48,379 nt of DNA from Parafrankia discariae (GTDB lineage Bacteria > Actinomycetota > Actinomycetes > Frankiales > Frankiaceae). The notes under the pieces were generated by a model. It made no database searches and had not been told where the DNA came from. It worked only from the letters and a program-made list of their open reading frames with translations. Position 1 is the first letter of the stretch, and each line of letters starts with the position of its first letter. Below are positions 1-48,379 of this stretch, one piece after another. Where the stretch lies: contig NZ_KB891231.1 of the NCBI RefSeq assembly GCF_000373365.1, forward strand, positions 1 to 48,379, in the 5' to 3' direction. Made by a program: the position numbers and the translations under genes.

Positions 1-269
1 GCGCGGAAACGATCTACCTCTACGCCGACAAGGGCTACGTCGGCGGCGAGAGCGATCTGCTCCTCGTGCCCCGTAAGAAGCCCGCGAACGGCGAACTTTC
101 CGACGGCCTCAAGGAGAGCAACCGCGTCCTCGCGGCCACCCGCGCACCCGGCGAACGCGGCTTCGCGGTCCTGAAGAACTGGCGCGTGCTCAGCCGTTTC
201 CGCGGCTGCCCACGCCGGGTCGGCGAGTTCACCCAGGCCGTCTTCGTCCTGGAACAGGAGGGAATCTAG
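1..269 (+). CDS. IS5-type DDE transposase, C-terminal part (5' end outside window)
   Basis: The reading frame is open from the first base (frame 3) to a TAG at 267-269. It gives about 88 residues containing YADKGYVGG, then NRVLAATRAPGERGFAVLKNWRVLSR split over two stretches, and a C-terminal region ending in VFVLEQEGI. This is the layout of the C-terminal half of DDE_Tnp_4 (IS5-family) transposases of actinomycetes: an aspartate-containing YxDxGY strand, a catalytic glutamate in the RAxGER helix, and a short tail. The catalytic D of the first strand and the HTH lie outside the window. The element seems to end about 25 bp after the stop, inside a restriction gene. The enzyme would move the element by cut-and-paste. 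Family assignment is from recognised motifs, not a search. Confidence 0.82.
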   Translation, partial: AETIYLYADKGYVGGESDLLLVPRKKPANGELSDGLKESNRVLAATRAPGERGFAVLKNWRVLSRFRGCPRRVGEFTQAVFVLEQEGI

Positions 270-293
270 AAAAACAAACTTTGAAAATGCTCA
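1..293 (+). mobile_element. Right end of an IS5-like insertion sequence
   Basis: The transposase stop at 267-269 is followed by a short AT-rich tail, unlike the flanks, which contains GAAAATGCTCATT around 283-295. Immediately after it an Mrr-type coding frame begins without a start codon. The terminal inverted repeat is probably in this tail, but the left end is outside the window, so the exact boundary and the target duplication cannot be fixed. The boundary at 293 is an inference from where the restriction-protein frame becomes plausible. Confidence 0.5.
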
Positions 294-818
294 TTCATCG
301 AATTCGATCTCAAGCGTTTTCGGTTCACCGACAGCCTCGACGAACTGGCCGACCTGGACTCCCGACCCAACCTGTTGAAGCTCAGCCCTACCGAGTTCGA
401 ACACCTCGTCAAGGAGCTGTTCGTGGCCATGGGAACCGAAGCCTGGCGGACGGTGCCGTCCAAGGATGGCGGGGTCGATGCCGTTGCGACTCAGAAGAAT
501 CTTGTGTTCGGAGGCGTCTGCCTGATTCAGGCGAAGCGCTGGACCGGGCTCGTCGGCCTCGACGCCGTCCACGCCCTGACCGGCGTCATGACCGACCACA
601 ACGCCACCACGGGCGTTCTGGTCACGACGTCCTGGTTCAGCCGCACCAGCGAGCAGTTCGCCCAACGCAATCGAATTACCCTTATCAACGGAGCCGAACT
701 CAAACACCTGATAAAGGAACACCTTGGTCGCGACGTCATCCCTGGAACCAACCCGCCACGGCGGCTGCGGGCGTCCAAAAACATCCAGACCGGAAAGCCT
801 GGGCCGGCAGCCAACTGA
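294..818 (+). pseudogene. Mrr-like restriction endonuclease, 5' part removed by IS insertion
   Basis: A single frame reads from an in-frame stop at 282-284 to TGA at 816-818. It contains FIEFDLKRFRFTDSLDELA, then a LSPTEFEHLVKELF helix, GGVDAVA, QAKRW and a VTTSWFS strand. These are the elements of the Mrr catalytic domain (PD-(D/E)xK fold: the E of the first helix, D of GGVD and the QxK motif). Family members normally carry a long N-terminal region, which is missing here because the frame begins at the IS end. A TTG at 375 could still start a 147-residue protein with the complete catalytic core, so residual activity is not excluded. I infer a gene broken by transposition. Confidence 0.8.
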
Positions 819-990
819 GGCGTCGGAGGCATCATCGACGGGCGGACGCCTTGAACCGTCCCGTTGATTCAGGACAGCGACTATCGGGCCGATCCGCGCG
901 GTGGACAGCCGTCTGGTGCGGGTCGACCAACGGAGGTGTTCCGAGTTCGTCGTCGCGTTCGGCTGGCGCCGGCTCGGGCAGAATAGAGGC

Positions 991-1410
991 ATGACGTCTG
1001 CGATGGAGCTGCACGGAGCTCCTCATGTGGAGCGATACCTCGAGACCGACGGGCGCGACGGGTACCACTGGCGCAACGGCACGACGGTCCTGCTGCTGTT
1101 CACCAAGGGGCGCAGGTCCGGTCAGCCGCGCACCAACGCGCTGATCTTCCAGCCCTGGAAGGACGCGTACCTCGTCGTCGCCTCGAAGGGCGGCACCCCG
1201 GAGCCGCCGGCGTGGTTCCTCAATCTTGAGGCCGACCCCGAGGTCGAGGTCCAGATCGAAGGCGACCGCTTCGCCGCCCGCGCTCGCGTGGCCACCGCGG
1301 AGGAGAAGCCGGCGATGTGGGCGAAGATGGTCGAGGCCTGGCCCGACTACGACGACTACCAGGCCAAAACCGCACGGACGATCCCCGTGGTCGTGCTCGA
1401 ACGAGCCTGA
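991..1410 (+). CDS. Nitroreductase/deazaflavin-dependent (F420) oxidoreductase family protein
   Basis: This is a 139-residue protein of the DDN-like split beta-barrel family, whose members bind F420 or related flavins and reduce quinones or nitro compounds. Visible signatures are LLLFTKGRRSGQPRTNALIF near residues 30-50 (the phosphate-binding TxGRxSG motif), a GGTPEPPAWFLNL segment, VEVQI and a closing PVVVLER strand. The length is typical. ATG 991 was chosen; ATG 1003 is also possible, and GTG 901 only adds an atypical N-terminus. It converges on the YhgE-like gene, with a strong hairpin between the two. The substrate cannot be told from sequence. Confidence 0.88.
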   Translation: MTSAMELHGAPHVERYLETDGRDGYHWRNGTTVLLLFTKGRRSGQPRTNALIFQPWKDAYLVVASKGGTPEPPAWFLNLEADPEVEVQIEGDRFAARARVATAEEKPAMWAKMVEAWPDYDDYQAKTARTIPVVVLERA

Positions 1411-1450
1411 GAACCCGAAGCCACCGAAAACCCACGACCGAGAAAACCCG

Positions 1451-1496
1451 CGACTGAGGACACGGGCGACCGCCAAAAGGTCCGTGTTCTCAGTCG
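1451..1496. terminator. Bidirectional terminator hairpin between convergent genes
   Basis: Bases 1451-1465 pair with 1482-1496 over 15 positions with one G-U pair and a 16-nt loop. The hairpin lies 40 bp after the stop of the reductase and overlaps the stop codon of the opposing gene at 1490. There is no long T-tract, which is common in high-GC actinomycetes. Confidence 0.75.
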
Positions 1497-2869
1497 GTCC
1501 GTTCCTGGGGCCGGTAGTCCTGGACAGCGCGATCGACGTACGCCAGCAGCTCCGGAGTCAGCCGGTGCAGCGCCCGGCGGTCGTACCAGCGGACGATCAG
1601 GGTGCCCGCGGCGAGCCAGCAGAACAGGCCGATCACGGCCGCCACGAGGCCACGGGTCAGGCCCGCGTCAGCCTGGGCGCCGAAGTACAGGATGGCCCGG
1701 TCGCCGGCGAGGATCTGCCGCAGCGGCTCGGCCTCGCTGAGCAGACGGAAGAAGCCGGGTAGTGCCTCGATGGGCACGGTCCCGCCGGCCGAGGCCAGGC
1801 CGGCGTAGACGAACAGCAGGATGGCGACCAGCTGCCCGGGGGTGCCGAGCACCGCGAAGAGCACGATCGTCCCGGTGGCGACGCTGGCCGCGCACAGCCA
1901 CGCGTACAACCACAGCAGCAGCGGATGCGGGGCGTCCATGCCCACCGCGCCGGCCGCGACCGCCAGCATCACGCCGGTCACCACCGCGGTCAGCACCGCC
2001 GCCATCGCCCATTTGATCAGCAGGGTCCGCCAGCGGCTGATCGCCTTCGGCTGGAGCTGGGTCCACCGGGGGCCGACCTCGGAGGCGCCGTAGCCGAGCG
2101 CCGCGTCCACCGTGGCGTGCAGGATGGTCCCGGCCAGAAACCCGCACATGAGGGTCAGCAGGGCCAGGTAGAAGGCGCTCAGGCCAAGCGCGCTCTTCGC
2201 GGGCGGCGGGTGGAACTGGCTGGTCGTGACCGTCACCGGGTTCGCCAGGAACGCCGTCGTCGCGGCCTCGTGGGTCCCCGTGCCGGCTGCCGCCGTGAGC
2301 TGCCCGCTGACCGTCCGCGAGGCGGCGGCGACAGCGGGCTGCAGGATGCCGGTGGCCAGGCTCACCCCCAGGGTGCCGGCCCGTGGGTTGGTCAGCAGCT
2401 GGATCGCCCCGCCGCCCGTCGTCCCGCCTGTCGGCGGATCAGTCGCCGGCGGACCGGCCGTCGGCAGACCGGCCTGCGTCAGGAGCGAGGCGGTGAAGCC
2501 GGACGGGATCACGACTGTCGCGTACGCGCGCCCGCGGCTCATGGCTCGTTCGGCCTCGGACCGGGTCACGGATTCCAGCCGTAACCGGTGGGACACCGCG
2601 GGGCTCGTCCGCAGGTCGGTCTCGATCCGCCCGCCGATGTCGAGGTGTTCCGTTCCCAGCGTGGCCCCGCGGTCGTCGTTCACCACCTCGACCGGCAGGT
2701 CGCGCACGTGAGCCAGCGGGTTCACCGCCGACGTGAGGTACAGCGCGGTCATCGACGCGACGACGGCCGAGGCCAGGACCAGCGGCAGCACCCACACCGC
2801 GCGTTCCCGCAGCAGGTCGCGCACGCGAACCGGAAAGTCATCCCGCGGTGTCCCGTTCTCCGGACCCAC
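1490..2869 (-). CDS. YhgE/Pip-like ABC-2-type membrane protein
   Basis: This is a 459-residue polytopic protein. One membrane segment lies at about 28-50, then an external domain of about 180 residues that opens with LPVEVVNDDRGA and RIETDL, then five or six hydrophobic segments from about 225 to 425. This is the topology of the YhgE/Pip (phage infection protein) and SNG1/DUF3533 families, which resemble ABC-2 permeases and often act in efflux or surface export. GTG 2869 has GAGGAGG four bases upstream. It lies 55 bp downstream of the alpha/beta hydrolase on the same strand, so co-transcription is likely. No ATPase is adjacent. Substrate unknown. Confidence 0.8.
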   Translation of the reverse strand: MGPENGTPRDDFPVRVRDLLRERAVWVLPLVLASAVVASMTALYLTSAVNPLAHVRDLPVEVVNDDRGATLGTEHLDIGGRIETDLRTSPAVSHRLRLESVTRSEAERAMSRGRAYATVVIPSGFTASLLTQAGLPTAGPPATDPPTGGTTGGGAIQLLTNPRAGTLGVSLATGILQPAVAAASRTVSGQLTAAAGTGTHEAATTAFLANPVTVTTSQFHPPPAKSALGLSAFYLALLTLMCGFLAGTILHATVDAALGYGASEVGPRWTQLQPKAISRWRTLLIKWAMAAVLTAVVTGVMLAVAAGAVGMDAPHPLLLWLYAWLCAASVATGTIVLFAVLGTPGQLVAILLFVYAGLASAGGTVPIEALPGFFRLLSEAEPLRQILAGDRAILYFGAQADAGLTRGLVAAVIGLFCWLAAGTLIVRWYDRRALHRLTPELLAYVDRAVQDYRPQERTD

Positions 2870-2924
2870 CAGACCTCCTCGTCTCGCTCAGCCGCTCAGC
2901 CGCTCAGCCACTCAGTCAGGCAGG

Positions 2925-3623
2925 TCAGGCCGTCACCGACTTGACGGCCGTCCTGATCAGGTCGGCCACCACGGTCGGATGGGAGAACATCACCAGGTGC
3001 GACGAGTCCACCTCGACCGTGTCGACCCCCGCGCGCTGGTAGCCGAAGCGCTCGACCTCGGGATTGATGGCGTGGTCCGACGTGGCGACGATGCCCCAGG
3101 CCGGCCTGGTCCGCCACGCCGCGGCGGGTGCCTTCTCGCCGAACACCGCGGCTGACAGTGGCCGCTGCGACACGGCGAGCACCGCGGTGACGGCCGGGTC
3201 GACGTCGTGGGCGAAGACCGCCCGAAACTCCTGGATATCGACCGAGAGGTCGACACCGCCCGGGAACGGGGTGGTGACCAGCGCCGAGCCCAGGTCGGAG
3301 TCGGGGAACCGCCCCTGGAGCTCGCCCAGGGCCTCGTCCTCCTCGAGGACGAAGCCGGCGAGATAGACCAGGGCCTTCACGTTCTCGGCGACACCGGCCA
3401 CGGTGGCCACCGCGCAGCCGTACGAGTGGCCGACGAGGACGACGGGACCGTCGATCGCCGCGAGGACCGACCGGAGGTACTCGGCGTCGCCGACGAGCGA
3501 GCGGTTCGGGATCGCCGGTGCCACCACGGCGAGGCCGTCGGCGAGCAGCTCGGGAACCACCCGGGCGAAGCTGGACGCGTCGGCGAAGGCGCCGTGGACG
3601 AGAACGACAGTGGGCTGCGACAT
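2925..3623 (-). CDS. Alpha/beta hydrolase (esterase-like, EstC/PnbA-type small hydrolase)
   Basis: This is a 232-residue hydrolase. The oxyanion region is VVLVHGAFADASS (6-18), the nucleophile elbow is GHSYG with Ser67, an acid candidate lies in TSDHAI, and the catalytic His is in DSSHLVMFSHP near 211. The length and the HGAFADAS motif match a family of small actinobacterial alpha/beta hydrolases with unknown natural ester substrates. The reading frame continues far upstream, but ATG 3623 is preceded by GGGGAG at a good distance and by a possible operator (3690-3704), so the longer start is unlikely. The YhgE-like gene follows 55 bp downstream, probably in the same transcript. Confidence 0.92.
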   Translation of the reverse strand: MSQPTVVLVHGAFADASSFARVVPELLADGLAVVAPAIPNRSLVGDAEYLRSVLAAIDGPVVLVGHSYGCAVATVAGVAENVKALVYLAGFVLEEDEALGELQGRFPDSDLGSALVTTPFPGGVDLSVDIQEFRAVFAHDVDPAVTAVLAVSQRPLSAAVFGEKAPAAAWRTRPAWGIVATSDHAINPEVERFGYQRAGVDTVEVDSSHLVMFSHPTVVADLIRTAVKSVTA

Positions 3624-3689
3624 GCTTTTCCATCTCCCCTGCTCTGAACCGTGCGCCCCGAGTACACCAGGGCACACTTGACGATTTGT

Positions 3690-3704
3690 GTACGGTCTCC
3701 GTAC
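3690..3704. promoter_or_regulatory. Inverted repeat, candidate TetR-type operator for the hydrolase
   Basis: GTACGG TCT CCGTAC is a perfect palindrome with 6-bp arms and a 3-bp centre, 67 bp upstream of the hydrolase start. Such short-spaced GTACGG/CCGTAC palindromes are typical of TetR-family sites in front of detoxification genes. No TetR gene is visible in the window, so the regulator is unknown. Confidence 0.45.
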
Positions 3705-4163
3705 CGGGGCGCCCATATCCTCGACGCCGGGTCGTCGGACGTGTTGGCGTTCGCGGCCCGTCGGCTGGCGGCGGAACGGGCCGCGGCCGCGACCCGCCGG
3801 TTCCGCCTCGCCGGCCCTGCTGAACCCGCCGGCTCTGAGCGGTTCCTGTCGTGCCGGGTGCACCGTTCCCGATGGTCCTGGTCGGGTTCCGTCCGGTTGG
3901 CGGGCGGAGTGTGGTCGGATGGCCGGTCGGGTCGGGTCGGGTCGGGACCGGACCCGGACCCGGGGAGTGGGCAGGTTCGTGCTCTTGCGGACGGTCGGGA
4001 TGATCCTGGCCCTGTTCATGGATAGACGGGCGATCGCCCGACCGGGGCTGGCCGATGGCGCGTCCCAGGGGTCGGGACCGGGCAGATTCCGAACGCGCCG
4101 AAGCCCTGGCCGCCTTCTGGCCTGTTCGAGGTCGCTGCGGCTGTTCCCGAGCATGGTGGCACC
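3705..4163. other. Intergenic stretch, no gene recognised
   Basis: Both strands hold only frames with biased, low-complexity composition. None shows a domain signature or a good ribosome binding site. A tract of repeated cgggt units lies at about 3926-3965. Apart from the operator just upstream, I see nothing assignable. Confidence 0.5.
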
Positions 4164-4742
4164 ATGACCGTCATGCGTCTGGGCGCCGCCGATCATCTCG
4201 GCTGGGCTGTGGCTGTCACGGCCACGGCGGACCATCAGGTCGTGGATCGTCGGCGGATCGAGTTGATCGAACCAGGCATGCCGGTGGCGCCGATCCACCA
4301 TGCTGGCGGTCCTCACCAGCTCCACCGGTCGGGGGAGCCACTCAGCGACACCGAACTCGCGGGCCTGGTGGCCGATGTCCGCGCCTCGGTGGTCCGGGCC
4401 GCTTCGGCGGCCTTGGAGGAGCTGGCCGCGGCGTTGCCCGCACCGATCATCTCGCTCTCGCTGCGGACCTGGCCGGCTACCTTCCCGGTCGACATCGCTG
4501 TGCAACGACGCGTCCCGTACGAGAGCCGTGCCGACGCCATCATGTACCGGCAGGTGCTGGCCGACGTGGCGCGGAACCGCGGCTGGACGATCCATCTCTA
4601 CGACCCGAGAACCGTTGAGGCTGAAGCGGTCCGCCTACTGGGTGAGCGCACGGATGAGGTGCTGCGCGGACCACGGGCAACGCTGGGGCCGCCCTGGGCA
4701 AAGGATCATCGGGTCGCCCTCGCGGCGATCGTGACCGCGTGA
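4164..4742 (+). CDS. Uncharacterised protein with an RNase H/RuvC-like appearance
   Basis: This is a 192-residue protein of no recognised named family. It opens with MRLGAADHLGWAVAV, in which Asp10 sits in a first beta-strand, followed by a TADHQVVDRRRIELI hairpin. The C-terminal half has VPYESRADAIMYRQVLADVA and ends KDHRVALAAIVTA with Asp181-His182 before a helix. An early Asp strand, beta-hairpin, helix and a late Asp in an A-rich helix is the arrangement of RuvC-like and RNase H-like nucleases (late D/H then ALAAA). That fold is my inference only. The gene stands alone. ATG 4173 is an alternative start. Confidence 0.7.
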   Translation: MTVMRLGAADHLGWAVAVTATADHQVVDRRRIELIEPGMPVAPIHHAGGPHQLHRSGEPLSDTELAGLVADVRASVVRAASAALEELAAALPAPIISLSLRTWPATFPVDIAVQRRVPYESRADAIMYRQVLADVARNRGWTIHLYDPRTVEAEAVRLLGERTDEVLRGPRATLGPPWAKDHRVALAAIVTA

Positions 4743-4863
4743 TCTCACCTCTGGTCTGAGGCACCGTCGGCTTCTGGAGGTGCCAGCGGAGCCTGCCGCG
4801 GAGGGCCGCTGGCGGTGTGCCCAGCGGTTACCTGCGCATGCTGGCGAATCACAACGTTGCAGT

Positions 4864-5315
4864 TCAGAGGCCTAATGGTGGGTCGGAGCCTGCCGCTGGC
4901 GCGTGGCTGCGGGCCGGATGGGGGGAGCCGGCTGCACGGGTCCGCTGTGCGCGGCTGACTGCCCAGCGATCTCCGCTGGGCAGGACGTGGTAGATCGTGC
5001 TGGCTTTTCGCTGGGCACGATGTGGTGCGCCTGGGCGCGTGTCGAGTTGCGATCTTTCTGTGGGATTCGCTGCTGTCGCGGTACCGACGGTCTGATTGAT
5101 CCCGACGCCGGAGACCACGTCGCCGGTGTCGCCACCGGTCCGACAGTTGGCGTTGCTCGCGCTCTCCGAACTCACCGAGCCCGGCCCTGATGTGGCGCGG
5201 GGGCCACGCACCGTGACAGTCTTTGGCGCGTAGGCGGTTCCTGGCAGTGCGACGGCCAGCGCGGCACCCAGGACGAGCACCGCGAACAACAGATCCCCAG
5301 AGATCTTCTCGCCAT
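4864..5315 (-). pseudogene. Small secreted protein gene with an apparent frameshift in a G-run
   Basis: ATG 5315 follows a purine-rich AAGAAGGAAGGAA leader and starts MARRSLG. One frame over, the sequence reads GDLLFAVLVLGAALAVALPG followed by TAYA, a textbook signal peptide with an AxA-type site. The mature region then has GPRATSGPGSVSSESASNAN and GDTGDVVSGVGINQTVGTAT. The two frames would join if the run of four G (complement of 5295-5298) had five. This is either a real frameshift, a phase-variable tract or a sequencing error. The tail after about 5050 looks non-coding, so the true stop may be earlier. Function unknown; the Asn/Gly/Ser/Thr-rich mature part suggests an exported surface or extracellular peptide. 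Confidence 0.4.
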
Positions 5316-6016
5316 TTCCTTCCTTCTTTCCGGATAGATGGAACTTCCTGCGAACCGTGATCCGACGAGCGCACGAGCGCACGAGCGCCAGTTTCCGCAG
5401 TATTCGGCGGCACATTTATTGCACAGCGAAAAGAGCGAACAAAACCTCTTGGCCCGACGGCCGGGTGCCGACCGACTGACCGCTCGGCCGGCCCTGACGC
5501 GGTCGAGTACGCCCAGCGGCACCGGAGGCGCACCGCCCACCCAAAGGATCACCCCGGAGCGTGCGACTGCTTCACCGACCTCTCACGCTCCCCACAGCGG
5601 GGGGACTCCTCGGCGACAGAAACATAAGCCAGTCCGTGTTGTGGATGCGCGGCTTCGTCATGATTTCTCCGCATCCGCGGAGATGGACCACTCGCGACGG
5701 CACGGGCCGGTCAGATCTCGAGCGGAGCCCGCGCGAACCTCGCGCGGAAAGTAGTTGACCAGCAACTACACGAAGCCGCGCACCCAGGATCGGGACACGT
5801 CAGACAAAGCTTCCCATGCGGTCAAATCGTCCAAAGGCGGCGGTCGCTACCGTTGACTGCGCCTGCCACGGAGAGAGTCCGGTTGTCGAGTCGGCACGGA
5901 AATCGCCCGACTCGACCAATCGACTTCGAGCCTCCACACCCACGGCGAAGACAGGCCCGCCCGCCCCTCTGAACGTCGCACGGAGCGGGTCGCTACCATC
6001 CTGACCTGCAACATCG

Positions 6017-6031
6017 TCTAGATGAGCTAGA
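6017..6031. promoter_or_regulatory. Short palindrome in the leader of the binding-protein gene
   Basis: TCTAG ATGAG CTAGA is a perfect 5-bp-arm inverted repeat 32 bp before the start codon, just upstream of a GGAGG ribosome site at 6052-6056. It could be an operator or chance; CTAG is rare in such genomes, which makes two copies here notable. Confidence 0.25.
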
Positions 6032-6063
6032 GAAATGAACGACCGGCGATTGGAGGCAGGCTC

Positions 6064-7326
6064 ATGCGCCGAATCGGTGCCCTCCGCCGTTCTCGTCTAT
6101 CCATCGTGGGGGTACGGGTGCGCTTAGGTAGCACGACAGGGTTACTTGGTGTGGCTGCCGCGGTTCTCGTCGCGGCGGTCACGGGTTGTTCCTCGACACC
6201 GGGGGTCACGAACGCCGCGGTGTGTGACAGCCCTGGCGTCACCTCCAACGAGGTGAACCTCGGCCTGGTGTACTCCGATTCGGGCGTGGGCAGCGCCGCC
6301 TTCTCCTCGGCCCGAGCCGGCGCGGACGCCCGGTTCGGCCTGGCCAACGAGGAGGGCGGGGTACACGGCCGGAAGATCGTCTACCAGTGGCGCGACGACG
6401 CGAACGACCCCGCCCAGAACGCCCGCGTCGCCCAGGAGCTCGTCCGGGGCGGCGGTACCTTCGGCCTCGTGACGGTCACCACCGCCTTCGGTGGCGCACC
6501 GGCGGAGCTGGCGAAGCAGAATGTCCCCGTCATCGGGTTCGCTCTGCCGACCTGGGGCCAGTACCAGAACATGTTCTCCAACATGTACCAGGCCTCACCG
6601 GTGACGATCGGCCGCTACCTTCAGAACAGCGGCGGCAGCAAGATCGGCATCGTGATCACGGGGTCGTCGGCGTCCACGTTGGACATCATCAAGACGTACA
6701 AGAGCGCCTTCGAGTCGGTCGGGCTCACCGTCGCCGACACCATCTCCTACGCGCACAGCGCTGACAGCCCGGCCCGCGTGGCGCAGGAGCTGGCGGCCAC
6801 GGGGGTCAACGCGCTGGTCGCTTTCACGACCACCGAGGATCTCGCCGAGATCATGGGCGCCGTACGCGCGGCGAAGCTGAACCTCGCCACCACCGTCTCG
6901 TTCACCGGGTACGACCGGGGCGTGCTGCCCACCCTGGGCCCGGCACTCGCGGGCGTCTCGGTCCCCGTGTACTTCCGCCCCTTCGAGGCCGGCGGCGCCG
7001 CCATCGACCGGTACCGCACCGCGATGGTCCGCTACGCGCCGGAAGCCACCCAGCCGGACCAGCAGTTCGCGATGGAGGCGTACATCTACGCCGACATGTT
7101 CGTGCGCGGGCTCGAGCTCGCCGGCGACTGCCCCACCCGCGAAGGGTTCATCAGCGCGCTGCAGTCGGTGGCCGACTATGACGCCGGCGGCCTGATCGAA
7201 CCGGTCAACCTGGCCACGAACCGGACCGGGGCGCTCGACTGCTACGCCTTCGTCCAGGTCAACCCCACGGGCACCGGGTTCCAGGTCGCCCGCCCACGCC
7301 TCTGCGCCAACGGCACGGCCGGCTGA
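6064..7326 (+). CDS. Branched-chain amino-acid-type ABC transporter substrate-binding lipoprotein
   Basis: This is a 420-residue exported lipoprotein. It has a basic N-terminus, a hydrophobic stretch at about 24-40 and a lipobox AVTGC with Cys42 as the lipidation site. The mature protein opens SNEVNLGLVYSDSG, then FGLANEEGGVHGRKI and ARVAQELV, the hallmarks of Peripla_BP_6 (LivJ/amide-type) proteins, with a YxxAxPxT-type middle region and a C-terminal lobe. GGAGG lies seven bases before ATG 6064. No permease or ATPase is nearby, so this is an orphan receptor that must borrow a transporter or act as a sensor. The ligand is not predictable; amides and amino acids are common for the family. Confidence 0.9.
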   Translation: MRRIGALRRSRLSIVGVRVRLGSTTGLLGVAAAVLVAAVTGCSSTPGVTNAAVCDSPGVTSNEVNLGLVYSDSGVGSAAFSSARAGADARFGLANEEGGVHGRKIVYQWRDDANDPAQNARVAQELVRGGGTFGLVTVTTAFGGAPAELAKQNVPVIGFALPTWGQYQNMFSNMYQASPVTIGRYLQNSGGSKIGIVITGSSASTLDIIKTYKSAFESVGLTVADTISYAHSADSPARVAQELAATGVNALVAFTTTEDLAEIMGAVRAAKLNLATTVSFTGYDRGVLPTLGPALAGVSVPVYFRPFEAGGAAIDRYRTAMVRYAPEATQPDQQFAMEAYIYADMFVRGLELAGDCPTREGFISALQSVADYDAGGLIEPVNLATNRTGALDCYAFVQVNPTGTGFQVARPRLCANGTAG

Positions 7327-7355
7327 CGGACACGACCGGCTGACGGGATGACCTC

Positions 7356-7380
7356 CCGGCGGGTTGGCGGTGCCCGCCGG
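7356..7380. terminator. Hairpin between convergent genes
   Basis: CCGGCGGG at 7356-7363 pairs perfectly with CCCGCCGG at 7373-7380 across a 9-nt loop, between the stops of two convergent genes (7326 and 7381). No T-tract. Confidence 0.6.
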
Positions 7381-7995
7381 TCACTCCGTTCTGGACGCGA
7401 CGCCCTCGTAGGCGAAACCGAAGAACTCGGGCCCGATCATCCGGTAGGTCCCGATGGTGTCGAGGGTGAGCCCGGCGTTCTCGATCAGCCTGTCGATCGG
7501 CCGGTTCAGGTGGCAGCCGCCGAGGCACCGCCCCCAGAGGGGAGTGAGGCGGTCCTGCCACCGGGCGACACCGGGTCGCGATGAACGGCCGTGTTCGACG
7601 AAGCGCAGCGTCCCGCCGGGGCGCAGCACCCGGCGCATCTCACCGAGCGCGCGTTCGACGTCCGGGATGGTGCACAGCGTCCAGGTGACCAGTACGTGGT
7701 CGACCGACGTGTCCGGGAGGGGAAGCCGCTGACCGTCCTCGCCGACGAACTCGACCGGGACGGCGGTGGCGGCGAGGCGGTCGCCGGCCAGCCGGCGGCC
7801 CACCGCCGCGGGCTCCACGGCGAGCAGCCGGGTGACCTCCGGTGGGAGGTGCGGCAGGTTCCGCCCGGAGCCGAACCCGACCTCCAGGACCTCGCCGGTC
7901 AGCCCGGCGGCGACCCGGGCGCGGGTGGTCTCCATGGGCCTGCCGAGGACGAGGTCGATGAACCGCGGAAGCACCTGATCGTCGTAGAAGCCCAT
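7381..7995 (-). CDS. Class I SAM-dependent methyltransferase
   Basis: This is a 204-residue protein that begins MGFYDDQVLPRFIDLVLGRP. SAM motif I is EVLEVGFGSGRNL (about 33-45), motif II ends in AVEPA, motif IV is DHVLVTWTLCTI, and a post-motif segment reads ALGEMRRVLRPGGTLRFVEH. This is the Methyltransf_11 layout of UbiE-related and phospholipid-methyltransferase-like enzymes; the EHGRS segment and CHLNRPID are typical of that subgroup. ATG 7995 has GGGAGAG just upstream; the longer frame to 8067 adds an unlikely proline-rich tail and runs into an iclR relic. The acceptor substrate is unknown. Confidence 0.9.
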   Translation of the reverse strand: MGFYDDQVLPRFIDLVLGRPMETTRARVAAGLTGEVLEVGFGSGRNLPHLPPEVTRLLAVEPAAVGRRLAGDRLAATAVPVEFVGEDGQRLPLPDTSVDHVLVTWTLCTIPDVERALGEMRRVLRPGGTLRFVEHGRSSRPGVARWQDRLTPLWGRCLGGCHLNRPIDRLIENAGLTLDTIGTYRMIGPEFFGFAYEGVASRTE

Positions 7996-8149
7996 CGGCT
8001 CTCCCTGTGGCGACATGGGTGTCCGGCCCCGTCCCGGCATCGGTACCGGCCGCGGCCTGACCGTCAAGGCATGTGTTCCCGCGCCGACGGTAACTGAGCG
8101 GGCGACGCCGGGCCCGGGGTCGGCTTCCCGCCGGGTCGGGGGGCGCCCG

Positions 8150-8335
8150 CCGATCTCCCGGGTCGCGCAGCAGCCAGCCGGCGTCGCTGAGGGTGGCCAG
8201 CATCGCGTGGGCGGTCGCCTTGTTCAGCTCCAACCGCCGCGCCAGCTCCGACAGCCCGAAAGGCCGGCCGGGATGTCGGCTCAGGAAGGTGATGAGCGCG
8301 ACCGTCCGGTCGACCCCCGGGGCGGGCCGTGGCAT
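8150..8335 (-). pseudogene. IclR-family regulator, N-terminal DNA-binding fragment only
   Basis: From ATG 8335 the frame reads VDRTVALITFLSRHPGR, then GLSELARRLELNKATAHAML and LSDAGWLLRDPGDR. This is the complete winged-helix domain of an IclR regulator (recognition helix NKATAHAML). IclR proteins continue for about 190 residues with an effector domain. Here the frame turns into proline/arginine-rich non-homologous sequence at about 8150 and runs into the methyltransferase leader, so the sensing domain is lost. A promoter and palindrome in front of the divergent cupin operon (8543-8608) may be its former target. Confidence 0.75.
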
Positions 8336-8436
8336 CAGACGGGTCCGCGCTGCCCGTGGGGACGGGGCCTCGACCGCGGCTTCGGGACGTCCACCTCGTA
8401 CAGCGGATCCAGCTTCACGGCAGCCTCGTTTGTCAT
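8335..8436 (-). CDS. Possible 33-residue peptide overlapping the iclR start
   Basis: ATG 8436 opens a frame MTNEAAVKLDPLYEVDVPKP and onward that stops with TGA overlapping the iclR ATG as TGATG, the arrangement of translationally coupled genes. There is no clear Shine-Dalgarno sequence. It may be a leader peptide, the end of another lost gene, or chance. No family recognised. Confidence 0.25.
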   Translation of the reverse strand: MTNEAAVKLDPLYEVDVPKPRSRPRPHGQRGPV

Positions 8437-8542
8437 AGCAAACGGCTCGGTTGGTAAAATGACCACTCTAAGTGCCGCTCCGTCGATGTCAACGGGGTCG
8501 CCGAAGACACCTCGACCCGAACTCCAGCTCTGGCCCAGCTTG

Positions 8543-8572
8543 TTGACACCGCCACCGCCAGGTCGTTACGTT
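8543..8572 (+). promoter_or_regulatory. Sigma70-type promoter of the cupin-SDR operon
   Basis: A consensus TTGACA at 8543-8548 is followed, after 18 bp, by TACGTT at 8567-8572 (TAnnnT, the actinomycete minus-10 pattern). Predicted transcription start is about 8579, directly beside the palindrome at 8589. Confidence 0.5.
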
Positions 8573-8588
8573 GCTGAAAGCAAGACGG

Positions 8589-8608
8589 TTGTTCCCGGTA
8601 CGGAACAA
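8589..8608. promoter_or_regulatory. Perfect inverted repeat, candidate IclR-type operator
   Basis: TTGTTCC CGGTAC GGAACAA has 7-bp perfect arms around a 6-bp centre, just downstream of the predicted transcription start. GTTCC/GGAAC-type palindromes are plausible for IclR proteins, and the adjacent divergent regulator gene was IclR. Assignment is inference. Confidence 0.5.
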
Positions 8609-8818
8609 TGCGGTGGTCTCGGCGCTTCAGGCATCCGGGCCGCGCAACGGTGAATGCGAGGTCGTGATGCCGTCGCCTGATCCAGACCCGTTTCTTCGGG
8701 GCAGACCTTTCGCCGGTACGCCGGAGGTCCCCCATCCCCGCGCGGTTACCGTGGGCGCGCCGCGCCGGCCGTCCGGGGTGACGGCACCGGCGGCACTTAC
8801 CAGCAAAGGAGCGGTCTG

Positions 8819-9241
8819 ATGGACGGCGACACCGACCGGAACGGCACGGAGGAGAGGCCTCGGCAGTTCTTCTTCGACGTCAACGAGATCCCGGGCCGTA
8901 CCAACGTGGATATCATGGGGGATTCCGAGGAGACCCGGCAGTATCTGGAGCTGTTCGGCCGCGACCTGGTCACGAGGGCAATTCTCCAGTCGCCGGAACT
9001 CTGCGTCTACCATGAGACCGCCGCGCCGGGCGAGAAGGTCAAGTCTCATCGGCACGGCACCCATCAGCTGAACTACGTCCTCCGCGGCGAGCTGATCTTC
9101 GGTGGACGGCGGGTGGGGGCCGGCATGGGCTTCTTCACGCCCGACCTTCTCTACGCCTGGCGGGCCGGTGACGAGGGCGCCGAGTGGATCGAGATCCACT
9201 CCGGCCAGCCCGGAATCTTCGTCGATCAGCGGTCGTCCTGA
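8819..9241 (+). CDS. Cupin-domain protein
   Basis: This 140-residue protein has a single cupin barrel. The first motif is visible as KSHRHGTHQLNYVLRGELIF (His77, His79, with Gln83 where the motif often has Glu). The second motif, GAGMGFFTPDLLYAWRAG, lacks the usual metal-binding His, so metal binding may be altered or absent. AAAGGAG lies seven bases before ATG 8819. The SDR gene starts 54 bp after the stop on the same strand, which makes a two-gene operon. Such cupin/SDR pairs usually serve catabolism of a small oxygenated substrate, which cannot be named here. Confidence 0.85.
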   Translation: MDGDTDRNGTEERPRQFFFDVNEIPGRTNVDIMGDSEETRQYLELFGRDLVTRAILQSPELCVYHETAAPGEKVKSHRHGTHQLNYVLRGELIFGGRRVGAGMGFFTPDLLYAWRAGDEGAEWIEIHSGQPGIFVDQRSS

Positions 9242-9295
9242 CCGCCGGCCTGTCCCAATACCCTGGCGCCACCCACCCGACGAGAGAAGTCAGTC

Positions 9296-10042
9296 ATGGC
9301 GGATTTATTCGAGGGCAGGGTCGCCCTCATCACCGGCGCCGGGTCAGGCATGGGCCGGGCGATCACCATCCGGCTGGCCGGGGAAGGTGCCTCGGTGCTC
9401 GCCCTCGACATCGACGAGGGCCGGCTGGCCGAGACGAAGGCACTCACCGCGGGCGCGGTGTCGGTCCGGCAGACCGACGTCAGCGACCCGGCGGCCTGCG
9501 TCGAGGCGGTGGCCGCGTGCGTCGACGAGTTCGGTCGGCTGGACGTCCTGGGTAACGTCGCCGGCATCTACCTGGCCGAGCACACCACGAAGGTGACTCT
9601 GGAGCAGTACCGACGGGTGATGGGCGTCAATCTCGACGCCTATTTCTTCCTGGCCCAGGCCGCCATTCCGCACCTGTTGGAGACCGGTGGCAACATCGTG
9701 AACATCGCCTCCAACGCCGGTATTCAGGGGCTCCCGTACTCCGCCGCCTACTGTATGAGCAAGGGTGGCGTCATCCAGCTCACCCGGGCGCTGGCCGTCG
9801 AGTTCCTCAAGACGCCGCTGCGCGTCAACGCCATCGCCCCGGCGGGCACCAACACGAACATCGCGTCGGCGATGACGTTCCCGGCCGGCATGGACCCCGA
9901 CCTGGCCCGTCGCATGGCGGGCCTGCGCGGCCTGGCCGAGCCGGCCGAGGTCGCCGCGCTGTTCTCCTTCCTCGCCTCCGCTGAGGCCCGGTCGGTGACC
10001 GGCGCCGTCTACACCATGGACAACGGCCTCACCGTCAGCTGA
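9296..10042 (+). CDS. Short-chain dehydrogenase/reductase (SDR)
   Basis: This is a 248-residue classical SDR. The Rossmann glycine motif TGAGSGMG is at 13-20, Asp61 is in the adenine-binding TDVSD stretch, NVAG is at 87-90, Asn112 is in VNLD, and the catalytic set is Ser139, Tyr152 and Lys156 (YCMSK). The acidic Asp38 and Asp40 after the second strand favour NAD(H). It oxidises or reduces an alcohol/ketone. The end reads TMDNGLTVS, the usual family C-terminus. It is the second gene of the cupin operon, possibly under the palindrome at 8589-8608. Confidence 0.93.
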   Translation: MADLFEGRVALITGAGSGMGRAITIRLAGEGASVLALDIDEGRLAETKALTAGAVSVRQTDVSDPAACVEAVAACVDEFGRLDVLGNVAGIYLAEHTTKVTLEQYRRVMGVNLDAYFFLAQAAIPHLLETGGNIVNIASNAGIQGLPYSAAYCMSKGGVIQLTRALAVEFLKTPLRVNAIAPAGTNTNIASAMTFPAGMDPDLARRMAGLRGLAEPAEVAALFSFLASAEARSVTGAVYTMDNGLTVS

Positions 10043-10063
10043 CCGCCTCCCCGCCGCGAGGTG

Positions 10064-10231
10064 TCACACGACGTGCGGGTCCCGCGCGACGACAATCTCT
10101 CCCGCGAAGCGCGGCGCCACCGCGGCCCGCCACATCTCATCGGTGATCTTCGGGTTGCCGGGGACCAGGTGGTACGGAACCAGGGTCCGGACACCCGCGG
10201 CGGTAGCCGCACCGCCGACCTGCTCGGGGTC
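10064..10231 (-). pseudogene. MBL-fold hydrolase, C-terminal remnant
   Basis: A minus-strand frame ending at 10064 reads DPEQVGGAATAAGVRTLVPY, then HLVPGNPKITDEMWRAAV and APRFAGEIVVARDPHVV. This closely matches the last about 55 residues of metallo-beta-lactamase-fold hydrolases (RNase Z/arylsulfatase-like; the final metal-ligand His is in YHLVPG). Upstream the homology stops abruptly and another gene (10353) occupies the space, so at least three quarters of the gene is gone. Confidence 0.7.
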
Positions 10232-10352
10232 ACGGTGGTCGTTCGGCCGGACAGGCCAGCCGGACGACCCGGGCCAAGTCGTCCGAAGGCTTTCCCGGCT
10301 GCCGGCGGATAGCCTCGTCGCATGCTGCGGGCACGTTCTCGGGGAGACCTCG

Positions 10353-10742
10353 ATGGCTGACTCTGACGACGTGCACCGGTTGGCGCTGGCCCTGCCGCGC
10401 GTGGTGGAGATCGAGAGCGAGGGCTTTGACTTCCGGGTGGAAGGCAAGGGCTTCGTCTGGTCCTATCCCGAGCGCACGCCGGGAAAGCCGCGCCTGCTCC
10501 GAACCGACATCGCGGTGCTGTTCGTCGGCGACGAGGCCGAAAAGCAGGCCCTCCTGCTCGGCGAGCCCGACGTCTTCTTCACCGTGCCGGGCCACAACGG
10601 CCTGCCCCTGGTGATGGTGCGCCTGGCGGCGGTGTCGGTCGAGCGCCTGGCGGAGCTCGTGACCGACGCCTGGCGGATGCGCGCCCCGGCCACGCCCGGC
10701 GGCGACCTCGACCAGCTGAGCGAGCAGGCGGCCCTGGGCTGA
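10353..10742 (+). CDS. MmcQ/YjbR-family DNA-binding-fold protein
   Basis: This is a 129-residue protein with the compact YjbR fold. It opens MADSDDVHRLALALPRVVEI, has the EGKGFVWSY strand and continues LLLGEPDVFFTVPGHNGLPL and ERLAELVTDAWRMRAP, where the family usually has fxTphy/DGyp and a closing helix. ATG 10353 fits the family length; the longer frame from 10143 runs through the MBL relic. YjbR proteins have a CyaY-like fold and poorly defined roles. It is monocistronic, with a terminator hairpin after it. Confidence 0.88.
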   Translation: MADSDDVHRLALALPRVVEIESEGFDFRVEGKGFVWSYPERTPGKPRLLRTDIAVLFVGDEAEKQALLLGEPDVFFTVPGHNGLPLVMVRLAAVSVERLAELVTDAWRMRAPATPGGDLDQLSEQAALG

Positions 10743-10771
10743 CCTGACCTGACCTGTCGGCACGGCACCCA

Positions 10772-10800
10772 CGCGCCGGCACCCGCGGGCGGCCGGCGCG
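10772..10800. terminator. Hairpin between convergent genes
   Basis: CGCGCCGGC (10772-10780) pairs with GCCGGCGCG (10792-10800), a perfect 9-bp stem, between stops at 10742 and 10824. Confidence 0.6.
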
Positions 10801-10823
10801 CGGGCCAGAGAGGAACGCGCGGG

Positions 10824-11438
10824 TCAGGCGCCCACGCGGACCAGCGTGATCGAGGTGACCCCGGAGACGTACCGGCCGCCCTTGGCGTCGTCGGGCACGG
10901 TCAGCCGTGGGCCCTGCTCGGCCAGGGACGCGCCGTCCTCGGTGGAGGCGAGCAGCGCCTGGGTGCCACCGTAGCCGTCGACGAGCTCGGGCCAGGACAG
11001 GACCGCCTCGTAGCCGTCGCTGGCGCGCACGAGAACCGCGTAGCGGAGCAGGTCGTTCTTGACGTCGGCGCGGAAGGCCGGGCCGGCCGCGGTCAGGACG
11101 TCGATGAGCCTGGCCCCGGTGTAGGTGTGCGTCTGGGGCCCGGCACCGCTCTGGAAGGTCACCTGCTGGGTGGACTGCGGGTACCGGGCCAGGTCGGCGA
11201 CGGTGAGGCGGGCCGGGTGGGCGACCTTGCCCTTCACGAAGAAGTAGGTCTTGGCCGGAACCGGCGGGTGGTGCCCCGCGGGCGGGCGCGCGGCGGTCTG
11301 GGTACTCGGGGTGGGCCCGGCGGCCTCGGCGGCCGTGCCCGGCAGAGACGCGACCGCGCCCGCGATCAGGAGCGCGGGGACGGCGAACAGGGCGGTGAAC
11401 CGCGGGGTGCGGACCCGGCGGAGGGGATGCGGCGACAT
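10824..11438 (-). CDS. Secreted molybdopterin-oxidoreductase-fold protein
   Basis: This is a 204-residue exported protein. ATG 11438 gives an N-terminus with three arginines, a hydrophobic core FTALFAVPALLIAGAVASLPG and an AEA-type cleavage region. The mature part contains FFVKGKVAHPARLTVADLAR, QVTFQSGAGPQTHTYTGARL, LIDVLTAAG, VLSWPELVDGYGG and VSGVTSITLVRV. This resembles the SUOX/YedY molybdopterin-binding fold, but it is short, and the conserved cofactor-ligating Cys of active enzymes is not seen, so a non-catalytic role is likely. The longer frame to 11642 overlaps an LLM relic on the other strand and is not used. Confidence 0.75.
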   Translation of the reverse strand: MSPHPLRRVRTPRFTALFAVPALLIAGAVASLPGTAAEAAGPTPSTQTAARPPAGHHPPVPAKTYFFVKGKVAHPARLTVADLARYPQSTQQVTFQSGAGPQTHTYTGARLIDVLTAAGPAFRADVKNDLLRYAVLVRASDGYEAVLSWPELVDGYGGTQALLASTEDGASLAEQGPRLTVPDDAKGGRYVSGVTSITLVRVGA

Positions 11439-11439
11439 C

Positions 11440-11661
11440 TGCACGTTGGCCCTCGGCTTCGACAGTCTCTGGTTCACCGACGGCCATCTCACCTCGGTCG
11501 GCTCACGCACGCTGCGGGCCCGGCCGGCCCCGATCCCCCTCGCGGCGGCGGTCGCGGCCGTCACCAGCCGGATCAGGCTCGGGTTCAGCGCGCTGCACGT
11601 GGCGCAGTACGACCCGATCCGGCTCGCCGCGGATCTCGCCACGCTCCGGCCGGCGCCGGCC
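11440..11661 (+). pseudogene. Luciferase-like monooxygenase (LLM), internal fragment
   Basis: A plus-strand frame reads LALGFDSLWFTDGHLTSVGS, then RARPAPIPLAAAVAAVTSRI and RLGFSALHVAQYDPIRLAAD followed by LATL. This matches the second and third strands of bacterial luciferase-family (F420 or FMN) monooxygenases (GFDSLWfaEHH, PiplaAalAarTsrIrlG, hDPirlAediAtLD). Both ends are missing and neighbouring genes abut it. Confidence 0.75.
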
Positions 11662-11680
11662 TACCGTGGCCGGTGGAGCT

Positions 11681-13333
11681 TCAGGACTCCTCCTGGCAAC
11701 GCCGGAAGCCTTCCGGGCTGTAGCACGGCAGGTCGCCGTGATCCCTGATGGCGTTCTGCCCGCCGCCCCTCGTCAGATAGTCGAGGAAGCTCAACGTGAG
11801 CGAATCGGCGGGCGGCTCTCCGTAGGTGTACGCGTACTCGACCTCCGCGAACGGATAGACGCTTTTCCCGATCGCCTCGATCGACGGTTCCTGCCCGTCG
11901 ATGCGCACGGTGTGCAGCCCTTGGACGGCCTCGGCGGTGCGCAGTTCGCTGTACCCGATCGCGCCCGGCAGCCCCGCCACGTTTCTCAGTACCCGTTCGG
12001 TGCTGTTGAGCTCGCACCGGACGACCTTGTCCTGCGGGGAATTCCTGTGCTCACAGTCCTGCGAGGTGAAGGCGGGTTCACCCATGCCGGCGAGAATGCG
12101 GCGCCGGAAGAGGTCACGGGTACCGGAGTTGGCATCGCGGCTCACCAGCAGGATCGGGAGGTCGGGGCCGCCGACCTGGCTCCAGTTGACGACGTCGCCG
12201 CGGTAGACGCCGCGTACCTGCTCGATCGTCAGGTTCCTGACCGAAACCTCGTCGTTCACCACCACGGCGAAGGCGGAAACGGCCACCCGCTCTCCCCGAA
12301 ACCCCGGGCCGAGCTGCGAACGGATTCCATCATGGATGGCGATCATGGTGGGGGACTCCTTGCCGGACCCACCCGCCTCCATCAGCCGCTCTATGCCTTC
12401 GTTGCTGCCGCGCGCCTCCACGGTGATGTCCGAGCCGGGGCAGTCCGACTCGTATCTGCCGGCGATCTCCTGCACCACCGGCGCGAAGGCCGTCGACCCG
12501 TTGACGGTGAGCTGCCCCGTGGCGCAGCCGATGGGCGGAAGCGGATCGTCGCCCACGACGATGATGCTCGCCAGGAACATGACGCAGAGGGTGAGCACGA
12601 TGGTGATCAGACGGGCGGGCCGGCTGAACAGGGGTGGCTTGTCGTCGACCGTCGTGCTCCGGTTGGGTTTCACCGCCCCTTCCTGAATCCCGCCGGCGAC
12701 GCGGACGGCACAGCCGACGCTACCGCCGGTGAGGAGCACCAGCAGCTTGTAGTGCTCGCCCCGGTCGAGCGGGACACGCGGCAGATAGATCGTGTTGCCG
12801 CTGTGCCGCATCCCCCGAGAGGGCAGGAAGTGCTCCATGAGGTGGTCGGCGTTGGGCTGGGTGACGGTCACACCCCTGACGACACGGTCCGAGAAGACGG
12901 CCGTGAGACCGTGCAGGTCGCCACCGGTGTAATCGTTGACGGCGACGCTCTGTGCGCCGTCGTTCTCGACCCGCAGGAGGACCAGGCTGGCGTCCGACAT
13001 GTCAGGGAGGTCGTTGAACAGACCTAGCCGAATGTTTTCCTGCCCCTGCCCGTCGTGGTTGTCACCGCCGATGGGCATGTCCATCTGCACGCGATAGCCG
13101 ATGCGTCTGCGGCGCGGCACCCGGCGCTCGTACCAGACCACCGCGAAGGACGCCGCTATACCGAGCGCCGCGGTGAGCACGGCCACGATGTTCTCGGCGC
13201 TCAGCCAGCTCACGATTCCGCTCGCCCCCGAAAACCCACCGGCCCGACGTGTCGATTCGAATACCGTATGGGCCTCCACACGCACGGCGAGAGCCGCGGC
13301 CCACCAATCGCCTGATATTCGCCGCGAATTCAT
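11681..13333 (-). CDS. Membrane-anchored PstS-like substrate-binding protein
   Basis: This is a 550-residue protein in three parts. An N-terminal membrane segment lies at about 46-67 (IVAVLTAALGIAASFAVVWY), then a domain of about 170 residues of unknown fold, then a second membrane segment at about 243-262. After that comes an extracytoplasmic domain that opens LTVNGSTAFAPVVQEIAGRY, with EARGSNEGIERL and SRDANSGTRDLFRRRIL. The last motifs are the phosphate-binding-loop signatures of PstS-like proteins (GSTA, SGTR). ATG 13333 is the longest start; GTG at about 13213 would remove a doubtful N-terminus. No pst permease genes are near, so a sensing or surface role is as likely as uptake. Confidence 0.8.
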   Translation of the reverse strand: MNSRRISGDWWAAALAVRVEAHTVFESTRRAGGFSGASGIVSWLSAENIVAVLTAALGIAASFAVVWYERRVPRRRRIGYRVQMDMPIGGDNHDGQGQENIRLGLFNDLPDMSDASLVLLRVENDGAQSVAVNDYTGGDLHGLTAVFSDRVVRGVTVTQPNADHLMEHFLPSRGMRHSGNTIYLPRVPLDRGEHYKLLVLLTGGSVGCAVRVAGGIQEGAVKPNRSTTVDDKPPLFSRPARLITIVLTLCVMFLASIIVVGDDPLPPIGCATGQLTVNGSTAFAPVVQEIAGRYESDCPGSDITVEARGSNEGIERLMEAGGSGKESPTMIAIHDGIRSQLGPGFRGERVAVSAFAVVVNDEVSVRNLTIEQVRGVYRGDVVNWSQVGGPDLPILLVSRDANSGTRDLFRRRILAGMGEPAFTSQDCEHRNSPQDKVVRCELNSTERVLRNVAGLPGAIGYSELRTAEAVQGLHTVRIDGQEPSIEAIGKSVYPFAEVEYAYTYGEPPADSLTLSFLDYLTRGGGQNAIRDHGDLPCYSPEGFRRCQEES

Positions 13334-13482
13334 CCGGTGATACCGGCGCGACCGCCGATGGGCCGTGGTGCCGGCCGGGTCCGCCCCGGTGGCGGGCGAG
13401 CCCGTCCCGATCGCGGCGGTCCCGCTCGTCCGGCCGCCCCTTCGCCGCGACGATCACCGGTCGCCGCTCTAGAGTGACCGGG

Positions 13483-16400
13483 GTGGGCATCGGCCTCACT
13501 CTCCTGGACGGGGTGCACTGGAACGGCATCCCGGTGGTCGGCGACCGGCCGCGGGCGCTGCTGGCGGCACTGGCGGCGGAACACGGGCGCCCGGTGCGGG
13601 CCGAGCGGCTGGTGGAGCTGATCTGGCGCGGGGAGCCGCTGGCCAACGCGGCCAAGGGTCTTCAGGTGGTCGTCTCCCGGACGCGGGCGGTCTGTGGTGG
13701 CGGCGCGGTGGTCCGTGACGGCGCGGGCTACCGGCTCGACCTGCCCTCGGCCGAGGTCGACAGCTGCCTGCTCGGCTGGCTGGTCGCCGAGGCCGACAGC
13801 CACCTCACGACTGATCCGTCCGCCGCCGCCGAGCGGGCCCGGGAGGCGCTGGAACTCGGCGCGGCGCTGTCACCGGTGCCGGCGGGCGACGAGGGACCGC
13901 TCGCCGACCTGCGCCGGGCGGCCGGCCGTGACCTGGCGGCGGCCCGACTGCTGCTGGCCCGGGCGGCGAGCCGGACGGACCGGCACACCGAGGCGCTGGG
14001 GCCGCTGGAGGCGGCCCACGCGGAGCGGCCCGACGACGAGGGCCTGCTGGCCGACCTACTGCGCAGTGAGGCCGCTGTCCGCGGGCCGGGGGCGGCCCTG
14101 GAACGTTTCGAACGCTACCGGCGGGACCTGCGGGAACGGCTCGGGGTCAGCCCCGGGGAGCCGCTCACCCGGCTGCAGCGTGATCTGCTCGCCGCCGAGC
14201 ATCCCGTCCGCGACGGCATCCGCTACGACGCCACTCCCCTGCTGGGCCGCCAGCGCGACGTCGAGCGGCTACGCGCGTTGCTGGACCGGTACCGGGTGGT
14301 GTCGATCGTCGGGCCGGGTGGTCTCGGCAAGACCCGGCTGGCGCACCTGCTCGCCCGGGAGAGCTCGCTGCCGGTGGTGCACGTCGTCCACCTGGTCGGG
14401 GTGACAGCGCCCGAGGATCTGCTCGGCGAGGTCGGCTCCGCGCTCGGCGTCCGCGACTCGATCGGTGAGCGCCGGGTGCTGTCCCCGGGCCAGCGCGCCG
14501 ACCTGCGCACGCGCATCGCCGCGCAGCTCTCGAACGGGTCGAGCCTGCTACTGCTGGACAACTGCGAGCACCTCGTCGAGGAGGTCGCCGAGCTGGTCGC
14601 CTTCCTCGTCACCGCCACGGCGGACGCCCGGGTGCTCACCACGACCCGGGCGCCGTTGGCGATCAGCGCCGAGCGGGTCTACCTGCTCGGGGAGCTGGCC
14701 CGCGCCGACGCGATCGAGCTGTTCCGCCAGCGTGCCACCGCGGCCCGGCCCACCGTCCGGCTCGACCCCGAGGTGGTCGGCCGGATCGTCCACCGGCTCG
14801 ACGGTCTTCCGCTGGCGATCGAGCTGGCGGCGGCCCGGGTCCGCGCGATGTCGGTGGAGGACGTCGACCGGCGGCTGGCGGACCGCTTCGCCCTGCTGCG
14901 CGGTGGCGACCGCGGCGCGCCGGACCGGCACCGCACGCTGCTCGCGGTGATCGACTGGTCGTGGAACCTGCTGGCCGAGCCGGAACGGCGCTCGCTGCGC
15001 CGGCTGGCGCTCTTCCCGGACGGGTTCACCCTCGACGCAGCGGAGGAGGTGCTCGACCCCGCGGACGAGCTCGGCCCCACCGGTCAGCTCGGTCCCACCG
15101 GTCAGCTCGGTCCCACCGCTGAGCTTCGCCCCGTCGGCGAGAGGGCCGGTCCGGAGCCCTTCGACCCGGTCGACGCCGTGCGGAACCTCGTCGACCAGTC
15201 GCTGCTGAGCGTGCGCGAGTCGGCCGGCGGGGTCCGTTACCGGATGTTGGAGACCGTCCGCGAGTTCGGCCGGCTGCGGCTGGCCGAGGCCGGCGAGCAG
15301 GCGTCGGCGCGACGGGCCCAACGGGCCTGGGCGGTCGGCTACGCCACCCGGCACGGCGCGGACCTGTGCGGAGAGCGGCAGTTCGCGGCGATCGACGCGA
15401 TCGAGGCCGAGGAGGCGAACCTCGCCGACGAGCTGCGGGTCGCCCTGGTCGACGGCGGCACCGAGGCGGTCGTGCGGCTGGTGGCGGTGCTCGACCCGTT
15501 CTGGGAGATCCGTGGCGACCACACCCGGATGATGGCGCTGGCCGGGACGATCCTCGAAGCGCTGCAGGGCTGGACACCGTCACCCACGTCGGCGTCGGCG
15601 ACCGTGGCCGCCGGGCTCGCCGTGGTGCGGACGACGGTCATCCTGACCGACGAGTACCCGGAGCGGATCCGCGAGCTGATGGCACGGCTCGACCCGGCGG
15701 ACGCGGACCACTCGTGGCTGGCCGGTTCGGTGCGGGTGCTGCTCATCCTCGACCCGGTCCGGTCCGCGGACGTCGCGGCGCGACTCGAACTGCTCGCGGA
15801 CCACCCCGACCGGCACACGCGCATGATCGCGCTGATGTGGCTGGCCCACCTGTGGGAGAACAGCGGAGACCCACGGGCGGCGGCGGTCGCCATCGAGAAG
15901 GCGCTGGCACTGGCCGGGCCACGGGACGGCCCGTGGATCACCGCCGCGCTGCGCACCCAGCTCGCCATGCTGTCGATGCAGCTCGGGGACCTCGCCGCCG
16001 CCCGGTCCGAAGCCCGGGCGGCGCTGCCCGTTTTGGAGCGGCTCGGCGCCCACGACGACGCCGCGCAGCTCAGGGTCCTGCTGGCGTTCGCCGCGATCAA
16101 CGACGGCCGGCTCGACGCGGCCGAGGCGTACCTGGCCCAGGTGGTCCCGGACGGCAGGCCGCAGCTGGGCGGCAAGATGACAGCCGCCGCCCGGGCCGAG
16201 ATCATGATCGCTCGCGGCGACACCGCCGCCGGCCTGCGCGGCTATGTGAACGCGGCGGAGGAGATGCGGGCCGTGCGGCTGCCGGGTGTCGCACCCACCG
16301 GCCTCGAGCCCTGGGTGCTCATGTGCGACGCGGCGGCGGTGTCCGCGTTCGCCCGGCACGCGAGCACCGCCGACGACCTCGCCACCGGTCATGACCTGTT

Positions 16401-16836
16401 CCGCGCCTGCCTCACCCGGTGCGTCGAGGCGTTCCGGCGCGGGCAGACCGGCGCCGACTACCCGGTGTACGGGGCGATGCTGTTCGCGCTCGGCGCCTGG
16501 GGCCTTCGGGAGAACGGGGCCGAGCCGGGGGCACCGGGGAACGGTCTGGTCGAGATGGCGCCGGAAGAGGCGGTCCGGCTGCTGGCGCTCGCCGAACGGT
16601 TCGCCTACCGCATGACGATCCCGTCGATGGAGTGGTCGCGGATCGAGCCGCTCGCCGAGCGCCGCGCGCCCGGCACGCTCGCGGCGGTCCGGGCGAGCGT
16701 CGCCGGCCGGCGCCCGGCGCAGGTGCTCGACGAGGCCCGCGTCCTCGTCGAGCACCTCGCCGAACACCTCGCCGAACACCTCGCCGAGGAGCATCTCGCC
16801 GAGGAGTACACGGCTAGAGGTGCCGCTTGTAGCTGA
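13483..16836 (+). CDS. AfsR/SARP-type transcriptional regulator with NB-ARC-like ATPase and TPR region
   Basis: This is a regulator of about 1117 residues. The N-terminal winged helix (RPRALLAALAAEHGRPVRAE and onward to VVVSRTRAV) is followed by a BTAD region to about 240. The ATPase comes next, with Walker A GPGGLGKTR near 277 and Walker B LLLLDNCEH near 356, then a TTTRAPL sensor and GLPLAIELAAARVRAM. After that come a second winged helix and a helical TPR-like half. Such proteins activate specialised metabolite or stress genes. GTG 13483 gives the usual start; GTG 13474 is possible. Two in-frame tandem repeats are present (separate entries). The 3' end overlaps the convergent ABC permease gene by 23 bp; the exporter may be its target. 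Confidence 0.88.
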   Translation: MGIGLTLLDGVHWNGIPVVGDRPRALLAALAAEHGRPVRAERLVELIWRGEPLANAAKGLQVVVSRTRAVCGGGAVVRDGAGYRLDLPSAEVDSCLLGWLVAEADSHLTTDPSAAAERAREALELGAALSPVPAGDEGPLADLRRAAGRDLAAARLLLARAASRTDRHTEALGPLEAAHAERPDDEGLLADLLRSEAAVRGPGAALERFERYRRDLRERLGVSPGEPLTRLQRDLLAAEHPVRDGIRYDATPLLGRQRDVERLRALLDRYRVVSIVGPGGLGKTRLAHLLARESSLPVVHVVHLVGVTAPEDLLGEVGSALGVRDSIGERRVLSPGQRADLRTRIAAQLSNGSSLLLLDNCEHLVEEVAELVAFLVTATADARVLTTTRAPLAISAERVYLLGELARADAIELFRQRATAARPTVRLDPEVVGRIVHRLDGLPLAIELAAARVRAMSVEDVDRRLADRFALLRGGDRGAPDRHRTLLAVIDWSWNLLAEPERRSLRRLALFPDGFTLDAAEEVLDPADELGPTGQLGPTGQLGPTAELRPVGERAGPEPFDPVDAVRNLVDQSLLSVRESAGGVRYRMLETVREFGRLRLAEAGEQASARRAQRAWAVGYATRHGADLCGERQFAAIDAIEAEEANLADELRVALVDGGTEAVVRLVAVLDPFWEIRGDHTRMMALAGTILEALQGWTPSPTSASATVAAGLAVVRTTVILTDEYPERIRELMARLDPADADHSWLAGSVRVLLILDPVRSADVAARLELLADHPDRHTRMIALMWLAHLWENSGDPRAAAVAIEKALALAGPRDGPWITAALRTQLAMLSMQLGDLAAARSEARAALPVLERLGAHDDAAQLRVLLAFAAINDGRLDAAEAYLAQVVPDGRPQLGGKMTAAARAEIMIARGDTAAGLRGYVNAAEEMRAVRLPGVAPTGLEPWVLMCDAAAVSAFARHASTADDLATGHDLFRACLTRCVEAFRRGQTGADYPVYGAMLFALGAWGLRENGAEPGAPGNGLVEMAPEEAVRLLALAERFAYRMTIPSMEWSRIEPLAERRAPGTLAAVRASVAGRRPAQVLDEARVLVEHLAEHLAEHLAEEHLAEEYTARGAACS
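15070..15123 (+). repeat. Three 18-bp in-frame tandem repeats
   Basis: The unit CTCGGTCCCACCGGTCAG encodes LGPTGQ. Three near-identical copies sit between the ATPase and the downstream helical domain of the AfsR-like regulator, so the linker length could vary between strains. Confidence 0.85.
16753..16803 (+). repeat. 12-bp in-frame tandem repeats at the regulator C-terminus
   Basis: Three copies of CACCTCGCCGA(A/G) plus two degenerate ones encode EHLAEHLAEHLAEEHLAEEY, a short amphipathic acidic helix near the end of the AfsR-like protein. Confidence 0.85.
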
Positions 16837-17671
16837 GGACGGACAGCGGCATGAAGATCACGATCACGCAGAGGCCGGCGAGCAGCGTCCAGCCGACCTG
16901 GGCGGTGATCACGCCGTTGTTGGCGAGGTCACGGGTCGCGGAGACCAGATGTGACACCGGATTGATTTTGGTGAAGGACTCCAGCCAGCCCGGCAGCGTG
17001 TCCGCCGGCACGAACGCGTTGGAGAGGAAGGTCAGCGGGAAGAGGATCATCATCGAGATCCCCTGCACGCTGCGGGCGCTGCGGGCCAGCGTGCCGATCC
17101 AGGTGAACGCCCACGCCAGCGCCCAGCCGGTGAAGACCGCGAGCACGACGGCGCCGACCACACCGGGCACACCGCCACCCGGCCGGTAGCCGAGAATCAG
17201 GCCCATCAGGTAGGTCAGCACCGCCGCGGTCAGATAGCGGATCAGGTCCGCCATCATCGGCCCGGCGAGCGGCGCGATCCGGGACATCGGCAGCGACCGG
17301 AACCGGTCGAAGACGCCCTTGTCCATGTCCTCCCGCATCTGCACGCCGGTGGCCATGCAGGTGGTGAGCACGGTCTGGGCGACGATGCCGGGGATCAGCA
17401 ACGGCAGGTAGCTGTCGACGTCGCCGGAGATCGCGCCACCGAACACGTAGGCGAACATCGCGGTGAACAGCAACGGCTGCAGTGCCACGTCGAAGAACTG
17501 CTCCGGGTTGCGGCGCATCTTCTTCAGCGCCCGCCACGCCATCGCGAACGTCTGGGTGACGGTGTCCCCCAGGGTGGGGCGGGCCCGGGTCCGGGCGACG
17601 GCGGCGGCCGGGTCGACGGCCGGCGCCGATCGCGGTCGCGCGGCGGACGGTTCGGCTACGAGGGCGCTCAT
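16814..17671 (-). CDS. DrrB-type ABC-2 permease of a drug/lipid exporter
   Basis: This is a 285-residue permease with six predicted membrane segments after a 40-residue cytoplasmic lead. Diagnostic stretches are ALKKMRRNPEQFFDVALQPL, YLPLLIPGIVAQT, GVFDRFRSLPMSRIAPLAG and FLSNAFVPADTLPGWL followed by NPVSHLVSATRDL, all standard for daunorubicin-resistance-type ABC2 permeases. The start ATG (17671) overlaps the stop of the ATPase gene as ATGA, so the two are translationally coupled and form one complex in the cytoplasmic membrane. The exported compound is unknown. Confidence 0.94.
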   Translation of the reverse strand: MSALVAEPSAARPRSAPAVDPAAAVARTRARPTLGDTVTQTFAMAWRALKKMRRNPEQFFDVALQPLLFTAMFAYVFGGAISGDVDSYLPLLIPGIVAQTVLTTCMATGVQMREDMDKGVFDRFRSLPMSRIAPLAGPMMADLIRYLTAAVLTYLMGLILGYRPGGGVPGVVGAVVLAVFTGWALAWAFTWIGTLARSARSVQGISMMILFPLTFLSNAFVPADTLPGWLESFTKINPVSHLVSATRDLANNGVITAQVGWTLLAGLCVIVIFMPLSVLSYKRHL

Positions 17672-18723
17672 CGGGTCTTCTCCAGGAGGGGCTGGTCGGG
17701 GTTGGTCGTGTCCTGGCCGGGGACGGCACCAGCCGGACCGGCGGCGCCGGTGCCGTCTCCGGCCTCCTTGCCGTGGCTGGCGTCCGTGCCGTGACCGGTG
17801 AGGGCGAAGAAGACCTCGTCGAGGCTGGGCTTCGCCACGCTGACCGAGGTGATCGCGACGGCGGCCTCGCGCAGCGCGATCAGCACGTCGGCGGCCCGGT
17901 CCGCGACATCGAGCGGGACGTTCATCCGGCCCGACTCCGGGGTGGTGACCGGCTCCTCGCCGAGTACCCGGAACACCACCTCACGGGCGAGCGCCTGGTC
18001 GGCGCCGGGGGCGAGCTGAAGCTGCAAAGTCGAGTCACCGACCTGGGTCTTCAGCTCGTCCGGAGTGCCCTCCGCGACCTTGCGGCCCTGGTCGATCACG
18101 CAGACCCGATCGGCGAGCTGATCGGCCTCGTCCAGGTACTGGGTGGTGAGCAGGACGGTGCAGCCGTCCTGGACGAGGCCGCGGATGGTGTTCCACATCT
18201 GGCCGCGGGTGCGCGGGTCGAGTCCGGTCGTCGGCTCGTCGAGGAAGATCAGCGGTGGTCGGGTGATGAGGGAGGCGGCGAGGTCGAGGCGGCGGCGCAT
18301 ACCGCCGGAGAACTCCGAGATCTTCCGCTCGGCGGCGTCCTCCAGGCCGAACTGCTCCAGCAGCCGGCGCGCGGTGGCCCGGGCGTCCGCCGCCTTCAGG
18401 CCCTGGAGCCGGCCGAAGAGCCACAGGTTCTCGGTGGCGGAGAGATCCTCGTCCACCGAGGCGTACTGGCCGGTCACGCCGATGAGCTGGCGGACCCGGT
18501 GCGGCTGGGCGGCGACGTCCACGCCGAAGATCTCGGCCCGGCCGTCGTCGATCGACAGCAGTGTGGCCAGCATCTTCAGCATCGTCGTCTTGCCGGCGCC
18601 GTTCGGCCCGAGCACGCCGAAGATCTCGCCGTGCCGCACCTCGAGATCGATCCGGTCGACGGCGCGGAAGTCGCCGAATCTCTTGACCAGGCCGTCGGCC
18701 CGGACCGCGGGGGTGGCTGTCAT
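17668..18723 (-). CDS. DrrA-type ABC transporter ATPase
   Basis: This is a 351-residue ATP-binding subunit. Walker A GPNGAGKTT is at 39-47, the Q-loop is in VTGQYASVDEDLS, the signature is SGGMRRRLDLAASL, Walker B is PLIFLDEPTTGLD, the switch His region is TTQYLDEAD, and the C-terminal extension with VAKPSLDEVFFALTGHGTD is typical of the DrrA family. ATG 18723 has AAGGACG a few bases upstream; the longer frame to 18798 lacks support. It drives the DrrB-type permease encoded just downstream. An inverted repeat at 18788-18802 is a candidate operator. Confidence 0.95.
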   Translation of the reverse strand: MTATPAVRADGLVKRFGDFRAVDRIDLEVRHGEIFGVLGPNGAGKTTMLKMLATLLSIDDGRAEIFGVDVAAQPHRVRQLIGVTGQYASVDEDLSATENLWLFGRLQGLKAADARATARRLLEQFGLEDAAERKISEFSGGMRRRLDLAASLITRPPLIFLDEPTTGLDPRTRGQMWNTIRGLVQDGCTVLLTTQYLDEADQLADRVCVIDQGRKVAEGTPDELKTQVGDSTLQLQLAPGADQALAREVVFRVLGEEPVTTPESGRMNVPLDVADRAADVLIALREAAVAITSVSVAKPSLDEVFFALTGHGTDASHGKEAGDGTGAAGPAGAVPGQDTTNPDQPLLEKTR

Positions 18724-18787
18724 GCGTCGTCCTTCCATGATGTTCAGTGGCCGGGGAGCTGGGGAGCTGGGGGCAACGCTAGACAGC

Positions 18788-18802
18788 GGCGGTATCACCG
18801 CC
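18788..18802. promoter_or_regulatory. Inverted repeat upstream of the ABC exporter operon
   Basis: GGCGGT ATC ACCGCC is a perfect palindrome with 6-bp arms about 65 bp upstream of the ATPase start, in the divergent region shared with the DUF72 gene. Candidate repressor or activator site; the protein that binds it is not known. Confidence 0.4.
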
Positions 18803-18940
18803 CCTACACACCGGTTTCACGGCCCTTCGGCCGCTCGGTCCAGGCGGTATCGTTCAGCCGCGGACGCCGTCCCGCGACGGCACGATCCGGCAACGGCACG
18901 GTCGAGTGACAGTGCGGTCGAGTAGCGGAGGGCCTGAGTC

Positions 18941-19792
18941 TTGCATCTGCATGTGGGGTGCGCGATGTGGACTCACCGGACCTGGCAGGGGCGTCTGCTG
19001 GCCCATCCGCTGCCGGCCCACGAGCGCCTGCGGCACTATGCCGCCTGGTGTAACGCGGTCGAGGGAAACACCACGTTCTACGCGACGCCGGCCCGGGAGA
19101 CCGTCGCCGTCTGGGCCCGGCAGACCGACCCCGACTTCCGGTTCGTGGTCAAGCTACCGAAGGTCATCACACACGAACGCCACCTCACCGACGTCGACGA
19201 GGTGCTTCGTTCCTTCCTGAACGCGATGGAACCGCTCGGCCCGCGGGTTCATGCCCTGTGGATTCAGCTGCCCGGAGCATTCGGTCCGGCCGATGTCCCG
19301 TTGCTCGCCCGCTTTCTGCGCCGGCTTGACACGTCCCACCGGTACGCGGTGGAGGTCCGCCATCCGGCTTTCTTCACCGACCCGCGGGCGGCGCGCCTGC
19401 TCGAGGACGCACTCGCCACGGTGGGCGCCGAATGGATTCCGTTCGACACCACCGCGTTCTTCCGCAGCCCTCCCACCAGCGACGCCGAACGGGACGCCTG
19501 GGCGAAGAAGCCCCGGGTGCCGCTGCGCTCACTGGCGCTGACCGACCAGCCGATCGTCCGCTACCTCGGCCGGGACGACTCCGACCGGACGGTCGAGGGC
19601 TGGCGGCACTGGGTCGACACCACCGTCACCTGGCTGCGCGAAGGACGATCACCCACCGTCTTCATCCACACCCCGGACAACGCCGACGCTCCGCTGCTCG
19701 CCCGTCGCTTCCACGACGAGGTCCGGGCCCGCGTCCCCGGCCTCGCCGAGCTGCCGCGGCCGATACCAGCCGAGCCACTGACCCTCTTCTGA
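18941..19792 (+). CDS. DUF72-family protein
   Basis: This is a 283-residue protein with the TIM-barrel-like DUF72 signature: LHVGCAMWTHRTWQGR at the start, then NAVEGNTTFYATPARETV and VWARQTDPDFRFVVKLPKVI, YAVEVRHPAFF and VFIHTPDNADAPLLAR. DUF72 proteins resemble xylose isomerase-like barrels; their activity is not established. TTG 18941 is chosen because GGAGG lies nine bases upstream and it places the first strand correctly. Divergent from the ABC exporter operon. Confidence 0.9.
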   Translation: MHLHVGCAMWTHRTWQGRLLAHPLPAHERLRHYAAWCNAVEGNTTFYATPARETVAVWARQTDPDFRFVVKLPKVITHERHLTDVDEVLRSFLNAMEPLGPRVHALWIQLPGAFGPADVPLLARFLRRLDTSHRYAVEVRHPAFFTDPRAARLLEDALATVGAEWIPFDTTAFFRSPPTSDAERDAWAKKPRVPLRSLALTDQPIVRYLGRDDSDRTVEGWRHWVDTTVTWLREGRSPTVFIHTPDNADAPLLARRFHDEVRARVPGLAELPRPIPAEPLTLF

Positions 19793-19903
19793 CAGTGATC
19801 TTCTGACAGTGATGAGGACACCGGCTCGGTAACGGACCTCGCTCCGCACCAGAGCCGGGTACACGATGGACATCCGCTGATTCGGCGCATCCGCGAAGCG
19901 GGA

Positions 19904-20917
19904 TCAGCTGGTTGGTGACACGGGTGATCCGGTCCTCCGCAGAGCCGAGATCGGGGCAGCCCGCAGGCGTGGGCCGAAGGGGAGGACCTCGGCGCCGGCG
20001 TAGAGGACATAGCCGGCGCGGAAACGATCGCCGATCTGGTTCGCGAGCCGGCGCAGTCCGCGGAAATCCTCGGCACGCACGGTCTCGGCGGCTTTGACCT
20101 CGATCCCGACGATCTCGCCGGACGCCCGTTCGAGGACGGCGTCGACCTCGTTGCCGTCACGGTCGCGATAGTGGGACAGGGTGACCGGCTCGTCGGCCCA
20201 GGTGAGCTGGCGGGCCAGTTCTCCGAGCACGAAGTTCTCGAGGAGCGGGCCGACGGGGGCCGTCGGATGCGATGCGCGCCGCGATGTCATTCCGGTCAGG
20301 TGCCCGGCGAGCCCGGAGTCGACGAGAATGAGTTTCGGGGTCGCGACCGCCCGGGTGGTGAGATTGCTGGACCAGGCGGGGATCCGCTGCACGAGGTAGA
20401 CCAGTTCGAGTGCCTTGATGTGCCGGGCGACCGTCGACGCGGAGACATCCAGGTCATTGCTGAGCCGGCGCGGGACGACGAGGCCGCTCATGTTGGCGGC
20501 CAACGCCTGAACGAGCCTGCGTAGCTCGGACGTCCGCTCGATCTCGGCTATCTGGCGGATGTCGCGGGCGATCAGGTCCGAGATGTAGGACTCGAAGAAC
20601 CGCGCCCGCCGTCGGGGATCGGTACGGCGGACAGCCTCGGGAAAACCGCCGCGCAGCGCCCGTCCGACGTAGTCGTCGCGCCGCGGCTCGCGCGACGCGG
20701 CCCCGGGACCAGCGCCGGGGCCGATGACGACTTCGGTGCCGGTGCCGGTGCCGGTGCCGGGGCCGACTTCGGTGCCGGGGCCGAAGTCGGCACCGGCGAA
20801 CACGGCGTCGACGAAGCCGTCCGGCCCTCCGTCGATCTCACCCTGGGCGAGCGGCCACAGCTCGACGGTCTCCGACCGGCCAGGGAGAGTGTCGGGCACG
20901 TCCCTCGGGTGTCGGGA
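19904..20917 (-). pseudogene. AAA/DUF4143 ATPase, 5'-truncated
   Basis: The frame contains DVPDTLPGRSETVELWPLAQ with GEIDG, then RRARFFESYISDLIARDIRQ, ELRRLVQALAANMSGL, VSASTVARHIKALELVYLVQ and a PD-(D/E)xK-like end with NEVDAVLERASGEIVGIEVK. This is the C-terminal two thirds of AAA_14/DUF4143 proteins. The N-terminal P-loop (Walker A) is absent. In the same frame the sequence upstream is instead a piece of an SDR gene (20930-21049) and then antisense-like sequence up to 21319. The 471-residue open frame is therefore a chimera of broken genes. Confidence 0.8.
20735..20758 (+). repeat. Four GGTGCC units in the DUF4143 relic
   Basis: GGTGCC is repeated four times exactly, within a larger Gly/Thr/Pro-rich tract that encodes a low-complexity insertion in the relic. 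Expansion of such a tract is consistent with relaxed constraint. Confidence 0.7.
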
Positions 20918-20929
20918 GGCGGCGCGCCG

Positions 20930-21049
20930 GATGACCAGGTCACCTCCGGCTCGGGCGACGCCCTGGGCGAAGCCGAGGCCGATCCCGGCGCTTCCGCCGC
21001 TGACCATCACGACGCGCCCCGCCAGGTCGAACTCGGTCGGTGTTGACAG
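20930..21049 (-). pseudogene. SDR N-terminal fragment
   Basis: The frame reads TPTEFDLAGRVVMVSGGSAG then IGLGFAQGVARAGGDLVI. This is the first beta-alpha-beta of a short-chain dehydrogenase with the glycine motif SGGSAGIG. Nothing else of the SDR is present. It is sandwiched between the 3' end of the GT-C-like gene and the DUF4143 relic, with no start codon at its head. Confidence 0.7.
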
Positions 21050-22517
21050 GACGACGTCTGGCGAGGTCGACGCGCACGCCGGCGACTGACGGGACGGCCA
21101 GCGCGGCGGCGCCCCCGAGAAAGGGGAACGACGGCGGGATGTACCGATAGTCGAAACCCGCGACCATGGGCGGGAGCAACAGCGACAACAGCCCGAAGAC
21201 GACGAAGAGCCCCAGCGGGGCGCGCGGGACGCCGGCCCGGGTCGGGAACAGCGTCCCGACCAGCCCGAGCACGCCGGCCAGGAGCAGCACGCCGAGCGTC
21301 GGGGCCGGCATCCGGACATGCCGCTGGTACCAGACCGCCCAGGACGCCGCCGGTTCGTGCGCCGTGGTGGCGAAGGGGCCCCGCTCGTAGGCGCGCAGAT
21401 CCGCCGCGAACCCTGGGCGCCCCACCAGCGGGAATGTCGCCCCGCCGAACAGATAGCGCTCCGCGACTCCGTGGTTCGGATAGTCCTCGAGCCGGGATTC
21501 GAAGGTACGCCGGAAGTCGCGCCCGACGGTTCGGAGATAGTCGACCGGCTGCGCGAGGATGGCGTGAACCGCGAAATCCCGGGCGAGCCGCTCCTTGTCC
21601 CGGTCGAACGTGCCGCCGGGCAGGCGGTAGAGCGGCGTGTCCTGGTGCCAGATGTAGTCCGAGGAGGGCCGACGGGCGGCCACCGGCCCGTCGGGGCAGA
21701 GCACCAGCAGCTCAGAGCGCGGATTCATCTTCGCGCAGTCGGCGAAGGTGGCGGTGCGGGCGTAGAGGAAGATCCCGGTGCTGCCGGAGGTACCGAAGGT
21801 GCCGTGCTCGGCCAGGTGCCAGGTGCAGTACCCGGTGAGCGGGCACAGCAGTGCGGCCGAGAACACCGCGACCGTTCGCCATCCGGGCCGGCGCAGCAGA
21901 AGCCACACCGCGGCGGCGACCGCGAGCGGAAGGCCGATCGACCTGGTCACCGCGGCACCGGCCAGGCAGACGCCGGCGACGGCGGCGGCCCGCGGGCGTA
22001 ACACCACCCGCCAGGAGAGGGCCGTCGCGGCACCCGTCAGGAGACCGGTGAAGAGGGTCTCCGACAGCACCATGTGTTCCAGCGCGATCTGGTAGCCGTC
22101 GAGGAGCTGCGGCGCGGCGGCGGCCGCGGCCGCCCACCCGGGAATCGAGAGGCGACGCGACAGGGCGTAGACGGCGACTCCGACGGCCAGGCCGATGAGG
22201 TGCTGGAGCACCACGACCAGCACGAAGCTGTGCAGCGGTCGCAGGACGAGCAGGAACAGGCTGTAGCCCGACGGCCTGATCACATAGGGCCCGGGCCGCA
22301 GCGCCAGGTGCACATACTCGAGACTGTCGTTGAACCACAGCGCGGGTCGATACCCAACCACGGCGATGGCCCTTATCGCCACACCCAGCGCCAACAGACA
22401 GCCGAACAATGCATGTGCGCGTAAGACCGCGAGGGCACGATGAAGCACGATCCGGACTTCTGGCGGAATCGCCCTGACTCCGCCTGTCGGGCTTGCTAAA
22501 GCCACCACCCTGGACAC
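20940..22517 (-). CDS. Polytopic membrane protein, GT-C glycosyltransferase-like
   Basis: This is a 525-residue protein with about ten to twelve hydrophobic segments between residues 35 and 480. After the first membrane segment comes WFNDSLEYVHLALRPGPYVI, an acidic motif in the first external loop as in GT-C (PMT/ArnT-like) glycosyltransferases, then PSGYSLFLLVLRPL. A large external part lies at about 290-385. GT-C assignment is inference from topology. The last 35-40 residues (after VRVDLARRRP) are arginine-rich and read through the SDR fragment in another frame, so the native C-terminus seems to have been lost or replaced. GTG 22517 lacks a clear RBS; an internal GTG is possible. Confidence 0.7.
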   Translation of the reverse strand: MSRVVALASPTGGVRAIPPEVRIVLHRALAVLRAHALFGCLLALGVAIRAIAVVGYRPALWFNDSLEYVHLALRPGPYVIRPSGYSLFLLVLRPLHSFVLVVVLQHLIGLAVGVAVYALSRRLSIPGWAAAAAAAPQLLDGYQIALEHMVLSETLFTGLLTGAATALSWRVVLRPRAAAVAGVCLAGAAVTRSIGLPLAVAAAVWLLLRRPGWRTVAVFSAALLCPLTGYCTWHLAEHGTFGTSGSTGIFLYARTATFADCAKMNPRSELLVLCPDGPVAARRPSSDYIWHQDTPLYRLPGGTFDRDKERLARDFAVHAILAQPVDYLRTVGRDFRRTFESRLEDYPNHGVAERYLFGGATFPLVGRPGFAADLRAYERGPFATTAHEPAASWAVWYQRHVRMPAPTLGVLLLAGVLGLVGTLFPTRAGVPRAPLGLFVVFGLLSLLLPPMVAGFDYRYIPPSFPFLGGAAALAVPSVAGVRVDLARRRPVNTDRVRPGGARRDGQRRKRRDRPRLRPGRRPSRR

Positions 22518-22917
22518 AGAGCAGAACGTACACCGCTCACACCGAGGAAATTTCTCCTCGAAACCCGTCCCACCTTCACCCTGAGCCCGTGACCTGCAAA
22601 TTCAATCGGCGCCGCGGGCCGAGGCAAATCGGTTGACGGCGTGAGCCACAAATCACACTACCCGCAGTAGTCAGAACTCGGGTCGCGACCGCGGCGGCCA
22701 CCCGGCGCCAAAATACCCCTGACGCCTAATCGTCTAGCCGTTTTTCGAATAATGATCACCTGCGTGACCTGCGAAAACGAGGCGCGTGCGGCACCGCTGC
22801 CCGGTCGGGCCGCCCTGGCGCGCGCCGGCGGTAAGCGGCGCGCGCCAGGTTACAGACAGTCAGGATGTCAGGCCGTCGTTGCCCCGTCGTCGCGGACCGG
22901 CCGTCGCCGCCGGAGCG
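22518..22917. other. Intergenic region with one strong hairpin
   Basis: No coding frame of substance is seen. It holds the 3' hairpin of the downstream binding-protein gene (22814-22849) and, nearer 22518, the leader of the membrane-protein gene. The middle (22600-22760) is less GC-rich than the surroundings. Confidence 0.5.
22814..22849 (-). terminator. 14-bp perfect hairpin after the peptide-binding lipoprotein gene
   Basis: Bases 22814-22827 pair perfectly with 22836-22849 across an 8-nt loop (GCGGTAAG), 69 bp downstream of the stop at 22918. Confidence 0.7.
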
Positions 22918-24486
22918 CTACGGCTTGATCCACAGTTCCTCCGGCAACAGCGAGCCGAGGCCGTACTGGCTGACACCGCCGACGTTCCTGGCCGAGATGG
23001 TGCCGAGCGGCCCGCGGACGAAGAAGATCGCCGGGACCAGTTCGGTCAGCCGGGCCTGCACGCGGTCGTAGGCCTTCTTCCGTTCCGCCACGGAGGTCGC
23101 GGTCCGTCCCGCCAGCAGGCTCTCGTCCAGTTGGGGATCGTCGAGCATGGACAGGTTCGCCGACGAGTCGCCGAGGAAGGTCGTCGGCAGCCGGGGGTCG
23201 GGGTCCTGGAACACCGAGGAGGTGAGGACAGCGTCGTAGTCGTGTGACGTGCGCAGCGCCGAGAACTCGGCGACCTCGATGACCCGGATATGGAACTTCA
23301 CGTTCTTGAACGCGCTCAGCTGGGCCTGGATGTTCTCGGCCATCTTCCGGTTCTCCGACGCCGGAGTGGTGGTGAACGAGAAGGAGACCGGCTTGCCCTC
23401 GGCGGCGAGCTCGTCGAAGAGTTTCTGGGCGGCCACCTTGTCCGTCCGCTGCAACGGCGTGGGCGAGTAGAAGGGTGATGAGTCGGTGAACAGCGTGGTG
23501 GCCATCCGCGCGCCGCCGTTCCAGACGGCGAGGTTCAGCGCGTCCATGTCCAGCGCCTTCGCGACCGCCTGGCGGGCACGCACGTCGTTGAACGGCGCGC
23601 GGCGGGTGTTCAGTGCCGCGAGGATGCCGCCGCTGGCCGGCAGGAAGTCGACGGGCAGCCCCGCCTCGTCGGCCTTGCCGAGGTTGATCCAGCTCGAGTC
23701 GACCGCGAGGTCGGCACCGCCGGTGAGCAGCGTGTTGTAGCGCTGGTTGCTGTCCTGCGCCGGGCGCAGGACGAGGGAGTCGAGATACGGCTTGGGCGCG
23801 TCCCAGTAGCGGGGGTTCTTGACCAGCCGCATGTTGTCCTGGCGGGCCCAGCTCTGCAGGGTGAACGGTCCGGCGCCGATCGGGTTCCGGTCGAAGGCCG
23901 GCCCGCCCTTCTCCAGGGCCGCCGGCGAGGCGATCCAGTTCAGCGTCGTGGTGATGACGGCCTCGGAGTACTTCGGCACGGGGGTGACGAGGGTGATCCG
24001 CAACGTGACGTCGTCGACCACCTCGGACGAGGCGATCATCGTCGCCTCAGCCCGGTTCGCCGAGCCGGTGGCCGGATCCTTGATCCGTTCCCAGTTGTAC
24101 TTCACGGCCTGCGCGTTCAGCGGGGTGCCGTCGGAGAACACCAGCCCCGGACGCAGCTTCAGCTCGAAGGTTTTGCCGTTGTCGGTGCTTTTGAACGACT
24201 CCGCCATCGAGTAACGGATCCCGCCGGCCGCATCGTTGATCATCAATGTTCCGTACAGGGCGTTCCCGATGAGGGCTCCGCTGGCGTAGGCGTTGCCGAC
24301 GACCGCCGGATCCAGCGTGCGCGGCTCGCTGAGCAGCAGGACCCGCGCTTCACCACCCGCCACCGGCTCGCCTGTCGCCCCCGCCGCGGAGGTGGCGGGA
24401 TCGCCCCCGCCTCCCCCGCAGGCCCCCAGCAGAAGCCCCGTACAGCAGACGAGAGCGGTGACGAGTAATCGCGCGCGATGAATCAT
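22918..24486 (-). CDS. Oligopeptide/dipeptide-type (family 5) substrate-binding lipoprotein
   Basis: This is a 522-residue exported lipoprotein. The lipobox LLGAC has Cys23 after a short hydrophobic leader, then a glycine run. The mature part shows EPRTLDPAVVGNAY, AESFKSTDNGKTFELKLRPG, LVFSDGTPLNAQAVKYNWER, NPIGAGPFTLQSW and NPRYWDAPKPYLDSL, the family 5 SBP pattern (DppA/OppA/NikA). ATG 24486 has AAGGG seven bases upstream. No permease or ATPase genes accompany it. It is the second orphan binding protein in the window and likely works with transporter parts encoded elsewhere. The ligand is not predictable. Confidence 0.93.
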   Translation of the reverse strand: MIHRARLLVTALVCCTGLLLGACGGGGGDPATSAAGATGEPVAGGEARVLLLSEPRTLDPAVVGNAYASGALIGNALYGTLMINDAAGGIRYSMAESFKSTDNGKTFELKLRPGLVFSDGTPLNAQAVKYNWERIKDPATGSANRAEATMIASSEVVDDVTLRITLVTPVPKYSEAVITTTLNWIASPAALEKGGPAFDRNPIGAGPFTLQSWARQDNMRLVKNPRYWDAPKPYLDSLVLRPAQDSNQRYNTLLTGGADLAVDSSWINLGKADEAGLPVDFLPASGGILAALNTRRAPFNDVRARQAVAKALDMDALNLAVWNGGARMATTLFTDSSPFYSPTPLQRTDKVAAQKLFDELAAEGKPVSFSFTTTPASENRKMAENIQAQLSAFKNVKFHIRVIEVAEFSALRTSHDYDAVLTSSVFQDPDPRLPTTFLGDSSANLSMLDDPQLDESLLAGRTATSVAERKKAYDRVQARLTELVPAIFFVRGPLGTISARNVGGVSQYGLGSLLPEELWIKP

Positions 24487-25130
24487 CTTCGACCCTTTCG
24501 TCGATGTTCGTGATCGGCGGAACCCGGCTGGATCACCGTGGTGAATGTGCCGCTGAAGCGACGCCGGCTCGACGGCCCCGGCCACCGCCCCCGCCTACCG
24601 GGCCTATCCGCCGGGTTCGGCCGTCAGGTCCGTCCGCCGGGCTCGCCCGTCCGCCCGCCCGCCCGTCCGCCCGGCGGCGTCACCGGCGTCATGCCTCGGC
24701 GCACGTGTGGTCGGGGGCGCGGTGGAATCGGCGGCCGGGATGGCCACTCGCCGGGTAAGTCGCCACGAGTTATATCTTCACCTATTTTTCGTCGACTCCG
24801 CAGCCGCTTCGGTTGCCAGCCGACCGTTCCCGCTCAACCCAGATCCGGCCGATCCAACTGCGTGATAGGCCTTGACCTGCGCTTTCATCGCAGCCGGTGG
24901 GATCCCGTCCGGGAGACGGCTCCGGTGCGGACGGGATCACGCCCCGGCCTCGCCGCCCGCCTCGCCGCCCGCGGCGACAGCGGCAGTCGTGGCGACGGTG
25001 GCGACGGCTGCGCTGCTGGTGGCGGTACAGGGCACAGCGCCACAGATGTCCTCCGATATCGATGCTGGCACCCAGTGCCGCTTTGGGCGTAAAGTGCCCA
25101 GCGCCAGCCGAACGGCGACGAAAGGACGAC
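24487..25130. other. Divergent intergenic region
   Basis: This 640-bp region lies between the minus-strand lipoprotein gene and the plus-strand LLM gene. Frames here are proline/arginine-rich and unconvincing. A C-rich tract with cgcc units lies near 24646-24675. A less GC-rich stretch around 24765-24790 could be a promoter region. A palindrome at 25067-25079 is listed separately. Confidence 0.45.
25067..25079. promoter_or_regulatory. GGCAC-CCA-GTGCC inverted repeat before the LLM gene
   Basis: Perfect 5-bp arms, 52 bp upstream of ATG 25131, followed by a further AAAGTGCCC. Candidate operator for the LLM-hydratase pair; chance is possible. Confidence 0.3.
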
Positions 25131-25988
25131 ATGGAGCTCGGCGGAGTCGGGATCTGGAGCCTGCTGTTGCGCTTCGGGGATCCGGCCGAGGCCGCCGACG
25201 CCGCCGCCGAGCTCGACGACCTGGGATTCGCCGCGCTGTGGTTTCCCGACGCCGGTGGCCCGGCGTTCGACACCGCCGGACGGCTGCTCGCAGCGACCCG
25301 GCGCGCCGTTGTCGCCACCGGGGTGCTCAACCTGTGGCTGCACAGCCCGGAGGAGACCGCGGCGCGGGCCGCGGCGCTGACCGCGGAGCATGGCGAACGG
25401 TTCCTGCTGGGCATCGGCGTCAGCCACGCCGACGTGGTCGACGCCGGCGAACCGGGGCGCTACCAGCGGCCCCTGGCCGCGATGGGCGCCTTCCTCGATG
25501 CGCTCGACGCGGCGCGGCCGTCCGTGCCGTCGACCGGTCGGGTGCTGGCCGCGCTCGGCCCGAAGATGCTCGCGCTCGCGGCCAACCGGGCCCGTGGGAT
25601 CCATCCCTACCTGGTCTCCCCGGAACACACCCGCCGGGCCCGCGAGGTGCTCGGCGCCGGCCCGCTCGTGCTGCCGGAACAGACGGTGATCCTCTGTGGG
25701 ACGAGGCAGGAGGCCCGCTCGATCGGAGCCGACTGGCTGCGCCGGTACCTCACCCACCCGAACTACGCGAACAACCTGCTCCGGCTGGGCTTCTCGGCCG
25801 AGGACGTGGCCTCCGTCAGCGACCGGTTGTTCGACGCGGTGGTGGCCTGGGGCGACGAGGAGGCAATCATGAGCAGGGTCGACGAGCACCGCGCCGCGGG
25901 CGCCGACCATGTCGCTCTCCAGGTGCTCACCGAAGACGCGCGGGCCTTTCCCCGCGAGCAGTGGCGCCGGATAGCCGCCGCACTGTGA
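25131..25988 (+). CDS. LLM-class F420-dependent oxidoreductase
   Basis: This 285-residue TIM-barrel enzyme opens ELGGVGIWSLLLRFGDPAEA, then LDDLGFAALWFPDAGGPAFD, TGVLNLWLHSPEETAARAAA and FLLGIGVSHADVV, the pattern of MSMEG-type F420-dependent LLM oxidoreductases. AAAGGA lies six bases before ATG 25131. The enoyl-CoA hydratase gene starts 64 bp after the stop, so the pair is probably co-transcribed and may act on a fatty-acid- or steroid-like acyl substrate (inference). Confidence 0.9.
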   Translation: MELGGVGIWSLLLRFGDPAEAADAAAELDDLGFAALWFPDAGGPAFDTAGRLLAATRRAVVATGVLNLWLHSPEETAARAAALTAEHGERFLLGIGVSHADVVDAGEPGRYQRPLAAMGAFLDALDAARPSVPSTGRVLAALGPKMLALAANRARGIHPYLVSPEHTRRAREVLGAGPLVLPEQTVILCGTRQEARSIGADWLRRYLTHPNYANNLLRLGFSAEDVASVSDRLFDAVVAWGDEEAIMSRVDEHRAAGADHVALQVLTEDARAFPREQWRRIAAAL

Positions 25989-26052
25989 TCGCACCGCCGG
26001 GAGACACCCCGGCATGCCATCATCACGGGCGGCGGCACGAGGGAGGAGCAGC

Positions 26053-26850
26053 ATGACCGATGACCTGGGAGCGGCGGGCCTGCGGTTCGAGCGCGACGGA
26101 GCCATCGGCTGGTGCGTGATCGACCGGCCGGCAGCCCGGAACGCCCTGACGCCGGCGATGTACTTCGGCATCAAGCGGGCCGTGGCGCTGGTCAACAGCT
26201 CACCCGACCTGGCCGCACTGATCATCACCGGCACCGGTGACGTGTTCGCCCCCGGCGGCGACCTCGGCAGCAGGTCCGAGCCCGGCGACAACCTGCCGCC
26301 CGACCTGCGCGGCGAGGACGTCCTGCCGTTCCTCACCATCCGGGACAGCCGGGCGCCGGTCATCGCCGCCGTCAACGGCATCTGCCAGGCCGGCGGCCTG
26401 CTGATCGCCATGATGGCGGACATCGCGGTCGCCAGTGACCAGGCGACGTTCCGGGTCCCGGAGCTGCTGCGCGGGATCCCCGACGCCACCTACGCGGCCG
26501 TCCTGCCCGCCCACGTCGGCATCGCGGTGGCCCGTGACCTGCTGCTGTCGGCCCGCCGCTTCGACGCCGCCGAGGCTCAGCGGCTGGGCCTGATCAGCCG
26601 GGTCGTGCCGCACGACCAGCTCCGCGCGGCCGCCGTCCAGGCCGCCGGGGAGATCCTGCAGACCGCCCCGGCGGCCCGCATGCACGTCAAGCGCATGCTG
26701 AACGAGCGCTACGGGCTTATCGACTACCAGACCATGTTCTGGGCGATGCAGGAGTCACCCGAGCCGCGCGAGGGCATGCGCGCGTTCATGGAGAAGCGGG
26801 CACCCGAATGGGTCCCCGAGCAGTTCGCCGGCGACGGCGGACGTCGTTGA
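26053..26850 (+). CDS. Enoyl-CoA hydratase/isomerase family protein
   Basis: This is a 265-residue crotonase-fold protein. It has VIDRPAARNALTPAM, the CoA/oxyanion segment IITGTGDVFAPGGDLG, the second oxyanion glycines VNGICQAGGLLIAMMADIAV, and RVPELLRGIPD, where catalytic acids often lie. The end reads EGMRAFMEKRAPEWV. It hydrates or isomerises enoyl-CoA thioesters. GGGAGGAGCAGC precedes ATG 26053. Probably in an operon with the upstream LLM oxidoreductase. Confidence 0.93.
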   Translation: MTDDLGAAGLRFERDGAIGWCVIDRPAARNALTPAMYFGIKRAVALVNSSPDLAALIITGTGDVFAPGGDLGSRSEPGDNLPPDLRGEDVLPFLTIRDSRAPVIAAVNGICQAGGLLIAMMADIAVASDQATFRVPELLRGIPDATYAAVLPAHVGIAVARDLLLSARRFDAAEAQRLGLISRVVPHDQLRAAAVQAAGEILQTAPAARMHVKRMLNERYGLIDYQTMFWAMQESPEPREGMRAFMEKRAPEWVPEQFAGDGGRR

Positions 26851-27263
26851 CCTGACCCCGGTCCGTACTCCCGCCCCGCACTCCGCTCCGCGCTCCCGCG
26901 CCGAACTCCCGCTCCGCCACGGACGGGTTTCCGGCGCGGGACTCCCAGCTCCGGATACCCGGGCCGCTCCAGACGTCGGGCGGCCCGGGATGCCATGCCA
27001 TTTCGGACACCGGGTCACCCCAGATAGCTGAGGATATTCGTCGACTCCTTTGCCGTCCGACACAAGAATTCGACGCCCGGAACACTACCGAAAAGCATCG
27101 GTCACACTCCGCCGGACCCTTTTCCGGACGGGGCGACAGTCCGGCGTCAAGGATCACGGATATCGGCCGGGCCGTCGGCGGTGATCCCGCGCGCGGCTGC
27201 CGGAGGAAATGGAGAACCTGGCGCAGCCGCGGCTTCGACGTCCCGGGAGGGGAATCAGAATCG
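26851..27263. other. Intergenic region upstream of the GGDEF gene
   Basis: No gene seen. A C/G-rich tract with cgctccg-like units covers about 26870-26925. CGCCGGAC (27110-27117) pairs with GTCCGGCG (27139-27146), a possible terminator or leader hairpin. I looked for a c-di-GMP riboswitch in front of the cyclase and did not find its conserved core. Confidence 0.45.
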
Positions 27264-28496
27264 GTGATCACCGACGATGTGGCTGCCGCGGTCCTCGACT
27301 CGTTACCGTCACGCATCGCCGTGCTGGGACCCGATGGAATGGTGGTCCGGCTCAACGACGCGTGGCGGCGCAGCGCCGCGGCCGGGCTGGCGGTCGTCCC
27401 CGTCCGCCCCGGGGCGAGCTGGCTGGCCGCCTGCGAGGCGGCCGGGCGCGGCGCGGAACCGCTGCGGACGCTGGCCGGGCTGACCCGGCGGATGCTGGAC
27501 AACCGCCGCGACCAGGTCCGCGTCGAGATCCCGCTGACCACTCCGCGTGGCGAGCGCTGGCTGGACGTCCGGATCAGGGCACTCAGCCGCGGCGACGGGC
27601 TGGTCGTCGTGGTGGACGACGTCACCGATCGCCACGACCGGGAGGCCGCGCTGCGCCACCGCGCGACCCATGACCCGGTGACGGGACTCCCCAACCGCTC
27701 GGCTCTCCGTGATCTGATAACCGAGGCGCTGGCCGCGCCGCCGACCGCCGTTTCCGGCCAGTTGGCACCACCCGAAACGACCAGGAACAGCGGCCGGCGG
27801 ACATCCTCCGAACAGGCGGGCGTCCCCGGCGCGGAGACGGGGACGGTACCCGTTCGGACCGATCAGCCGGACGCGGCGGGAGCCGAGGGCGGCGCGCCTG
27901 AGGGCGGCGCGGCCGTGGGCGGCGCGGCCGAGGCGATCCGTCCCGGGGCCGGCGCCGCGGCGGTGCCGACCGGGAGCTCCGCGGTGGCGGTCCTGTTCCT
28001 CGATCTGGACGCCTTCGCGCGGGTCAACCAGCGGTTCGGCTACGCGGTCGGCGACGGGACGCTGCGCGCGGTCGCGTTGCGGTTCGCCGAGGTGCTGGAG
28101 CCCGGCGCGGTGCTGGGCCGCTGGGGCGGGGACGAGTTCGTCGTCGTGACGACCGCGGGGACCGGCCAGGCCGCGGTGGCGCTGGCCGACCGGCTCACCT
28201 CCTGCCTCGTCGACCCGCTGGTCGTGGAGGACCACCGGGTCCGGGTCACGGCGAGCGTCGGGATCGCGTTCGGTGGGGGGCTCCGTTCGGGGCATGGCGA
28301 GGTCGCCCCATCCCGCGCCGATGACGCCGTGGGCCTCGACGCCGCCCGACCGGTCCCGGTCCACCGGCCGCTGGACGGCGATGCGCTGGTGAGGATGGCC
28401 GGCGAGGAGATCATGAAGGCGCGGTCCCGGGCCCGCGAGTCCCGGCGGGGCCGCAGCCGTGGCCAGAATCGCTCGAAAACAGGCGACTCTTCGTAA
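27264..28496 (+). CDS. PAS-GGDEF protein (probable diguanylate cyclase)
   Basis: This is a 410-residue cytoplasmic protein. A PAS-like domain covers about 8-125 (SRIAVLGPDGMVVRLNDAWR; WLDVRIRALSRGDGLVVVVD), joined by the standard linker HRATHDPVTGLPNRSALRDL. The GGDEF motif is intact in GRWGGDEFVVV, and LDLDAFARVNQRFGYAVGDG carries the metal and substrate residues. The RxxD inhibitory site is absent. An Ala/Gly/Pro-rich insertion of about 85 residues splits the domain after its first helix, and the usual AD-xAMYxAK end is altered. GTG 27264 is used. It is 48 bp upstream of the FHA-FtsK ATPase gene on the same strand, so c-di-GMP output may be tied to that locus. Confidence 0.88.
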   Translation: MITDDVAAAVLDSLPSRIAVLGPDGMVVRLNDAWRRSAAAGLAVVPVRPGASWLAACEAAGRGAEPLRTLAGLTRRMLDNRRDQVRVEIPLTTPRGERWLDVRIRALSRGDGLVVVVDDVTDRHDREAALRHRATHDPVTGLPNRSALRDLITEALAAPPTAVSGQLAPPETTRNSGRRTSSEQAGVPGAETGTVPVRTDQPDAAGAEGGAPEGGAAVGGAAEAIRPGAGAAAVPTGSSAVAVLFLDLDAFARVNQRFGYAVGDGTLRAVALRFAEVLEPGAVLGRWGGDEFVVVTTAGTGQAAVALADRLTSCLVDPLVVEDHRVRVTASVGIAFGGGLRSGHGEVAPSRADDAVGLDAARPVPVHRPLDGDALVRMAGEEIMKARSRARESRRGRSRGQNRSKTGDSS

Positions 28497-28544
28497 GAAG
28501 TTACAGAGAGCACACTGTCGGATTCGGCTTGTATCGTGCCCGCC

Positions 28545-31500
28545 ATGTGGATCACGATCGGTGTCACCGGCTTCGCGGACCCGCTCCGCCGGGCACCTGC
28601 CCGCTCCCGTGTGGGGTCTTCCTCCGCGGTATCCCCCTCCGGGCCGCCGGCCGGCAGCCGCCGGGCCACCCGGCGAACGGTGCTGCTCCGAGCCGACGGC
28701 GCGACGCCGCTGGGCACGATCGCGGCCGCGCTGGCGGAGCGCGCGCCCGGATCCGAGCGGCGATCGGGCGGCCGGGGGCGGGTGCGGTCCCCCGGAACAC
28801 TTCAAGGTGCCCGCGAGCCCCCGGCGGCGATCCACGTCGACGGCACGGAGGTCGACCCCGGGCTACGGCTGGACGCCTCGCCCCTGCGCGACGGCTCCGT
28901 CCTCGGCCGCGGAGCACCCCTCGGGGCAGCACTCGGAGGATCACCGCTCGGGGCAGCGCTCGGAGGGCCCGGCGCGCCGCCCGGAGCCGGGCGAACCGAG
29001 CCGATGGGGCTGGTCGAGCTCCGGGTCACCGGCGGTCCCGGCGCCGGCCTGGTGCACCGGCTCATGCCCGGCGAATACGGCGTGGGGTCCGACCCGGCCG
29101 GTGGCGTCGTGCTGCGCGGCCACTCGACGCCCCGGCGGGCGCTGTCCCTGCGGGTCGACGTCGACGGCTCCTGCGTGATCACACCGCGCGCGGGGGCGAC
29201 GGTGTGGATCGACGGGTGCCACCGCGACGGCCCGGTCCCCGTCCCGGCCGGTGAACCCGGCGGTGCCCGGCCGCGGGTCGCCCTGCGCGTCGGCGGGGCG
29301 CGGCTGCTGCTGACAGTGCCCGACGAGCCGGACGCTCTGCTCAGGCCGGCTCCGGCCGGGCCGTACCTGGAGATCAGTCGCGAGCCGCGGATGCGGCGTG
29401 CCCCGGGCGGTTCCCGGTACCACCTCCCCACGCCGCCGGTTCCGCCGCGGCCCGCGCCGCCTCCGGTACTGACAACCCTCCTCCCGGCCGCGGCCGGGAC
29501 CGGGATGGCGGTCCTCCTCCATGCCTACTACCTGCTTCTCTTCGCGGCGCTGGCGCCGCTCTCCCTGCTCGGTTCCTATCTGGCGGCACGGCGCCAGGCG
29601 GCTCGGGAGCACCGGCGTGAGCTGGCCGGGTACCAGCGGGCGCGGGCCGAGATCGACCGGGACGCCACCGCCGCGCTCGACCGCGAGGCCACCACCCTGC
29701 GCGATGCCCATCCGGACCCGGCGGCGACGCTGCTGCGCGCGCTCGGTCCGCGCCGTGGTCTCTGGGAACGGCGCCCCGAGGACCCGGACTTCCTCCACCT
29801 GCGGGTCGGCACGGGCGACCTGCCCGGCGGTGTCGTCCTCGACGACCCCACCGCGCCGGATCACCGCCGCCAGACCAGGTGGCTGCTGCGGGACGTCCCG
29901 GTGACGGTGCCGCTGCCCGAGATCGGGGTCCTCGGGGTGGTGGGGGCGGGGGACTTCGCCAGGGTGGTCGGGTCCTGGCTGGTGGCGCAGGCCGCCGTGG
30001 CCCACAGCCCGCGGGATCTCGCCGTCCACCTCGTCGTCGCGAGCGCGTCCCCGGCGAGCTGGGAGTGGGCGCGGTGGCTGCCGCACTGCCGCCCGCCCGA
30101 CGGGCCCCCCGGAGCGGTCCTCGTCGGGGCGGACGAGCCAGGCCGGGCTCGTCGCGTCGACGAACTCGCGAGCCTGATCGACACTCGGCTGGCCCACACC
30201 GGGGGTGCCGGCACCGTTCGGGCACCGCGCGCTCCCGCCGTGCTGGTCGTCGTCGAGGGCGCGGCCTCGATGCGGGCGGCCCTGATCCCGGTGCTGCGCT
30301 CCGGGCCACTCGTCGGCGTCCACGTCGTGTGTCTCGAACGTGATCCGCGGATGTTGCCGCCCGAATGCCACACGGTCGTCGAGCAGGCACCGGGCGGCCT
30401 GCGGATCCGCCGGCAGGGAGCCGAGGGCGTCGAGCAGGTCTGCCCCGACCTGGTCGCCGTGGGCGCGGAGATCTCCGGGGCCACGGCCGCGGCCTGGTGC
30501 GAACAACTGGCACGGGCGCTGGCACCGGTTCGCGACCCTGGCCCACACGAACGCGGACCGGTCTCCGCCCGGGCGGAGACCAGACTGCTCGAACTGCTCG
30601 ACCTCGACCCGCCGACCGCCCGGGCGCTCGCCCCACGCTGGATCACGGACCGCGCGCCGGGGCCGGTCCCCATCGGAGTGTGCCCCGCGGGGCCGGTCAG
30701 CCTCGATCTGAGCCGCGACGGTCCGCACGCCCTGGTCGCCGGCACGACCGGATCCGGCAAATCGGAGTTCCTGCAGTCGCTGGTGGCCTCACTGGCCGTC
30801 CACAACCGGCCGGATGAGATGGCCTTCGTCCTCGTCGACTACAAGGGCGGCAGCGCCTTCGGCGACTGCGCCCGTCTCCCGCACACCGTCGGGCTGGTGA
30901 CCGATCTCGATCCACATCTGGTGCGGCGCGCCCTCGACTCCCTCGGTGCCGAGCTGCGCCGCCGCGAGGCGTTGCTCGCCGCGGCGGGGTGCAAGGACAT
31001 CGACGACTACGGCCGGGCCCCGCGGCCCGCCCACCAGGCACGGCAGCCGCTGCCACGGCTCGTCGTCGTCATCGACGAGTTCGCCGCCCTCGTCCGCGAA
31101 CTGCCGGAGTTCGTCTCCGGGCTCGTCGGGCTCGCCGGGCGGGGCCGGTCGCTGGGGATCCACCTGGTGCTCGCCACCCAGCGACCGGCGGGCGTCGTCT
31201 CACCGGAGATCATGGCCAACACCAATCTGCGGGTGGCGCTGCGGGTCACCGACCAGGCGGAGAGCATCGACGTGCTGGGCCTGCCGGACGCCGCGTTCCT
31301 CCCCGGCTCAGCGCCGGGCCGGGCGATCGTGCGGGTCGGCCAGGGCTCCCCACTGACCTTCCAGGCCGGCCGGATCGGTGGCTCTCCACGCCGGGCCGAG
31401 GCACCGGCCGCGGCACCGGTCGTGATCGAGCTGCCCTGGCCGCCCCCCGCCGACCTCGCTGACGCCGTCGCCCGCGCCGAGAGCATCGCGGCGGGGCCCG

Positions 31501-33464
31501 ACCTCCCGCCCGAGACCGCGGAACCCGGCGGCGAGGAGGTTACGGACCTGCGCGCGCTGGCCCGGGCACTGCGGGAGGCGGCCCGGATCTGCCGCGTCCC
31601 GGGCCCGCGGCGGCCGTGGCTGCCGCCGCTGCCCGCCCGGATCACGATCGGAGATCTTCCCGCGGACGGGTCGTCCGGCCCGGGCCCGGGTGGGCCGGAG
31701 CTGCCTCCCGTCCCACTCGGGCTCGCCGACCTGTGCCTGGCCCAGGCCCAGCCTGTCTTCGCGGTCGATCTCGAGCACGGGTCCCACCTGATGATCCTCG
31801 GGGCGCCACGCTCCGGGCGGTCCACGGTGCTGCGGACCTTCGCCGGGTCGCTCGCCAGGGCGGTGTCCCCGGCCGACGTCCACCTGTACGGGCTGGACTG
31901 CGGGAACAACAGCCTCGCGCCGCTGACCGCCCTCCCCCACACCGGAGCTGTCGTCGGCGTGAGCGAGACCGAGCGGGTCCACCGCCTGCTCGCCCGGCTG
32001 ACGGACGAGGTCACCTGGCGGCAGGAGGTGCTCGCCGGCGGCGGCTTCGCCGATCTGGCCGAGGCCAGGCTCGCCGGCGGGGCTTCCTCCAGCCCACGTC
32101 TCGGGGAGGGGCTCAGCGCGTCGCCCGGCGCGGAGGACGAGACCCACCGCCGCGTGGAGGACGTGCCGTTCCGCCGCGCGGGCGGCGCACGGCCCGCGCG
32201 GCTGCCCTACCTGGTCCTCCTGCTCGACGGGTACGAGGGATTCCTGGCCGCCTTCGAGAGCTTCGACGGGGCGGCGGCGGTCGACCGCCTGCTGGCGCTC
32301 GCGCGGGACGGCCCCGCTGTCGGCCTGCGGATCCTGGTCACGACCGATCGGCGCGGTCTCACCGGCCGGCTGCCGTCCACCATGGAGCAACGGCTGGTGC
32401 TGCGGATGGCGGAACGCGCCGACTACGGCCTGGCCGGCCTGGCCGGGTCCCGCATCCCTGACGCCCTGCCACCCGGCCGCGGCTTTCTGGTCGGAGGGCC
32501 GCCCGGCCGCGTGGCGCCCGAGTGGCACGATGCCGCCGGGCCCGTCGAGCTGCAGGTCGCCCTACTGGTCGACGACCCGTCCGGCTCCGCGCAGGCGGGC
32601 AGCCTGCGCCGGATGACGACGCCCCACGGCCGGGCCGCACGCCGGCCCGTTCCGCGCCCGTTCCGGGTGGACGTCCTGCCCGCCCGGATCAGCGCGCGGG
32701 AGATCTCGGCGCTGCGCGCGACCGGACCGCAGCCGGGCGCCCCAGCCGGGCCCGGCGACACGGCACAGCCCGGCGACACGGCCGGGTCGGGCAGCACGGC
32801 CGGGTCGGGCCGGCGGGCCCCGGTCCTCCTCGGTGTCGGGGGTGACGAGCTGGCACCCGTCGGCATCGACCTCGACGCCGACGGACCCGGGTTCGTCGTG
32901 GCCGGCCCGGCCCGGTCGGGGCGCAGCTCGACGCTGACCAGCATCGGGCGCGGCCTGCTCGCCGCGGGATCACGGCTCGTGGTCATCTGCCCGCGTCCGT
33001 CCCCGCTGCGTGGCCTCAGCGGTCCGGCGGTGGTCCAGCTGGTGGAGGGCATCCCGCTGAACGAGGCCCTCCGGCGGCTCGGCGGGCCCGCCCAGGTGGT
33101 CGTCCTGGTCGACGACGCGGAGCTCGCCGCGCCCTCGTCACTCGGTGACGAGCTCGCCGTCTTCCTGCGCGGCGGGCACGACGGTGGCGGGCTGGTGGCG
33201 GCCGGCACCACGGAGGATCTCGCCGGCCAGTTCCGTGGCTTCCTGGTCGATGCCCGCCGCTCGCGGAACGGCCTGCTGCTTTCTCCGGGCGGCCCCGCCG
33301 ACGGTGACCTGCTCGGCGTCCGGCTACCGCGAACCGTCTGCGGACCGGGGCCACCCGGGCGGGGGCTCCTGGTCCGACGCGGCACGATCACACCCGTCCA
33401 GGTAGTCGAACCATCACCAGAAGAAGAAGCCCGACCACCGCCACACTCGGGAAATCGTAATTGA
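28545..33464 (+). CDS. FHA-FtsK/SpoIIIE ATPase, EssC/EccC-like type VII secretion motor
   Basis: This protein has about 1639 residues. An FHA-like domain lies at about 155-260 (VELRVTGGPGAGLVHRLMPG and onward). A proline-rich hinge and two membrane segments follow at about 310-350, then a helical region and three FtsK/SpoIIIE ATPase modules. Module 1 has an intact P-loop GTTGSGKSE (about 733) and Walker B VVVIDEFAAL (about 840). Modules 2 (GAPRSGRST, about 1086) and 3 (GPARSGRSS, about 1454) have Arg in place of the P-loop Lys. An N-terminal FHA before the membrane segments is the EssC/YukBA order rather than mycobacterial EccCa/b. It should power export of the WXG100 proteins encoded next. 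ATG 28545 or GTG 28536. Confidence 0.9.
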   Translation: MWITIGVTGFADPLRRAPARSRVGSSSAVSPSGPPAGSRRATRRTVLLRADGATPLGTIAAALAERAPGSERRSGGRGRVRSPGTLQGAREPPAAIHVDGTEVDPGLRLDASPLRDGSVLGRGAPLGAALGGSPLGAALGGPGAPPGAGRTEPMGLVELRVTGGPGAGLVHRLMPGEYGVGSDPAGGVVLRGHSTPRRALSLRVDVDGSCVITPRAGATVWIDGCHRDGPVPVPAGEPGGARPRVALRVGGARLLLTVPDEPDALLRPAPAGPYLEISREPRMRRAPGGSRYHLPTPPVPPRPAPPPVLTTLLPAAAGTGMAVLLHAYYLLLFAALAPLSLLGSYLAARRQAAREHRRELAGYQRARAEIDRDATAALDREATTLRDAHPDPAATLLRALGPRRGLWERRPEDPDFLHLRVGTGDLPGGVVLDDPTAPDHRRQTRWLLRDVPVTVPLPEIGVLGVVGAGDFARVVGSWLVAQAAVAHSPRDLAVHLVVASASPASWEWARWLPHCRPPDGPPGAVLVGADEPGRARRVDELASLIDTRLAHTGGAGTVRAPRAPAVLVVVEGAASMRAALIPVLRSGPLVGVHVVCLERDPRMLPPECHTVVEQAPGGLRIRRQGAEGVEQVCPDLVAVGAEISGATAAAWCEQLARALAPVRDPGPHERGPVSARAETRLLELLDLDPPTARALAPRWITDRAPGPVPIGVCPAGPVSLDLSRDGPHALVAGTTGSGKSEFLQSLVASLAVHNRPDEMAFVLVDYKGGSAFGDCARLPHTVGLVTDLDPHLVRRALDSLGAELRRREALLAAAGCKDIDDYGRAPRPAHQARQPLPRLVVVIDEFAALVRELPEFVSGLVGLAGRGRSLGIHLVLATQRPAGVVSPEIMANTNLRVALRVTDQAESIDVLGLPDAAFLPGSAPGRAIVRVGQGSPLTFQAGRIGGSPRRAEAPAAAPVVIELPWPPPADLADAVARAESIAAGPDLPPETAEPGGEEVTDLRALARALREAARICRVPGPRRPWLPPLPARITIGDLPADGSSGPGPGGPELPPVPLGLADLCLAQAQPVFAVDLEHGSHLMILGAPRSGRSTVLRTFAGSLARAVSPADVHLYGLDCGNNSLAPLTALPHTGAVVGVSETERVHRLLARLTDEVTWRQEVLAGGGFADLAEARLAGGASSSPRLGEGLSASPGAEDETHRRVEDVPFRRAGGARPARLPYLVLLLDGYEGFLAAFESFDGAAAVDRLLALARDGPAVGLRILVTTDRRGLTGRLPSTMEQRLVLRMAERADYGLAGLAGSRIPDALPPGRGFLVGGPPGRVAPEWHDAAGPVELQVALLVDDPSGSAQAGSLRRMTTPHGRAARRPVPRPFRVDVLPARISAREISALRATGPQPGAPAGPGDTAQPGDTAGSGSTAGSGRRAPVLLGVGGDELAPVGIDLDADGPGFVVAGPARSGRSSTLTSIGRGLLAAGSRLVVICPRPSPLRGLSGPAVVQLVEGIPLNEALRRLGGPAQVVVLVDDAELAAPSSLGDELAVFLRGGHDGGGLVAAGTTEDLAGQFRGFLVDARRSRNGLLLSPGGPADGDLLGVRLPRTVCGPGPPGRGLLVRRGTITPVQVVEPSPEEEARPPPHSGNRN
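28917..28967 (+). repeat. Two 24-bp in-frame repeats (PLGAALGG)
   Basis: PLGAALGG is encoded twice by nearly identical 24-bp units separated by one Ser codon. They form the linker just before the FHA-like domain of the secretion ATPase. Confidence 0.75.
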
Positions 33465-33471
33465 TGCATCA
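33460..33471. promoter_or_regulatory. 12-bp palindrome TTGATGCATCAA at the ATPase stop codon
   Basis: A perfect palindrome that includes the TGA stop (33462-33464) and lies 115 bp before the first WXG100 gene, in an AT-richer patch. It could be an operator for the WXG100 pair. Confidence 0.3.
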
Positions 33472-33585
33472 ACCCGACACTAAAGGTAACATCGCACTGT
33501 CGATCGGATCACATCAGGACCATCTCCCGGCAGCAACCTACCGCCTGTGCATCCGACCCCATGACCCCGGACGGACGGACCACTC

Positions 33586-33855
33586 ATGCGCACTGTCACC
33601 ACGCCCGCGGCTCAGCACGCGGCCGGCCAGATGACCCAGCGGCTCACGGATCTCCAGACGACGACGGCGAGCCTCGTCGCCCGCGGGAACGCCCTGGCCG
33701 ACCCGACGAACTGGGAGGGCCCGAAGGCGCAGCTGTTCCGCGCGCAGATCTGGCCCGAGGTGCAGAGCACCCTGTCCGCGCTGCAGACGAACCTCTCGGA
33801 CCTCGCCCGCACCGTGACCGAGATCAACCAGCGGACCGCGCTGGCCGGTAGCTGA
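33586..33855 (+). CDS. WXG100-family protein (first of a pair)
   Basis: This is an 89-residue helical-hairpin protein of the size and shape of ESAT-6/CFP-10-type T7SS substrates. The turn is NWEGPKAQLFRAQIWPEVQS with the W-x-G motif (WEG). Helices before and after it are alanine/leucine-rich, and no signal peptide is present. It shares the extended pattern NW(E/D)GxxAxxFRAxIWP with the protein encoded 70 bp downstream, so the two probably pair as a heterodimer. It follows the FtsK/SpoIIIE ATPase gene by 121 bp. A YxxxD/E export signal is not evident at the C-terminus. Confidence 0.88.
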   Translation: MRTVTTPAAQHAAGQMTQRLTDLQTTTASLVARGNALADPTNWEGPKAQLFRAQIWPEVQSTLSALQTNLSDLARTVTEINQRTALAGS

Positions 33856-33925
33856 CCGCTCCGACCAGCGCCATCAGGAGCAGTCCGCGAAAAGTCCGAA
33901 CGCCCCGCCGCCCCAGGAGCATCCG

Positions 33926-34213
33926 ATGACCACGACCTCAGGCGTCACCGTCCGGGCCACGCCACAGGCGTCGACCGCCGTCGACGATCTCGCCGGCATC
34001 ATCAACGGGCCGCTGCTGGCCCACTTCGACAACCTGCGCGCCACCGCCCGGGTCCTGCTGGAGCCCGAGAACTGGGACGGTCGCACCGCCGCCGAATTCC
34101 GCGCGTCGATCTGGCCGACGTACGAACGCACCCTGACCGACCTGCACACCCAGCTCGACCGGTTGCGCACCCGCCTCGCCGAGATCCAGGCCGACATCCA
34201 GGCGGCCGGCTGA
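33926..34213 (+). CDS. WXG100-family protein (second of a pair)
   Basis: This 95-residue protein is clearly paralogous to its upstream neighbour. The turn is NWDGRTAAEFRASIWPTYER with WDG as the W-x-G motif. It has a predicted two-helix hairpin with a C-terminal coiled-coil-like helix (LDRLRTRLAEIQADIQAAG). AGGAGC precedes ATG 33926. It is likely co-transcribed and co-secreted with the first WXG100 protein by the upstream ATPase. Confidence 0.88.
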   Translation: MTTTSGVTVRATPQASTAVDDLAGIINGPLLAHFDNLRATARVLLEPENWDGRTAAEFRASIWPTYERTLTDLHTQLDRLRTRLAEIQADIQAAG

Positions 34214-34241
34214 CAACCCTGTCACCAGACACCGCCCCGTC

Positions 34242-34259
34242 ACCGGACACCGCTCCGGT
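34242..34259. terminator. Weak hairpin between convergent genes
   Basis: ACCGGA (34242-34247) pairs with TCCGGT (34254-34259) over a 6-nt loop between the stops at 34213 and 34285. Confidence 0.35.
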
Positions 34260-34284
34260 CAGGCGGGACGCTTGCCGCGGGTCG

Positions 34285-34989
34285 TCAGAGATCGGTGCCC
34301 GAGGGCTCCGTGAGCAGACCGACGGCATCGTCGGTGTCCAGTTGCACGCATCCGGCGCGGGTCCGGATCGTGGCCTCGGCGAGCTCGATGTCCAGCAGCA
34401 CCCAGGAGCTACCCAGCTCGAACAGATCCCCGGTCGGGTGCCGATCGACGAGCCGCAGAGCCAGGTCGGGAACGGATCGCTCGGCTGCCGGCGCGACCCA
34501 TCCCCCGAAGACGACGGACACCCAGTCGCAGCCGTCCGAACGCACCGGCCCGCACATCTGGAACCGGCAGGCCTGGTCCTGATCTCCCAGGACACGTCCC
34601 ACCGAGGCCGGTGCCAGCAGCACGAGGCGGGCGAGCGCGGCGGCGGCTCCGAACAGCTCCAGCGACTCGGAGCCGGCCGAAGCCGCATCGGCGGACTCCA
34701 CGGAGGCCGGGCCCGTGCCGACCGGAACGCCACCGGCCGGCACGGGCCCGGTCGCGGTGGGGCCGGTCGCGGTGGGGCCGGGGACGGTGGGGCCGGGGAC
34801 GGTCTCGAAGCGGAGGCCGTGCACCACCCAGCCGCCCCACATGACCAGGCTGCCGTAGGCGGCATCGCGAACCAGCTCGCGCGCGGCCAGTACGTGCACC
34901 GCCTCGGTGGGCGCGGTACGCGCGCTGATCGACGGGTGCCCCGCGCCATGCTGATCGATCGTGCCGTCCACCACGTACTCCTCCAGCAT
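34285..34989 (-). CDS. Uncharacterised protein divergent from rpsD, preceded by iron boxes
   Basis: This 234-residue protein of no recognised family opens MLEEYVVDGTIDQHGAGHPS. It has an Ala/Leu-rich region with ARELVRDAAYGSLVMWGGWV, a proline/threonine repeat linker at about 63-82, then ALARLVLLAPASVGRVLG, CGPVRSDGCDWVSVVFGGWV and SSWVLLDIELAEATI. No signal peptide or membrane helix is evident. It faces the WXG100 genes and shares a 55-bp promoter region with rpsD that carries two DtxR/IdeR-like sites, so it is probably iron-controlled. GGAG-type sequence is weak before ATG 34989. Its role in the secretion locus is unknown. Confidence 0.7.
   Translation of the reverse strand: MLEEYVVDGTIDQHGAGHPSISARTAPTEAVHVLAARELVRDAAYGSLVMWGGWVVHGLRFETVPGPTVPGPTATGPTATGPVPAGGVPVGTGPASVESADAASAGSESLELFGAAAALARLVLLAPASVGRVLGDQDQACRFQMCGPVRSDGCDWVSVVFGGWVAPAAERSVPDLALRLVDRHPTGDLFELGSSWVLLDIELAEATIRTRAGCVQLDTDDAVGLLTEPSGTDL
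34744..34803 (-). repeat. Four 15-bp in-frame repeats
   Basis: Units of the form GGGGCCGG(T/G)(C/G)(G/A)CGGT repeat four times and encode the linker VPGPTVPGPTATGPTATGP of the unknown protein. Confidence 0.8.
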
Positions 34990-34998
34990 CCACTATGG

Positions 34999-35017
34999 TT
35001 AGGCTTGCCTTATTTAA
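34999..35017. promoter_or_regulatory. DtxR/IdeR-like iron box 1
   Basis: TTAGGCTTGCCTTATTTAA matches the consensus TTAGGTTAGCCTAACCTAA at 14 of 19 positions by hand count. It lies in the 55-bp region between rpsD and the divergent gene and overlaps box 2 by 4 bp, as in IdeR targets bound by two dimers. Confidence 0.6.
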
Positions 35018-35032
35018 GGTTACCTAACCTAA
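35014..35032. promoter_or_regulatory. DtxR/IdeR-like iron box 2
   Basis: TTAAGGTTACCTAACCTAA matches the same consensus at 15 of 19 positions, with a perfect right half CCTAACCTAA. It touches the Shine-Dalgarno sequence of rpsD (AAAGGAGG from 35031), so a bound repressor would block transcription of rpsD. Confidence 0.68.
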
Positions 35033-35044
35033 AGGAGGAGGCTT

Positions 35045-35650
35045 GTGCGCCACAAGCCCGTCGCCAAGCTGAGTCGGAGCATCGGACTGCCGCTGACCGA
35101 CAAGGCGGCCAAGTACTTCGAGAACCGGCCCTACCCGCCCGGCCCGCACGGTCGCGGTCGCAAGACCATGTCGCCCTACAAGGAGCGCCTGCGGGAGAAG
35201 CAGCGGTTGCGCTTCCAGTACCACATCAGCGAGAAGCAGCTCCGGCGCGCGTTCGACGAGGCGGACCGCGGGGCCGGCCGAACGGGCCACCTGCTGATCG
35301 AGGATCTCGAGACCCGCCTGGACGCGGTGGTCCTGCGCTCCGGCTTCGCCAAGACGATCTACCAGGCCCGCCAGTTCGTCAGCCACCGCCACATCCAGGT
35401 GAACGGCAACCGGGTGGACCGCCCCGGGTACCGCGTCCAGCCGGGCGACGTGGTCACGATCGCGGGACGCAGCCGTCCCATGCCGCCGTTCCGGATCGTC
35501 GCGGAGACCCAGTCGGCGGGGACGGCACCGCCGGCCTATCTCGACGTCGACCGCGGCACCCTGGTGGCGGTACTCAGCCGGCGGCCGACCCGACCGGAGA
35601 TCCCGGTCGTCTGTGACGAGCAACTCGTCGTGGAGTACTACGCGCGCTGA
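35045..35650 (+). CDS. rpsD: 30S ribosomal protein S4
   Basis: This is a 201-residue S4 protein. The N-terminal domain reads KLSRSIGLPLTDKAAKYFEN, RPYPPGPHGRGRK and EKQRLRFQYHISEKQLRRAF. The S4 RNA-binding domain is LETRLDAVVLRSGFAKTIYQ, ARQFVSHRHIQVNG and PGDVVTIAGRSR, and it ends ICDEQLVVEYYAR-like (VVCDEQLVVEYYAR). There are no N-terminal zinc cysteines, as in other actinomycete S4. S4 nucleates 16S rRNA folding. GTG 35045 follows a very strong AAAGGAGGAGG. The gene stands alone, away from the rpsM-rpsK-rpoA operon where S4 is often found, and overlaps iron boxes, which suggests a conditional paralogue (inference). Confidence 0.95.
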   Translation: MRHKPVAKLSRSIGLPLTDKAAKYFENRPYPPGPHGRGRKTMSPYKERLREKQRLRFQYHISEKQLRRAFDEADRGAGRTGHLLIEDLETRLDAVVLRSGFAKTIYQARQFVSHRHIQVNGNRVDRPGYRVQPGDVVTIAGRSRPMPPFRIVAETQSAGTAPPAYLDVDRGTLVAVLSRRPTRPEIPVVCDEQLVVEYYAR

Positions 35651-35828
35651 CCGGATCCGGCCGAGCACGGGTGATCATCAGTCCTCGGCCCGTTCCGGAC
35701 CGCCCCGCCCCGCCGCCTCCCACTCCGCCACCATCGCGGACCGTCAACCAACCAACCAGCCGGCCGGCCGGCGAGCGGTCGGGCCGTCGGCGGCGGGGCC
35801 GGGCCGGGCCGCGGGTCGCGGCCAGGCG

Positions 35829-36512
35829 TCAGTCGAGTTCGGGCCACTGCGGGTCATGGATGAACCTGAAGGTCGCGGTCACCTCCTCGAACAGGCCGTG
35901 CAGCGCCGGAGCCAGACCGGTGTTCGGGCTCGCGCAGGAGATCACCGCGACCCGGTCGAGGCCGGGGACGGGCACCGTCGTCCGCATGACGAGCCGGAGG
36001 GCCGCCGGCCCGCCGTCCACCGGTCGCTGCTGCTCGAACGCGCAGGTCCGCACGGCACGGCCGGCGGCGGGAAGATCGACGAAGCCGACCCGCCGCCACC
36101 AGCGCCGGGACGGCAGGTAGGGCACGGCGCGCCCGTGCCGCGCCAGCTCACGCCCCGGACGGGCGAAGTCGCGTCCGTGCCGTGCGGCTCGCCGGAGGTC
36201 GAGCTCGTCCTGGGCGGCGTGCAGGCACACCGTGAGACACGCGGAGAGACCGGCCCCGCGGACCTCCTCGATCATGACCGCGCAGTAGACGGCGCCACGC
36301 CTGTCCGCGTACGCGGCGGCCTCCCGGAGCACGCGGGCGACGGACGAGTCCTGCCCCGCCAGCCGCGGATGATCTCGTACCCGCGCGGCGGCCATCCGGG
36401 AGATCTCCACCGAACTGCGCGCGGCCCGTGTGTCCAACGCGAACCAGTTGTCCGGCACCGTGATGGAGAAGCGATCGGGTTTCCGCCGCTGCGCCTTCGT
36501 ATGCCCCTGCAC
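35829..36512 (-). CDS. Uncharacterised protein, possibly secretion-locus-associated (Mog1/PsbP-like guess)
   Basis: This is a 227-residue soluble protein with no signal peptide. It reads PDRFSITVPDNWFALD near the start, then a helix-rich part, EAAAYADRRGAVYCAVMIEE, YLPSRRWWRRVGFVDLP, RLVMRTTVPVPGLDRVAVIS and LFEEVTATFRFI. A 'P..W' opening strand and a closing 'F..i..tf.fi' pattern are seen in Mog1/PsbP-like-fold proteins that accompany actinomycete type VII loci; this is a weak resemblance. GTG 36512 has AGAGGACG upstream. Divergent from the LysM-BTAD gene and next to rpsD, it is a reasonable accessory member of the locus. Confidence 0.7.
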   Translation of the reverse strand: MQGHTKAQRRKPDRFSITVPDNWFALDTRAARSSVEISRMAAARVRDHPRLAGQDSSVARVLREAAAYADRRGAVYCAVMIEEVRGAGLSACLTVCLHAAQDELDLRRAARHGRDFARPGRELARHGRAVPYLPSRRWWRRVGFVDLPAAGRAVRTCAFEQQRPVDGGPAALRLVMRTTVPVPGLDRVAVISCASPNTGLAPALHGLFEEVTATFRFIHDPQWPELD

Positions 36513-36843
36513 CCAGTCGTCCTCTGCTCGGGTGTGCCCTCAGAACACTGTCATCCTGTGCTGGAACTCCAGCACGTCACGCTCGCGCCCGCGCTTCGAA
36601 CCCCTCAATTGGCAAAGGTATGCACGATCACCCCGAACTATGACAAGTCTGGCTTCCAAGGGGGACAAGGAGCCACGCGACGCGCGGCCCGGAAGGCGCA
36701 CCGGAGGCGGTGGGCGGCCGGTATCACCTGTGAGCACAGGGGAAGTGGGGGAACCGAAGGCGCCTCCGACCACTCGTTACAGTCAGCAAGCCACGTGTCC
36801 TTCGTGTGAACGCTACGGCCGCTCGGCCGGAATATGACCTGTA
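36513..36843. other. Divergent promoter region of the secretion-locus flank
   Basis: These 331 bp lie between the unknown protein and the LysM-BTAD gene. The part at 36590-36660 is clearly less GC-rich than the flanks and is the likely promoter area for one or both genes. No coding frame or clear palindrome is seen. Confidence 0.45.
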
Positions 36844-39800
36844 GTGAGCCCAGACGTGGTGAACTGTCACATTGTGATCCAGGCGGGCAATTCACGACCG
36901 ACCGCAGGCAACGGGGAGCGCCGACGCGGCGGCTCCGGCGTCGCGCTCCTGCTGGGGCTCGGCGTGGGTGTTCCCGTTCTCCTGCTTGTCCTCACCGGCA
37001 CACCGGTCGCCGCGGCGGTCGGCGACGAGGGGGCGTTCACCGGCGACTTCGGCGCGGGCAATGTGCTGCGACTGATGGTTCTGGCCGCCTGGCTGGTCTG
37101 GATCCACTTCGTGGTGTGCGTCATCGCCGAATGGCGCGCCGAGCGGCGGCAGACCGGGCTGGCCCCGCGGATCCCGTTCGGTGGCGGCAGCCAGGCACTG
37201 GCGCGGCGCCTCGTCGACGACACACTGCGGCTCACCTCGCCGCGGACCGGATCGACAGGCCGCCCGGGCCCCCGGCGCCCCGCCCATGCCCCGGTCCGGG
37301 GTGGTTCCGGCGGGCCGGCACGCGGCGGCTACCGGGCCGGCGGCTCCGGCCGCGCGACCACCGGCAGCCGCGCGACCACCGGCGCCCGCGGCGGTCGATC
37401 ATCCGCACGGCCGACGACCGGCACGACGGACACCGGCGCCACCGGAGCCGACAGGACTGGCGCGGCTGACAATGCGGGCGGGACTGTCGGGGCTGGCGGG
37501 GCCACGTCACGCGGCGGTTCCGAGCCGGCCACCCGGGCGGGAAGCGCCGGGTCACGCGCCGACCGCGGGTCCCGCGCCGACCGCGTGAGCCGCCCGGAGC
37601 GGGCCGCGCTGACCGGGCCGCTGCGCCGGTCGGATCCGGCCGCGATCTCACGGCTGGCCCGCGGGCTCACCGCGCAGCAGCCGAACCCCGCCGGGCCGGG
37701 CCGGGCCACGCCGCAGGCGCCCGGCACCGGCACCCGGCCGGCAGCGGACAGCCGAGCAGGTGCCGGTGCCAGGGCCGGTGCCGGTGGCGGTGCCGTTGGC
37801 GGTGGTGGCAGCGCCGTCCCAGCCACCCGCGCCGCCGCCGGTCCGACCGGCGGCGGGCCGGAGCAGGACGTCGCCGCGGCAGACCCCGGCCTCACGACCG
37901 ACCGTTCCGGGCGCTACCGGTGGGATGAACAGGAAGCCGCGCCGCGGGCGCTGACCGCCGGCGAGGAGGCCCCCGCGGATCTCTTCCCGGACGGCATGGA
38001 CGTCAAGTTCTGCGAGGTCCGCCCGCCGGACGGGCGCCAGTACGACACGCTGTGGGCGATCGCCCGGCGCCTGCTCGGCGACAGCCTGCGCTACCACGAG
38101 ATCTTCGCGCTCAACGAGGGCCGCGTGCAGCCCGACGGCCAGACCCTCACCAAGCCCTCCCTCATCGCCCCGGGATGGGTGCTCATGCTGCCCCCGGACG
38201 CCGAGGGCGAGGAGGTACGGACCCTGCGGGTCCCGCACCGCGAAGCCTCCTGGGTCCAGGAGGTCCACGCCCGCTTCGCCGCCCGAGGCTCCACGGACGG
38301 CCGCGGTGGCTCTGGCGGCCCCGACGGCGCCTCGGGCGGCGACGACACCGGCGGGCCGACATCCGCCGGGCCGCCGCGCACCGGTGCGGGCGGCTGGTCC
38401 GACGGGCCGGAGGCGGACCAGGGCCCCTCCCCCTACGGAGCGGGCGCCGGCAACTCCGGCGAACGCTCCGGGTGGGGCGGTGATCCGGGCGCGCCCGGCG
38501 GGATGGGGCCCGGGCGGCTGGGGAGCGGGCGTGGCATCACCGGCGCGGCCCTGCTCGCGGCCGGCGTGCTCACCGCGCTGACCAGGCGCCGGCCCGGCGG
38601 CGCCGGCGCGGACCCGTTCTCCGCCGAGGTCGAACACGCCCTGCGGCTCGCCGCCGACCTGCCCTCGGCCCGTTTCGTCGACCGGTCCCTGCGGCTGCTG
38701 TCCGCCGGGCTGACCTCGCGGGGCCGTCCCCTGCCGCCGGTCTACGCCGCGATCCTGACCGACGCCGCGCTCGTCCTGCACATGGCGCCGGCCGTGCCGG
38801 AACCGCCGCCCGCCCCCTGGCGGCAGGGCAACAACCCGGGCTCCTGGCGGATCGAACGCAACCCCCAGGCCCCGGACGGGCTGCCCTTCGACGCCAGCGC
38901 CAGCCTGTCGGCGGACGTCCCGGCGCCCTACCCGGCGCTGGTCACCCTCGGCCGCGACGCCACCGGCTGCCGCATCCTCGTCGACCTCGAGGGCGCACCC
39001 GGGATGATCAGCCTCGTCGGCGACCCGGCCGTCGCCAGCGAGGTGGCCATCTCCGTCGCCGTGGAGCTCGCCACCAACATGTGGTCCGACGACCTACGAG
39101 TCTGTCTTGTGGGCTTCGCGGACGACCCCAGCCCGATCGCGCCGGGTCGGCTCCGGACGTCCTCGAGCCTCTCCGACGTCCTCGACGAGCTCGAGGCACG
39201 CGCGCCGCGGGACACCGGCTGGGGCAACGAACCGGGTGCGGCGCTGCGCGGCAGGCAGGCCACCCACGTCCAGTCGCTGTGGGCGCCGGACCTCCTGGTG
39301 CTGGCCGGGCCGCCCACCCCGGATCACGCCGAACGGCTGGCCCGGCTCTCCGGTGGGCGTGATGAGACGGTGGGCGTGCTCATGGTCGGCGACAGCCCCG
39401 CGGCCCGCTGGCGGTTCGCGGTCGGTCCCGACGCGCGGATGTCCCTCGGCGTGCTCGGCGTCGAGGTCAACGCCCAGACCCTGGCCGCCGCGGAGTACTC
39501 CGCCGTCCTGGCGATGTTCCGCATCGCGGCCGGTGCGCGCCCCGCGGAGGCTCCACGCCCGTCCTGGGCCAGCCGGCGCCTGCTGACCACAGGTGCGGAC
39601 ACACCCGTCCCCGCCGGCCCGCCCGCTGAGCGGGACGCAGCCGAGGACCGGGAGGACGACGAGATCCGGGGCGGCGGCGAGCCCCGGTACGACGACACGG
39701 ACCAGTACGACGGCGAGGACCAGTACGACAGCGAGGGTTGGCACGACGGCACCGACCGATACGACGGCACCGACCGGAATGACAGTGCGGACTGGAATGA

Positions 39801-41799
39801 CAGTGCGGACTGGTACGACGGTGCGGACCGGTACGACGACGCCGACCGGTACGACAGCGCCGGGTGGGACGGCAGCCAGGCAGGCCAGGCCACGGGCGGC
39901 TACCCACCGGTCGAGACTCCGGACGACGACCCCTACCGAACCGGGCCCTACCCGGTCACGGGCGGCTCCCTCGACCCGACGGAGCGTTCAGCCGGCCATC
40001 CGGCCGATTACACGGACGACCACCCGGCGGACGACTACCCGGCGCGGTACGCGTCGGACGGGTCCGACGGACGCGCACCGGAACCGGTCGTGCCGACGAG
40101 CCAGTACCCGCCGCCCTACCCCGAGGAACACCGCCCCACGGCCCCGGACGGCCCGGAAGGTACCCGGCCGCCCCGAGGCTCGGGGTCGATCCCCGGAGTC
40201 GTGCCGTGGATGCCCGTCCCGCAGACCGGGCCCTCCGTCATCCGAATGCCGATCGACGGACCATCCGGGCTGCCCCCGGGCGGCCCGGCTCAGGTCCCCC
40301 AGCCGCCGGTCCCACCGACCCCGCCGGTCGCGCCGCCGCCGACCGCCGCGCCGCCGGGCGCACGGCCGCGCACCGCATCGCCGGGCGTACCGAGCCACGG
40401 CGGCCAGGACCAGCCGTCCGACGTTCCACCGCCCTACCTGGTCCCATCCGATCAACCGGCCATCCAGCCGACGGATGTGCCGCGGGTCCCCCGCACGCTG
40501 CTGGTCCGGCGGTCGCACGGCCACGACGAGGCACAGCAGCACAGCCCCGACCAGCCACAGCCCGCTGCCCACCGGGACGAAGCCGCCGCCCAGCGGTGGG
40601 AGCGGCAGCCGGACGTCCCAGCGGCCGCCGCCGGCGGAGACGTCCAGTGGGACCGGGCCTACCCGCCGCCCCCGCTCCCGCCGAACGAGCGTGACCCGCG
40701 GCAGGCCCAGCCGCCATCGCACCCGGCGCAGCCGTATCCGCGGGAGGAGTCGCCCCCGCGGGAGAAGCCGTACCCGGCGCGGCCCTACCCTCAGGAGCCA
40801 CCCTCGGCATATCCGACCCCGCCCGGGTCGCCCGCGGAGCCCTACCCGGCCCATCCGGCCTCTCCGGCCCATCCGGAGCCCTCATCTCCGGAGCAGGGCT
40901 ATCCGGCGGCTTCGCGCGCGGAGGCCGACGCCCCACCGGCACCCCCGCACGGGAACGCCCCACTGGTGACCCTGCCTCGGCTGGACCCGGACCCGGCCGG
41001 CGCCACCGAAGCCGAGGCGCACGTACTCGGCACCCCGTCGGTCGACGCTCCCGGCCGGCCCGACCGGAACCAGATCGACCTGCTCACCGAGATCGTCGTC
41101 TTCCTCGCGCTGCACCGCGACGGCGCCTACCCCGAGGATCTCAGCGACCTGCTCGATCTCCCCCTCGACCCGGGCCCCGATCCGCGGTCTCCGGGCGGAT
41201 CGGGGCCCGGCATCCTGGCCGGGCTGGTCGCGGCCCGCACCTGGCTGGGTGTCGACGCGAGCGGGCGGCCCCGGTTGCAGCCCACCTCGGACGGACGCTG
41301 GGTCCTCAGCACGGACGTCCGCTGCGACTGGGAGCTGTTCGTCGCCTACACCCACCGCGCGGCGCGGCCCGACGACGCGAGCGATCCCGAATCCGATCTA
41401 CGGGCGGCGTTGAACCTGGTCAGCGGGCCTCTGTGGTCCGGCCTCCCCGAAGGCAGGTACGGGTGGGTCCGGTCGACGCCCGTCGAGAGCACGATGCGCT
41501 CCGCCGTCATCGACGCCGCGCACCGCCTCGCCATGCTGACCCTGGAAGCCGGCGACACGGTCACCGCGATAGCCGCGTGCCGGACCGGCCTGCGCGCCGC
41601 GCCGACCGCGGAGGCCCTGTGGCGGGACCTGCTGCGCACCGTGGCCGCCCGGGGTGACCGCCGGACCCTCGAAGCCGTCGCCGGCGAGCTGTACCGGACC
41701 GTGTCGGCGCAGCCGACCCGACGCGGCGGCGCCGCGGAACCGGAGACCGACGCGCTCGTCCAGCAGCTGCTGCCAGGTTTTCGCCGCCGCCACCACTGA
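36844..41799 (+). CDS. Giant membrane LysM-BTAD protein
   Basis: This 1651-residue protein has two membrane segments at about 34-60 and 78-100, then a long low-complexity Gly/Ala/Arg linker. A LysM-like domain follows at about 385-455 (PPDGRQYDTLWAIARRLLGD; NEGRVQPDGQTL; APGWVLMLPPDA), then a further membrane-like segment at about 560-580 and a domain of about 330 residues. After that come acidic repeats (about 948-1008) and a proline-rich stretch to about 1370. The C-terminal part has a degenerate winged helix (LLTEIVVFLALHRDGAYPED) and a BTAD domain. This architecture occurs beside actinomycete secretion loci and probably couples the envelope to regulation or assembly. GTG 36844; GTG 36874 is possible. 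Confidence 0.85.
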   Translation: MSPDVVNCHIVIQAGNSRPTAGNGERRRGGSGVALLLGLGVGVPVLLLVLTGTPVAAAVGDEGAFTGDFGAGNVLRLMVLAAWLVWIHFVVCVIAEWRAERRQTGLAPRIPFGGGSQALARRLVDDTLRLTSPRTGSTGRPGPRRPAHAPVRGGSGGPARGGYRAGGSGRATTGSRATTGARGGRSSARPTTGTTDTGATGADRTGAADNAGGTVGAGGATSRGGSEPATRAGSAGSRADRGSRADRVSRPERAALTGPLRRSDPAAISRLARGLTAQQPNPAGPGRATPQAPGTGTRPAADSRAGAGARAGAGGGAVGGGGSAVPATRAAAGPTGGGPEQDVAAADPGLTTDRSGRYRWDEQEAAPRALTAGEEAPADLFPDGMDVKFCEVRPPDGRQYDTLWAIARRLLGDSLRYHEIFALNEGRVQPDGQTLTKPSLIAPGWVLMLPPDAEGEEVRTLRVPHREASWVQEVHARFAARGSTDGRGGSGGPDGASGGDDTGGPTSAGPPRTGAGGWSDGPEADQGPSPYGAGAGNSGERSGWGGDPGAPGGMGPGRLGSGRGITGAALLAAGVLTALTRRRPGGAGADPFSAEVEHALRLAADLPSARFVDRSLRLLSAGLTSRGRPLPPVYAAILTDAALVLHMAPAVPEPPPAPWRQGNNPGSWRIERNPQAPDGLPFDASASLSADVPAPYPALVTLGRDATGCRILVDLEGAPGMISLVGDPAVASEVAISVAVELATNMWSDDLRVCLVGFADDPSPIAPGRLRTSSSLSDVLDELEARAPRDTGWGNEPGAALRGRQATHVQSLWAPDLLVLAGPPTPDHAERLARLSGGRDETVGVLMVGDSPAARWRFAVGPDARMSLGVLGVEVNAQTLAAAEYSAVLAMFRIAAGARPAEAPRPSWASRRLLTTGADTPVPAGPPAERDAAEDREDDEIRGGGEPRYDDTDQYDGEDQYDSEGWHDGTDRYDGTDRNDSADWNDSADWYDGADRYDDADRYDSAGWDGSQAGQATGGYPPVETPDDDPYRTGPYPVTGGSLDPTERSAGHPADYTDDHPADDYPARYASDGSDGRAPEPVVPTSQYPPPYPEEHRPTAPDGPEGTRPPRGSGSIPGVVPWMPVPQTGPSVIRMPIDGPSGLPPGGPAQVPQPPVPPTPPVAPPPTAAPPGARPRTASPGVPSHGGQDQPSDVPPPYLVPSDQPAIQPTDVPRVPRTLLVRRSHGHDEAQQHSPDQPQPAAHRDEAAAQRWERQPDVPAAAAGGDVQWDRAYPPPPLPPNERDPRQAQPPSHPAQPYPREESPPREKPYPARPYPQEPPSAYPTPPGSPAEPYPAHPASPAHPEPSSPEQGYPAASRAEADAPPAPPHGNAPLVTLPRLDPDPAGATEAEAHVLGTPSVDAPGRPDRNQIDLLTEIVVFLALHRDGAYPEDLSDLLDLPLDPGPDPRSPGGSGPGILAGLVAARTWLGVDASGRPRLQPTSDGRWVLSTDVRCDWELFVAYTHRAARPDDASDPESDLRAALNLVSGPLWSGLPEGRYGWVRSTPVESTMRSAVIDAAHRLAMLTLEAGDTVTAIAACRTGLRAAPTAEALWRDLLRTVAARGDRRTLEAVAGELYRTVSAQPTRRGGAAEPETDALVQQLLPGFRRRHH
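39688..39870 (+). repeat. 18-bp acidic-aromatic hexapeptide repeats in the LysM-BTAD protein
   Basis: About ten units of 18 bp (one shortened) encode Y/W/N-D-G/S-x-D-x hexapeptides (for example YDGTDR, NDSADW, YDGADR, YDDADR). The tract is intensely acidic and aromatic and lies between two disordered linkers. Confidence 0.85.
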
Positions 41800-41848
41800 T
41801 GAGCGGGAGCCACATCGCTGGTGAAGGGGCTGGCGGGACGGCTGGCGG

Positions 41849-43228
41849 TTATGGAACCTCCGCCGAGCTCTGGGGGCCCGGCGGACCGGGACGACCCGAC
41901 GGGGCTGACGCTCCCGGCTCGCCGGAGATCCACGACGACCTCGTGGGACCGGTCAGCCTGCCGGCGAACAACGCGATCGCGCAGGTGAACGCGACCACAC
42001 TCCACATCGCCCCGTGCAGTCCGACGAGTTCGGCCAGGCCACCGATCAGCGCCGGCCCGGTCAGCCATCCCGCGTAGCCGACCGAGCTGACCACGGCGAT
42101 CACCGCCCCGGCCGGCAGGCCCACGAAGCTCGCGGCGCGGGCCGCGGCGGAGAAGGCCGCCGGGATGACACACGCCAGCCCGGCACCGAGCACCGCGAAC
42201 CCGATGATCCCCAGCGCGGTTCCCGCCCGGGTCGCTCCGGACACGAGCGCGAGCCCGAACATCCCCGCGGCGGTGAACGCCAGTGGACGGACCACCCGCC
42301 GGACCCCGAAGGTCTCCACCGCACGATCACCGACCAGGCGGACCACCAGCATGCAGGCCATGAAGGCCACATACCCGATCCCGGCGACACCGGCCGACGC
42401 CCCGGTGACGTCCGTCAGGTAGACGGCGCTCCAGTCCGCCGCCGCGCCCTCCCCCAGAAAGCTGGCGAACGCGATCACGCTCAGCGGGGCGAAGGGCAGC
42501 AGCGCCCGCGCGGTCACAGCGGTCACAGCGGTCACAGCGGTCGCAGCGGTCGCAGCGGTCGCCGGCACCGTCGTAGCCACTTCGAAAGCGACGGGTTCGG
42601 AGACGACGGCTTCGAAGGCGACGGAATCGCTGGATGCGGACTCCCGGCTACCGTCCCCACGAAGCATCCATCCCGTGAGGGGCAACGCTCCGGTCACGGT
42701 AAGCGCGCCGAGCACCGAGAACTGGATGCTCAGCGGCAGCTCGATCGCCGCGGCGACCGCGCCGAGGCCCGCGCCGACGAGTGCCCCGGCCGTCCAGGCG
42801 GCATGGACCATCATCATGATCCGACGTCCGAAGCGGTGTTCGACGGCCGCCGCCTGGGCATTGGCCGAGAGGTCCAGGGCGCAGCTCGCACTGGACAGCA
42901 GCGCGAGCGCGGCGAACAGCGACAGCGGGCCGGTCGCGGCGATGATCACCAGCCCGAACGTCGCGTACGCGACGAGCGAGAACCGGATCACCGGCACGCT
43001 GCCCAAACGGCTGACCAGAACCCCGGCGCCCCACAGCGTCACGATCGCCCCGACCGGCGCGCCGAGCAGCGCCAGCCCGAGCTCACCGTCGCCGAGCGCG
43101 AGCGCGTCCTTGACCTGTGGGATCCGTGGAGCCCACGCGGCGAGCATCAGCGCCAGGAAGAAGAAGACCACCATCGTGGCCGCGCGGGCCCGTCGTAGTC
43201 GCCGCCACTGCGCGGCGGTCCATGCCAT
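41849..43228 (-). CDS. MFS transporter
   Basis: This is a 459-residue transporter with twelve predicted membrane segments. The first half opens MVVFFFLALMLAAWAPRIPQ and the cytoplasmic loop between segments 2 and 3 reads VSRLGSVPVIRFSL. A central loop of about 50 residues carries Val/Ala/Thr repeats, then VYLTDVTGASAGVAGIGYVA and a second half ending before SSWISGEPGAS. The pattern APRIPQVKDALALGDGELGL resembles the YbjJ/FucP-like branch of the superfamily. ATG 43228 is preferred; GTG 43261 adds eleven residues. Substrate unknown. It converges on the LysM-BTAD gene with a 49-bp gap. Confidence 0.88.
   Translation of the reverse strand: MAWTAAQWRRLRRARAATMVVFFFLALMLAAWAPRIPQVKDALALGDGELGLALLGAPVGAIVTLWGAGVLVSRLGSVPVIRFSLVAYATFGLVIIAATGPLSLFAALALLSSASCALDLSANAQAAAVEHRFGRRIMMMVHAAWTAGALVGAGLGAVAAAIELPLSIQFSVLGALTVTGALPLTGWMLRGDGSRESASSDSVAFEAVVSEPVAFEVATTVPATAATAATAVTAVTAVTARALLPFAPLSVIAFASFLGEGAAADWSAVYLTDVTGASAGVAGIGYVAFMACMLVVRLVGDRAVETFGVRRVVRPLAFTAAGMFGLALVSGATRAGTALGIIGFAVLGAGLACVIPAAFSAAARAASFVGLPAGAVIAVVSSVGYAGWLTGPALIGGLAELVGLHGAMWSVVAFTCAIALFAGRLTGPTRSSWISGEPGASAPSGRPGPPGPQSSAEVP
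42512..42556 (-). repeat. Five 9-bp tandem repeats in the MFS central loop
   Basis: GGTC(A/G)CAGC is repeated five times and encodes an alternating Ala-Thr/Val stretch (AATAVTAVTAV) in the cytoplasmic loop between the two halves of the transporter. Confidence 0.85.
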
Positions 43229-43428
43229 TCCGACCGCCGCCCATCCGTTCCCCTCAACCACCGACGTCGACCAGCGGCCCGGCGTTCATCCGCCGACCCG
43301 GCCGGTGGCCGCGTCCGCTCGCCCGGATCGCGTCCGCTCGCCCCGACGCCGCCCGGCCAGGCGGCCGGCCGCTGAACGCTACCCCCGGGCGCACGGTCAG
43401 AAAACCGAAAATCACGGACACTGGACGA

Positions 43429-43962
43429 ATGCGTCTCGTCGTCCTGGCCGACACCCACGTCCCGGCGCGAGCCCGCGACCTGCCGCCGCGGGTGTGGACC
43501 GCGGTCGACGAGGCCGACGTCGTCCTCCACGCCGGCGACTGGGTCGGCCCTGACCTGCTGCGCCAGATCACGCGACGGTCACGGCGTCTCATCGCGTGCT
43601 TCGGCAACAACGACGGGCCGGAGATCCGCGCGATCCTGCCCGAGATCGCCCGCGTGACGCTGGACGGCCTGCGCTTCGTGATCGTCCACGAGACCGGGGC
43701 TGCCGCGGCACGGGACCGCCGCCTCGCCGCCGCCTACCCTGACGCGGACGTCATCGTCTTCGGCCACTCCCACATCCCGTGGGACACGACGACGACCCGA
43801 CCGCAGGACGGCCGCCCGCTGCGACTACTCAACCCCGGCTCGCCCACGGACCGCCGCCGCCAGCCCCAACCGACCTACCTGACGGCGACGATCAAAGACC
43901 AGACGCTGCTCGACGTCGAACTGCACCGCCTGCCCCGACCGACGCCCGCCCGGCCGCGCTGA
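43429..43962 (+). CDS. MJ0936/YfcE-type metallophosphoesterase
   Basis: This is a 177-residue phosphodiesterase with all calcineurin-like motifs: LADTHVP (metal Asp/His), HAGDWVG, GNND with the catalytic Asn, VHETG and GHSHIP, then NPGSPTDRR. YfcE-like enzymes cleave simple phosphodiesters with Mn or similar metals; the physiological substrate is unknown. ATG 43429 starts directly at the first strand, so the longer frame from 43117 (across the MFS start) is not used. The tRNA-Arg gene and the island boundary follow 144 bp downstream. Confidence 0.92.
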   Translation: MRLVVLADTHVPARARDLPPRVWTAVDEADVVLHAGDWVGPDLLRQITRRSRRLIACFGNNDGPEIRAILPEIARVTLDGLRFVIVHETGAAAARDRRLAAAYPDADVIVFGHSHIPWDTTTTRPQDGRPLRLLNPGSPTDRRRQPQPTYLTATIKDQTLLDVELHRLPRPTPARPR

Positions 43963-44106
43963 CGGGCCGTCCCCCGGCCGAAGCGCACCCCGCGCGGGGC
44001 CCACCCGGGGCGCTCTGACCCGGCGTACGGCCCGAGGGGAGGGGGTTCGAAGGTCGCCCTCCGGGTGCTGTAAGCTGGCGAAGCCGGCCGCGAGAGTGAC
44101 CGACAG

Positions 44107-44179
44107 GCGCTCGTAGCTCAACGGATAGAGCACTTGACTACGGATCAAGAGGTTGGGGGTTCGAGTCCCTCCGAGCGCA
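44107..44179 (+). tRNA. tRNA-Arg(ACG)
   Basis: A full cloverleaf can be drawn. Acceptor stem 44107-44113 pairs with 44172-44178, discriminator A at 44179. D-stem is GCTC/GAGC. The anticodon stem CTTGA/TCAAG encloses CTACGGA with anticodon ACG at 44140-44142. T-stem 44155-44159 pairs with 44167-44171 (one G-U) around TTCGAGT. CCA is not encoded. A rho-independent terminator follows at 44194. The 3' half is the target of the adjacent serine recombinase island. Confidence 0.95.
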
Positions 44180-44180
44180 C
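44133..44180. other. Probable attachment site (att) of the island within tRNA-Arg
   Basis: The recombinase gene ends antisense inside the tRNA (stop at 44145-44147). Everything to the right differs in base and codon use from the left. Integration that rebuilds a tRNA 3' end is the usual outcome for such elements. The core is not resolved because the other att copy lies outside the window. Confidence 0.55.
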
Positions 44181-46055
44181 GTCAAGCATCCCCAACCCGG
44201 CCGGCAGCCCGCCGGCCGGGTTTTTTGTGATGCCCATCGCATCCGACACCCCACCGATGGCCTGCATGTTCCCTTCGTCGAGCTGCACCGCGCATGTGAA
44301 CAGGTGAGCACTGACGTCATAGGTGATCTCAAGCTGACAGACATCGAAAAGCGCGCGTAGGAGTGGATCAGGGGCGCGGGCAAGCTCCCTGCGTCCAATG
44401 GTCCCTAGTTGATCAAGAAGCGCGGCGTCGCGGCCCGTGGACATCGGCGACGTACCTCGCAAGCGAGCAAGATCCTCTTTCTTCTGCTTCCGATCTCTGC
44501 TGATCTCTACTGACCGCCTGTTGACGTCCTTGATCAGGTCCTCGTCTAGGTCGTCGACGGTTTCCAGGGTCCTGATCAATCGAGCTCGTCGTCTGTCCAG
44601 GTCCTCAAGCGATTCCTCAAGATTTGTAATCTTCGCTTTCCAGTTGGATCGCTCGAGATCTTCGCTCTCCCGGACCGCCGCGGAGAGAAGATGGTATCGG
44701 TCTCGACCGAAGACACGGTCGGCGAAGAAGTCGAGGACAGCCTCGATGATCGGCTGCTGCGGTACGTAGATGTTAGCCGGGTGCTGCGGCCACCGGGTGC
44801 GTAGTTCGTCGCTCTCTCTGCCCCTGATACGGCAGCGGAAGTATATGTACTGTCCCTTGCGGATATCCGGCTCCATACGCCGCTGGCAGATCGCGCAACG
44901 TATGTATGAACGCATCAAATATTCGTTGACCGCTGCTGGGTGTCGGTTGACTCTTGGGCCCGACCTAGATCCCTTGCGAACCTTCGCTATTTCCGACGCC
45001 GCACGGTAGGTTTCGAGACTGATGATAGGAACGTGCGTCGGTTTCGGTGACCAGACCCAGAGTTCCGGTGGATTTCTCTTCCCGTTGGCGCTGGCACGGG
45101 CGCGACGGTTCCACACCATGTAGCCGGTGTACTTCGGGTTCTCCAGAATATCCGCGACAGTGCGATGACTCCATGAACCTCTAGAACGCCGTCCACCCAC
45201 CGCGACAGGCGGCGGGTATAGATCATGGTCTTCATCGAGACGATTGGAGATTCTCTGGACCGAAAGACGCTCGGAAGTTCGCCAGAGAAACATCGTCTCG
45301 ATTACGTGTGCTCGTACAGGGTCGATCTGGAGTCGTGTCTTTTTCAGTCCATCCGCGCGTTTAGCTGGCACCGGATGAGGCACAGAATCAGCCAGATAAC
45401 CGTACGGAGGGACGCCGATATTCCAGCCCTGGGTGGCATGTTCGCAAAATCCGTCCCATGCCTTCTCCAGGGTCTCTAGAACATACCATTCGGCGGTTGC
45501 TTGCTTGACACGCCGGGTTAGAATTGCCGTCGCGCGTTTTCGGAGATTACTAATTCCCTCATCGGCAGCGAGGAGCTGGATTCCCATTTTCTCCAGATCG
45601 TGCTCGATCTTTACGCCATAATACGTTCGGCGCGCGACTCGATCGACCGCTTCACAGATGACTCCGTCGAACACCCGGTCGGGCTTTGAAGCCGCGACAA
45701 GGAGATCTTTTATTCCACCGTCACGTGGGATTGGGACGGAGAATTTTTCGTGTATTTTTCGATTTCCCCGGCGGTCTGGATCCAGACGTCCCGATTCTAT
45801 ATCCCAATAGAAGGCGACGATCCTACCACCGGGCGGAAGAACAGCCTGGCAGCTTGCTACCTGTCGGGGCAGCGAGAGCGTCGGGTCCTGCAGGTCCTCA
45901 TCAGAGACACGACCGAGAAACACCAGATCAAGGATTGGCGCGTCCGCTGGCCGCAGACCGTACATTGGTGGGCCCGGCAACCCTCGACGTGGGTCTGGCC
46001 CCAGGATCCACGGGCGCGATGCAGCAACACTCTCGACGTCAGTCGACATAGCCAT
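44145..46055 (-). CDS. Large serine recombinase (site-specific integrase of the island)
   Basis: This is a 636-residue recombinase. The resolvase domain has catalytic Ser51 in FLGRVSDEDLQDPTLSLPRQ, and DRVARR lies near 138-143. The Recombinase domain reads GVPPYGYLADSVPHP, then RTVADILENPKYTGYMVWNR. A zinc-ribbon Cys pair is in YIRCAICQRRMEP with another in YFRCRIR, and a coiled coil covers about 480-540. GC content is visibly lower than in the neighbours, a sign of transfer. The last 25 codons run through the tRNA terminator and into the tRNA itself (LDVRSEGLEPPTS), so the present C-terminus was created by integration. It should catalyse integration and, with a directionality factor, excision. 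Confidence 0.92.
   Translation of the reverse strand: MAMSTDVESVAASRPWILGPDPRRGLPGPPMYGLRPADAPILDLVFLGRVSDEDLQDPTLSLPRQVASCQAVLPPGGRIVAFYWDIESGRLDPDRRGNRKIHEKFSVPIPRDGGIKDLLVAASKPDRVFDGVICEAVDRVARRTYYGVKIEHDLEKMGIQLLAADEGISNLRKRATAILTRRVKQATAEWYVLETLEKAWDGFCEHATQGWNIGVPPYGYLADSVPHPVPAKRADGLKKTRLQIDPVRAHVIETMFLWRTSERLSVQRISNRLDEDHDLYPPPVAVGGRRSRGSWSHRTVADILENPKYTGYMVWNRRARASANGKRNPPELWVWSPKPTHVPIISLETYRAASEIAKVRKGSRSGPRVNRHPAAVNEYLMRSYIRCAICQRRMEPDIRKGQYIYFRCRIRGRESDELRTRWPQHPANIYVPQQPIIEAVLDFFADRVFGRDRYHLLSAAVRESEDLERSNWKAKITNLEESLEDLDRRRARLIRTLETVDDLDEDLIKDVNRRSVEISRDRKQKKEDLARLRGTSPMSTGRDAALLDQLGTIGRRELARAPDPLLRALFDVCQLEITYDVSAHLFTCAVQLDEGNMQAIGGVSDAMGITKNPAGGLPAGLGMLDVRSEGLEPPTS
44194..44226 (+). 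terminator. Rho-independent terminator of tRNA-Arg
   Basis: CCCGGCCGGC (44196-44205) pairs perfectly with GCCGGCCGGG (44211-44220), loop AGCCC, followed by six T (44221-44226). In the other direction it encodes NPAGGLPAGLG of the recombinase. Confidence 0.92.
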
Positions 46056-46100
46056 TTTTCATGCTGGAGCCTTCCAAACCTGCGCCATATAGAAGCTCTT

Positions 46101-46268
46101 TTAATCACCACTACCGCTCTCGCGGTCCTTCGCTATCCATAGCAGGATGTCAAGCATGGCCCGAGACAGCAGCAGTCGATTTTCTTCACTAGGCTCAAAC
46201 GAGCTCGCATGGATCTGGAAATCGAAGGCGACATCCAGATTTGGATTCCGATCAGAATCAGGATACAT
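46101..46268 (-). CDS. Possible small protein upstream of the recombinase
   Basis: ATG 46268 opens a 55-residue frame MYPDSDRNPNLDVAFDFQIH, then SFEPSEENRLLLSRAMLDIL and LWIAKDRESGSGD. It has a protein-like acidic-amphipathic composition and ends 45 bp before the recombinase start on the same strand. A TTG at 46289 is another start. GGAAACGGG is a poor ribosome site. It could be a recombination directionality factor or a remnant; no family recognised. Confidence 0.35.
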   Translation of the reverse strand: MYPDSDRNPNLDVAFDFQIHASSFEPSEENRLLLSRAMLDILLWIAKDRESGSGD

Positions 46269-46650
46269 CGTCCCGTTTCCGAAAATCAATGGCCATCAAT
46301 CGTCGACAGCAAAGACCAGCCGCGAAATAGGTCGAGATCTTGGCCAGATTTTTCAAGATGGCGACAGAGGCGCCGAAATTTACTCTTCTTCATCCCAGAA
46401 TCAAGAAATGATCACCGTAGTGTTTAGGTGGAGATATTCCAAACAGGTGGGACGGAGATGCGATGCGGTCCCGTACCAGAGTCAGGAGCAAGCTCCTCGG
46501 GCAGTGCCTCACGGAAGGCTTCGCTGGAGGCGTGGAAGGAGGCGAGAGGGGTCCCGCGCTCGGACGAGCGAGGCCGGGGCGCTGCGGTGCCCGTCCCGCG
46601 CCTCGCTCGCGTCGGCAGGGCGAAGGTGGGTGGTTCTGGGCGTGGGGTGG

Positions 46651-46710
46651 GATCTGACGGTGATCTGACTGTTGTTGCGTGTGCAACTTGTGTCAGATCA
46701 CCGTCAGATC
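46651..46710. repeat. Perfect 19-bp inverted repeat with inner hairpin
   Basis: GATCTGACGGTGATCTGAC (46651-46669) is the exact reverse complement of 46692-46710. Inside the spacer GTTGC (46674-46678) pairs with GCAAC (46683-46687). It can form a long cruciform or transcript hairpin 48 bp downstream of the methyltransferase stop: terminator, replication-associated site, or both. Confidence 0.9.
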
Positions 46711-46729
46711 ACTGTCAGATCACTGTCAG
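46692..46729. repeat. 11-bp iteron-like direct repeats, left cluster
   Basis: GTCAGATCACC, GTCAGATCACT, GTCAGATCACT and a partial GTCAG follow head to tail with an exact 11-bp period, about one helical turn, each with a GATC. Inverted copies lie at 46651-46669. Confidence 0.88.
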
Positions 46730-46757
46730 GTCGTTTTTGTGCAGGTCAGCGCCGGTG

Positions 46758-47636
46758 TCAGGCCTGCGGACGGGCTACGGGCGGGGGCGTCAGGAGAAGG
46801 ATGTCCTCGTGGGCGGTGATGTGGAGGGGGGTGCCGGCGGCATGGGCGGTGCGGGCGTTGTGGAGGGCGAAGAACGTCGTGCGGGGCACGAGCCGGCCCT
46901 CGCGCAGGCCCGCGAGGAGGGCTGCGGCGCGTCCGGCGCGGACGAGGCCGACCGTCTGGGCGCTGTGCAGGATGGCGCCGGGTAGGTCGATGAGTTCACC
47001 GTCCTGGCGGTAGGGGCGCACAGCGATCGCGACGATTCCGCCGGGGCGCAAAAGCGCTGCGGCGCCGGTGAGAATCTCGGTGAATCCGGTGAGGAGGTCG
47101 GTGAGGTCGGCGGCGGCGAGGTTCCCGATCCGGCCGGCCCGGCCGGTGCTGTAGGTGTAGTCGCGTTTGCGGACCCCGTGTACCCGGTCAGCGTCGACGG
47201 TGCCGTGGGTGGCTTTCCCGTACGGGGGTGAGGTGAGAACCAGCGCGGCGTTTCCGCGCGCACTCTCGGGGGCGAGGGCGGGGAGGCGGCGGGAGTCACC
47301 GGTGATGAGCTGGATGGTGCCGATGGCGCCCTGGGCGTGGGCGAGGGCGGCGTTGGCGCGGCCGATGCTGGCCCAGCGGGGTTCGTATTCGATCCCCAGG
47401 GCGTGGCGGCCGAGGTGTGCGGCTTCGACGAGGGTGGTGCCGATGCCGCACATGGGGTCCACGACGAGATCGCCCGGCTCGGTGAACATCGAAATGATGT
47501 GGCGGGCGAGGGCGGGCAGCATGCGGGCGGGGTGCGCAAGGGATTCGGGGGTGTAGCGGTGTAGCCGCTGGAAGCGGGGGTGGGTCTGTGACACCGGCCA
47601 GACGGTGAGCGGAACGGGTGTGTGCCGGTCAGCCAC
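46758..47636 (-). CDS. DNA methyltransferase (N4-cytosine/N6-adenine type)
   Basis: This 292-residue enzyme has SAM motif I DLVVDPMCGIGTTLVEA and catalytic motif IV LVLTSPPYGKATHG. The S/T-PP-Y form is typical of N4-cytosine and some N6-adenine methylases. It continues ARLRPGG-like LLRPGGIVAIAVRPYRQDGE. The opening PVPLTVWPVSQTHPRFQRLH is shared with the gene upstream. GTG 47636 overlaps the stop of that gene by 8 bp, indicating coupling; the frame could start as far as 47741. No partner nuclease is in the window, so it is a solitary methylase of the island, possibly acting at the flanking GATC-rich repeats (speculative). Confidence 0.82.
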   Translation of the reverse strand: MADRHTPVPLTVWPVSQTHPRFQRLHRYTPESLAHPARMLPALARHIISMFTEPGDLVVDPMCGIGTTLVEAAHLGRHALGIEYEPRWASIGRANAALAHAQGAIGTIQLITGDSRRLPALAPESARGNAALVLTSPPYGKATHGTVDADRVHGVRKRDYTYSTGRAGRIGNLAAADLTDLLTGFTEILTGAAALLRPGGIVAIAVRPYRQDGELIDLPGAILHSAQTVGLVRAGRAAALLAGLREGRLVPRTTFFALHNARTAHAAGTPLHITAHEDILLLTPPPVARPQA

Positions 47637-48231
47637 GCGCACCGCCACCGGGCCGGTGGAACACGGCGAGGTCGGTGTGAACGGGCTCCAACAGCCCGAC
47701 ACCCAAGGGGATTTCGGTGTGGGGGTGGAGCTCTCCGTCATCGATAGGGCTGGTGAGGATGATGATGTGTTGGAGGTAGCGCAGGCCGGTGGCGCGGGCG
47801 GCGGTGATGGTGTCCGCGAGCGGGTCGGTCGCCCCGCCGGTGGGGGTGTGGACGGTGAGGAGGTATCCCCCGGGGCGCAGGAGTCCCGCGAGCATGCTCA
47901 GGTCGCAGAGAAGTCTTTCCGGGGTGGTGGCGGGCGGGTGGTCGATGATGAGTCCGGCGTCGCGCTCCTGGCAGTGCGTAATGGCCTTGCCGGTCGGGTT
48001 CTGGGTGCGGTGGAGCGCGGTGTAGCGGCGGTGGAGGTGGTCGGCGGCACCGGTGAGGATTCCGGTGTCGTCGATACCGATCACGAGGTCGCCGCTGTGG
48101 GTGAAGGTGGCGATAGCGCGGGCCGCGGCAAGAGGGGGCAGGGCTCCGGGGATTCCCGGGGTGGTGGTGGGCCAGACGGTGAGCGGAATGATCCGCGGCT
48201 GATCGGTTCGGGTGGGACGGGGCTGAGGCAC
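47629..48231 (-). CDS. Degenerate paralogue of the adjacent methyltransferase
   Basis: This 200-residue protein shows PRIIPLTVWPTTTPGIPGAL, LAAARAIATFTHSGDLVIGI, LIIDHPPATTPERLL and LLRPGGYLLTVHTPTG. Aligned by eye with the next gene, it keeps the PLTVWP opening, the strand before motif I and the LLRPGG strand. Motif I DPMCGIGTT has become GIDDTGILTG and motif IV TSPPY has become DHPPA, so catalysis is unlikely. GTG 48231 has GGAGG at ideal distance; the frame from TTG 48246 is less likely. The two genes overlap and may form a heterodimer in which this one is structural or recognises DNA. Confidence 0.7.
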   Translation of the reverse strand: MPQPRPTRTDQPRIIPLTVWPTTTPGIPGALPPLAAARAIATFTHSGDLVIGIDDTGILTGAADHLHRRYTALHRTQNPTGKAITHCQERDAGLIIDHPPATTPERLLCDLSMLAGLLRPGGYLLTVHTPTGGATDPLADTITAARATGLRYLQHIIILTSPIDDGELHPHTEIPLGVGLLEPVHTDLAVFHRPGGGARG

Positions 48232-48327
48232 TCGGTTCCTCCGCAACAGGATGTCGCCAGTTCACCGCTTGGGATAAGGGGCGCTGGTGTTCGGGTGGCT
48301 GTTCGGGTCCGAGTGAAGTCCAGGGCG

Positions 48328-48366
48328 TCTGACGGTGATCTGACACTGATCTGACTCTGATCATCT
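48328..48366. repeat. 11-bp iteron-like repeats, right cluster upstream of the methyltransferase pair
   Basis: TCTGACGGTGATCTGAC (48328-48344) is identical to 46653-46669. It continues ACTGATCTGAC and TCTGATCATC with the same 11-bp period. It lies about 97 bp upstream of the first methyltransferase start, so it may be both operator and origin-like element. Confidence 0.85.
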
Positions 48367-48379
48367 GCGGGGTTCGCGG

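Follow-up and report, generated by a model that had tools for sequence, protein, structure and literature searches.

The right end of the window (the whole stretch of 48,379 nt of Parafrankia discariae that was analyzed, contig NZ_KB891231.1 of GCF_000373365.1) belongs, judged by its genes, to an integrative conjugative element (ICE) of the T4SS type in a Frankia-type genome, of which it forms the part nearest the integrase. The element carries two arrays of 11-bp repeats, called here L and R, which are best explained as shared sites of a cooperative element protein, R being an operator and L a site of the relaxosome/oriT type, a reading to which I give about even chances. According to it, one element-encoded, cooperatively binding protein would read both sites. 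R, in a divergent gap, would be the operator of the two operons on either side of it, MTb-MTa and GX-T4SS, repressing them from there. L would be a composite site built around a rigid hairpin core, GTTGnnnnnGCAAC, in the interval that separates MTa from the integrase module; here a MOB_C-family relaxase (Replic_Relax) would load after excision and presumably nick; a relaxosome/oriT-type role is most likely, and L may control the integrase module as well. The relaxase itself and the sigma-like protein GX are the candidates for the binder. The features of the window are collected in Table 1.

Table 1. Features at the right end of the window. MTa coordinates are those of the longest open reading frame, and the true start possibly lies further in; the window ends where the contig ends.
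Feature	Position	Strand	Remarks
tRNA-Arg (acg)	44107..44180	+	ARAGORN; overlaps 3' end of recombinase gene
Large serine recombinase, integrase of the window copy	44145..46055	-	Pfam PF07508, PF00239
L site	46651..46735	.	Two minus-strand and three plus-strand 11-bp units, one degenerate unit
L minus-strand units	starts 46651, 46662	-
L core	46674..46687	+	GTTGCGTGTGCAAC; innermost flanking units start 30 bp apart (46662, 46692)
L plus-strand units	starts 46692, 46703, 46714	+
L degenerate unit	start 46725		GTCAGGTC
CAGGTCAG	46742..46749	+	MT side of L; by eye
MTa, N6/N4 DNA methyltransferase	46758..47741	-	PF01555, 2.3e-17; motif I DPMCGIGT, motif IV TSPPY
MTb, methyltransferase-derived	47629..48246	-	Profile match to MTa, probability 90.6%, E 1.3e-6
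103-bp stretch	48277..48379	.	Reverse complement identical to ends of contigs C15 and C17, hence to end of C119
R site, left half only	48326..48362	.	Divergent gap between MTb and T4SS operon; cut by contig end
R units	starts 48348, 48337, 48326	-	Unit at 48326 degenerate (GTCAGACG)

The gene order of the element is integrase, L, MTa, MTb, R, GX, pilin, TrbL, PrgI, VirB4, VirD4 and MOB_C-type relaxase. The order from integrase to VirB4 is found on a single contig at loci L056, L058, L060, L061 and L063, with VirD4 there too except at L060, and T4SS genes also occur, in the stretches examined, at 11 of 21 loci with a more distant MTa. The window contig ends ahead of the genes for VirB4 and the coupling protein. 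This pair, a mark of ICEs, is present on C15, and in other genomes it is contiguous with the methyltransferase pair and an integrase. The C15 VirB4 matches PF19044 (9.4e-16) and NF045971 (1.3e-76; 258 bits, under the cut-off of 325), and the matches of the coupling protein are weak (PF10412 at 20.3 bits, cut-off 20.5). A relaxase gene (PF13814, Replic_Relax) follows the T4SS genes at L057 and L064; the available part of PMC5357655 equates PF13814 with the MobC relaxase superfamily. The window copy's own relaxase is not linkable to it, because the contigs break at the repeats.

The proximity of integrase to tRNA gene that is characteristic of ICEs is seen in the window, where the tRNA-Arg gene is probably the integration end of the element, with the role of an att site. 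The integrase of other copies is of the tyrosine type, accompanied in some by a xis-like gene (xis-like HTH), and in the C119 copy it lies about 1.2 kb from a tRNA-Thr gene. L056, L058 and L060 yielded no tRNA gene. The arrays thus belong to a mobile element of soil actinobacteria, in line with the mobile cassette that the earlier note gave as one possibility. The survey of actinobacterial T4SS ICEs by Ghinet et al. (2011; PMC3218068), as far as the available part of its text goes, is limited to MOB_F (TrwC) relaxases and mentions a Frankia example that encodes a lantibiotic dehydratase-like protein. Its ICEs share with the present element an integrase, a VirB4/TraC-like ATPase and a VirD4-like coupling protein. 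The relaxase candidate here, in contrast, is of the Replic_Relax/MOB_C kind, and neither arrays at such sites nor such a methyltransferase pair are mentioned in that part of the survey.

The repeats were reproduced as the earlier note had described them: the 17-mer TCTGACGGTGATCTGAC is found at both 46653-46669 and 48328-48344, arrays of GTCAGATCAnn units with an exact 11-bp period lie on either side of the methylase genes, and the left array contains a perfect 19-bp inverted repeat (46651-46669 / 46692-46710). The left array folds as a single strand with -30.6 kcal/mol, as compared to -11.59 (sd 2.1) for shuffled sequences (z -9.05). A two-unit pattern, with up to two mismatches allowed, has six matches in the window, all at L or R, and averages 0.00 matches over 100 shuffles. 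Over the whole genome, with up to three mismatches, there are 44 matches (2 for the reversed-pattern control). All 17 exact matches, all eight with one mismatch and all seven with two are confined to contigs C15, C17, C47, C119 and C130, and 11 of the 12 with three mismatches fall outside those contigs. The array that begins with the R units at the end of the window continues on C15 and C17 as a larger inverted array, and the 103 bp shared by the contig ends mark an assembly break within a multi-copy element.

The arrays, then, are helically phased, non-random and placed in the manner of operators, R lying between divergent operons, in agreement with the note's comparison to cooperative operators. 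A close parallel is found in plasmid R388. Its stbDRs, according to the available part of PMC3098194, are 9-bp direct repeats with 2-nt spacing (an 11-bp period), forming two groups of five close to the origin of transfer, and the unit occurs also in other R388 promoters and is bound by the element protein StbA. Here too phased 11-bp direct repeats occupy several places of a mobile element. The likeness is one of repeat pattern: the unit sequence is unrelated, and what distinguishes the present arrays from the stbDRs is their inverted arrangement about a hairpin core and their position on both sides of a methyltransferase pair.

This parallel serves an appreciably less probable reading that nonetheless has to be taken seriously, in which L and R are purely transcriptional operators (L with a hairpin terminator or insulator in addition), the oriT lies elsewhere, and an ICE repressor or activator coordinates xis-int, MTb-MTa and GX-T4SS, and through them excision, methylation and transfer. 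StbA binds its phased repeats in several promoters (PMC3098194, available part), R sits in a divergent gap, and a sigma-like protein, GX, stands at the head of the T4SS operon. L, for its part, lies right behind MTa and, in ICE copies, also upstream of integrase/xis genes, a position that an ordinary operator would account for as well, and this counts against an oriT. On the other hand, L has what is expected of an oriT, an inverted repeat with accessory repeats in an intergenic region, and the two findings that weigh against operators alone concern its geometry and its retention.

As to geometry, L consists of inverted units at fixed spacing around GTTGnnnnnGCAAC. A search of 393 genomes for the core, with at most one mismatch, gave 13 core sites in eight genomes, all from the window's family, and no control matches; in a separate scan, one-strand matches with two mismatches (G024, G031, G032 and G033:C88) were counted as chance. 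Seven of the sites adjoin MTa, three are in derivatives lacking T4SS genes, and three are linked to lanthipeptide gene clusters. Where the inner unit on either side is exact, which is so at 12 L sites, the starts of the innermost units are always 30 bp apart; L061, with one degenerate inner unit, has the same distance. At R the corresponding distance ranges from 29 to 115 bp, a much looser geometry than that of L. The identity of a 40-column block at the core is 1.00, 0.94 and 0.96 in the three groups of sites and that of two adjacent blocks 0.51-0.82, a conservation to be taken as relative, since values of up to 0.95 in the derivatives, 0.85 in the lanthipeptide-linked group and 0.91 in the ICE copies (within MTa) are attained by some other blocks near L. 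In the lanthipeptide-linked group homology stops about 80 bp beyond L. At two L sites in G022 the core is degenerate. By eye, CAGGTCAG is present at eight GTCAG-type sites of ICE copies and derivatives and degenerate in G030 and G033; it was not seen, again by eye, at the three lanthipeptide-linked sites.

As to retention, the three derivatives have a decayed MTb yet keep both arrays, L and R, together with a Replic_Relax gene whose frame is open; neither T4SS genes nor a coupling protein turned up in the stretches searched. They have a serine recombinase and a PF13814 relaxase in common with certain streptococcal elements, which, in the available part of their description, encode a VirD4 coupling protein; the derivatives showed none in the stretches searched and keep the L and R arrays. 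Copies of L also occur near lanthipeptide gene clusters, in three contexts, though on G017:C189 the cluster is absent from the contig itself. In G003 and G023 L is kept with no methyltransferase or integrase gene found directly adjacent, which counts against operators alone. A Replic_Relax gene lies at most 15 kb from L at 8 of the 13 core sites, and a contig end is close to L at three (C119, C130 and G033:C137); there is none within 280 kb of L in G003 and none on the 18-kb contig G017:C189.

The phased repeats around a hairpin resemble iterons, and the name of the Replic_Relax family contains the word replication, which together might suggest that the excised circular form uses L for replication or partition, as an origin of iteron type or a site of centromere type. 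I consider this unlikely. The earlier note had advised looking past 48379 for a replication initiator or primase; none was seen beside the right array, and a T4SS operon is there instead. No initiator, primase or ParA-like family appears among the conserved genes scanned: the recombinase, MTa, MTb, GX and T4SS genes match no initiator family, the small open reading frames having been scanned in part. In G023, moreover, a separate RepSA gene lies some 26 kb away from L, perhaps within one element with it. A plasmid or phage origin of L was also considered and rejected: positions 46640-46760 had no blastn match against plasmids and phages, and a scan of viral contigs for the exact 17-mer gave one match, inside a short predicted frame and without an array.

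Of the "methylase pair" that the earlier note placed between the arrays, one member stands. MTa has motifs I and IV and by these motifs is catalytically complete. MTb has no Pfam match, and both motifs, by which an active methyltransferase would be recognized, are absent from the window protein; it looks like a pseudo-methyltransferase partner of MTa. None of 21 proteins in the MTb position matches [TS][SDN]PP[YFW] and two match motif I, both from G045; by eye, there is VSPPY in G045a and PPPY in G256 and G376. In the G045 relative both partners may be intact. The AlphaFold2 model of MTb (pLDDT 33.6) was set aside. A search of plasmids for relatives of MTb found none at E 0.01, PHROGs gave no match to it, and two weak MTb loci were found in Rhizocola hellebori (28%) and one MAG. 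MTa has a plasmid relative, 50% identical, on one Streptomyces plasmid that carries T4SS genes, MTb and MTa. In two-subunit methyltransferases of the METTL3/METTL14 type one of the subunits is inactive. The resemblance lies in a catalytic subunit joined by a related subunit that has lost SAM and catalytic motifs; MTa and MTb differ in being bacterial and ICE-encoded, and the likeness is one of motif pattern, with a putative complex.

The note's proposal that methylation of a GATC in each unit controls replication fares poorly. GATC is absent from 30 of 127 units (picked by GTCAG, whose constancy is thus by construction, and with the shared contig ends entering the count separately for every contig) and from 21 of 31 TTCAG matches (at two TTCAG-type loci, chance matches included). 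A switch in which an MTa/MTb complex methylates the arrays, at GATC or another base, would draw on the position of the pair between L and R in ICE copies and on the intact motifs of MTa. Because so many units are without GATC and the pair is decayed or was not found beside L at 6 of the 13 core sites, the GATC switch was rejected as the main reading, and methylation of the arrays in any form seems very improbable as their explanation. Methylation might still play some part in the use of the shared sites.

GX heads the T4SS operon across R from MTb and resembles a divergent sigma-like protein. Its AlphaFold2 model (pLDDT 77.6) gave a best VIA-align Z of 10.1 over 106 residues (rmsd 3.2), below the tool's safe level for helical folds, with 49 of 50 among the matches listed being RNA polymerase or sigma entries; the best Foldseek E was 0.11. 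One of 17 GX relatives matches Sigma70_r4_2 (8.7e-5) and three of 17 match TIGR02937. There was no meaningful match of GX to PDB sequences, and none of window-type GX to PHROGs.

The earlier note had taken repeats scattered at random, or missing around homologous methylase pairs, as evidence against its proposal. Within the window's family (35 genomes) arrays were found at all nine loci with an MTb at least 48% identical, seven with GTCAGATC units and two with TTCAGATC units. This outcome applies to the family only, because no such array was recognized at 17 more distant loci outside it. A sister lineage has the same layout, with another unit (23 bp) at both places and a hairpin near L; scanned for hairpins, the L region gave a positive result at all four sister-lineage loci and at 3 of the 17 others. 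A lag-11 scan of the 21 loci with distant MTa (17 of them outside the family) matched runs of N only, and a best-lag scan of gaps at 8 of the 17 found no array of the L/R kind.

If L is an oriT-type site, it offers, for the MOB_C-type T4SS ICEs of actinobacteria, a candidate for the origin of transfer that can be put to the test, and a possible route for the movement of lanthipeptide clusters. A broader version of this reading seems to me rather doubtful, though worth stating: L would be a new transfer origin serving the MOB_C-type ICEs of Frankia relatives, captured in copies by other elements, including lanthipeptide islands of the RepSA/FtsK kind, which a co-resident ICE's T4SS could mobilize in trans besides their own double-strand route, L being controlled by the sigma-like protein and the methyltransferase/pseudo-methyltransferase pair that flank R. 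Apart from transfer, the element presents a methyltransferase pair of which one partner has seemingly turned non-catalytic. No description of L or R sites was found among the titles and abstract beginnings listed from the open-licence PMC literature, and absence from print is not claimed. The sequence TGAnnnnnGTTGnnnnnGCAACnnnnnTCAGAT may serve as a handle: in 393 genomes it occurs in one family only, and every context that was read placed it within a mobile element or close to one.

Some further repeats were encountered. The best-lag scan found an unrelated 22-bp repeat within a 2.6-kb stretch at the Streptomyces plasmid locus (L147). Matches of the array scan also occur at G018:C48, G023:C1 and G023:C36, and there is a three-unit array in G001 (L071).

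The arrays on either side of the methyltransferase-type genes MTa and MTb are very probably functional cis-sites of an integrative conjugative element (ICE). An earlier note had described phased arrays, a shared 17-mer and a 19-bp inverted repeat, and all three are present in the sequence. The units of the left array (the L site) and the right array (the R site) are listed in the table. The 17-mer is identical in both arrays, and the inverted repeat, which is perfect, is formed by the left one. Folded as single-stranded DNA (z -9.05, 200 shuffles), the left array gives a 19-bp stem, followed by a 4x4 internal loop and then a GTTGC/GCAAC stem, and a two-unit pattern matches six times in the window, as compared to a mean of 0.00 over 100 shuffles.

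The genome is divided amongst 194 contigs, and the window covers all of contig C130, so the end of the window is the end of the contig. Its final 103 bp are the reverse complement of the ends of contigs C15 and C17, and the end of C119 likewise matches, from which I conclude that the element is multi-copy and that the assembly broke inside the right array. Past the right array, C15 carries GX (the first gene of the type IV secretion system (T4SS) operon), a pilin, a TrbL-like protein, PrgI, a VirB4-type ATPase and a coupling-type ATPase, in that order; tblastn found near homologues of these genes on C17.

A comparison of 21 stretches by tblastn, with gene order readable to the end of each contig or stretch, gave a common order at loci with the methyltransferase pair: integrase, L, MTa, MTb, R, GX, pilin, TrbL, PrgI, VirB4 and VirD4. 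The integrase is of the tyrosine type or, in the window and L062, the serine type. In G030 and the C119 copy, an xis-like helix-turn-helix ORF separates a tyrosine integrase from L; its HTH_17 matches (8e-5 and 0.035, respectively) fall short of the Pfam cut-off. L057, L058, L064 and G019:C237 have, downstream of the T4SS genes and some 10-13 kb away from L, a Replic_Relax gene (PF13814), a candidate relaxase. PMC5357655 treats PF13814 as the MobC relaxase superfamily, and a survey of T4SS ICEs of Actinobacteria concerns MOB_F relaxases only (PMC3218068). In C119, L059 and the window, tRNA genes stand close to the integrase, and in L063 they fall within the integrase region; L056, L058 and L060 yielded none. 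On the strand opposite the serine recombinase gene of the window, the tRNA-Arg gene extends across the recombinase 3' end, a position that would suit an att site in the recombinase stop region.

MTa profile matches (E <= 1e-30) occur in 28 of 393 genomes of the class, and T4SS genes are visible, within the stretch covered, at 11 of the 21 MTa-profile loci read. MTb is found in Parafrankia colletiae, Parafrankia soli, Candidatus Frankia californiensis (two loci) and Frankia sp. AgB1.9, species whose names are the basis for calling the family Frankia relatives; two weaker relatives come from Rhizocola hellebori and a MAG.

Coordinates and evidence for arrays, genes and related sites
Feature	Location	Strand	Basis
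Left array, exact units	starts 46651, 46662	minus	sequence
Left array, exact units	starts 46692, 46703, 46714	plus	sequence
Left array, sixth unit, degenerate	46725		sequence
Right array, units	starts 48348, 48337	minus	sequence
Right array, degenerate unit	48326	minus	sequence
17-mer in both arrays	46653-46669, 48328-48344		sequence
tRNA-Arg of the window	44107-44180
GX	C15		no Pfam match
T4SS pilin	C15		PF18895, 5.4e-15
TrbL-like protein	C15		PF19597, 0.012, below cut-off
PrgI protein	C15		PF12666, 2e-14
VirB4-type ATPase	C15		PF19044, 9.4e-16
Coupling-type ATPase	C15		weak matches
GX	L009 7456-8286
L site beside lanthipeptide genes, G003	L069 7270-13795		Pfam
L site beside lanthipeptide genes, G023	L068 1511-8040		by eye
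Homologous flank at contig start, G017	L070 1-482
Decayed second L copy, G023	L068 ~8350-8416		by eye
Three GTCAGATC units, G001:C1	L071 6478-6507
Tandem methyltransferases, G045:C48	L165 8509-10187

L sits between the integrase module and MTa. In all 12 cases where L has an exact GTCAGATC unit on each inner side, the two start 30 bp apart, and the distance is unchanged in L061, where GTCAGATG replaces one inner unit. The middle of L is GTTGnnnnnGCAAC; this core is retained in two elements of another genus (G030 and G033), which have TTCAG units. A search with the pattern TGAnnnnnGTTGnnnnnGCAACnnnnnTCAGAT, one mismatch allowed, found 13 core sites in 8 of 393 genomes, all within the window's family (control matches 0). 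At another two L sites, both in G022, the core is degenerate. With gaps scored as differences, identity in the core block was 0.96 in the ICE copies (0.62 and 0.51 in the side blocks), 1.00 in three copies that lack the T4SS (0.70 and 0.82) and 0.94 in the lanthipeptide-linked sites (0.76 and 0.73), figures that are not independent counts since the groups include near relatives; blocks outside the core are also high, up to 0.95 in the T4SS-less copies and 0.91 in MTa. Three units with an 11-bp period occur in G001, a genome with no MTa or MTb match.

The T4SS-less derivatives (G000:C47, G018:C4 and G019:C169), in which no T4SS genes were found within the 13-15 kb searched, retain the serine recombinase and the L and R arrays, together with a remnant of GX and an open frame for Replic_Relax. 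MTb is present as fragments only, and MTa, seen in a single derivative, as three short pieces, so the sites and the relaxase frame have been kept through the decay of MTb. The GX tail is TrbL-like in two derivatives by tblastn and looks the same by eye in C47, where the tblastn stretch ended before the tail. An isoaspartate-methyltransferase-like gene is close by in two (by eye).

The LANTHIPEPTIDE-linked sites are in G003, G023 and G017:C189, and homology within the group stops about 80 bp beyond L. In G003, about 250 bp separate L from the end of a gene of the APH family, after which come genes of the LanC and LanB types (Pfam), and a similar cluster is seen by eye on the same side of L in G023. 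Contig C189 of G017 begins within the homologous flank, and the cluster itself is therefore absent from it. G003 has a tyrosine integrase, tRNA-Arg and an FtsK-type gene at a distance of about 19-22 kb from L. In G023 the genes 14-28 kb from L are a serine recombinase, RepSA, a Replic_Relax gene and, again, one of the FtsK type. Both regions look like actinomycete ICEs, of which L is a putative member. G023 also has a second, decayed copy of L about 360 bp from the intact one.

R occupies the divergent gap between MTb and GX, an arrangement that is, so far as sequence can tell, the layout of a bidirectional operator. Its inward-facing units are separated by a variable distance (29 to 115 bp across the loci compared), and in the C15 copy four minus-strand units are exact, one of them standing alone near GX, as are two plus-strand units, with degenerate ones in addition. 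That L and R are both operators and nothing more is a reading to which I give some, if limited, credence. The most economical reading would have one shared protein bind both arrays. Bound at R, this protein would control how the methyltransferase and T4SS operons are transcribed; at L the hairpin core would carry an assembly of the protein, or of the relaxase together with the protein, as a transfer origin, and the assembly might gate the integrase module too. For this shared binder, with L as relaxosome site or transfer origin, I hold belief and doubt to be in balance. A tested precedent is StbA of R388, which binds 9-bp repeats with 2-nt spacing that lie close to the transfer origin, in the promoter region of stb, and whose repeat unit recurs in other promoters (PMC3098194).

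A sister lineage (two copies in G012, and G006 and G002) has a related module with the unit CTGACAG(T/G)TCG(T/C)TGGCG, present in every region covered, four for L and three for R, spaced by 23 bp at L and accompanied by a 12-17-bp hairpin close to L. The same layout with another unit is expected if a co-evolving protein of the element reads the unit. No comparable array was recognised outside the window's family at the MTa loci scanned, which restricts the claim to the family.

GX and its relatives show a tentative resemblance to a highly divergent sigma-70 family protein. Family profile searches gave no match for GX of the window type; amongst 17 relatives, Sigma70_r4_2 matched one (8.7e-5) and the sigma70-ECF model three (best 8.5e-5). 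RNA polymerase sigma-factor structures gave the best alignments to an AlphaFold2 model of GX from Parafrankia soli (L111; pLDDT 77.6, pTM 0.74) and filled 49 of the 50 rows listed (Z up to 10.1, 106 residues), the rows being realignments of Foldseek's own matches and Z only suggestive for a helical fold. Foldseek with the model gave nothing significant (best E 0.11).

None of the ICE type, the MOB_C relaxases and the phased operators is new in kind. In the open-licence literature, mostly titles and the starts of abstracts, I found no description of the composite site or its lanthipeptide-linked copies, nor of the pair of methyltransferase and pseudo-methyltransferase or the sigma-like head gene.

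Of the METHYLTRANSFERASES, MTa carries a motif I of the DPMCGIGT type in 27 of 28 proteins and TSPPY in all 28, three of the frames containing one stop each. Amongst 21 proteins in the MTb position, the search for the TSPPY-type motif gave no match and that for motif I just two, both from G045. MTb aligns with MTa by profile (probability 90.6%, E 1.3e-6, 183 columns), and the pair therefore looks like a catalytic subunit and a derived pseudo-subunit that would form a complex. By eye, G256 and G376 have PPPY and one of the G045 proteins (G045a) VSPPY, which with motif I makes it seem catalytically complete. The tandem methyltransferases of L165, with motif I in both and TSPPY and VSPPY, both look catalytically complete and possibly represent the ancestral state of MTa and MTb.
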